This document shows, piece after piece, positions 1-35,864 of a stretch of DNA of 35,864 nt. The notes beneath the pieces are model-generated. The model saw only the letters and a list, made by a program, of their open reading frames with translations. It had not been told where the DNA came from and ran no database searches. The first letter of the stretch is position 1, and every line of letters begins with the position of its first letter. This DNA is from Campylobacteraceae bacterium (GTDB lineage: Bacteria; Campylobacterota; Campylobacteria; Campylobacterales; Campylobacteraceae). The stretch spans positions 1 through 35,864 of the forward strand of contig JAISQB010000080.1 of assembly GCA_031274495.1 (NCBI GenBank). Reading direction: 5' to 3'. A program made the position numbers and the translations under genes.

Positions 1-108
1 GTTGATCCTTTCGTCTTTATTAAAATTTACACTTTTAATCAAAAGTGGAGATACTCTTATCGTATCTTATCTTTTGGGTAAAAGTGTCAACGAAATGGTT
101 GACTTGTA

Positions 109-185
109 CAGGAATGACGAAAAGTAGGGCGCAGGTATGACGGAAAGGAGAGTGAGTGTGAGGGCGCGGGAATAGCGGAAGAGGG
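109..185. repeat. Three imperfect direct repeats at the left edge
   Basis: Read on the minus strand, three related units follow one another at about 164-185, 130-150 and 109-126. They share the approximate consensus TTTCCGTCATTCCTGCGCC with a few changes each. The first 200 bases hold no convincing gene. They also contain two short inverted repeats: CACTTTT/AAAAGTG at 30-47 and GTCAAC/GTTGAC at 86-103. The unit resembles the dispersed GTCATTCC-type intergenic repeats seen in many proteobacteria, a comparison made from memory. The open frames crossing it have no protein-like features. Confidence 0.4.
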
Positions 186-200
186 GCTGGGTAGTTTCCC

Positions 201-1118
201 TCACACCCCAACCACCCAAAACACAACCGGTATCGTCACCGCAGAAGCTATCGTGCTCCAAGTTATTATTGACGCCATTGTTACGGAGTCGCCGCCCATT
301 TGTTTGGAGAGGATGTAGGAGTTGGCGGCGCAAGGGAGGGTGCAGTATAGGAGGGCTATGGCTGCGGTGGTGCCTTGGAGGTTGAGGAGGTTTAATAAAA
401 TGGCTGCGGTGATGGGCATCGCGATGAGTTTTAGGGTGACGGAGTAGATCACGGCGAATGTTTTGTCGGTTTGTAGGATGAACATCAGTCCTGCGCCTAC
501 GGACATTAGGCTTAAGGGGGTGGCGACGGCGGCGAAATAGGTCACTGTCTGTCTTGCGGCGCCGCTGAAACGGAAGTCAAGGGCGTTTAAGAATAGGGCT
601 ATTATGACGCTTAGGATTAGGGGGTTTTTGATGAGGGATAGCAGTACGCCCGCGAAATTTTTCTTGGTTTTGGAGCCGTAGCGGTTGAGTACTATGACGC
701 TTAAAACATTGGTGATGACTATCATATAGGCTATGAAAATGCCCGATAGCGCGACGCCCGCTGTGCCGAAGAGGTCGTTTGAGAGGGCTATGAATATGTA
801 AGAGTTGTATCTGATGCCGCCTTGGAAGATGGAGGTGAAGGTGTCGTTTTTGGATTTGGCGAATAGTTGGACGGCGAAGATTAGCAAGGCGATGATGAGC
901 GTGGAGGCTATCGTCACGCCAACACCTCTACTCACATCTTGCATAACAAACTCGGCGTCTGTTATGTCAAGTATGAGCAGCGCGGGAAAGAAGAGATAGT
1001 ATACAAACTTTTCCGCCCCGTCCCAAAAGCGCTCGTCTTTGACAAATAGCCTCTTCGCCGCGCAGCCCGCGACTATGAGTGTAAATATCGGCAAGATAGC
1101 TAAAAAAGCGGCGCTCAT
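201..1118 (-). CDS. AEC-family (auxin efflux carrier-like) permease
   Basis: A 305-residue, almost entirely hydrophobic protein consistent with about ten membrane helices, the usual size of the AEC/YfdV permease family. Family hallmarks are visible: an N-terminal helix starting LAILPIFTLIVAG, polar glycines and asparagines within helices, and an LPCAANSYILSKQ segment near residues 260-272 that matches the conserved late-helix motif. AEC proteins are inner-membrane secondary transporters, often of organic or amino acids; the substrate cannot be read here. The gene lies 55 bp downstream of thiC on the same strand, so transcription controlled by the thiC TPP riboswitch could reach it. A TATAAT at 1146-1151 (minus) could instead give it its own promoter. 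An AAGG precedes the ATG by about 9 bases. Family assignment is confident, substrate unknown. Confidence 0.85.
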   Translation of the reverse strand: MSAAFLAILPIFTLIVAGCAAKRLFVKDERFWDGAEKFVYYLFFPALLILDITDAEFVMQDVSRGVGVTIASTLIIALLIFAVQLFAKSKNDTFTSIFQGGIRYNSYIFIALSNDLFGTAGVALSGIFIAYMIVITNVLSVIVLNRYGSKTKKNFAGVLLSLIKNPLILSVIIALFLNALDFRFSGAARQTVTYFAAVATPLSLMSVGAGLMFILQTDKTFAVIYSVTLKLIAMPITAAILLNLLNLQGTTAAIALLYCTLPCAANSYILSKQMGGDSVTMASIITWSTIASAVTIPVVFWVVGV

Positions 1119-1145
1119 CTGTGTGTCCTTATTGATATGCGTGCT

Positions 1146-1151
1146 ATTATA
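1146..1151 (-). promoter_or_regulatory. Possible -10 box upstream of the AEC permease
   Basis: The minus strand carries a perfect TATAAT in the short gap between thiC and the AEC permease gene. No good -35 hexamer lies 16-18 bases upstream, but Campylobacterota sigma-70 promoters often lack one. If active it would partly uncouple the permease from the thiC riboswitch. Confidence 0.35.
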
Positions 1152-1173
1152 CTACCGTTGCCGAAATGTTGGG

Positions 1174-2478
1174 TTAAATTATATTGACCTCTTCGCCGCT
1201 TAATATTTTATTCATATTTCTCATCGAGCAAAATTCGCCGCACATTGAGCAGGTGTCTTCGCGCTCAGGGGCAGACTCGGCTCTGTAGCGTCTTGCTTTT
1301 TGCGGGTCGATAGCAAGGGAAAACATACACTCCCAGTCCACCCTCTGGCGCGCCCTGCTCATACTATCGTCCCAATCTTTAGCGTTTGGAATCTTTTTAG
1401 CGATATCTGCCGCGTGGGCTGCTATCTTGGAGGCTATGATACCCTCTCTCATATCGTCGAAGTTAGGCAGTCTCAAATGCTCCGCAGGTGTCACATAGCA
1501 CAAAAACGCCGCCCCGTGCCACGCCGCTATCGCCCCGCCGATGGCTGAAGTGATATGGTCGTATCCGGGCGCTATGTCGGTCACCAAAGGTCCCAAGACA
1601 TAAAAAGGCGCGCCGTGGCAGAGTGTCTTTTGTATCTTCATATTTGCCTCTATCTGGTCAAGCGGCATATGCCCGGGACCCTCCACTATCACTTGCACAT
1701 CCTTTTCCCACGCCCTTTTTGTGAGCTCTCCTAAGGTGATGAGCTCCTCTATCTGGCACGCGTCGCTCGCGTCGTGCGTGGAGCCCGGACGGCAGGCGTC
1801 GCCGAGGCTTATCGTCACATCATATTCGCGGCAGATTTCGAGCAATTCGTCATAATACTCATAAAAAGGGTTTTCATTGCCCGTCATCTCCATCCACGCG
1901 AACATCAAAGAGCCGCCGCGTGAGACTATATTGGTGATACGGCTTCTGTTTTTTTTGAACCGCTCCGCCGTCTGTCTGTTAAGCCCCGCGTGGATAGTCA
2001 AAAAGTCTATCCCATCCTCAGCGTGCATTCTTGCGACATCTAACCACTCTTTTGCGGTGATCTCTTGAAGCGGTTTGTTGTAAAAGACCACGGCGTCGTA
2101 TATCGGGACGGTGCCCAACATCACGGTGGAGATTTGCGCCAACTCTTTGCGAAAAGCCCTTGTATCGCCGAATGTGCTTAGGTCCATTATGGCGTCCGCA
2201 CCAAGCTCGATGGCGCCTCTCACCTTTTCGAACTCATCATTTTGAGTGCTGCTATCTTTTGAAGTGCCCAGATTGACATTTATCTTTGTCTTCAACCTCT
2301 CGCCGATGGCTCTTGGCTCTAAACTTGTGTGGTTTTTGTTTGCCGGTATGACGGCGTGTCCGAGTGCCACCATATCCATCAATACTTTGGGCTCTATACC
2401 CTCGTGTCGTGCAGCCTCTCGCAACTCTTTGGTGATGAAGCCGTTTTTGGCAGCCTCTTTTTGTGTGTAGTAAAGCAT
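1174..2478 (-). CDS. thiC: Phosphomethylpyrimidine synthase ThiC
   Basis: ThiC is a radical-SAM enzyme that rearranges aminoimidazole ribotide into HMP phosphate, the pyrimidine half of thiamine. The protein is 434 residues from the ATG at 2478, reading [13 protein letters not shown]. An upstream TTG frame would add nine residues, but the ATG has an AAAAGGAC ribosome site at the right spacing. Recognisable segments include [42 protein letters not shown] and the C-terminal cluster motif CSMCGEFC. This is the short ThiC form, without the N-terminal extension of the E. coli enzyme. The cluster motif is C-x2-C-x3-C, one residue shorter than the C-x2-C-x4-C usually quoted. It sits under a TPP riboswitch, and thiL is elsewhere in the window. 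Confidence 0.96.
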
Positions 2479-2534
2479 TTTTGTCCTTTTTAAAAATGGG
2501 GGCAAAATGCGTTTAGGAATTGTAAAAACAGTGG

Positions 2535-2609
2535 AAAATCCCTACGACAGCATTACCCGTACAGGTTCAAAGGGTATAATCTCAGCCGATAAAATCAGCA
2601 CCCCGTTAA
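2535..2609 (-). promoter_or_regulatory. TPP riboswitch (THI element) upstream of thiC
   Basis: Read on the minus strand, the leader carries the conserved parts of the TPP aptamer in order. These are GGGGTGCT (about 2597-2604), GGCTGAGA (about 2579-2587), ACCC, GAACCTG (about 2561-2568), ACGGGTAATGC and CGTAGGGA (2539-2547). The CTGAGA and GAACCTG blocks form the pyrimidine and pyrophosphate sensor arms. A TATAAT on the minus strand at 2617-2622 would start the RNA at about 2609, right at the aptamer. About 55 bases separate the aptamer from the thiC ATG. No clear intrinsic terminator is visible there, so control of translation initiation is the likelier mechanism (inference). Confidence 0.93.
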
Positions 2610-2616
2610 CGCGACG

Positions 2617-2622
2617 ATTATA
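2617..2622 (-). promoter_or_regulatory. -10 box of the thiC riboswitch transcript
   Basis: A perfect TATAAT on the minus strand lies about 8 bases before the first conserved base of the TPP aptamer, where a -10 box should be. The -35 region is poor, as is common in Campylobacterota. It diverges from ispG. Confidence 0.6.
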
Positions 2623-2699
2623 TTCATTCTTTCATAAAGCGAAGATAAATTTAAAAGATTGTATCATTTTAGCTTATTTAAAAGAGGCAAAACGAAACG

Positions 2700-3770
2700 A
2701 TGCAAGAGCGATTTAAGACAAAGCAGATAAATGTCGGCGGCGTACTTATAGGCGGTGACGCGCCCATCAGTGTGCAGTCTATGACATTCTCCAAAACGCG
2801 CGATGTAAAAGCAACCGTAGAGCAGATAAAGAGGCTTGAGCTTGCAGGGTGCGATATAGTGCGCGTAGCTGTACCCGAGCGCGAAGACGCCGAAGCTTTG
2901 AGGGCTATCAAATCGCAGATATCTATCCCGCTTGTGGCAGACATACATTTTAACTATCGCTTCGCGCTCATTGCCGCTGAGACGGTTGATTGTATCAGGA
3001 TAAACCCGGGCAATATCGGCTCCAAATCAAGAGTCAAAGAGGTAGCCAACGCGTGCAAAGCGCGCAATATCCCCATCCGTATCGGCGTCAACGGCGGCAG
3101 CTTGGAGAAAGAGTTTGAGACTAAATACGCCAACACGCCAAAAGGTATGGTTGAGTCGGCGCTGTACAATATAAAATACCTTGAAGATTTGGGCTTTACC
3201 GATATAAAAGTCTCATTAAAAGCGAGCGACGCGGTACGCACGGCGCAGGCGTATAGGATGCTGCGACCTTTGACGGAGTATCCGTTTCATCTTGGCGTGA
3301 CGGAGGCAGGTACGCTGTTTCACTCGACTATCAAGTCATCCATAGCGTTGGGTTCGTTGTTGATGGAGGGTATCGGCGATACGATGAGGGTCTCCATAAC
3401 GGGCGAGCTTGAAAAAGAGATACAGACGGCGCGTGCGATATTAAGGTACAGCGGCAGAGCGTTTGACGGGGTCAATATAGTATCTTGTCCCACTTGCGGG
3501 CGCATACAAGCAGACCTTGTAACGGCGGTCAGAGAGATAGAAGAGAAGACGGCGCATATAAAAACGCCTTTGAATATCTCCGTGATGGGCTGTGCTGTAA
3601 ACGCGATAGGTGAGGCAAAAGAGGCGGATGTGGCGATAGCGTTTGGGAAAAATAGCGGGCTTATCATAAAAAAAGGCGAGATTATCGCGAAGTTGGACGA
3701 GAAAGATTTGGTAAAGAGATTTTTAGAGGAGGTGGAGATGGAAGCGGCAAAGGAGAAATTCAATGGATAA
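2700..3770 (+). CDS. ispG: 4-hydroxy-3-methylbut-2-en-1-yl diphosphate synthase IspG
   Basis: IspG (GcpE) carries out the penultimate step of the non-mevalonate isoprenoid pathway, reducing the cyclic diphosphate MEcPP to HMBPP with a [4Fe-4S] cluster. The protein is 356 residues. The N-terminal barrel begins with [18 protein letters not shown] and contains [12 protein letters not shown] and RINPGNIG. The C-terminal cluster domain has C263 and C266 (SCPTCGR), C298 ([10 protein letters not shown]) and ligand E305. GAGG lies about 9 bases before the ATG. It diverges from thiC, and its last eight bases overlap the dnaB start, so the two are probably co-transcribed and translationally coupled. 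Confidence 0.97.
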
Positions 3771-5163
3771 CCTGCACAATATAAATATAGAGCGTTCGAT
3801 TTTAAGCTCCATTATATTTAACCCGACACTTTTTGAGGAGGTGTCGGCGAAGCTAAAAGCGACCGATTTTTATCTGCCCTCACACAGACATATATTCGCG
3901 GCGATGATAACTTGCGAGAGGGAAGAGCTGCCAATAGACGAAGAGTTTTTGAAGAAGGTCTTAAGCCGCGAGGGCAATTTTGACGAGGGGGCGCTGCTGG
4001 ATATCCTATCTACCAATCCCCTGCTCGCCATCAAAGCCTACACTGAAGAGATAAAAGATAAAGCCGTCAAAAGGGAGCTTGTGGCTCTGACGGGGACGAT
4101 AAACGACACGGCTATCGAGAAGGATCTGCCCGCGCGCGAAGCGGTGGATATCGTGCAGCAAGAGTTGTATCAGATAATGCAAGAGTCGGGTGAGAAGGAG
4201 TTTCGAGAATCCCCCGAGATGTCGCACGCCACGCTTGAACACATAAAAGAGATGAAAGCCAGAGGCAATACGATGATAACGGGGCTTGATGTGGGATTTT
4301 ACAATCTCAACAGGCTCACTACGGGCTTCAACAACGGCGATTTTGTCGTTATCGCGGCGCGTCCGTCTATGGGTAAAACCGCCTTTTGTCTTAATATAGC
4401 AGGACACTGCCTTGATGAAAACAAAGGCGTTGCGATATTTTCGCTGGAGATGCCCGCCGAACAGTTGATGCTAAGGATGCTCAGCGCCAAGACATCTATC
4501 CCGCTTCAAAATCTAAAAATCGGCAATATGGAAGATGATGAGTGGACGAGGCTCTCCGACGCTATCGATGAGTTTTCAAGAAAAAAGTTTTTCGTAAACG
4601 ACCAAGGCAATATCAATATCCACCAAGTGCGCGCGCAGCTTAGAAAACTAAAGATGAAACACCCCGAAATCTCGCTTTGCGTTATAGACTATCTACAGCT
4701 TATGACGGGCTCAAGCGGCGGCAAAGAGAGGCACTTGGAGGTGAGCGAAATCAGCCGTGGGTTAAAACTGTTGGCGCGTGAGCTTAATATGCCTATAGTC
4801 GCCCTCTCGCAGCTTAACCGCAGCCTTGAGAGCAGAGACGATAAAAGACCGATGCTTAGCGACCTAAGGGAGTCGGGCGCTATCGAGCAGGACGCGGATA
4901 TCATACTTTTTGTCTACAGGGGTGACATCTATAAAGAGCGCGAAGAGAAAGAGCGCGAAGAGAAGGCAAAAAGGGACGGCAAAGAGTACAAAAGCACCTT
5001 TGTCAAACGCCCGATAGAAGATGCCGAGATACTTGTGGGCAAAAATAGAAATGGTCCTATCGGTACGGTGGATGTTGTATTTCACAAATCCTATACGAAG
5101 TTTGTAGATAAGATGGACGGCGCCGAGCAGTCGTATAGTTTCAGCAAAATAGAGATCTCATAG
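3763..5163 (+). CDS. dnaB: Replicative DNA helicase DnaB
   Basis: DnaB is the hexameric helicase that unwinds DNA ahead of the replisome and binds primase. The 466-residue protein has the N-terminal helical domain (residues 1-100, starting [14 protein letters not shown]). A linker follows, then the RecA-like motor with Walker A ARPSMGKT (K205), FSLEMP, the Walker B region VIDYLQLM, and [15 protein letters not shown] with [13 protein letters not shown] charged stretch rich in Glu, Lys and Arg near residues 387-405 ([18 protein letters not shown]) is an insertion in the C-terminal part. No intein is present. The start overlaps ispG by eight bases, and comEC follows seven bases after the stop. 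Confidence 0.97.
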
Positions 5164-5170
5164 GCAAGCG

Positions 5171-6436
5171 GTGAAGCCCTATCTGCCGCTTTTTCAACGA
5201 AAGCTTGAGGGGGCGGCGCTGTTTGCCGGGCTGCTTTGTATACTTCTTGTAAATATCGCTTTTAAATACGCCGATTTTTTGGAGTTCAAGAGCCGCTCGT
5301 GGGCGTCGTTTCGCGGCGATTTGGTAAATATCGTGCCCTTAATCGCAAAAAACGGCAGAGCATATCAGCGCCTCTATGTAAAAAACGACGACGGTATCAC
5401 GCTCACGGTAGCCTACTTTGCCAAAGATGAGTTTAAAATAAATATGCGCGTAGGCTTTCGCGTCAAAACGGATGGGGTCACATTTGCCGATTTTTTATCG
5501 CGCAGGTTTTACGCGCCGTCCGTTTTAGTCTGGGCAAACGAGGCGGAGGCGAGCTTAAGAGATAGGCTTTTTGACGCTATCGCGCTTCAGCACGAAGATA
5601 AACTCACCAAAGAGCTATTCGGCGCGCTTTTTTTGGCTACACCTATATCCAAAGAGTTAAGGGACGCGGTGCAGCTCTTTGGCGTGTCACATCTAATCGC
5701 CATAAGTGGCTTTCACCTTGGTATAATATTTGCCTTTTTGTACGCTCTTTTAAATCTCCCCTACCGCTTTTTTCAAAACAGATACTTCCCGTACCGCAAC
5801 GCCCGCTGGGACATCTCGCTTGTCGTATTTTTGCTGCTTGGCGGGTATCTGTGGCTTATAGATATGACGCCATCGTTCTTGCGCTCTTATGTGATGGGGG
5901 CGGCTGGATTTTTGTTTTTGTGGCGAGGCGTCAATGTCATCAATTTTGAACTGCTGTTTTTATGCGCGGCGTTTTTGGTGAGCCTCTTTCCGCATTTAGC
6001 TTTTAATGTGGGCTTTATACTCTCGTGCTTTGGTGTATTTTTTATATTTGTCTATGTGAGGCATTTTGGGGATAGTTTCAAAGTGTGGCAGAGCGCTGTT
6101 CTTATCAATATCTGGCTCTTTTTGGCGATGACCCCGTTGGTGCATTACTGGTTTGGGGCGCTAAGCGTTATGCAATTTGCCTGCGTGCCGTTGAGCATTT
6201 TGTTTGTTCTCTTTTATCCGATAGAGGCGGTTTTGCATTTGATAGGATGGGGCGGGATATTGGATAGTTTTATCGTAAAATTTTTGAGTTTTCAAGTCCA
6301 AAGTTTAGAAGTAAAGACCCCTTTATGGCTGCTTGCCGTCTATATCCTTTTGTCGTTTGGCGCGGCGAAGAGGAGGATTTTCACTCTTGCTTTGGCTCTT
6401 TTGGGCGGCGGCTTCTTTATATCTTTGCTGCGTTAG
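5171..6436 (+). CDS. comEC: ComEC/Rec2-family DNA-uptake channel, short form
   Basis: ComEC forms the inner-membrane channel for single-stranded DNA during natural transformation. The 421-residue protein starts at a GTG preceded by AAGC/GGTG-type sequence without a strong ribosome site, and is probably coupled to dnaB seven bases upstream. It has an N-terminal membrane segment (residues 15-32) and a soluble region to about 130. The ComEC core follows, with the family motif HLIAISGFHLG (about 175-185) and TPSFLRSYVMG (about 236-246), then several membrane helices. The C-terminal metallo-beta-lactamase-like domain of Bacillus ComEC is absent, as in H. pylori ComE3, which also follows dnaB (known from memory). 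The last 114 bases overlap the end of yihY on the other strand. Confidence 0.88.
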   Translation: MKPYLPLFQRKLEGAALFAGLLCILLVNIAFKYADFLEFKSRSWASFRGDLVNIVPLIAKNGRAYQRLYVKNDDGITLTVAYFAKDEFKINMRVGFRVKTDGVTFADFLSRRFYAPSVLVWANEAEASLRDRLFDAIALQHEDKLTKELFGALFLATPISKELRDAVQLFGVSHLIAISGFHLGIIFAFLYALLNLPYRFFQNRYFPYRNARWDISLVVFLLLGGYLWLIDMTPSFLRSYVMGAAGFLFLWRGVNVINFELLFLCAAFLVSLFPHLAFNVGFILSCFGVFFIFVYVRHFGDSFKVWQSAVLINIWLFLAMTPLVHYWFGALSVMQFACVPLSILFVLFYPIEAVLHLIGWGGILDSFIVKFLSFQVQSLEVKTPLWLLAVYILLSFGAAKRRIFTLALALLGGGFFISLLR

Positions 6437-7219
6437 ATGCAAAAGATAGCAGACTCTTATGCCATACAAAAATATAACCCACGAGATATATATCCAGACA
6501 AATAAAAATAGTATGACGCTAAATGGTCCATATATCGTCTGATATATCTGGTTGTGGGTCGCGTAGAGTACGAAAAGGGTCTTTGAGAGATACCAGATAA
6601 GCGACGCCAAAAATGACGCCAAAGCACCAGCGCTCATAGATATTTTCGCACTTGAAGATATCATATAGACGGTAAAAAAGAGCGCCCATACGACAAGATA
6701 TGGAAACGCCGCTAAGATATTTATATTGCTAAAGCCATACCCCGCCAAAAACTTCTGTATAACGGTAGATAGATAAAACGATACACCAAGCAGTATGGGG
6801 GCGAGCGTCACAAGCGTCCAGTATGAAGAGAGGGACTGCCAAAAGGGGCGCGGGGTTGTGTGCATAATTTTATTAAAAATTGCCTCGTAATCCCTGAAAA
6901 ACAGCACCGATACAATAAGCATCGTCACAAAGCCAAATATCCCTATCTGCGTTGTGTTGCCCAAAAATTTGTCTATATATTCGGAGATGACCTCTGGGTT
7001 TGACGGCGAGATGGAGTTAAAGATAAATGTTTTTATCGTGTTGTAGTGTTCGTTGAAACTGGGCAATTTAGTGACTATGGAGAATGTCAAAAGTAGCACG
7101 GGGATGACCGAAAGGATCGTGTGAAAACTAAGACTTGAAGCGTATGTCATCAAGTCTTTGTCGTTGAGTCTGCCCAAAAGCGCGAAGAGTTCTTTGCACT
7201 TTTGTAGGAGCTTCATCAT
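6323..7219 (-). CDS. yihY: YihY/BrkB-family inner-membrane protein
   Basis: A 298-residue membrane protein of the YihY/BrkB (UPF0761) family. The family signature is clear near the N terminus: DLMTYASSLSFHTILSVIPVLLLTFSI, followed by about five more hydrophobic helices and a YGPFSVILFLFVWIYISWVIFLYG block near residues 225-250. The cytoplasmic tail (about 265-298) is rich in Lys, Arg and Ser. Earlier claims that the family is ribonuclease BN are not upheld; the function is unknown. The start overlaps the glcD stop by four bases, so it is coupled to glcD. Its last 114 bases run antisense to the 3' end of comEC, and those bases encode the charged tail. Confidence 0.88.
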   Translation of the reverse strand: MMKLLQKCKELFALLGRLNDKDLMTYASSLSFHTILSVIPVLLLTFSIVTKLPSFNEHYNTIKTFIFNSISPSNPEVISEYIDKFLGNTTQIGIFGFVTMLIVSVLFFRDYEAIFNKIMHTTPRPFWQSLSSYWTLVTLAPILLGVSFYLSTVIQKFLAGYGFSNINILAAFPYLVVWALFFTVYMISSSAKISMSAGALASFLASLIWYLSKTLFVLYATHNQIYQTIYGPFSVILFLFVWIYISWVIFLYGIRVCYLLHLTQQRYKEAAAQKSQSKSENPPLRRAKRQKDIDGKQP

Positions 7220-8598
7220 AGCCCCATTTTGTGAGGGTTGAGTATATTGTTGGGGTCAAACGCCTTTTTTATCGCGCGAAAAAGTTCCATCTCTTGTTCC
7301 GTAAACGCCAAACGCATAAACGGCGCTTTTGAGATACCTATGCCGTGTTCGCCGCTTAGCGTGCCGCCAAGATCGACTGTGATCTTAAATATCTCCTCTA
7401 TAGCCTCGTGCCCCTTTTTAAGCTCTTCAGGGTTGCTGCCGTCTACCATAACATTTGTATGCACATTTCCATCGCCTGTGTGCCCGAAACAGGGGACTAA
7501 AACGCCGTATTTTTTCGCCGTTTCGTCTATCTTTTCGAGAAGCCGGGGCAATTTGCTTCTTGGGACGGTGATATCTTCATTTAACTTTTTGCTTCCGTAT
7601 ATGGTGATACTTTGGGAACAGTTGCGTCTGGCGAACCACAAATCTTTGGCTTCGTTCTCATCTTTTGCTATTTTAAATTCGCTGCATCCGTTTTGCTTGA
7701 AGACTTCATCTATCTTTTGCATCTGCTCGTCCAAGACATTCAGAGCACTGCCGTCTACATCGGTGATGAGGATAGCGCCCGCCTCTTTTGGCAAGCCTTT
7801 GTGAAATCTCTCCTCAACGGCGCGTATACTGAGATTGTCCAAAAACTCCATAGCCACAGGCGTGATACCCTCGGCAAATGTCTTATATACGGCGCTCATA
7901 GCCTCTTTCACGCTTGGAAAAACGCCAAAGGCTGTTTTGGTGAATTTGGGCTTTGCGATGAGCTTTAGCGTTATCTCGGTTATCACGGCAAGGGTGCCTT
8001 CGCTCGCTATCAAAATGCCCGCTATATTGTAGCCCGCGACATCTTTAATGGTGCGTTTTCCCGCTCGTATTATCTCGCCGCTTGGCAAAACCGCGCGCAG
8101 TGCCATCACATAATCTTTCGTGATACCATACTTCGCCGCTCTCATACCGCCAGCGTTTTCGCCCACATTGCCGCCTATCGTGGAGTGCTCTTCGCTTGCT
8201 GGGTCAGGCGGATAGAAAAGTCCGTGTTCCAAAGCCTTTTTTTGCAGGTCCATATTGATGACGCCGGGTTGCACTACCGCGACCATATTGTCCATATCTA
8301 TCTCAAGGATTTTGTTCATATGCTTTTCAAAGCCAAGGATTATGCCGCCGTTAATGCCAAGGCTGCCGCCCGTAAAGCCGCTTCCCGCCCCTCGCGGCGT
8401 GATGATGATATTATGCTCGTTACAGTATCGCAATATCTCGCTCACATCTTTTTCATCGCGCGGAAAAACAACGGCGTCTGGTTCAAATTTGCTTCTTGTA
8501 GCGTCGTATGAGTAGGCGATAAGGTGGGCTTTGTCGGTGTAGATATTCTCTTGTCCTACTATATCGACGAAGGCTTTGATATGCTGAGTATCCAGCAT
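7216..8598 (-). CDS. glcD: FAD-linked oxidase, glycolate/lactate oxidase GlcD-like subunit
   Basis: A flavoenzyme of the vanillyl-alcohol oxidase/PCMH fold that oxidises 2-hydroxy acids such as glycolate or D-lactate. The 460-residue protein has the FAD-binding half with RGAGSGFTGGSLG (about 60-72), EHSTIGGNVGENAGG (about 136-150) and GTLAVITEITLKLI. The substrate half carries FGHTGDGNVHTNV and LGGTLSGEHGIGISK. No FeS-binding GlcF or GlcE gene is adjacent, so the electron acceptor is unclear. It starts on the last base of the pgbA-like stop codon (TAATG) and overlaps yihY by four bases, making a three-gene coupled unit. In H. pylori the same pair is HP0508-HP0509, from memory. Confidence 0.93.
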   Translation of the reverse strand: MLDTQHIKAFVDIVGQENIYTDKAHLIAYSYDATRSKFEPDAVVFPRDEKDVSEILRYCNEHNIIITPRGAGSGFTGGSLGINGGIILGFEKHMNKILEIDMDNMVAVVQPGVINMDLQKKALEHGLFYPPDPASEEHSTIGGNVGENAGGMRAAKYGITKDYVMALRAVLPSGEIIRAGKRTIKDVAGYNIAGILIASEGTLAVITEITLKLIAKPKFTKTAFGVFPSVKEAMSAVYKTFAEGITPVAMEFLDNLSIRAVEERFHKGLPKEAGAILITDVDGSALNVLDEQMQKIDEVFKQNGCSEFKIAKDENEAKDLWFARRNCSQSITIYGSKKLNEDITVPRSKLPRLLEKIDETAKKYGVLVPCFGHTGDGNVHTNVMVDGSNPEELKKGHEAIEEIFKITVDLGGTLSGEHGIGISKAPFMRLAFTEQEMELFRAIKKAFDPNNILNPHKMGL

Positions 8599-9335
8599 TA
8601 TTTAAGTCCCAGAAGAAGCCTGTAGTATTCGCCGTAATTTTCTATATTTTTATTGCCTATGACAACAAGCGGCGAAGTTTTGACATTGTCCGAGATACGG
8701 CTATAGAACGGCAAAACTATCTCTTCGCCTTCTACGGGTATCTTAAAGGCTTTTACCACTTTAAACGATGTGCAGTCCACAAAGTAGCCCATATTGTTGA
8801 TATTAAATGTGATGAGTCCCGTCATATTGATGTTGCATAGCTCCACAAAACTCTTTTTGTCGGGATTTGGGATGTATCTTTTGGCTAAAAATGCTGCCGC
8901 GATGTCGGGGTGTATCCACTCTATGTCTACAAAAAAGTCGGTTATTTTTTTGAATGATTCGTAGTTTGGAGTTACCAAAAGTGAGCGGTTGTAGAGGTAG
9001 TTTAGTTTGACGATATCGCCCTCTTTTGGTGTGACGGACATTCTTGGAAAATTTTTTTGTACGAGCGTGTCAAACGGGGTAAGTTCCAGTACGGCGTCTG
9101 TGCCGTTTTTGCTTACAACCGTAGCCCTTGCCGTTATCATAGACTCTTCATTTTCAAACAGATACATCACAATACCGCCCGAACCCACCACGATAGATGG
9201 CGAGTCGTCAATAACAGCGCGATTGTTGTTTACGGATTTTAGTGTGGTCTCATACTCTTCAAAGAGAGGCTTATCATATGCGGCAAAAACAGAAGTCATA
9301 AATATAGATAAAATCATAAGTAGTCGTTGTAACAC
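8598..9335 (-). CDS. PgbA-like exported protein (plasminogen-binding protein N-domain family)
   Basis: A 245-residue exported protein. A hydrophobic signal (MLQRLLMILSIFMTSVFA) ends with a signal-peptidase I type site before AYDKP. A beta-rich region follows, containing VDDSPSIVVGSGGIVMYLF-like and ELTPFDTLVQ segments. This and its place immediately before glcD match H. pylori HP0508 (PgbA) as I remember it. The C-terminal lysine-rich tail that gives PgbA its plasminogen binding is not obvious, although the protein does end in Lys, so a conserved envelope role is likelier than host binding. Start: GTG at 9335 with AAAGG eight bases upstream; an ATG at 9317 is the alternative. It diverges from the csd3-like gene. 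Confidence 0.7.
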   Translation of the reverse strand: MLQRLLMILSIFMTSVFAAYDKPLFEEYETTLKSVNNNRAVIDDSPSIVVGSGGIVMYLFENEESMITARATVVSKNGTDAVLELTPFDTLVQKNFPRMSVTPKEGDIVKLNYLYNRSLLVTPNYESFKKITDFFVDIEWIHPDIAAAFLAKRYIPNPDKKSFVELCNINMTGLITFNINNMGYFVDCTSFKVVKAFKIPVEGEEIVLPFYSRISDNVKTSPLVVIGNKNIENYGEYYRLLLGLK

Positions 9336-9485
9336 GAAGTACGCCTTTGTGGTAAAGATTAGCGAGAATTATATCTCAATTGGTTTTAAAAAAGATTAAC
9401 ACCCAAATCCTAACAATATAAATATAAGAAAAAATAGGCTAAAATTTGCATTTTTATTGAAACTTAAAACAAAAGGCTCTTTTAT

Positions 9486-10673
9486 ATGGTTCGCATCCTC
9501 CTCTTCCTGACACTTTTAATCAGCTTGGCTTTGGGCTCAAGAGCTGAAGAGTACTACTGGGAAAAGGGCGAAACATTTTTGATGTTTTTAGAGAGAAACT
9601 CTCTTCCGTTTTCGCTATATTACGGTCTTGATATAGAAGATAAAGAGATGGCGGCAGAGATATATGCCGGAACGAAATACTATCTGTTGCGCGGTAACGA
9701 GGGGGATGTAAGGCAGATATTGATTCCTGTGGGCGGCGGCGAGTTGCAACTTCATATATATAAAGAAAAAGATAACAATTTCACCGCCCGTTTTACGCCG
9801 GCAGCGTATCAAGAGAGCAATAGAGAGCTTACATTTGAACTTAAAGTCTCCCCTTATCAAGATATCGTAGCGACCACGAACAACGCCCTTTTGGCGCACG
9901 AATTTGTACACTCGTTTCAGGGCAGTGTGGATTTTAAAAGATTAAGACCCGGGACTAATTTTGTGATTTTATATAAAGAGAAAACAAGACTTGGCTCGCA
10001 ATTTTCAAACCCTTTGATAAAAGCCGCTATGGTGGACGCCGGCGGCAAGAAAGATTATGTCTTTTATTATGAGCCAAAAAGCAGATATTATAATAATGAC
10101 GGCAAAGAGATAGAGGGCTTTTTTCTTATGACTCCGCTAAAATACACAAGAATCTCATCGCCTTTCACGCTTAAACGCTGGCATCCGGTACTGAAAAAAT
10201 ACCGCGCCCATTTTGGTATCGATTACGCCGCGCCTACGGGAACTCAGGTAAAAGCCGCAGGGGATGGAAAAGTAACTTTTGTAGGCACGATGAACGGATA
10301 TGGTAAAACCGTAAAAATCGCCCACGAGGGCGGATATACGACGCTCTACGCGCACCTAAACGGATTTACGAAGTCGTTAAAAAGCGGCAAAAATGTCAAA
10401 AAAGGCGAACTCATAGCTTATGTTGGCAGTACGGGTGTGAGCACAGGTCCGCACCTACATCTTGGACTTTATAAAAACAATCAGCCCATAAACCCCTCAA
10501 GCGTCATCAAAGTGGCAAAAAGCGCGCTTAGCGGCTCAGAAAAGACAAACTTTAACAAATACACCAACAGCATGAAAGAGCAGCTAAACGAGGCGCGGGA
10601 GAGAAAAACCCTTCCGGAAGCGTATGGAAGTTTCGTATATGCGGTCGATATACTCGATGATATAGGGAGTTAG
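9486..10673 (+). CDS. csd3: M23-family peptidoglycan peptidase, Csd3/Pgp3-like
   Basis: A 395-residue periplasmic protein with signal peptide MVRILLFLTLLISLALGSRA. A long N-terminal domain (about 20-220) is followed by an M23 LytM peptidase domain. The zinc site is complete: H and D of HFGIDYAAP (about 239-247) and the HxH of GPHLHLG (about 323-329). YTTLYAHLNGF lies between them. The architecture and the neighbouring pgbA-glcD genes match H. pylori Csd3/HdpA (HP0506) and Campylobacter Pgp3. Those proteins are DD-carboxypeptidases and endopeptidases that trim cross-links and help set helical cell shape. It heads an apparent operon with the Nudix gene five bases downstream. A TAAAAT -10-like box lies about 40 bases upstream of the start. 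Confidence 0.88.
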   Translation: MVRILLFLTLLISLALGSRAEEYYWEKGETFLMFLERNSLPFSLYYGLDIEDKEMAAEIYAGTKYYLLRGNEGDVRQILIPVGGGELQLHIYKEKDNNFTARFTPAAYQESNRELTFELKVSPYQDIVATTNNALLAHEFVHSFQGSVDFKRLRPGTNFVILYKEKTRLGSQFSNPLIKAAMVDAGGKKDYVFYYEPKSRYYNNDGKEIEGFFLMTPLKYTRISSPFTLKRWHPVLKKYRAHFGIDYAAPTGTQVKAAGDGKVTFVGTMNGYGKTVKIAHEGGYTTLYAHLNGFTKSLKSGKNVKKGELIAYVGSTGVSTGPHLHLGLYKNNQPINPSSVIKVAKSALSGSEKTNFNKYTNSMKEQLNEARERKTLPEAYGSFVYAVDILDDIGS

Positions 10674-10678
10674 GCAAG

Positions 10679-11254
10679 ATGGGACGCAAGATTAAGATTT
10701 TAAAGATAGAAGACAATCTCCCGTCCCAATTTGTACAACCCTTTAGCGTATTTTATGAAGAGAACAGCAAAAAGAAGCGGTGGGACTGTATCAAAACGCA
10801 CGATAGCGTCGCGTGCATCCTCTATCACTCCGAAAAAAAAGAGCTTGTTTTAGTAAAACAGTTTCGCCCCTCCGTATATATGCACGACCAAAAAACGGAC
10901 GGCTTTACCTATGAGATATGCGCGGGATTGCTTGATAAAGAGAAGAGCGACGAACAGACAATGCAAGAGGAGATACTGGAAGAGTGCGGCTACGATGTGC
11001 CCTTGTCGCGGATAGAGCGGCTGTTTCACTTTTATATGGGTGTCGGATTTGCTGGCGCGAAACAGACACTATTTTTTGCTGAGATAGATGAAAGTATGAA
11101 AAAAGAGAAAGGTGGCGGCATAAACGACGAATTTATAGAGGTGTTCCACCTTCCCATATCGCAAGCAAAAGAGTTTATGTACGACTCCTCCAAACCCAAA
11201 ACCGCCGGCACAATGTTCGCGATAATATGGCTTTTTGATAAGTATAAGTTTTAA
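10679..11254 (+). CDS. Nudix hydrolase resembling UDP-sugar diphosphatase NUDT14
   Basis: A 191-residue Nudix protein. The Nudix box region reads CAGLLDKEKSDE followed by QEEILEECGYD. The downstream EExGY is intact, but the first Glu of GX5E is Lys and the Arg of REUXEE is Glu, so the box is non-canonical. Several segments match human NUDT14 (UDP-glucose pyrophosphatase) as I remember it: RWDCIKTHDSVA, LVLVKQFRPSVY, the same departure in the Nudix box, GVGFAGAKQTLFFAE and KPKTAGTMFAIIW. The likely reaction is hydrolysis of a nucleotide sugar or ADP-ribose to a sugar phosphate and NMP; the substrate is inferred only. It lies between csd3-like and mltC-like genes, suggesting a link with wall or nucleotide-sugar metabolism. 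Confidence 0.82.
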   Translation: MGRKIKILKIEDNLPSQFVQPFSVFYEENSKKKRWDCIKTHDSVACILYHSEKKELVLVKQFRPSVYMHDQKTDGFTYEICAGLLDKEKSDEQTMQEEILEECGYDVPLSRIERLFHFYMGVGFAGAKQTLFFAEIDESMKKEKGGGINDEFIEVFHLPISQAKEFMYDSSKPKTAGTMFAIIWLFDKYKF

Positions 11255-11272
11255 AACAAGCCTTTTTTTTGT

Positions 11273-11278
11273 TACAAT
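11273..11278 (+). promoter_or_regulatory. -10 box that would give a leaderless mltC mRNA
   Basis: TACAAT preceded by a run of eight T residues, the usual T-rich arrangement of Campylobacterota sigma-70 promoters. It ends seven bases before the mltC ATG at 11286, so the predicted transcript would begin at or one base before the start codon. No ribosome binding site is visible in front of that ATG. Confidence 0.45.
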
Positions 11279-11285
11279 GATTTTT

Positions 11286-12446
11286 ATGAAAAAAGTTTTC
11301 GCATTTTTAATCATATTTCTATTTTTCGGCTGTACCACCAGAGAGTATATGCAAATCGCCAAAGCGGTGAGTTCGGATAGTCCCGAAGCTGTCATAAAGC
11401 AGATAGCAAAAGCAAAAGCAACTTCATACGCGCAAAATCCCAATCTTATCAAAAGCGACATCGCGCGGCTTGAAAATATAGCTGAGCAATTTTCCAACCT
11501 TAAAAAAGCAGTAGTCAACGTATGGGGCGAAAAAGATGCCAAAGAGCCCGCACCCAAAGAGTATGTCAAATACTTGGATAACTACAAATCGCGTGCGCTT
11601 ATCGACTATGAAAAAGGTTTTGTACAGGTTGAGACGGTGGATACCAAAGAGCCAAAAGAGAGTTTGAAAAAGGCGATAAAAACCGCTCTTTTGATGCCGT
11701 TTAACCCAAGCGGTGAGGATCTGTTTAACTCAAATGATATCAAACTTGGCGACGAGCCGTATCTATATAATGAAGTTTTGGATAACGAGGGAGAGCCTAT
11801 CAGATGGGAGTGGAGGGCGCAAAAGTTTGCGGACTTTTTAGTAGGTCAAAAGCTTCAGACCAAAAACCTTCAAAACGGCGCGAAGTTGTATTTTGTGCAC
11901 ATAGATATGAGTAAAAAACACGAAAATATAAGAGCGCAAAAGTATCAAAATATCGTCAACAAATACGCTACCAAATACGGCGTGGAGCCAAAACTCATCT
12001 ACGCTATCATCAAAACCGAGAGCGATTTTAACCAATACGCCATAAGCCGCACGGGTGCGGTGGGGTTAATGCAGATAGTGCCCTCCACTGCCGGTGCCGA
12101 TGCGTACAGGGAGCTTTATAAAAAAGATGGACAGCCGACAAGAAACTATCTTTTTGACGCGCAAAATAATATAGAGATGGGCACACTCTATCTTGACATA
12201 CTAAAAAGCAGATACCTGAAAGATATAACGGACAAAACCTCAAAAGAGTACTGCGTGATAAGCTCCTACAACGGCGGCAGCGGCTTGGTTTTGAAGGCGT
12301 TTCACAGCGACAAAAGCAAAGCCTTCAAAGAGATAAACCGCCAAACCCCGCAACAGATTTACAAAATTTTGACCACAAAAGTAGACAGCGAAGAGACGAG
12401 AAGATATATAGTGAAGGTTGTGGAAAATAAGAAGTTGTTTCAATAA
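11286..12446 (+). CDS. mltC: Membrane-bound lytic murein transglycosylase, MltC-like lipoprotein
   Basis: The protein cleaves the glycan strands of peptidoglycan to 1,6-anhydro ends. From the ATG at 11286 it has 386 residues. It begins with a lipoprotein signal (MKKVFAFLIIFLFFGCTT, lipid on C17), followed by an MltC-type N-terminal domain (about 60-220). A SLT domain comes next, with catalytic Glu at about 245 (IIKTESDFNQYA), AVGLMQIVPSTAG, the NIEMGTLYL segment and SSYNGGSG. The frame stays open upstream to a TTG at 11235 inside the Nudix gene, but the lipobox fixes the later start. No ribosome site precedes it, and a TACAAT box sits seven bases upstream. It probably works with the csd3-like peptidase in the same gene run. 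Confidence 0.88.
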   Translation: MKKVFAFLIIFLFFGCTTREYMQIAKAVSSDSPEAVIKQIAKAKATSYAQNPNLIKSDIARLENIAEQFSNLKKAVVNVWGEKDAKEPAPKEYVKYLDNYKSRALIDYEKGFVQVETVDTKEPKESLKKAIKTALLMPFNPSGEDLFNSNDIKLGDEPYLYNEVLDNEGEPIRWEWRAQKFADFLVGQKLQTKNLQNGAKLYFVHIDMSKKHENIRAQKYQNIVNKYATKYGVEPKLIYAIIKTESDFNQYAISRTGAVGLMQIVPSTAGADAYRELYKKDGQPTRNYLFDAQNNIEMGTLYLDILKSRYLKDITDKTSKEYCVISSYNGGSGLVLKAFHSDKSKAFKEINRQTPQQIYKILTTKVDSEETRRYIVKVVENKKLFQ

Positions 12447-12538
12447 AAAAGCGACTCCGCCGACAGTGCTTGCAAAAAGAGCGGTTTTATCCGAAAAGTG
12501 GATAGCGACTATCAAATATTGCAATATCAGCAAACGAT

Positions 12539-12557
12539 AGCCGCTATATTTGCGGCT
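12539..12557. repeat. Short perfect hairpin in the mltC/truD convergent gap
   Basis: AGCCGC and GCGGCT pair perfectly around a 7-base loop in the gap between the two convergent genes. The right arm reaches into the truD stop codon. No T-run follows on either strand, so it is not a standard intrinsic terminator, though it may help stop or stabilise both messages. Confidence 0.4.
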
Positions 12558-13651
12558 TATTCGTCTAAATTTCTATGCAATATCTCTTCCAAAACCACCG
12601 TGGCATATGCCCCTTTTGTGAGGGTGAAATTCATCTCGAACCACGCCTCTTCTTCTTTGTATTTGTATTCAAAATCCTCTGTAAAATTCCACGCGTAGCG
12701 TCTTGAGCCGTCTATTTTGTCTAAAAATTGCTCTGCTTCGTTAAAAATCTCACTCTCTATCTCGCCGGCTAATCCTTCGGCTTTTATCGCGCGACCGCCT
12801 GCAAGAAAGCCGGTGACGGTGATATCTCTTGCCAAAAACCTCGCATTTTCCGCATCCAAATCCTCGCATAAAAACGCCTTTCCGTGCGGATAGTGACAGC
12901 AGATGTCGCCTTTTAAAAGTTTGAAAAATTGTGGCTGTTTTTTTATCTCTTTTATCGTCTCTTTGTCCCATTTTATCGCGTTTTGAAGCTCTGTCGGGCT
13001 AAAGTCCTCAAAATATTTACTTATCTCTATCCTTTTAGATAACCATCTGTTGAAAAGTTCGCTCTGGTACGCACTGATTAAAAAATCCCTAAGTTTTGGG
13101 TTGCGCTCTTTTTTTTCGCCGCTAAGTATCGCTCTGCCAAGCTCAAAATTATCGCCGTCTTTGCCGAAGCGTTGATAACCAAAATAGTTGGGATACCCCT
13201 CTTTAGCTATCTTTTCGCAGGCATATGAGAGCTTCAAAGCGTCTTGCGGGAGCACTTTTTTTAGCCTTATGAAGAAGCGGTTGCCTTTGAGATGTCCTAT
13301 TTTTATCTTATTGTTGTGGTAAAAAGTGTTTAAAATTTTGACATTCGGGTGCGAAAAATTCTCAAAAGCTTTTGCGTAATTTTTATGTATGCTCACATAT
13401 TGCGTTGTCATACCTTCTTTGTCTTTTAGCCCCGCGTAGCCAAAATCGCGCATCTTAGCCCCGCTCGTATCGCTGAAAATCCGAAGCATCTGCCAAGTGG
13501 TCAAATCCTTTTTTCGCGCGTGCATCACAAAGTGTTCGCCCTCACCGCTAAATTCGTAAAGCGGTATCTCACTCACGACAAAATCGCTCGAGTTTTTGCT
13601 AAAATGCGCCTGTTTAATCGCGGCGTGGTTCATAAAAAATAATCTGCTCAC
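12557..13651 (-). CDS. truD: tRNA pseudouridine-13 synthase TruD
   Basis: TruD converts U13 of tRNA-Glu and some other RNAs to pseudouridine. The 364-residue protein carries the catalytic motif GYAGLKDKEGMTTQ with Asp77. It also has the family segments KDFxVxEIPLYEFSGEGEH-like near residues 22-40, NYFGYQRFG (about 155-163) and ISAYQSELFNRWLS. The start is GTG at 13651, four bases inside the thiL stop, with AAGGAG at good spacing; an ATG six codons later is less well placed. It is translationally coupled to thiL and converges on mltC. Confidence 0.93.
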   Translation of the reverse strand: MSRLFFMNHAAIKQAHFSKNSSDFVVSEIPLYEFSGEGEHFVMHARKKDLTTWQMLRIFSDTSGAKMRDFGYAGLKDKEGMTTQYVSIHKNYAKAFENFSHPNVKILNTFYHNNKIKIGHLKGNRFFIRLKKVLPQDALKLSYACEKIAKEGYPNYFGYQRFGKDGDNFELGRAILSGEKKERNPKLRDFLISAYQSELFNRWLSKRIEISKYFEDFSPTELQNAIKWDKETIKEIKKQPQFFKLLKGDICCHYPHGKAFLCEDLDAENARFLARDITVTGFLAGGRAIKAEGLAGEIESEIFNEAEQFLDKIDGSRRYAWNFTEDFEYKYKEEEAWFEMNFTLTKGAYATVVLEEILHRNLDE

Positions 13652-14481
13652 ATATCTCCTTCAAAATGGTGTTCTTTGCATTCGCTCACATACAAGCCCT
13701 CGCACGCTTTGGCGAATATATGAAGCGGCGTTTTTGTTATTTTTGCGGCGTGTAAAACTTTGGTCGTATTTTTGGGGTCAAACGCCACCAACATCTCGTA
13801 TTCCTCCCCGCTGCAAAGGGTATTTTTGTCTATCTTTTCGCAAAATTCCACGCCAACGCCGCCCAAAATACAAAGGCGCGACAGATCTTTACTAAGAGAG
13901 TCCGAGATATCAAGACCACACCGCAGATATTTAGCGGCGGCTTTGATAAATTTAGCTCTTAAAATTGGCTTTGCAAAACGCGACTCCGCCTTTACAACTC
14001 CGCCGTTTAAAAGCTCTTGCAGCTCACAAGCACTTTGCCCCAAAACGCCCGTATATGCCAAAATATCGCCCTTTTTTAAGCCTGAACGATAGAGTGTATG
14101 TTTTCGTTTTTTGGCGATAATCGTCAGAGAAATGATAATCTTTTCACTCGCAATCGTATCGCCGCCTATGATTTTTACGCCGTATTCGCGGGCGCTCTCG
14201 TTAAAGCCTTTTGATAACTCTTCTATATCTTGCTTGCTAAAATTTTTAGGCAAGCCTAACCCCAAAAGCGCGTATTTTGGTTTGGCATTCATCGCGATGG
14301 CGTCGGAGATGTTGACAAGCATAGCTTTTTGCGCGATTTGGTACGGGCTAAGCCAGCCTTGTTTGAAGTGCGTATCTTCGCAAAAGAGGTCTTTTGAATA
14401 GACCCATTTGCCGACAACCGCGCCGTCATCGCCTATCGCGGCATTTTGAAATTGCGATATGATAAACGACTCTTTATCCAA
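13648..14481 (-). CDS. thiL: Thiamine-monophosphate kinase ThiL
   Basis: ThiL phosphorylates thiamine monophosphate to thiamine diphosphate, the last step of the pathway. The 277-residue protein, slightly shorter than the E. coli one, has the AIR-synthetase-like fold. It carries IGDDGAVVG near residue 17, CEDTHFKQGWLSPYQIAQKAM, NISDAIAMNAKPKYALLGLGLP, IIGGDTIASEKI, GDILAYTG and CGLDISDSLSKDL. The first residues (MDKESFIISQF) fit the usual start. It is the first gene of a two-gene unit with truD and diverges from the SdhB-like gene. No second TPP riboswitch is visible in front of it. Confidence 0.95.
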   Translation of the reverse strand: MDKESFIISQFQNAAIGDDGAVVGKWVYSKDLFCEDTHFKQGWLSPYQIAQKAMLVNISDAIAMNAKPKYALLGLGLPKNFSKQDIEELSKGFNESAREYGVKIIGGDTIASEKIIISLTIIAKKRKHTLYRSGLKKGDILAYTGVLGQSACELQELLNGGVVKAESRFAKPILRAKFIKAAAKYLRCGLDISDSLSKDLSRLCILGGVGVEFCEKIDKNTLCSGEEYEMLVAFDPKNTTKVLHAAKITKTPLHIFAKACEGLYVSECKEHHFEGDM

Positions 14482-14651
14482 AAAATCCTCCGAAAAAAAC
14501 TAAAGTCTGTTATTATAGTAGCAGCCTCTTTAATATAAGGTTAGCTTCATTTCGTTACATTTGCATACTTTTTTCGCGCAAGAGTTTAAAAGAAAAAATA
14601 TATTAAGTGTTTTTAAGTTAAACTAATCAATCTTGCTTTTTCGGAGGAAAT

Positions 14652-15344
14652 ATGTCCTGTCTGGTTACCGTAAACGTGTTTCGTTTTAACGCTAAGAGCG
14701 ATTTCTTGCCATATTATAAAGAGTATGAGATAAAAGTCGGCGAAGACGATACATTACTGGATGTTTTAAACGGTATAAAAGAACAAGATGGCGGATTTTC
14801 CTTTTCGGACAATAAATTTATAGGCATCAGGGTAAACTCCTTTGTGGTTTCTGTAAATCTGCACATCAAAACTCTCATTAAATTTTTAAAAACAGACAAA
14901 TTGACACTTGAGCCTTTAAGCGAATTTTATGCTGTGCGCGATCTTGATATAGACACAAGCTCGTTTTTGAAGCAGTTGGATTATCTTGAAGAGTTTATGG
15001 AAGAGGACGACAAGGAGCAGTATGACGAGCTTGTATCGTACTACTATACATCTTCGACTATTGAGTTTGAGCGCGAGTATTTTGGCGATTCGTTTATGCT
15101 GTTTGCGAAGTTTTTAATTGAAAAATATCCGCACAAAAGAGACGCGATACTACGCTTGTGTGCCGACGAAAAACGCGGTATATGGCTGCACACCTCCATC
15201 AAAAACGCTCTAATGCTCTACTCAAAAGCAGTTAGCATAGAGGCGAGTATCACGGAATTGAAAAGAGATATTTTGCGGTATGTTCCCGATACTAACCCCA
15301 CAACAAAGCGCGAAGCAAAACGCGCCCAAAATTTAAGTTTTTAA
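14652..15344 (+). CDS. SdhB/FrdB-like protein lacking all iron-sulfur cysteines (probably the DUF5644 family)
   Basis: A 230-residue protein with no catalytic motif. It is laid out like the iron-sulfur subunit of succinate dehydrogenase/fumarate reductase. The start VTVNVFRFNAKSDFLPYYKEYEIKV and TLLDVLNGIKEQDGGFSF mirror SdhB's ferredoxin domain. The region where SdhB places CREGxCGSx keeps the same length, but the cysteine positions hold other residues. PLSEFYAVRDLDIDTSSFLKQ then matches SdhB's PLPxxPVIRDLVVDxxxFxxQ. The second half keeps an SIxN...K...I..LK skeleton where SdhB has its CxxxC motifs. Only two cysteines remain (residue 3 and about 175). It therefore probably binds no cluster and may be a structural or regulatory paralog. 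GGAGG precedes the ATG, and the next gene starts six bases after the stop. I recall a DUF5644 label for such proteins in Campylobacterota, but that is unchecked. Confidence 0.7.
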   Translation: MSCLVTVNVFRFNAKSDFLPYYKEYEIKVGEDDTLLDVLNGIKEQDGGFSFSDNKFIGIRVNSFVVSVNLHIKTLIKFLKTDKLTLEPLSEFYAVRDLDIDTSSFLKQLDYLEEFMEEDDKEQYDELVSYYYTSSTIEFEREYFGDSFMLFAKFLIEKYPHKRDAILRLCADEKRGIWLHTSIKNALMLYSKAVSIEASITELKRDILRYVPDTNPTTKREAKRAQNLSF

Positions 15345-15350
15345 GGCGCA

Positions 15351-16193
15351 ATGATGGCAAACTATATCATTTTTGACAAAATGAACAAAAAACTTGTTAC
15401 CAAACCTTTCAAATCCGCAGGGGAGGTTTTTTTAAGAGAGTTTTATGTCGCAAATTACGCTATAAAGACGAATCTATCCGACATAGGCGCTGAAAATTAC
15501 ATACTAAATCCCAAACTTTTCGCCAAAAATTTTGTCAAGATTTTAGCCCAAGCGGGTAAAAACGGCGAAACCATCATCACTTATGATATCAGCTCATATC
15601 TGTCGCTTCTGTTTGCGAAAAATTTCATTATGGATAACGCCGATGTGAAAGAGGAGATGGAGAATTTTCTAAATCCGTTCGAACTTACGACTGATTTTTT
15701 GGCAGACGCGTTACATATCAACGCCTTTATCATAGAAAAAGACGCGACCAAGCATATGAAAAAAAACCTCAAATACCCGTTTAGCGACTTTAAAGCGGCG
15801 TTTTATTATGGGGCGGATATAAGGTCGGACGAGTATTCCAATCGAGAGTTGAACACATTTTTTGATACGATAGACTTAAAGCGCGTGAGATTTAGTAGGG
15901 AGCTTAATCCAAGCGGCTACGAGCTGCTTCGCTACGCGCCTGAAATCGCCCTAAAGATGGCGGGAAATATCCTGCTTGACGCGTTTGACAGCGGGGCGGA
16001 CTTTTTGATAGTAAACGATACGCGCACCTTTTATCTGATGGACACGAAACGAAAAGAGGTAGAGAGGGCTGTGGGGCGGGAGATACCGATATACATTTTG
16101 ACGCTGCCGCAAGTGGCTTTGATGGCGTATGGGGTCACCGATAAAAAAATCTTAGGATTTAACGCGCATAATGTAAAACCGACGCTTTTGTGA
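15351..16193 (+). CDS. Cysteine-free HdrB/SdhE-like (CCG-domain fold) protein
   Basis: A 280-residue protein without a single cysteine. Its layout follows HdrB/SdhE (MfrE) subunits, which carry two CCG domains for unusual [4Fe-4S] clusters. TIITYDISSYLSLLFAKNFI (about 75-94) sits where they have VTxCNxCYxSLxxAN. FKAAFYYGADI matches LKVAVHYGCHL. The end (DSGADFLIVNDTRTFYLMD, IPIYILTLPQVALMAYG, KKILGFNAHNVKPTLL) follows AGADxIVxxCPFCxLQFD, IPVLHxxQLLGLAMG and xELGLDxHxVxPxxLL. Every cysteine is replaced. It directly follows the SdhB-like gene, so the two likely form a complex that mimics the SdhB-SdhE pair without electron transfer (inference). ATG at 15351 or 15354; family labels are from memory. 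Confidence 0.65.
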   Translation: MMANYIIFDKMNKKLVTKPFKSAGEVFLREFYVANYAIKTNLSDIGAENYILNPKLFAKNFVKILAQAGKNGETIITYDISSYLSLLFAKNFIMDNADVKEEMENFLNPFELTTDFLADALHINAFIIEKDATKHMKKNLKYPFSDFKAAFYYGADIRSDEYSNRELNTFFDTIDLKRVRFSRELNPSGYELLRYAPEIALKMAGNILLDAFDSGADFLIVNDTRTFYLMDTKRKEVERAVGREIPIYILTLPQVALMAYGVTDKKILGFNAHNVKPTLL

Positions 16194-16307
16194 TCCAAAC
16201 GGCGGCGGTTTTATCGTTTTTTGGCGAAAAAAACTGCCCCTTTATAAAACTATCTAATTAAGACAAAAATAATCTCTTTTTTTAATATAGGGCTTATCAA
16301 TTATCGT

Positions 16308-16323
16308 GTAATATTGTAATACT
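16308..16323 (+). promoter_or_regulatory. Tandem GTAATAYT repeat / -10 region upstream of the superoxide reductase
   Basis: GTAATATT and GTAATACT lie head to tail 22 bases before the ATG, inside an AT-rich promoter-like stretch. TAATAC could serve as the -10 box, or the pair could bind a redox regulator. Neither is proven. Confidence 0.35.
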
Positions 16324-16345
16324 AAATTTTTATAAGGAGAATTTA

Positions 16346-16738
16346 ATGCCTAAGATTAATCGTTATGTAGATATAGATACGGTAGAAAGAGAGTCTAGAA
16401 AAGACTACATAGACAGACACTCGCCGTTTGTTCACTGTGCCTCCTCCGCCAAAAAGGGCGAGAAATTTGCCGTAACGGTAAAGGTCGGAAATGAGTACTC
16501 TCATCCGGATGATTTTGACCATTATATAGCAAATGTCTCTTTGTATGACGGCGAAACGCTTTTGGCAAGAGCCGATTTTGTCGCGGGTGCGCTTGGCGGT
16601 CAAGGCGCTAAAGGACAGTTGGAGGTAGTTTTCAATATAGTCCCGACAGGCTCAAAGCTAAATTTCACAGCCCACGCCTACTGTACAAAGCACGGTTTGT
16701 GGGAGAGCGACCCCGTTGTCGTTGAAGTAGCGGAGTAA
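16346..16738 (+). CDS. sor: Superoxide reductase (class II, neelaredoxin-like)
   Basis: The protein reduces superoxide to hydrogen peroxide at a mononuclear iron site. It has 130 residues and no N-terminal desulforedoxin cysteines, so it is the one-iron class. The Fe(His)4Cys ligands are all present: H25, H53, H59, C113 and H116 (CTKH). The loop that normally reads Glu-Lys-His-Val-Pro reads Asp-Arg-His-Ser-Pro here, so the Lys that guides superoxide is Arg24 and the Glu is Asp23. AAGGAG precedes the ATG. A 12-bp stem terminator follows the stop, so it ends its own unit. It suggests that the host meets oxygen while living at low oxygen. Confidence 0.9.
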   Translation: MPKINRYVDIDTVERESRKDYIDRHSPFVHCASSAKKGEKFAVTVKVGNEYSHPDDFDHYIANVSLYDGETLLARADFVAGALGGQGAKGQLEVVFNIVPTGSKLNFTAHAYCTKHGLWESDPVVVEVAE

Positions 16739-16744
16739 TTTTCA

Positions 16745-16778
16745 TTAATACCAAGCTTTTTTTAAGGCTTGGTATTAA
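16745..16778. terminator. Intrinsic terminator after the superoxide reductase gene
   Basis: TTAATACCAAGC (16745-16756) and GCTTGGTATTAA (16767-16778) pair perfectly over 12 bp around a 10-base loop containing seven T. The T-run lies in the loop rather than after the stem, so the signal is not textbook. Its perfect stem seven bases after the stop codon still makes termination or 3'-end protection likely. Confidence 0.65.
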
Positions 16779-16857
16779 ATCTATCCTCGCCATTTTTTTA
16801 AAAACCACCCCCTTTTTTATAAGCGCTAAAAAAACAGTTTTTTAAGTCAAGATTAGC

Positions 16858-16863
16858 TATCAT
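16858..16863 (+). promoter_or_regulatory. -10 box that would give a leaderless UDG mRNA
   Basis: TATCAT ends seven bases before the ATG at 16871, downstream of a T-rich tract. No ribosome site lies between. A transcript started here would begin at the start codon. Confidence 0.4.
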
Positions 16864-16870
16864 TACCCCT

Positions 16871-17530
16871 ATGTCAAAACTTGAAACCCTAAAAATGTTA
16901 CAAGAGCTGTATATCTACCGCTCATTTGGATTTACATACTATAAAAAGCGTGAGATTGCGCCCCAAAAGCCAAGCGCTTCTATACCAAACAGTATGGACG
17001 AGCTGAAAAAAAATTCGCTCGGATGCCTTTTGTGCAATCTCTGTAAAACACGCAAAAATGTAGTCTTTGGCGAAGGCAATTTGCACGCTAAAGTTATGTT
17101 TGTAGGCGAAGGTCCCGGGGCAAATGAAGATATGCAAGGAAGACCGTTTGTAGGCAAAGCGGGAGAGCTTCTCACAAGAATGATAGAAAATGTGCTGAAT
17201 ATAAAACGGCGCGACACTTATATCGCAAACATTGTCAAATGCCGTCCGCCTGAAAATCGCGTGCCCACTCCCGAAGAGGCTAATATGTGCAAACCGTATC
17301 TTTTTAAACAGATAGAGATAGTAGCCCCACAGATAATTGTAGCGCTGGGTAACACAAGCTACCGCTATCTCACGGGCGATGAGAGAGGCATCACAAAAGT
17401 GCGTGGCGAGATAATAGACTACAAAAACGCCAAACTTATACCTACTTTTCATCCAAGTTATCTTTTAAGAAATGAATCCGCCAAAAAAGAGGCTTATCAA
17501 GATATGTTAAGAGTGAGGGCTCTATTATGA
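16871..17530 (+). CDS. Family 4 uracil-DNA glycosylase
   Basis: This enzyme removes uracil from DNA to start base-excision repair. The 219-residue protein is a family 4 (iron-sulfur) UDG. Motif 1 reads GEGPGANEDMQGRPFVGKAG (79-98) and motif 2 is FHPSYLLR near residues 197-204. Cluster cysteines are C52 and C55 (with C58 close by), C124 (VKCRPPENR) and C140. An N-terminal extension of about 45 residues precedes the cluster, as in many Campylobacterota copies. There is no ribosome site; a TATCAT box seven bases upstream suggests a leaderless message. Its stop overlaps the next start by four bases. Confidence 0.93.
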   Translation: MSKLETLKMLQELYIYRSFGFTYYKKREIAPQKPSASIPNSMDELKKNSLGCLLCNLCKTRKNVVFGEGNLHAKVMFVGEGPGANEDMQGRPFVGKAGELLTRMIENVLNIKRRDTYIANIVKCRPPENRVPTPEEANMCKPYLFKQIEIVAPQIIVALGNTSYRYLTGDERGITKVRGEIIDYKNAKLIPTFHPSYLLRNESAKKEAYQDMLRVRALL

Positions 17531-18741
17531 AAAAGATAGTTGTTTTTCTTGTATTGTCGTGTATGGCTTATGCACTAAGCGATAAGCCCTCCGAAATCCC
17601 ACTTCCAAAAAGCATCTTTTTGGATACCAACCCCACAAAATGCGATAACGCGTGTTTAAATAAACTGCTTAGCGAGGAGAAATTTTTTAGTTTTATGAGT
17701 AAATATACTGAGAAGTACTCCACGCCGTCTTTGGAAGAGCACTATCTTAACTACGCGCAAATATTCAATCTGCTGATGTATTACGATGTAGAGCCTGTCT
17801 TCGGAACTATCAAACTCGCCGTTCTTGTGCCGCAAAAAAGTATCAAACATTACGCGCTCACCTCCGTAAATGCCGCGCTGGCATATCTTTTTAGGCAGAG
17901 GAGCAATTTTGAGCTTGCCGTATTTAACAGCGGTGACGAGAGTGAAGAGGCTATAAGAGTTACGCTAAATGAGATACGAAAGGGCGAATATCTGTATGTC
18001 ATCGCCCCCATAACGCAAGACGGGCTTGACGCGCTGGTAAAAAATAGTCACGGTCTGTATGTGTTCATCCCCACGCTTCATAAGTCGCTGTACGAATATG
18101 TACCCAGCAATATCCTCTTCGGCGGTATCGATTATAGCGCTCAAATAGACACTTTAAATGAGTTCGCGAACGATAATGTCGTCATATTCTCCGGCGGGAG
18201 CAAGCTGGAATTAAGCTTAAACGATATGGTAAAAAGCCAAGACAAAACGGTCACGGAGACACTATTTTTTGCAAGCCCCAAAGATAACTTTAAAAAATCG
18301 ATAGAGAACAATAAAAAGCTTGACAACGCCTCTATCTATCTGAATATGCCCCGCTTTATGTCCGGACTGCTTGCTTCACAGCTTAGAGCCTATAAGCACT
18401 CCCCATTCGCGCTTTTATCCACGCAGATAAATTTCCACCCCGACCTTTTAAACCTTACGCAGTACGAGGATAGGAAAAATCTATATCTTGCCAACTCCAT
18501 AGGCAAGTTTGACCAAAATCTTGAGAGTATTAACGCATTTTTGGGCAATAATATGGAGTATGATTGGGTCAATTACGCTATCTCCATCGGTATGGAATAT
18601 TTGAATGTGAACTTTTTTAACCAAGATGTGGATAGAATTTTTAAAGAGAGTATAAATAACTACGGGCAGATAGAGTACGATACGCGCATCTTTAAAGCGT
18701 CGCAATTTGGCTTTGTGGAGCAGACAAAAAGCGCAGATTAG
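17527..18741 (+). CDS. Exported protein of unknown function, possible periplasmic-binding (LpoA/ABC-like) fold
   Basis: A 404-residue protein with a signal peptide (MKKIVVFLVLSCMAYA) and two close cysteines (C39, C43) just after it. From residue about 100 the pattern is alternating strands and helices: KLAVLVPQKSIKHYALTSVNAALAYLF, FELAVFNSGDESEEAIRVTLNEI, YVIAPITQDGLDAL, GLYVFIPTL and NVVIFSGG. This resembles a type I periplasmic-binding or LpoA-like fold, where VPxSG...A...A is typical. No enzyme motif is visible. It starts four bases inside the UDG gene (ATGA), an odd partner for a periplasmic protein. It may be a general envelope factor; the identification rests only on fold-like pattern. 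Confidence 0.5.
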   Translation: MKKIVVFLVLSCMAYALSDKPSEIPLPKSIFLDTNPTKCDNACLNKLLSEEKFFSFMSKYTEKYSTPSLEEHYLNYAQIFNLLMYYDVEPVFGTIKLAVLVPQKSIKHYALTSVNAALAYLFRQRSNFELAVFNSGDESEEAIRVTLNEIRKGEYLYVIAPITQDGLDALVKNSHGLYVFIPTLHKSLYEYVPSNILFGGIDYSAQIDTLNEFANDNVVIFSGGSKLELSLNDMVKSQDKTVTETLFFASPKDNFKKSIENNKKLDNASIYLNMPRFMSGLLASQLRAYKHSPFALLSTQINFHPDLLNLTQYEDRKNLYLANSIGKFDQNLESINAFLGNNMEYDWVNYAISIGMEYLNVNFFNQDVDRIFKESINNYGQIEYDTRIFKASQFGFVEQTKSAD

Positions 18742-18762
18742 CGCCCCCGCAAAGCGTGAAAG

Positions 18763-19200
18763 TTAGCTTAAAACTTTCTCCATCAACACAGCGTCCGCGC
18801 CGTCGGGGTAGTATTTTAAAGCTACGCCGGTTTTTACAAAGCCCACCTTTTCGTAGAGTCTGATAGCGGATAGATTTGCCGCGTTTACCTCAAGATTGAT
18901 GCTTTTTTTGTCCCTATCTTTCGCGTGTGCGATACTTTTTTCAAGCAGCTTCAAGCCAACCCCGCAAGACCTGAACTCTTTTTTTACGGCAAGAGAGTAG
19001 ATTCTAATGGAATTTTTACGCGTCAAAAGCAGTATATAGCCGGCGACAGAGCCCTCTATCTCGCAGATAAAGATGGAATTTTTGTCTATATGATAGAGAA
19101 AATTGCGGCGTGAGAGAGCAAAAGAGTTTTCATCAAATGCCTCCGCTTCTATCTCGCAAAGAGCATTTAAATCTTCCCTTTTTGCCGCTTTTATCGTCAT
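18763..19200 (-). CDS. GNAT N-acetyltransferase, RimI-like
   Basis: A 145-residue single-domain GNAT protein. The acetyl-CoA loop reads LAVKKEFRSCGVGLKLLEKSI, giving the R-x-x-G-x-G pattern at about 77-82. The C-terminal NLEVNAANLSAIRLYEKVGFVKTG matches the RimI/TsaD-associated branch that acetylates the N-terminus of ribosomal protein S18 or other proteins. The acceptor cannot be read. Its start overlaps the stop of the DUF2156 gene by four bases, so it is probably made with it. It converges with the exported-protein gene. Confidence 0.82.
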   Translation of the reverse strand: MTIKAAKREDLNALCEIEAEAFDENSFALSRRNFLYHIDKNSIFICEIEGSVAGYILLLTRKNSIRIYSLAVKKEFRSCGVGLKLLEKSIAHAKDRDKKSINLEVNAANLSAIRLYEKVGFVKTGVALKYYPDGADAVLMEKVLS

Positions 19201-20177
19201 TTTTGGTAAATCGTATATTTGGCGATGAGTTTTTCGGGGCGGTAACTCATCTTGACCTTTTTTAAATTTTCAAAGCCCATATCATCGCCAACATTGATAT
19301 ACTCTACCTCATATTTATCCCTGAGTACCTTTGAAAATTCACGGAACAGAAATTGTGCACAGCCGAGTATCTCAAAATCGGTCTTTTCTATGATGATACT
19401 GGCGATATGGCTGTTTATCTTTTCGCCCACCGTAAAGCCCTTTAATTCACCCCCGATAAAGAGGCAAATCCCCGTCAGCTCCAGCTCTTCATAATATTGC
19501 AAGAGCCTTTTTATCGCGTTTTGCTCAAATAAAATGCCCTCCAAAAACCTATCCTCTTCCTCTTTTGGCATATATTTTACCCGATCGCTTGTCCACTTGC
19601 GGTGGAGCGCGTTTATCATCTGCGTGTGAACTTTTGGCTCCAACTCCTCTACTCGCACATCGGAGTAGGCTTTTTTAAATTTATTGATCTCGTTTCTTTT
19701 GGAGTGGTAATTATTGCCCTTAAGTTCTATCAAATCCTCGCTTTTATAGACATAATCCACAAGCTTTTTTTCAACGATATAGTCGGCAAGCAGCTCAAAC
19801 ATCACCGTGCCCTCTTCCAAAAAGTCCGTGAACCCCTCCAAAATCTTCTCGTGCACATAATCAATGCGCGAGTAGTATTTGGATGTGTTGTTTTCGTTCA
19901 TAACCTTAAAGCACTCCACTATCGCGTCATTTACCTTATCTTTTTGACCAAGCGGCGGCAACAGCATAGAGATTTCGCTGCCTTGCATTATAAAAAGGCA
20001 AAATGTGTCGTTGATGATAGCGTAAAAACCGCTGGCAGATGAGAGCCACAGATAGTTCGCCGCAAATGTGTAATCGCTAAGATCGACATTGACCTCTTTG
20101 AGGTATGTCTCCATAATGGACTTTGTGTGCATATTAAAATGCTTCAACTCATAGTTTAATATCTGCAGTGTGGGCAT
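19197..20177 (-). CDS. DUF2156-family protein (GNAT-like, MprF C-domain relative)
   Basis: A 326-residue soluble protein of the DUF2156 family, a double-GNAT fold related to the lysyltransferase domain of MprF. Recognisable features are YTFAANYLWLSS near the N terminus, KRNEINKFKKAY (about 161-172) and EELELTGICLFIGGELKGFTVGEKI. The C-terminal YINVGDDMGFENLKKVKMSYRPEK (about 294-317) is the best conserved block of the family. No membrane segment is present, so lipid aminoacylation like MprF is not implied. The start at 20177 has GGAAAGGGG upstream. A long structured leader precedes it. It is coupled to the RimI-like gene, and both have acyltransferase folds. Confidence 0.75.
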   Translation of the reverse strand: MPTLQILNYELKHFNMHTKSIMETYLKEVNVDLSDYTFAANYLWLSSASGFYAIINDTFCLFIMQGSEISMLLPPLGQKDKVNDAIVECFKVMNENNTSKYYSRIDYVHEKILEGFTDFLEEGTVMFELLADYIVEKKLVDYVYKSEDLIELKGNNYHSKRNEINKFKKAYSDVRVEELEPKVHTQMINALHRKWTSDRVKYMPKEEEDRFLEGILFEQNAIKRLLQYYEELELTGICLFIGGELKGFTVGEKINSHIASIIIEKTDFEILGCAQFLFREFSKVLRDKYEVEYINVGDDMGFENLKKVKMSYRPEKLIAKYTIYQK

Positions 20178-20269
20178 CTGTCCCCTTTCCTTATATTGGC
20201 ATCATTACCGCAAAAGGTTCGGACAGACTACGGTCCTGGACGAATCTTGCGAAGCAAAAAACAAACGAA

Positions 20270-20275
20270 ATTATA
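20270..20275 (-). promoter_or_regulatory. -10 box for the DUF2156-rimI unit
   Basis: A perfect TATAAT on the minus strand about 95 bases before the DUF2156 ATG, with no good -35 box. The predicted leader carries a stem-loop near 20218-20244. Confidence 0.4.
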
Positions 20276-20370
20276 AGCGCAGAAGGTTTAAATTTAGTTG
20301 ATAAAATAAACTTTATTAGAGTTTATTTTTAGGGGGCAAGAGGAGCGCGATTTTACGGGGATTTGACAGA

Positions 20371-20410
20371 CTTTTGACCGCATAGAGCCAAACCCCAATG
20401 CAGTCAAAAG
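20371..20410. repeat. 12-bp stem-loop after the acidic small-protein gene
   Basis: Arms 20371-20382 and 20399-20410 pair with one G-T wobble around a 16-base loop. No T-run follows on either strand, so it is more likely a 3'-end stabiliser or processing signal than a classical terminator. Confidence 0.5.
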
Positions 20411-20417
20411 CCCAAAA

Positions 20418-20594
20418 TTACTCACGGTAATCGCTATCGTAATCTATATCGTACTCATCTTTGTCATACTCGTAATCATCATCATCGTCATCTTTGTAAA
20501 ACTCATCGTCTTCGTCTTCAAAGCTCTCATCATCGTCATCTATATCGTCACTCAAATCATCATCCCAATCTTTGGCAAAGCGTAACGTTTCCAT
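20418..20594 (-). CDS. Hyperacidic 58-residue small protein
   Basis: A short frame with a good ribosome site (GAGAGGG five bases before the ATG) that encodes 58 residues, of which 25 are Asp and 8 are Glu, against only 5 Lys/Arg. The N-terminal piece METLRFAKDWDDDLSDD is followed by repeated Asp runs, including six in a row, with interspersed Tyr and Phe. No Cys, His, Pro or Gly is present, so it is probably disordered. The Asp codons mix GAT and GAC, which favours selection on the protein over a simple DNA repeat. It sits 63 bases downstream of the ribBA stop on the same strand. Possible roles are a cation buffer, nucleic-acid mimic or partner of a basic protein; none is shown. Confidence 0.75.
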   Translation of the reverse strand: METLRFAKDWDDDLSDDIDDDDESFEDEDDEFYKDDDDDDYEYDKDEYDIDYDSDYRE

Positions 20595-20657
20595 AACTAC
20601 CCTCTCATATAAAGTTGCCCATTATTGTAACATACAAAAAAATAAAAATCGATAACA

Positions 20658-21677
20658 CTATAGGATAATCTCTTCCAAAATATCCAAATTAAACCCGCCC
20701 ATAGCGGCAAATTCATTCCCGCCTTGCTTTGATAAAAGTGTGATTTTGCGGATGCCAAGAGCGTTTAATATCTGCGCGCCGATGCCGCGTTCTTTAGCGT
20801 TATCTCCCTCTTTGGAGGTGTTCAAAAAGATAAGCGCGCCACCCGCTTTTTTGAGGTATTCTATCGATTTGGTAAGCGAATCATAAGTCCTATCAAGCGA
20901 CAAAAGGTCTATATCTTTTAGTATGTGGTGAAACTTTACCGCCGCTTTGTCTGTGATTTGTCCGAATATAAAAGCTGTGTGGATATTGTCCAAGTGGTCT
21001 GTGAACTCTATCTTTTTGACATCCGCGCCAAGAAACTTTGCATCGGCGCTGGAGCTCTCTCTCACTAAGGATTCATACTTTAAGCGATACCCGATGATGT
21101 CGGTTATAGAGACCACTTTTATATTGTGTTTTTTGCAAAAAATGTCGATGTCATCCCTGCGCGCCATTTCGCCGTCCTCTTTGACTATCTCGCAGATAAT
21201 TGCGCTCTCGCTCACGCCCGCCAATCGGCAAAGGTCTATTGACCCCTCCGTATGCCCCGTCCTGACCAGTACGCCGCCTTTTTTAGCTATAAGCGGAAAT
21301 ATATGTCCGGGACGCACCAAGTCCTCAGGAGCGCTTTGCTGGTCGCTTATGACCTTTATCGTCATATCCCTCTCGCGTGCCGAAATGCCCGTTTTTGCCG
21401 TTCTGGCGTCCACAGAGATGGTAAAAGCCGTCTCGTGGGCAGAATTATTATTTGCCACCATCGGCGTCAGTTCAAGCCTTTTTGCCGTATCCTCCGTGAT
21501 ACTCATACAAACCAACCCTTTTGCGTGCGTTATCATAAAATTGACTTTTTCAACCGTAGAAAAATGCGCCGCGTAGACCAAATCCCCCTCATTTTCCCTA
21601 TCTTCGTCGTCTACTATCACGACCATTTTGCCGTTTTTTATCTCCTCTATTGCAGCCCTTACTCTCGCTTCACTCAT
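20658..21677 (-). CDS. ribBA: RibB with degenerate C-terminal RibA domain (RibBA)
   Basis: The N-terminal half is 3,4-dihydroxy-2-butanone-4-phosphate synthase, which makes the four-carbon unit of riboflavin from ribulose 5-phosphate. It has VDDEDRENEGDLVYAA (22-37), THAKGLVC, GISARERDMTIK, RPGHIFPL and RTGHTEGSIDL. The 339-residue protein continues with a GTP cyclohydrolase II-like half (about 205-339). That half lacks the three zinc cysteines of RibA and contains no cysteine at all, so cyclohydrolase activity is unlikely. H. pylori RibBA is similarly defective (from memory), so a separate ribA should exist elsewhere. The start has AAGGA at proper spacing. ribH is at 24099 in the same window. 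Confidence 0.93.
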   Translation of the reverse strand: MSEARVRAAIEEIKNGKMVVIVDDEDRENEGDLVYAAHFSTVEKVNFMITHAKGLVCMSITEDTAKRLELTPMVANNNSAHETAFTISVDARTAKTGISARERDMTIKVISDQQSAPEDLVRPGHIFPLIAKKGGVLVRTGHTEGSIDLCRLAGVSESAIICEIVKEDGEMARRDDIDIFCKKHNIKVVSITDIIGYRLKYESLVRESSSADAKFLGADVKKIEFTDHLDNIHTAFIFGQITDKAAVKFHHILKDIDLLSLDRTYDSLTKSIEYLKKAGGALIFLNTSKEGDNAKERGIGAQILNALGIRKITLLSKQGGNEFAAMGGFNLDILEEIIL

Positions 21678-21729
21678 CCTCTAATCCTTAAAAGTTTAAA
21701 ATATAGGGGCGAATTATATCTTTTACTCC

Positions 21730-21758
21730 TTGACAAACAGATAAAAAGTTACTATAAT
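21730..21758 (+). promoter_or_regulatory. Consensus sigma-70 promoter of the tRNA-Gln/fMet cluster
   Basis: TTGACA at 21730-21735 and TATAAT at 21753-21758 are separated by exactly 17 bases, a perfect match to consensus. The first tRNA begins 43 bases after the -10 box. Such a full -35 box is unusual for this phylum and fits a strong stable-RNA promoter. Confidence 0.9.
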
Positions 21759-21800
21759 TCCGACCTCAATGTTTGTTTCGGACTAAAAAGCAACATTCGT

Positions 21801-21875
21801 TGGGGTGTCGCCAAGCGGTAAGGCAACTGGTTTTGGTCCAGTCATTCGGGGGTTCGAATCCCTCCTCCCCATCCA
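21801..21875 (+). tRNA. tRNA-Gln (anticodon UUG)
   Basis: A full cloverleaf can be drawn: acceptor TGGGGTG/CTCCCCA, D stem GCC/GGC, anticodon stem ACTGG/CCAGT with loop TTTTGGT (anticodon TTG), T arm with TTCGAAT, discriminator T and an encoded CCA. U1-A72 is the usual tRNA-Gln first pair. The sixth acceptor pair is U-U, a mismatch. Confidence 0.96.
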
Positions 21876-21885
21876 CATCTTGAGT

Positions 21886-21962
<77 letters not shown>

Positions 21963-22300
21963 ATTACAAACCCCCAAACCACCGTAAAAATCATAACTTT
22001 TGAAGCTTTTAACTCTTTATAATTTCACTTTTGCACATAAAAACTTATAAAATCAATACCCCGATAAACTTTTTCTCCAACTGCTGTAAAAATTGTATCA
22101 ATATATAAACTTTGCCCTATAGTGCGGCTTCAAAAAGCCCGGAAAGATTGATTAAAGTTATTTGGTTACTCCATTAATATAATTTAAATTTTACTATTTT
22201 TGTTTATAATATACCAAATTATTTAGGTCGTAGACCTCCATTAAAATAAATTTTAATAAATAGTATGATACTATTTGTCAGAATTTATAAAGGTATAAGG
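21963..22300. other. AT-rich gene-free stretch between tRNA-fMet and the HTH gene
   Basis: No protein-coding frame is supported. The base composition is visibly AT-rich compared with neighbours, suggesting acquired DNA next to tRNA genes. A TATAAT at 22206-22211 could be the HTH promoter. Three palindromes follow it up to 22276 and are listed separately. Confidence 0.6.
22225..22276. promoter_or_regulatory. Three consecutive palindromes in the HTH gene leader
   Basis: AGGTC-GTA-GACCT (22225-22237), TTAAAAT-AA-ATTTTAA (22241-22256) and AAATAGTA-TGA-TACTATTT (22258-22276) follow one another with three- and one-base gaps. They lie between a TATAAT and the ribosome site of the small HTH gene. 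They are good candidate operators for that protein (inference). Confidence 0.55.
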
Positions 22301-22510
22301 ATGAAGGAAGCAAAAACAAGAATTTTGATGCGGAAATTAAAAGTTACGCACGCCGAATTAGCCAAAGAACTCGGCATCGTAAAGGGTACTGTAGATAGTT
22401 ATAGGACAAGTATGCCAAGAAAACTTGATCTTATGATAGATGGACTTCGCTACAGAAAACTGGTACGCTTTTTGTTTGAGGAAGAGCTTAAGAATGGAAA
22501 TAAAAAGTAG
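22301..22510 (+). CDS. Small helix-turn-helix protein, probable DNA-binding regulator
   Basis: A 69-residue basic protein from the ATG at 22301, chosen because AAAGG lies seven bases upstream; an ATG at 22265 would read through the palindrome. The segment KVTHAELAKELGIVKGTVDSYRT (about 14-36) is a helix-turn-helix of Xre/Cro type. The rest is helical and ends in charged residues. No partner toxin, integrase or recombinase is adjacent. Palindromes lie directly upstream, and a large inverted repeat begins within its last codons. The AT-rich setting between tRNA genes suggests a remnant of an integrated element. Its target is not known; autoregulation is the simplest guess. Confidence 0.6.
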   Translation: MKEAKTRILMRKLKVTHAELAKELGIVKGTVDSYRTSMPRKLDLMIDGLRYRKLVRFLFEEELKNGNKK

Positions 22511-22626
22511 CAAATTGTGCAATTTCCGCTTAATTTCTAAATAGCGATTAAGTAGAACGGTAGTTCTCAAAATATTGTATTTAGAAATTATTGCGGATTT
22601 TTTTATTGCGCAATTTGCCTCTTTTT
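22502..22626. repeat. 125-bp imperfect inverted repeat overlapping the HTH gene end
   Basis: The left arm (22502-22542) and right arm (22579-22626) match as successive blocks: AAAAAG, CAAATTGYGCAAT, TCCGC and TAATTTCTAAAT. They are separated by one seven-base and one or two-base bulges in the right arm. A small inner hairpin (AGAAC-GGTA-GTTCT) sits in the loop. Part of it, TCCGC...GCGGA followed by seven T (22597-22604), behaves as an intrinsic terminator for the HTH gene. The outer arms would fit a MITE-like element or a structured RNA. Confidence 0.65.
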
Positions 22627-22814
22627 CCAAAACAAAGACAATATCTGCCGCGTATAGGCTTCAAATCGCGCTTGGCTTTAAATGACATGCGCGTAAGCGG
22701 TAAAATTCGGATGACAATTACCACTAAAATTTAAGTTACCATATAGTTTTATCTGTTGTTACGGAATGATTTTTAAGAGTTGCGTTGTGTGGCTATGTGA
22801 GTTTTAAACTGGTT
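22627..22814. other. Gene-free stretch before tRNA-Gln (CUG)
   Basis: No coding frame or RNA gene is supported. It is AT-rich with no strong repeat, and probably belongs to the same acquired or relaxed intergenic DNA as the HTH locus. Confidence 0.5.
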
Positions 22815-22885
22815 TTGCCGGAATAGGATTCGAACCTATATAGCGAGATCCAGAGTCTCGCGTCCTGCCGTTAGACGATCCGGCA
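22815..22885 (-). tRNA. tRNA-Gln (anticodon CUG)
   Basis: On the minus strand a 71-base cloverleaf forms: acceptor TGCCGGA/TCCGGCA, D arm GTCT...GGAC, anticodon stem CGAGA/TCTCG with loop CTCTGGA (anticodon CTG) and T arm ATAGG-TTCGAAT-CCTAT. The discriminator is A, and CCA is not encoded. The U1-A72 pair suits Gln, but the D-arm resembles tRNA-Glu. A TATAAT on the minus strand near 22898-22905 could be its promoter. Confidence 0.9.
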
Positions 22886-22931
22886 ATTTAAAGCGTATAT
22901 TATAATAAGATTTGCTTATGAGATGCTTTTA

Positions 22932-22989
22932 TCGGCAAGGTGGGCGCGGCGGGTAAAATCCGCGCGCTGTTGCAGATTTAACTTGCCGA
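22932..22989. repeat. Nested inverted repeats downstream of pyrF
   Basis: TCGGCAAG (22932-22939) pairs with CTTGCCGA (22982-22989), and inside it GCGCGG (22944-22949) pairs with CCGCGC (22960-22965). TTTACCC/GGGTAAA at 23006-23022 spans the pyrF stop. It lies at the end of the nusB-pyrF run and may act in transcription end or mRNA stability; there is no clear T-run. Confidence 0.5.
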
Positions 22990-23006
22990 CCCAGCCCGCA
23001 AATATT

Positions 23007-23699
23007 TTACCCCCTGGGTAAAGTTTCAATGATCCTTTTTACCACATCCAACGGCTTACTTGCCTGATATATCGGGCGTCCTACTACTATAAAATCGCAT
23101 CTGTTTTCGTGAGCCGCTCTTATATCCGCGACCCTCTTTTGGTCGTCGCTCTTTTCGCCAAAAGGTCTTATGCCCGGAGTCAGCGTTAAAAAATCCTCAC
23201 TCGTGTGTTTTTTTATCATCAAACTCTCATATACGGAGCAGACAACGCCGTCAAGTCCGCAGGCGTGCGTATTTTGGGCGAATTGAAGTGTCTTTTTTTT
23301 GATATTTTCGCCGTAAACTTCTTTGAAATTATGCTCGTCAAAACTGGTGAGCGCGGTTACGGAGAGGACTAAGGGGCGGTTTTTCAAGGGTCTTACTCTA
23401 TCCATCACCATCTTCATAGCTTCATTGCCGCTACTGGCGTGGACATTGAACATTTCAACTCCCAAAGAGGCTATAGACTCCGCGGCGTCCGCCATAGTGT
23501 TTGGGATATCGTACAGCTTCAAATCAAGAAAAATTTTAAAATCCGCGCTGATAGCCTTCAACTCTTCTACTATATTTTTGCCGTCCCTTATAAATGAGCG
23601 AAGCCCCACTTTTAGCCAGATATCGCACCCTTTTAGGGTTTTTGCCAAAGATATATTCTCTTTTTCGGTGGGCAAATCCAAAGCAACGCATAACTTCAC
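23007..23699 (-). CDS. pyrF: Orotidine 5'-phosphate decarboxylase PyrF
   Basis: PyrF decarboxylates OMP to UMP, the last step of pyrimidine synthesis. The 230-residue TIM-barrel protein has the catalytic [14 protein letters not shown] motif (K and D of the K-D-x-x-x-D-I array, about 57-70). It also has [20 protein letters not shown] and the phosphate-binding VGRPIYQA at about 211-218. The start overlaps the nusB stop by four bases. It is the last gene of the ribH-nusB-pyrF run, as in C. jejuni. Confidence 0.96.
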
Positions 23700-24097
23700 G
23701 ATAGACTCTTTTTGATAGAGTCAAGCACGCCGTTTACAAATTTGGAACTTGTCTCGTTTCCAAGCTCTTTTGCAAGTTCGATAGCCTCGTTTATGATGAC
23801 CGCACTATCAAGCTTTGTGTATAAAAGCTCATACGCGCCAAGCCTCAAAATAGCGCGCTCTATCGCTCCTACTTTTTTAAGCTCCCACTCTTTTAAGTAC
23901 TCATTGATAGCTTTATCTACCGCGCCAAGATTATCAAGGATGCCTTGATAGAGCTCTACGGCAAACTCTTTTTGCTGGTTTCTTATCTTTTTTTCTTCAA
24001 AAATCTCATCTTTAAAGTTGGAAATTTTATCATTCCCGACATCCTGCGCATACAAAAATCCAACTATTGTCTCTCTTACTTGATGACGCGTTGCCAC
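23696..24097 (-). CDS. nusB: Transcription antitermination protein NusB
   Basis: NusB binds boxA RNA with NusE (S10) and helps antitermination of rRNA operons. The 133-residue all-helical protein starts [19 protein letters not shown]. It has the usual conserved end with [41 protein letters not shown]. One base separates it from ribH and its stop overlaps pyrF, so the three genes are tightly coupled. Confidence 0.95.
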
Positions 24098-24098
24098 A

Positions 24099-24569
24099 TT
24101 AAGCCTTAAGATGGCTGTATAGGCTGATAAGCTCTATTAGCCCCGTCATACTCTCAAAGCCCTTGTTACCCGCTTTGCTGCCTGCGCGCTCTATCGCCTG
24201 CTCTATGGTATCCGTCGTCAAAATGCCAAAAGTTACCGGTTTTTGATACTTAAGAGTAGTATTGGCAACCCCTTTTGTAGCTTCAGCCGAGACAAAATCA
24301 AAATGCGGAGTTGAGCCTCTTATGATTGCCCCCACGCAGACGATGCCGTCATATCTGCCGCTTGACAAGGCTTTATCCAACGCGAACGGTATCTCAAAAG
24401 CGCCCGGCACCAAAATCAAATCAAGATTTTTCTCATCTCCTCCGTGTCTTAAAAACGCATCCTTCGCCCCTTCGACCAATCTATCGGTGATGATATGGTT
24501 AAATCTCGCGTTGATGATAGCTATCTTTTCACTGCCGCTTAGCGACAGCTTTCCTTCTATTATATTCAT
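24099..24569 (-). CDS. ribH: 6,7-dimethyl-8-ribityllumazine synthase RibH
   Basis: RibH condenses the RibB product with the pyrimidine from RibA/RibD to make lumazine, the direct precursor of riboflavin. The 156-residue protein shows the family's [52 protein letters not shown] and [26 protein letters not shown]. Two ATGs lie in tandem; the second (24569) is better placed after AAGGAAG, and the first would add one Met. It pairs functionally with ribBA at 20658-21677. Confidence 0.96.
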
Positions 24570-24753
24570 CATACTTCCTTTTATAAAATAGGCTCAATTA
24601 TAACAAATTTACGACCCCTTATCTTTAAAAAAATCGTTTTTTTCGCAAAAAAAGTAACCAATCTTTGGATTAATGATAATTTTGCATACAAGATTAATTT
24701 GATTGCATATGTGACAATGACCGCTTTAGAGTTTGTTAGGGTAGGGGTACATT

Positions 24754-25662
24754 ATGAATATCGACAGTACGATACAGTACATAGGGCGTAGTCTGTACAA
24801 GACTCATCTCTTAAAGGAGCGCAAAAGATACATCATCTTTTTGATAAGATGCCATCTGCATAGGCGCAAAATAGAAAATCTGCTGGAATTTTTCGCTAAA
24901 ACCACGCAAAGAGAGCAGATGCTTTTAAAGAGTCCCTCTTTTGTGGAGCAGGCTACGCGCAGCTTTTTTTACAAAAAGTCCACATTTTCGGAGCGCGCGG
25001 ATATCATAAAAAGCCATATAGGGCATTTGGAAGCCCTTCTAAAAAAAGAGGCTCTGAATAGGCTATATGTCAAAAATGAGAGTTTGAAGTTGTGGCAGGA
25101 TGGCAACTTGAGTATGGAGCTGCTATTTGAGGCGGGTCAGCGAAAAGAGGGGTGTTTGTCGTTAGTTTTGCTGATGGATAGCGACGGTAAACAGACGAAG
25201 CTTTATCAGATAATATTTTGGTTTGCTGCCTCTTTTGAGGATAACGCCCCCTCAATTTATATCGGCGCTTTGCAGGGCTTGCTGGATGGCGCGGATATCA
25301 TCAAGGAGCTGACAAAAGCCTTTCACGGATACCGCACGAAAAATTTGATCTTCTACGCTTTGCGCAATGTAGCAAAACTCCTCGCTTGCCGCCACATTTA
25401 CGCTGTTTCAAATAGCGGTCATTACGCGATGAATAACATCAGGATAGATAGAAAAGTAAAAACTTCCTTGGACAGATTTTGGGAAGAGTGCGAAGGGGTG
25501 CGCTGCCGCGATAAGAGATTTTACAAAATCCCTATCGAGGAGCGGCGAAAAGGCGAAGAGGAGCTAAAATCGCAAAAAAGGTCGCAATATAGAAAGAGAT
25601 TTCATATATTAGACGAGATGAGCAAAGAGATAGAAAAAAATTTAAATGCGCTTAAATCCTAA
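24754..25662 (+). CDS. DUF535 (VirK/YbjX)-family protein
   Basis: A 302-residue soluble protein of the DUF535 family. It matches the family order with a helical start (residues 1-100), then [64 protein letters not shown] and [11 protein letters not shown] (about 215-225) follow, then FWEECEG and FYKIP. The family includes VirK and YbjX, linked with virulence and envelope stress, but the biochemistry is unknown. It runs opposite to the surrounding genes, between ribH and kdsA, and its end overlaps the kdsA end by 11 bases. In C. jejuni kdsA and ribH are adjacent, so it may be an insertion. Confidence 0.85.
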
Positions 25663-26452
25663 GCGCATTTTGTATCTTTTTGATGGAGTCTATCACGACT
25701 CCCAACTGTTCCAAATCCAACATATTCGGTCCGTCGCAAAGCGCTTCACACGGGTTAAAGTGCGTCTCAAAGAAAAATCCGTCAACTCCTACAGCCGCCG
25801 CCGCTCTTGCTAACGGGGCTACAAACTCTCTTTTACCGCCGCTTTTACCCTCTGCCATTCCGGGCATTTGTACCGAGTGCGTCGCGTCAAAAATTACAGG
25901 TGCGAACTCCCTCATAATACCCAAAGCCCTCATATCCACGACCAAATTGCCGTATCCAAATGTACTTCCCCGCTCAGTCAGCCAAACTCCCGCTTCCTTA
26001 GCGGCTTCATATCCGCTTAGCTTCGCCCCTCTTGTATCCAACACTTTTTGCACCGAGTACTTCATATCGGCTGGGTTTAGAAACTGCCCTTTTTTGATAT
26101 TGACGACACATTTTGTGTTTGCCGCCGCGACTAAGAGGTCTGTTTGCCTGCATAAAAATGCCGGTATTTGCAGCACATCCACCACTTCGCCCACAGGTTT
26201 TGCCTGCGTGTAATCGTGTATATCGGTCAAAAGTTTAAATCCAAACTCGCCTCTTACTTCACCCAAAAGCTTCAATCCCTCTTGGAGCCCCGGACCCCTG
26301 AAACTGCCGATACTCGTCCTATTCGCCTTATCAAAACTCGACTTAAAATAAAAATCTATACTCTCATCTTCGTGATATTTCACAAGTGCTTTTGCAACGC
26401 GAAAAAGCGACTCCCTGCTCTCTATCACACACGGTCCTGCTATCAAAATCAT
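25652..26452 (-). CDS. kdsA: Kdo-8-phosphate synthase KdsA
   Basis: KdsA condenses PEP and arabinose 5-phosphate to Kdo-8-phosphate for the LPS inner core. The start is the ATG at 26452 ([12 protein letters not shown]), with AAGGAG upstream and a four-base overlap with the transporter stop. The frame stays open for 28 codons further, but that extension lies in the transporter gene. The 266-residue protein has [54 protein letters not shown] and [10 protein letters not shown]. The Cys in the N-terminal GPCVIES indicates the metal-dependent class if confirmed by alignment. Confidence 0.97.
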
Positions 26453-27327
26453 ACTTTCTCCTTCGCGACCAACAGGCCGCCCAAAATGACGAGTATTATA
26501 CCAAATAAACCAAGCAAATCCGGAAATACCCGCCACAAAGCCGCGCTAAATACAACGGCAAAAACTATATCCACATAACTCACAGCCGACACGATGCCCG
26601 CCTTCGCCGCCCCGTAAGCCCTCGTCATAAAAATCTGTGCCGCGGTAGCAAACGCTCCCATACAAGTTATATAAAGCCAATCCACCCCCACAGGTACACT
26701 CACTTCGCCGAAAAATCCGCCGAATATCCCCATAGCGCTATCCGCCAAAACCATCAAAACAGGACACACCGTCCCCGCACCCATAAAAAAGAGCACTATC
26801 GTTCTGGTATCGTAATATTTTTTCAGTTCCCGCACACTCGTATACGCCAACGCCGCGCCTATACCGCTGAAAAGCCCCATCATATCGGTGATTTTAAGGC
26901 TAAGTCCGTTTGGTTTCATTATAAAAACAACCCCGACAAATCCCACAAAAATCGCCGCCCACCCCTTTGGGCTAAGCTTTTCATTTAAAGCAAAAAAGGC
27001 AATGACAGCGGTAAATATGGGAGCGGTTCTTGAAAATGTCATAGCGTCGGCTAAGGGTATATGGGCGATATTGTAAAACCACGCTAAAAGCGCCAAAAAG
27101 CCCACGATAGCCCTAAAATACAAAAGCCCTATCTTGCCGCCCCTGTTTTTCAAAGGGGCGTTAAACAGTGTTGCGCCGATGATTACAACGCCGAAGATAT
27201 TCCTAAAAAATGTTATCTCCAAAACGCCAAGCGAACTGCTTAAGAGTTTAACAAAAACGCCCATCAGGGCAAAACAGAAAGATGCCGCGAGCATCCACAA
27301 AACGCCTTCGTTTATCTTTGAATTCAA
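26449..27327 (-). CDS. EamA/DMT-family transporter
   Basis: A 292-residue membrane protein with ten predicted helices in two EamA repeats (about 8-140 and 150-290). Examples are [20 protein letters not shown] and the [39 protein letters not shown] pattern near residues 95-133. The family exports metabolites or takes up nucleotides and other compounds; the substrate is unknown. It runs into kdsA with a four-base overlap. C. jejuni has a similar transporter next to kdsA (from memory), so the pair is conserved. It diverges from der. Confidence 0.88.
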
Positions 27328-27470
27328 CTTTTTTCCTAAAATAGATTGGGCGATTTTATAGCAATTGGGCTTATAACCTTGTTACAAATTTTAGCAAACT
27401 TTGCTATGCACCGAATTTTTAGGGAAAATAGTGTAAAATATTTTTTTATTTTTTAATCACAAGGTTTTAT

Positions 27471-28844
27471 TTGAAAACAATCGCGCTTGTAGGACTTCCC
27501 AATGTCGGCAAAAGTTCGCTGTTTAACCGTATAGCAAAAGAGAGACTCGCCATAACTTCCGAAGTGAGCGGCACAACACGAGATGTGCGGTATCGCGAAG
27601 TAGAGATAGAGGGGCGCTCCTGTATTTTGGCTGATACGGGCGGGCTTGACGACTCGGGAGAACTATTTGAAAATGTCCAAAAACACTCTTTAAAAGCCGC
27701 TAAAAAAGCTGATGTCATACTATTTTTAACAGACGGCAAAATGCTCCCATCTGATAAAGAGAAAAAGCTCTTTTTCCAACTGCAAAAACTAAAAAAACCC
27801 ATAGCTTTAGTCATAAATAAGATAGACAATGAAAAAGAGGAGAGTCAGGCGTGGGAGTTCCACCAATTCGGTGCGCAAAATATCTTTACGATATCCGTCT
27901 CGCATAACCGCGGCGTGGCAAAACTGCTCTTATGGATATGTTCATTTTTGCCCGCACCGCAAGAGGAGTTGAAATTAGAAGAGGATGACGACTTTTCGCT
28001 TGAAGAGATATTGGAGGAAAAAGAGGAGGTCGTAGAAGAAGAGGACGACACCATCAACATAGCCATCATAGGGCGCGTGAATGTCGGCAAAAGTTCACTT
28101 TTAAATGCGATTTTGGGCGAAGAGCGCTCGGTTGTCAGTTCCATCGCCGGCACCACGATAGACCCCGTTGATGAGATGATGATATATGAGGGGTTGAAGT
28201 TAAATTTCGTAGATACGGCTGGCATCAGGAAGCGAGGCAGGATAGAGGGTATAGAAAAATACGCCCTCAACAGAACGCGCTCAATGCTTGAAAGGGCTGA
28301 TATAGCGCTATTGGTTTTGGACGCCAGCGAGCCTTTGACGGAGTTAGACGAGAGGATAGCAAGCCTCATAGATGAGTACGAACTTGGCTCAATCATAGTC
28401 TTAAACAAATGGGACAAAGCTATGCAAAGTTACGAAAAGAGCGTGGAGGAGTTAAGATATAAATTTAAATTTTTAGCCTACGCCCCCGTGTTAACACTAT
28501 CGGCGCTATCTAAAAAGAGGGTTTATAAGATAAATGATTTTATCGTTAGGGTTTTCAATAACTACAGCTTTAGAATCCCCACTTCAAAACTAAACGAAGT
28601 GATAAAAGACGCCTCCATCAAGCACCAGTTGCCATCAGACAAAGGCAAGCACGTGAAGATATATTTTGCTACGCAGTTTGACACCAAGCCGCCGCGCTTC
28701 GCGCTTGTGATGAACAGACCCAAAAAGCTTCATTTTAGCTACAAAAGATATCTTATCAACAAGCTAAGAGAGGCGTTCGGGCTTGAGGGGACGCCGCTTA
28801 TCTTGATACCGCGCGCCAGAGGGGAGAAAGATGAAGAGCAGTAA
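27471..28844 (+). CDS. der: Ribosome-biogenesis GTPase Der (EngA)
   Basis: Der is a double GTPase needed for 50S subunit assembly. The 457-residue protein has G domain 1 with GLPNVGKSSLFN (8-19) and DTGG near residue 57. An acidic linker follows near residues 165-195. G domain 2 has IGRVNVGKSSLLN and DTAGIRKRG, NKWD at about 321, and the C-terminal KH-like domain (about 360-457, ending in VMNRPKKLHFSYKRYLINKLRE). The start is TTG at 27471 with AAGG six bases upstream. It overlaps aroK by 14 bases and is followed by trpS-serS, as in C. jejuni. Confidence 0.97.
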   Translation: MKTIALVGLPNVGKSSLFNRIAKERLAITSEVSGTTRDVRYREVEIEGRSCILADTGGLDDSGELFENVQKHSLKAAKKADVILFLTDGKMLPSDKEKKLFFQLQKLKKPIALVINKIDNEKEESQAWEFHQFGAQNIFTISVSHNRGVAKLLLWICSFLPAPQEELKLEEDDDFSLEEILEEKEEVVEEEDDTINIAIIGRVNVGKSSLLNAILGEERSVVSSIAGTTIDPVDEMMIYEGLKLNFVDTAGIRKRGRIEGIEKYALNRTRSMLERADIALLVLDASEPLTELDERIASLIDEYELGSIIVLNKWDKAMQSYEKSVEELRYKFKFLAYAPVLTLSALSKKRVYKINDFIVRVFNNYSFRIPTSKLNEVIKDASIKHQLPSDKGKHVKIYFATQFDTKPPRFALVMNRPKKLHFSYKRYLINKLREAFGLEGTPLILIPRARGEKDEEQ

Positions 28845-29349
28845 TCTACTCTTCATAGGTTTTATGGGCGTTGGCAAAAGCACACTATCAAAGATGCTTG
28901 CCAAAGAGCTCAAAACCGTCTGCCTCGACACTGATAAGATAATAGAAAATATGGAGAGCAGAAAGATAAAAGAGATTTTCGCGGATGAGGGTGAGGAGTA
29001 CTTTAGAGAGCTTGAAAAAAAGGTCGCGCTGTGGCTTGAAAAAAATGTGCAAAACAGCATCATCTCAACCGGCGGCGGCTTCATCCACGTGAAAAATCTT
29101 AAAAAAATCGGCACAATCATCTATCTAAAATCAAGCTATGAGGGCATCATAAAAAGGCTAAAAAACCACCCGCAGTCCAAAAAGAAATTCGCCAAACGAC
29201 CGCTTTTGCAGGACAAAAAAAGAGCAAAAGAGCTCTTTTTATCAAGAGAAGAGCACTATCTGGAGTGCGCTGATTTTGTCATAGAGATAGAAAATTATAA
29301 AAATGAGAAAGATATAGTAAAAGAGATAAAAAAACTTGCCCGCGCATAG
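28831..29349 (+). CDS. aroK: Shikimate kinase AroK
   Basis: AroK phosphorylates shikimate in aromatic amino-acid synthesis. The 172-residue protein has the Walker A loop FMGVGKSTLSK (about 11-21) and DTDKII. It also has ISTGGGFI for shikimate binding, KRPLL in the lid, and LSREEHYLECAD near the end. It starts 14 bases inside der after GGGGAG and is followed by a 55-base gap and the small membrane-anchored protein. Confidence 0.95.
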   Translation: MKSSNLLFIGFMGVGKSTLSKMLAKELKTVCLDTDKIIENMESRKIKEIFADEGEEYFRELEKKVALWLEKNVQNSIISTGGGFIHVKNLKKIGTIIYLKSSYEGIIKRLKNHPQSKKKFAKRPLLQDKKRAKELFLSREEHYLECADFVIEIENYKNEKDIVKEIKKLARA

Positions 29350-29371
29350 AAACTATAAGAATTTGTTTTGA

Positions 29372-29377
29372 TATAAT
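29372..29377 (+). promoter_or_regulatory. -10 box upstream of the small protein-trpS-serS run
   Basis: A TATAAT in GATATAAT, downstream of a T-rich stretch in the aroK gap, 28 bases before the ATG at 29405. It fits the Campylobacterota sigma-70 pattern. Confidence 0.5.
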
Positions 29378-29404
29378 TGCGGCTAAAAAAAGGGGAAAAA
29401 TCCG

Positions 29405-29677
29405 ATGAAAGTTCTATTGGTAATCGTTTTATTGATTGTCGGCGTCTATGTTTTTAGGCAGGAGATTACCGAAAGTATCGAGGGCGATGTGAAGCAAATT
29501 CCCCAAAGCGTGCTGCAATACAACAAAGAAGAACTTGGAGTCGGCTTTTTTATCAAAGAGCAAAGAGCGGCTCTGGAGCTAAAGGGTATATGCACACAAA
29601 ACAGTATCTGGCTAAATGACAAAGCGACAAAGATATTTGCCCAAAACTGCGCAGACGCTGAGAACTCTTTACGATAA
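29405..29677 (+). CDS. Small membrane-anchored or exported protein of unknown function
   Basis: A 90-residue protein. Residues 1-16 (MKVLLVIVLLIVGVYV) form a hydrophobic anchor or uncleaved signal. The rest is soluble and would be periplasmic, with two cysteines (C63 in GICTQ and C82 in NCADAE) that could form a disulfide. No known motif is visible. AGGGG stands about 9 bases upstream. It lies between aroK and trpS, 25 bases before trpS, and is likely co-transcribed with it. Confidence 0.6.
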   Translation: MKVLLVIVLLIVGVYVFRQEITESIEGDVKQIPQSVLQYNKEELGVGFFIKEQRAALELKGICTQNSIWLNDKATKIFAQNCADAENSLR

Positions 29678-29702
29678 ATAAAATTTTTTAGGAAGATAAT
29701 AG

Positions 29703-30668
29703 ATGAGAACATTAACAGGCATTCAACCATCAGGTGCGTTGCATCTTGGCAACTATTTCGGCGCGATAAAGCAGATGCTGGATTTGCAAAAAAGCGACGA
29801 ACTTTTTCTGTTTATCCCAAATCTCCACGCGCTGACATCACTCAAAGATTCCGCAAAACTTCGCGAAAACACGATAGAGGCTGCTATCACGCTATTGTCT
29901 TTAGGCGTAGACCCTGATAAGACGATATTTTGGGTGCAGTCTGATGTGAAAGAGGTGACGGAGCTCTACTGGTATCTCTCGCCCTACACGCCGATGGGGC
30001 TTTTGGAGCGCGCGCATAGTTACAAAGATAAAATTGCCAAAGGTATAAGTGCCAGCCACGCGCTGTTTTCGTATCCCGTGCTGATGGCGGCGGATATTTT
30101 GCTCTATAGCGCCGATAGAGTCCCCGTGGGTAAAGACCAAATTCAACACGTGGAGATTACGCGCGATATCGCGGTAAAGTTCAACAACGAACACGGCGAT
30201 ATCTTTACACTGCCTGAATTTAAAGTAGATGAGAATGTGGCGACGGTTCCCGGGATCGACGGCGCTAAAATGAGTAAGAGTTACGGCAACGCCATAGATA
30301 TATTTTTAAGTGAAAAAGAGCTCAAAAGCCGAATCGGCAAAATCGTAACCGACTCGACCCCCGTAGAAGAGCCTAAAAATCCGCACACTTGTAATGTATA
30401 CGCTTTAGCAAAACTCTTTTTGGATGAAAAAGGGGCTTTGGATCTGGCTGCGCGTTATGAGAGAGGCGGCGAGGGGCACGGGCACTTTAAAGCTTACTTG
30501 AAAGAGCTTGTCTGGGACTATTTCGCGCCGCACCGCGATAGAAAAGCTTATTTTGATGAGCATAGAAGCGATGTATATGAAATCTTAAGAGAGGGCGCCT
30601 ACAAAGCGCGCGAAATCGCTCTGCCGATGATGGAAAAGATCCGCGACGCGGTGGGAATATATAAATAA
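29703..30668 (+). CDS. trpS: Tryptophanyl-tRNA synthetase TrpS
   Basis: TrpS charges tRNA-Trp. The 321-residue class I synthetase has the HIGH-like PSGALHLGNYFGA (9-21) and the KMSKS motif in AKMSKSYGN near residues 193-201. It also has YPVLMAADILLY and PVGKDQIQHVE. GGAAG precedes the ATG. serS follows nine bases after its stop. Confidence 0.97.
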   Translation: MRTLTGIQPSGALHLGNYFGAIKQMLDLQKSDELFLFIPNLHALTSLKDSAKLRENTIEAAITLLSLGVDPDKTIFWVQSDVKEVTELYWYLSPYTPMGLLERAHSYKDKIAKGISASHALFSYPVLMAADILLYSADRVPVGKDQIQHVEITRDIAVKFNNEHGDIFTLPEFKVDENVATVPGIDGAKMSKSYGNAIDIFLSEKELKSRIGKIVTDSTPVEEPKNPHTCNVYALAKLFLDEKGALDLAARYERGGEGHGHFKAYLKELVWDYFAPHRDRKAYFDEHRSDVYEILREGAYKAREIALPMMEKIRDAVGIYK

Positions 30669-30677
30669 GGAAGAAAA

Positions 30678-31916
30678 ATGCTCGACTTAAAACTACTCCA
30701 AAATGACTTTAACACTGTCCAAAAAGCACTCCAAAAAAAGCACGTGAACCCCACGCTGCTTGAAAAATTAAAAGAGCTCTCTTTGGCGCTCAAAGCAAAA
30801 CGCCAATATTTAGAGTCCCTGCAGACGGAGCAAAACGCGAACAGCAAACTGTTTGGTCAGTTAATGAGAGAGAAAAAAGATACGAGCGAATTAAAGGCAA
30901 AATTGGACGCCAATAAAGAGGCAATAGCCCTTGGCAACGAAGAGGTGAAGAGCTTAGAGGAAGCGCTTTTGGATATCGCTTCCGTTACACCAAATATCCC
31001 TGACAGCGATGTCCCCGAGGGCGAAGATGAGAATGACAATATAGTCTTAAAAACCGTGCTTGATGTGCCAAAATTTGACTTTACGCCAAAAGAGCATTTT
31101 GAGCTGGCGCCGGATTGGATAGATTTTGAAAGGGGCGTGAAGCTTGCTAAGAGTAGATTTAGCGTTTTAAAAAATGAGGGGGCGAAATTAGAGCGGGCTT
31201 TGATAAATTATATGTTGGATTTTAACACAAAGCGCGGATTTACGGAGGTCAATGTGCCGTATATCGTAAACCGCGAATCGCTCTTTGGCACGGGACAACT
31301 GCCAAAATTTGAAGAGGACCTGTTCAAGATAGAGGGCGAAGAGCTCTTTTTGATACCAACATCCGAAGTTCCCGTGACAAATCTTTTTAGGGATGAGATA
31401 CTTAGCGAAGAAGATTTGCCCATCAAACTTACCTGCTACAGCGCTTGTTTTAGAAAAGAGGCTGGGAGTGCGGGGCGCGATACGAGGGGTATGATAAGGC
31501 AGCATCAGTTCGATAAAGTGGAGCTTATATCTATCACAGCCCCACACCAAAGCGAACAGGTATTTGAAGAGATGCTCTCCTGCGCTTCGGACCTACTCAC
31601 TTCGCTGGGGCTGGCTCACAGACATCTTCTGCTCTGCGGCGGTGACCTTGGCTTTGGCGCGGCTAAGACGGTGGACTTGGAGGTGTGGCTTGCCGGACAA
31701 AACAGATACCGCGAGATAAGTTCAGTTTCCAATACAAGGGACTTTCAAGCGCGCCGCGCTAAAATACGCTACAAAAGCGACAAGAAAAATTTCCTCGTCC
31801 ACACACTAAACGGCTCATCTTTGGCTGTGGGAAGAACTCTTATCGCGATTATGGAAACTTACCAAAACCAAGACGGCACTGTTACGATTCCCGATGTTTT
31901 GAAAAAATATATGTAA
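30678..31916 (+). CDS. serS: Seryl-tRNA synthetase SerS
   Basis: SerS charges tRNA-Ser and, through it, tRNA-Sec where present. The 412-residue class II enzyme has an N-terminal coiled-coil arm (about 1-105) that binds tRNA. The catalytic domain holds motif 1 with VNVPYIVN, motif 2 [21 protein letters not shown] (about 259-279) and motif 3 [26 protein letters not shown] lies before the ATG, and the gene sits directly after trpS. Confidence 0.97.
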
Positions 31917-32046
31917 AAAAATGGGTAATTTGGAAAAAAAGTGGATTTTTACGACAAAAAAACAAAAATAAAACATACTTTAAGTTTAAGTGGCTATTGT
32001 AATAAATTGGTTTCGGACCAAGACATTTTTTTAAGGAAGATATGAC

Positions 32047-32319
32047 GTGAATATTTACGTTGGCAACTTGTCATATAAGATGACAGAGGAAGAGCTTGAG
32101 GCAGTTTTCGGACAATATGGTACAGTACTAAGCGCAAAGATAGTAGTGGATAGAGAGACAAACCGTTCAAAAGGGTTTGCGTTTGTAGAGATGGAAGATG
32201 ATGCTGCGGCAAATGAGGCTATCTCAGAACTAAACAATAAAGAATTAGGCGGAAGAAATCTTCGTGTAAATGAGGCAAGACCTCGCGAAGAGAAACCAAG
32301 AAGAGCTCCTCGTTATTAA
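32047..32319 (+). CDS. RRM-domain RNA-binding protein
   Basis: A 90-residue protein with one RNA-recognition motif: RNP2 IYVGNL (3-8) and RNP1 KGFAFVEM (37-44), followed by a basic Arg/Pro tail (RPREEKPRRAPRY). Such small RRM proteins occur in Campylobacterota and cyanobacteria and are thought to bind RNA in cold or stress responses. It starts at GTG, with AAGGAAG seven bases upstream. An ATG five bases earlier leads to a stop at once. A strong terminator follows 21 bases after the stop codon. Confidence 0.93.
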   Translation: MNIYVGNLSYKMTEEELEAVFGQYGTVLSAKIVVDRETNRSKGFAFVEMEDDAAANEAISELNNKELGGRNLRVNEARPREEKPRRAPRY

Positions 32320-32340
32320 TCAATAGCGAGTGAAGTTTTG

Positions 32341-32376
32341 AAGCCCTTTGCACTTTTTGTGTGAAGGGCTTTTTTT
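32341..32376 (+). terminator. Intrinsic terminator of the RRM gene, abutting the next gene
   Basis: AAGCCCTTTGCAC and GTGTGAAGGGCTT form a 13-bp stem with two wobbles and a TTTTT loop, followed by a T-run that ends at 32376. The next gene's ATG is at 32377, so its only Shine-Dalgarno-like sequence (GAAGGG, 32363-32368) lies inside the stem. Confidence 0.85.
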
Positions 32377-33252
32377 ATGGGCTTTAAAATGCTTTTGACA
32401 AGAATCGCTCCCACTCCCAGCGGTTATATCCACGACGGAAACGCTGTAAATTTCATACTCACCTACGCGCTGGCACAATATACGGCTGCAAAAATAGAAC
32501 TTAGAATCGATGACATAGACCAAAACCGCTCAAAAAAAGAGTACATAGATGACATCTACGAAACGCTGCGAAAGCTTGATATCAAGTGGGATTTTGGCGC
32601 GATGGATAGTGAAGAGTTTTTGCAAAAGTACACATTTGCCAAAAAACAAGAGGCGATGTTTTCCAAATTAACATCTATAGTAAAAGCAAACCCCGACCTT
32701 TTTTATGTCTGCAAATGTCCGCGCGATAAACCCTGCCACGGCGGCTGTGCGGCGCTCAAATTAGAACTTATAAAAAACAAAACTGCCCTTAAAATGCGCA
32801 TATATGAGGGGACGCATATCACGCTTGGGGACAAAAGTGTGGATTTGGGCAGAGCGATGGGCGATGTTACGCTCTGGCAAAAAGAGGGGTTCGCCTCCTA
32901 TCAATTTGCTTCGCTTTTTAGCGACGAGGAGCGCAAAACGGAGCTTATCGTGCGAGGAGTTGATCTATTTGATTCGACCGCACTTCAGCTTTATATGGCG
33001 AAACTTTTTGGGTTTAGCAACTTTTTAAAAGTGGTTTTTGTACATCATCCGTTGATTTTTGATGAAAAAGGCGATAAACTCTCAAAATCAAAAGGGTCAT
33101 CTTTTGGTATGCCAATCGGCAAACTTTTTCAAAAAACTGCCGATATAATAGGCATAAAAGAGCCACATACGATAGATGATATGCCAAAGCTTCTATCACA
33201 CAAAGAGGATTTGGACGGGTATCTAAAGAGGGAAGGAGTTAGATTTGAGTAG
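32377..33252 (+). CDS. Glutamyl-tRNA synthetase-like protein, GluQ-like
   Basis: A 291-residue class I synthetase fragment without a tRNA anticodon-binding domain. This is the size of GluQRS, which attaches Glu to the queuosine of tRNA-Asp. The HIGH-like motif reads PSGYIHDGNAVNF (14-26), and KMSKS appears as DKLSKSKGSS. A zinc site of the form CKCPRDKPCHGGC lies near residues 111-123. The text IAPTPSGYIHDGN is close to GluRS, so Glu use is very likely, while the Q-tRNA target is inferred. The ATG at 32377 follows the terminator of the RRM gene; ATG 32389 (MLLTRIAPTPSG) is an alternative. It overlaps the patatin gene by eight bases. Confidence 0.8.
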   Translation: MGFKMLLTRIAPTPSGYIHDGNAVNFILTYALAQYTAAKIELRIDDIDQNRSKKEYIDDIYETLRKLDIKWDFGAMDSEEFLQKYTFAKKQEAMFSKLTSIVKANPDLFYVCKCPRDKPCHGGCAALKLELIKNKTALKMRIYEGTHITLGDKSVDLGRAMGDVTLWQKEGFASYQFASLFSDEERKTELIVRGVDLFDSTALQLYMAKLFGFSNFLKVVFVHHPLIFDEKGDKLSKSKGSSFGMPIGKLFQKTADIIGIKEPHTIDDMPKLLSHKEDLDGYLKREGVRFE

Positions 33253-34087
33253 CGCGTTGGTAGTAGAGGGCGGCGGGTTAAGAGGGTTGTATGCTGCGGG
33301 GGTGATAGACTTTTTTACTGAAAAAAAGCTTGCATTTGAAACGCTTATAGGGGTCTCTATGGGTGCGTGTAATTTAGCCAATTTCGCCTCAAATCAGAGC
33401 CAAAGAAATTTCGCCCTACCCTTTCGCTTCATAGACGATGAGCGTTATCTATCCTACAAAAGGTGGCTTAGGGGCGGGGATCTGTTTGGTATGAAATTTA
33501 TCTTTGAAGTTATCCCGACAACGATTGACCTGTTTGATTATGAGACTTTTGGCAAAAATAAAAGCCGTATCGTTATGGTCGCGACAGAGTGCGAGAGCGG
33601 AAAGGCGGTCTATTTTGATAGGTTTGATACAAGGGAGGATTTCACGCAGATACTAAAGGCTTCTTGCTCATTGCCGTTTGCGGCTAAAGCTGTAAGTTAC
33701 GGCGGAAAAACATTTCTTGACGGCGGCATAAGCGACCCCGTACCTTTGCACTTTGCTCAAAAACAAGGAGCGCGAAAAATCGTATTTATATTGACGCAGC
33801 CAAAAGAGTACAAAAAAAGTGCGATGAGATTTACATTTTTACTAAAGCCCTTTTATCCGGCGGCTCTCATAAAAACCCTCAAAAACCGCCACGAAAATTA
33901 CAATAAAACTCTGCTGGAGATAAATAAATTAGAAGATGAGGGCGAAATTTTTGTCATCCGCCCCCAAAAGTTACTCCCCGCCGCAAGGATAGAAAAAGAT
34001 AGAAAAAAGCTAAAAGCGACCCACGAACAGGGCTTTTTAGACGCGCAAAACAGATATGAAGAGTTGGAGCGCTACCTAAACTCTTAA
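33245..34087 (+). CDS. Patatin-like phospholipase/lipid hydrolase
   Basis: A 280-residue patatin-family Ser-Asp hydrolase. It has the glycine-rich oxyanion loop VEGGGLRGLYAAG (7-19), GVSMG with the nucleophile Ser38, and the DGG with Asp159 (FLDGGISDP). Members of the RssA/YlbK-like branch hydrolyse lipid acyl esters in the cytoplasm or at the membrane; the substrate is unknown. The start is TTG at 33245, with AAGGAG six bases upstream, eight bases inside the GluQ-like gene. It converges with the ABC transporter with a four-base overlap. Confidence 0.92.
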   Translation: MSSALVVEGGGLRGLYAAGVIDFFTEKKLAFETLIGVSMGACNLANFASNQSQRNFALPFRFIDDERYLSYKRWLRGGDLFGMKFIFEVIPTTIDLFDYETFGKNKSRIVMVATECESGKAVYFDRFDTREDFTQILKASCSLPFAAKAVSYGGKTFLDGGISDPVPLHFAQKQGARKIVFILTQPKEYKKSAMRFTFLLKPFYPAALIKTLKNRHENYNKTLLEINKLEDEGEIFVIRPQKLLPAARIEKDRKKLKATHEQGFLDAQNRYEELERYLNS

Positions 34088-35853
34088 GCTTTTAACTGCG
34101 AACTATGATAGAGCGACTTGTAAAATCCATCCTCTTTTTCTATGAGTTCCTCGTGCGGACCCTCTTCGACGATTTTGCCGTGTTTTACCACGACTATCTT
34201 GTCGGCGTTTCGCACGGTGGAGAGGCGGTGGGCGATGACTATGACGGTTCTGTTTTGCATAAGGTTGTTTATCGCTTGCTGGACTATCGCTTCGGATCTA
34301 TTGTCAAGTGCGGAGGTCGCCTCGTCGAGTATGACTATGGGGGCGTTTTTCAAAAATGCCCTTGCTATCGCAATGCGCTGTTTTTGCCCGCCGGAAAGCA
34401 GCACGCCCCGCTCCCCTATCTGCGAATCAAGTCCATCTTTAAGCTCAGCCACAAACTCTTCCAGACAGGCGCTTTTGATGACAAAGCGCAACTCTTCATC
34501 GCTTGCATCCGCTCTATCTAAAACGATATTTTCCCTTATCGTCCCCGAAAAGAGAAAATTATCCTGAAAAACGACCGCGATATGGTCTCTTAACGAGTGT
34601 AAATCTATATCTTTTATATCGACGCCATTTATCGTGATAGCCCCGCTTGTCACATCATAAAAGCGCGGCAATAGGCTTCCGATGGTGGTCTTACCGCCGC
34701 CGCTGTTGCCCACAAGTGCTACCGTTTCGCCCGAGTTTATCTTGAGGTTGATATTTTTCAGCGCCATTTTTTCGGAGTTGTATCCAAATGAAACATTTTT
34801 GTACTCTATGGTTTTAATTTCACCGCTAAGTTTTACAGCCTCCGGCTTATTGTCGATTTTGGGCTCAGCCTCCATCAATTCAAATACCCTCTCAATCGCC
34901 ATCAGCGAATTTACAACGCTGTTGAAGTTGTTGCCCATAGCCTTCAGCGGCGTGTAGAGCATTAGCAGAGCGGCGATGAAAGAGACAAAACTGCCCGGAG
35001 TTATAGCCCCCGAAGCGATGAGGTAACTGCCGTACCAGATGACAAGCGCGATACCGATGGAGATGATAAAGTGCATCAACGGAGACATAATGCCCGTTCT
35101 TTGCACCATCTTTATACCAAGCGTGAAGACCGACTGGAGCGTCTCTTTGAACTTTTGGTTGAGGTGCTCTTTGAGGTTGTACGAGGTGATGACTCTGTTG
35201 CCGCTGTAGGCTTCGTTGAAGTGCATTACGACTTTTGCGCCCGAAAATACGGTCTTGTCCATTATATCTTTTATACGGCGCCTGATGGTCGTCAGCGGAT
35301 AGAGGGCGCATATCATAACGGCTAAGGCTATGAGTGCCAGTTGCCACGAGTTATAAAAAAGCACGGCTATGAGGGCGACCGATGAGACGACCCTTGTGAC
35401 AAAAAGCTTCACATTTGAGATAAGCCCGTTACACGCCGTATCCACATCCGCATTAAAGCGAAACTGCACTTCGCCCGAATTTTTCTCATCAAAAAACGAC
35501 GCCTCAAAGTTCATAAGTCTATTGAAAAGTTTGATTTTGACATCGTTCGCTATCTTCCTACCCACCCAAGTATTCATATAAGTAGAGGCGTAATTCAGAG
35601 CACTCTGAAGAAGGCTAAAAACAATGATAAGCACAGGAATGTACGCCGTAGCACTGACCGATTTCTCGACCAAAACGACATCCATATATGGCTTCAAAAG
35701 CAACGCTATTACAGCATCCATAGAACCCACAGGGATGGTAATAACCATAGCCAATATAGCCCGCACCCAATAGGGTCTTACAAAAGGGAGAATCTTCTTA
35801 TAATTTTGCACCATATACGATGCGCTTATCTTCTTTTTTATCTTTTTGTACAT
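34084..35853 (-). CDS. msbA: MsbA-like lipid/multidrug ABC exporter
   Basis: A 589-residue half-transporter. Six membrane helices occupy about residues 25-310, and an ATP-binding domain follows (about 345-580). Visible motifs are Walker A VGNSGGGKTT (about 380-389), the signature LSGGQKQRIAIARA (about 486-499), Walker B IVILDEATSALD and the H-loop VIAHRLS. Sequence style and length fit MsbA, which flips lipid A across the inner membrane, but the family also has drug exporters. kdsA in the window supports an LPS role. The ATG is 11 bases from the window edge and its upstream region is outside. Confidence 0.88.
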   Translation of the reverse strand: MYKKIKKKISASYMVQNYKKILPFVRPYWVRAILAMVITIPVGSMDAVIALLLKPYMDVVLVEKSVSATAYIPVLIIVFSLLQSALNYASTYMNTWVGRKIANDVKIKLFNRLMNFEASFFDEKNSGEVQFRFNADVDTACNGLISNVKLFVTRVVSSVALIAVLFYNSWQLALIALAVMICALYPLTTIRRRIKDIMDKTVFSGAKVVMHFNEAYSGNRVITSYNLKEHLNQKFKETLQSVFTLGIKMVQRTGIMSPLMHFIISIGIALVIWYGSYLIASGAITPGSFVSFIAALLMLYTPLKAMGNNFNSVVNSLMAIERVFELMEAEPKIDNKPEAVKLSGEIKTIEYKNVSFGYNSEKMALKNINLKINSGETVALVGNSGGGKTTIGSLLPRFYDVTSGAITINGVDIKDIDLHSLRDHIAVVFQDNFLFSGTIRENIVLDRADASDEELRFVIKSACLEEFVAELKDGLDSQIGERGVLLSGGQKQRIAIARAFLKNAPIVILDEATSALDNRSEAIVQQAINNLMQNRTVIVIAHRLSTVRNADKIVVVKHGKIVEEGPHEELIEKEDGFYKSLYHSSQLKA

Positions 35854-35864
35854 TTTTATCCTTA

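Follow-up and report, generated by a model that had tools for sequence, protein, structure and literature searches.

An apparently redox-dead paralog of the SdhB-SdhE electron-transfer arm in Campylobacterota

The locus studied here raises the question of what two adjacent genes are, and what they do, when both resemble electron-carrier subunits of one reductase and both lack its metal ligands. It lies in the 35,864-nucleotide stretch of Campylobacteraceae DNA that we analyzed as a whole (the window). The first gene (14652..15344, forward strand) encodes a 230-aa pseudo-SdhB, termed psN, in which a Fer2 domain with a deleted [2Fe-2S] loop is followed by DUF5644. About 6-7 bases separate its stop codon from the start of the second gene (15351..16193, forward strand, ATG start), which encodes a 280-aa pseudo-SdhE, psC, with an HdrB/SdhE fold but without the ten cysteines. 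The left border of the conserved locus is the divergent thiL (13648..14481, reverse strand; NF004354, 8.6e-121), which also flanks either the pair or sdhABE in numerous other members of the Campylobacterota, and the right border is a desulfoferrodoxin-like gene (16346..16738, forward strand; PF01880, 4.9e-23).

A preliminary description of this DNA recognized in the 280-aa protein the motif order of an SdhE/HdrB subunit. Alignment of psC with real SdhE recovers that order in degenerate form: TYDISSYLSLL stands for TxCNTCQLN, FYYGADIR for FYGCHNIR, VNDTRTFYLMD for TPCPLCHLKLD, and PIYILTLPQVALMAYG for PVLHMQQMVGLALG. psC passes the gathering cut-off of Pfam HdrB-like_C (PF22196; 3e-17, 62.8 bits against 33.4), and its family profile matches that of Campylobacterota SDH-type SdhE over 277 columns by hhalign (100%, E = 2e-41). 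In Foldseek, its AlphaFold model (pLDDT 89) matched HdrB chains at TM 0.79-0.83 (best E = 4e-14), including 5ODC_B at 0.83 (E = 5e-13), and the Helicobacter pylori structure 3KWL at 0.85. The check for CCG similarity against PF02754 gave no match with psC, yet the profile-profile and fold comparisons with SdhE/HdrB are decisive and the homology stands; with MFR_anch_SdhE (NF042965), psC scored 25.6 bits against a curated cut-off of 500. Judged by profiles and predicted fold, psC is a true relative of SdhE/HdrB, with homology far beyond chance. It has the fold and whole-length homology of the SdhE/CCG (HdrB) family and lacks the two CCG cysteine motifs (the ten-cysteine motif in SdhE). Thus, although it shares the fold of HdrB of heterodisulfide reductase, it differs from that subunit in having neither CCG motifs nor, by prediction, clusters.

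The evidence for psN runs parallel. It passes the Pfam cut-offs for Fer2_3 (6e-9, 36.3 bits; cut-off 27) and DUF5644 (PF18712; 1e-14, 54.9 bits; gathering cut-off 25), and its family profile matches SDH-type SdhB of the same phylum over the whole length (hhalign, 100%, E = 6e-40). Its AlphaFold model (pLDDT 95) aligned in Foldseek with full-length SdhB/FrdB chains at TM ~0.7 (0.73; best E = 5e-10) and with 3KWL at TM 0.78. The DUF5644 part alone matched the C-terminal cluster domain of SdhB in hhalign (94.6%, 7e-8, 112 columns); the psC profile, used as a control against that domain, reached 0.3%. A cut-down psN profile also matched SdhE (53%, 1e-4), but in columns 158-258, outside the 112-column DUF5644 match and where fused rows continue into the SdhE-like half. 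psN therefore combines the fold and whole-length homology of SdhB with absence of the ligands for the [2Fe-2S] and C-terminal clusters (12 Cys in the SDH-type). The SdhB motifs FRFxxxxDxxP and EPLSxxxAxxDL are retained. Because the profile-profile match coincides with the SdhB/FrdB fold match of the model, we identify DUF5644 as a degenerate, predicted cluster-less C-terminal domain of SdhB.

Ligand loss is best seen column by column. Of the ten invariant cysteine columns of SdhE, its 'ten-cysteine motif' (PMC2680327), nine hold no cysteine in 65 psC homologs and one holds 9. Among 69 psN homologs, eight of the twelve invariant SdhB ligand columns hold none, the others 1, 3, 2, and 6, and the [2Fe-2S] cluster loop is mostly deleted; across both families, 17 of 22 ligand columns have no cysteine at all (65-69 homologs). 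This bears out the earlier suggestion that two neighboring genes both imitate electron-carrying subunits of a single reductase and have both lost the metal ligands. The window's psC, as also noted before, contains no cysteine anywhere, for which the chance in 280 residues is ~0.06 at the window's cysteine frequency of 1.01%. Its closest homologs have 0 or 1 cysteine, and scattered cysteines occur outside the ligand columns among homologs. Given that probability and those cysteines elsewhere, total absence in the window is incidental; we reject it as evidence by itself, and the significant part is the loss at the ligand columns.

The source of the pair had been given as an SdhABE/MfrABE-type reductase, and of these two only SDH-type SdhABE stands. 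Trees of SdhE and of SdhB both give the pair a single origin (support 100/100 on each) and group it with SDH-type rather than MFR-type subunits (100/100 for SdhE, 85/77 for SdhB), separate from FRD subunits as well. The pseudo-SdhB profile matches SDH-type SdhB at 1e-21 to 1e-36 and MFR-type MfrB at ~1e-9 or not at all, and the psC profile-profile E-value is 2e-41 against the SDH-type vs. 4e-20 against the MFR-type. MfrABE (8-methylmenaquinol:fumarate reductase), whose SdhA has a twin-arginine export signal (PMC2680327), has a paralogous subunit architecture in common with the pair, but it is more distant, and MFR-type SdhABE was linked to the pair in none of six genomes examined; profile scores, trees, and genomic linkage all reject MfrABE as the source. 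Nesting of the pair inside SdhE, i.e., a duplication after the family had diverged, was not established, since a separate SdhE clade was not rejected (AU p = 0.24). On the evidence of profiles, trees, and models, then, the pair is a redox-dead paralog of the SdhB-SdhE electron-transfer arm of Campylobacterota SDH-type (E-type) SdhABE; by the same evidence it arose once from sdhB-sdhE, subsequently lost its cluster ligands, and has been maintained by purifying selection, including in many lineages that have no sdhABE. Relative to SDH-type SdhB-SdhE, which is the ancestral or sister family, gene order, fold, and locus are the same, whereas the pair has lost essentially all ligand cysteines and the [2Fe-2S] loop and is separated by a long stem of 1.4-1.7 changes per site.

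A direct homolog of the pair already has a crystal structure. 3KWL is an 'uncharacterized protein' of H. pylori, 514 aa long, with Pfam domains DUF5644 and HdrB-like_C; its residues 25-217 match psN (2e-20) and 311-512 match psC (3e-10), so that one fused chain there corresponds to two genes in the window. It is almost certainly HP0468, the H. pylori DUF5644 protein (PMC9570263), whose coordinates span 1488 bp (PMC6090961); a near-identical 496-aa homolog (L020/L087) adjoins a pepF-type gene. The open-access literature on the 3KWL/DUF5644 family yielded no function, no link to SdhBE, and no reading as a redox-dead SdhB-SdhE paralog. Thus, the Pfam domains and the crystal structure were known, and the identity proposed here appears to be new; it tells what a conserved protein of the phylum, listed as unknown in databases (HP0468, 3KWL, DUF5644), is and where it came from.

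The pair is widespread in Campylobacterota, split or fused, rather than local to the window. A search for relatives of the single protein returned one, from a Campylobacteraceae MAG. Presence was scored with the A2 profile at a cut-off stronger than any lone SdhB (best 2e-34); PF22196 alone was dropped for this purpose, as weak matches may be true SdhE. With f1-f13 and g numbers as the family and genus codes of our genome survey, the pair occurs in nearly all genomes of f1 (except genus g4 and part of g2), f5, and f10, in most of f2 and f6, and in the sole f13 genome; it is patchy in f3, f7, and f8, and the A2 profile found none in f4, f9, f11, or f12. The pair is encoded by two genes in f10, in much of f2, and in the genus of the window, and by one fused gene in f3, in f5-f8, in most of f1, and in the Helicobacter-like genera g19/g43. 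Matches of 340-370 aa in other genera, considered as real CCG proteins, were rejected as such and are fused, shortened forms of the pair. The trees imply about 4-5 switches between fused and split forms, and because of these several independent changes, and the single chain of 3KWL, psN and psC probably act together. Homology to both subunits, ligand loss, fusions, and 3KWL lend good support to the preliminary proposal of a non-redox heterodimer, and the job of the pair is probably one that does not involve carrying electrons. It is unusual for an electron-transfer arm to be retained throughout a phylum without its metal, and this suggests that subunits of the complex II type can have a non-redox function. 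Within the window's genus, dN/dS of the pair is 0.08-0.17 against two congeneric genomes, compared with 0.07-0.12 for thiL and 0.07-0.11 for UDG; dS is near saturation and the ratios are approximate. By this measure of sequence divergence, the pair is under purifying selection there and is not decaying.

Gene neighborhoods connect the pair to sdhABE. Several families share the order truD-thiL (divergent) / fused pair-sdhA-sdhB-sdhE-desulfoferrodoxin-like gene (L059), with variants in L048, L049, L053-L055, L060, and L062-L064; UDG follows in the last two. The window and f10 have thiL / psN-psC-desulfoferrodoxin-like gene-UDG, and since the flanking genes are the same, the pair stands, in genomes without sdhABE, at the site that sdhABE holds elsewhere. 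Among the 25 genomes identified as having both, 19, from five families, have the pair within ~6 kb of SDH-type SdhE, where random placement in a 2-Mb genome predicts roughly 0.6%; 13 have the pair immediately upstream in the same orientation, and the intervening sdhA was confirmed in nine. SdhE of either type was not found in the window's genome, in which FrdB is present. The gene at 16346-16738, whose product has a superoxide reductase domain, recurs across families 3' of sdhE (L053, L055, L059, L062-L064) or 3' of psC (window, L043, L046, L071).

As to function, we tentatively favor a complex II flavoprotein-binding assembly or regulatory factor that is not an electron carrier, and give this reading a probability of roughly 40%. 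To judge from the fusions and 3KWL, the two chains would assemble into a single stable heterodimer that has the shape of SdhB-SdhE but no cofactor. This heterodimer would bind the flavoprotein surface normally covered by SdhB/FrdB, on SdhA where present and on FrdA in the window's genome, and would hold or tune the flavoprotein before, or in place of, the iron-sulfur subunit. This role is favored because of the origin of the pair, its operon neighbor sdhA, the absence of PF03937, and an E. coli precedent. SdhE/YgfY/SDHAF2 (PF03937) was found in 0 of 101 Campylobacterota genomes, with E. coli and Caulobacter controls positive, and in E. coli the cofactor-free SdhE covers the face of FrdA to which FrdB binds (PMC5773532). 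The analogy proposed is only that of a cofactor-free protein over the SdhB site of the flavoprotein: SdhE/YgfY/SDHAF2 is far smaller than the pair and has no sequence relation to it, and neither psN nor psC contains the Sdh5 domain (PF03937). Any docking of the pair must also differ from that of SdhB, since the deleted [2Fe-2S] loop lies near the flavoprotein in complex II. The pair also bears on the question of how complex II is put together and flavinylated in Campylobacterota in the absence of SdhE/SDHAF2. It is a wider and rather unlikely proposition that Campylobacterota, apparently devoid of SdhE/SDHAF2, build or tune complex II by means of a dedicated factor derived from a duplicated SdhB-SdhE arm minus its clusters; an enzyme subunit would then have turned into its own assembly factor.

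Several observations weigh against a complex II role. sdhABE is kept without the pair in most of f7 and all of f4, and FRD is kept without it in f1 genus g4 and in G247, where the pair is a broken copy. As lineages keep either enzyme without it, the pair is not essential to fumarate reductase or SdhABE, and the presence/absence survey rejects its strict co-dependence on SdhABE or FrdABC. Linkage may also reflect inertia of the locus: as neighbors, UDG, truD, thiL, and the desulfoferrodoxin-like gene are no less conserved. It is conceivable, and only a little less likely than the flavoprotein-binding role, that the pair is a structural or regulatory non-redox heterodimer with a job unrelated to complex II, e.g., as a scaffold of another enzyme, and that proximity to sdhABE merely records its birthplace. 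The pair is indeed kept without SdhABE in the window and most Helicobacteraceae, has moved in Helicobacteraceae to a different apparent operon with a pepF-type (M3) oligoendopeptidase, and is reported, as HP0468, to be induced by molecular hydrogen (PMC6090961). Against such a job, tight linkage to sdhA is repeated in five families, and comparable cross-family linkage is otherwise seen only with genes of housekeeping roles.

The mimicry and linkage that suggest an assembly factor would equally suit a decoy that rivals SdhB at the flavoprotein and in certain conditions reduces or uncouples the activity of complex II, and FrdA-bound E. coli SdhE does block succinate/fumarate turnover (PMC5773532). 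However, a frequently shared apparent operon with sdhA is ill-suited to a condition-specific inhibitor, and we consider a decoy quite improbable. Still less credible is residual electron transfer through another cofactor or non-cysteine ligands: the fold is conserved and Asp, Ser, Glu, or Gln occupy some former ligand columns, but the replacements differ from homolog to homolog, with many gaps and many Leu, Ile, Phe, Ala, and Tyr residues among them, the [2Fe-2S] loop has been lost, and in many fused forms the SdhE domain is missing its first half. Decay into pseudogenes, suggested by the one broken copy (G247, two stops) and absence from some lineages, can hardly be entertained given the low dN/dS, comparable with that of thiL and UDG, frames that are open in nearly all genomes, and four residues (D213, D217, R243, and H273) that are invariant in 29 aligned sequences.

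Some further features of the family and the window deserve mention. The broken copy of G247 (genus g3) is a pseudo-SdhB part with two in-frame stops on contig 1:1391006-1391584 of a genome that keeps FrdB, and is probably a recent loss. In f5, the fused gene (L056-L058, L069) retains the pseudo-SdhB part while its SdhE-like half falls below detection by the A1 profile (E 1e-8); this half may be extremely diverged or replaced. The apparent operons with the M3 oligoendopeptidase (pepF type; L086:3240-7412 and L087:4191-8215), which were labeled Helicobacteraceae from gene content, include at the same positions two small genes (~160 and 103-116 aa) of no assigned role; in L086 the pair probably occupies 5536-7076. 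Finally, positions 17527-18741 of the window encode a 404-aa protein with a possible signal sequence at its start and no Pfam family above cut-off; its gene is conserved beside UDG4 in several families of the phylum.
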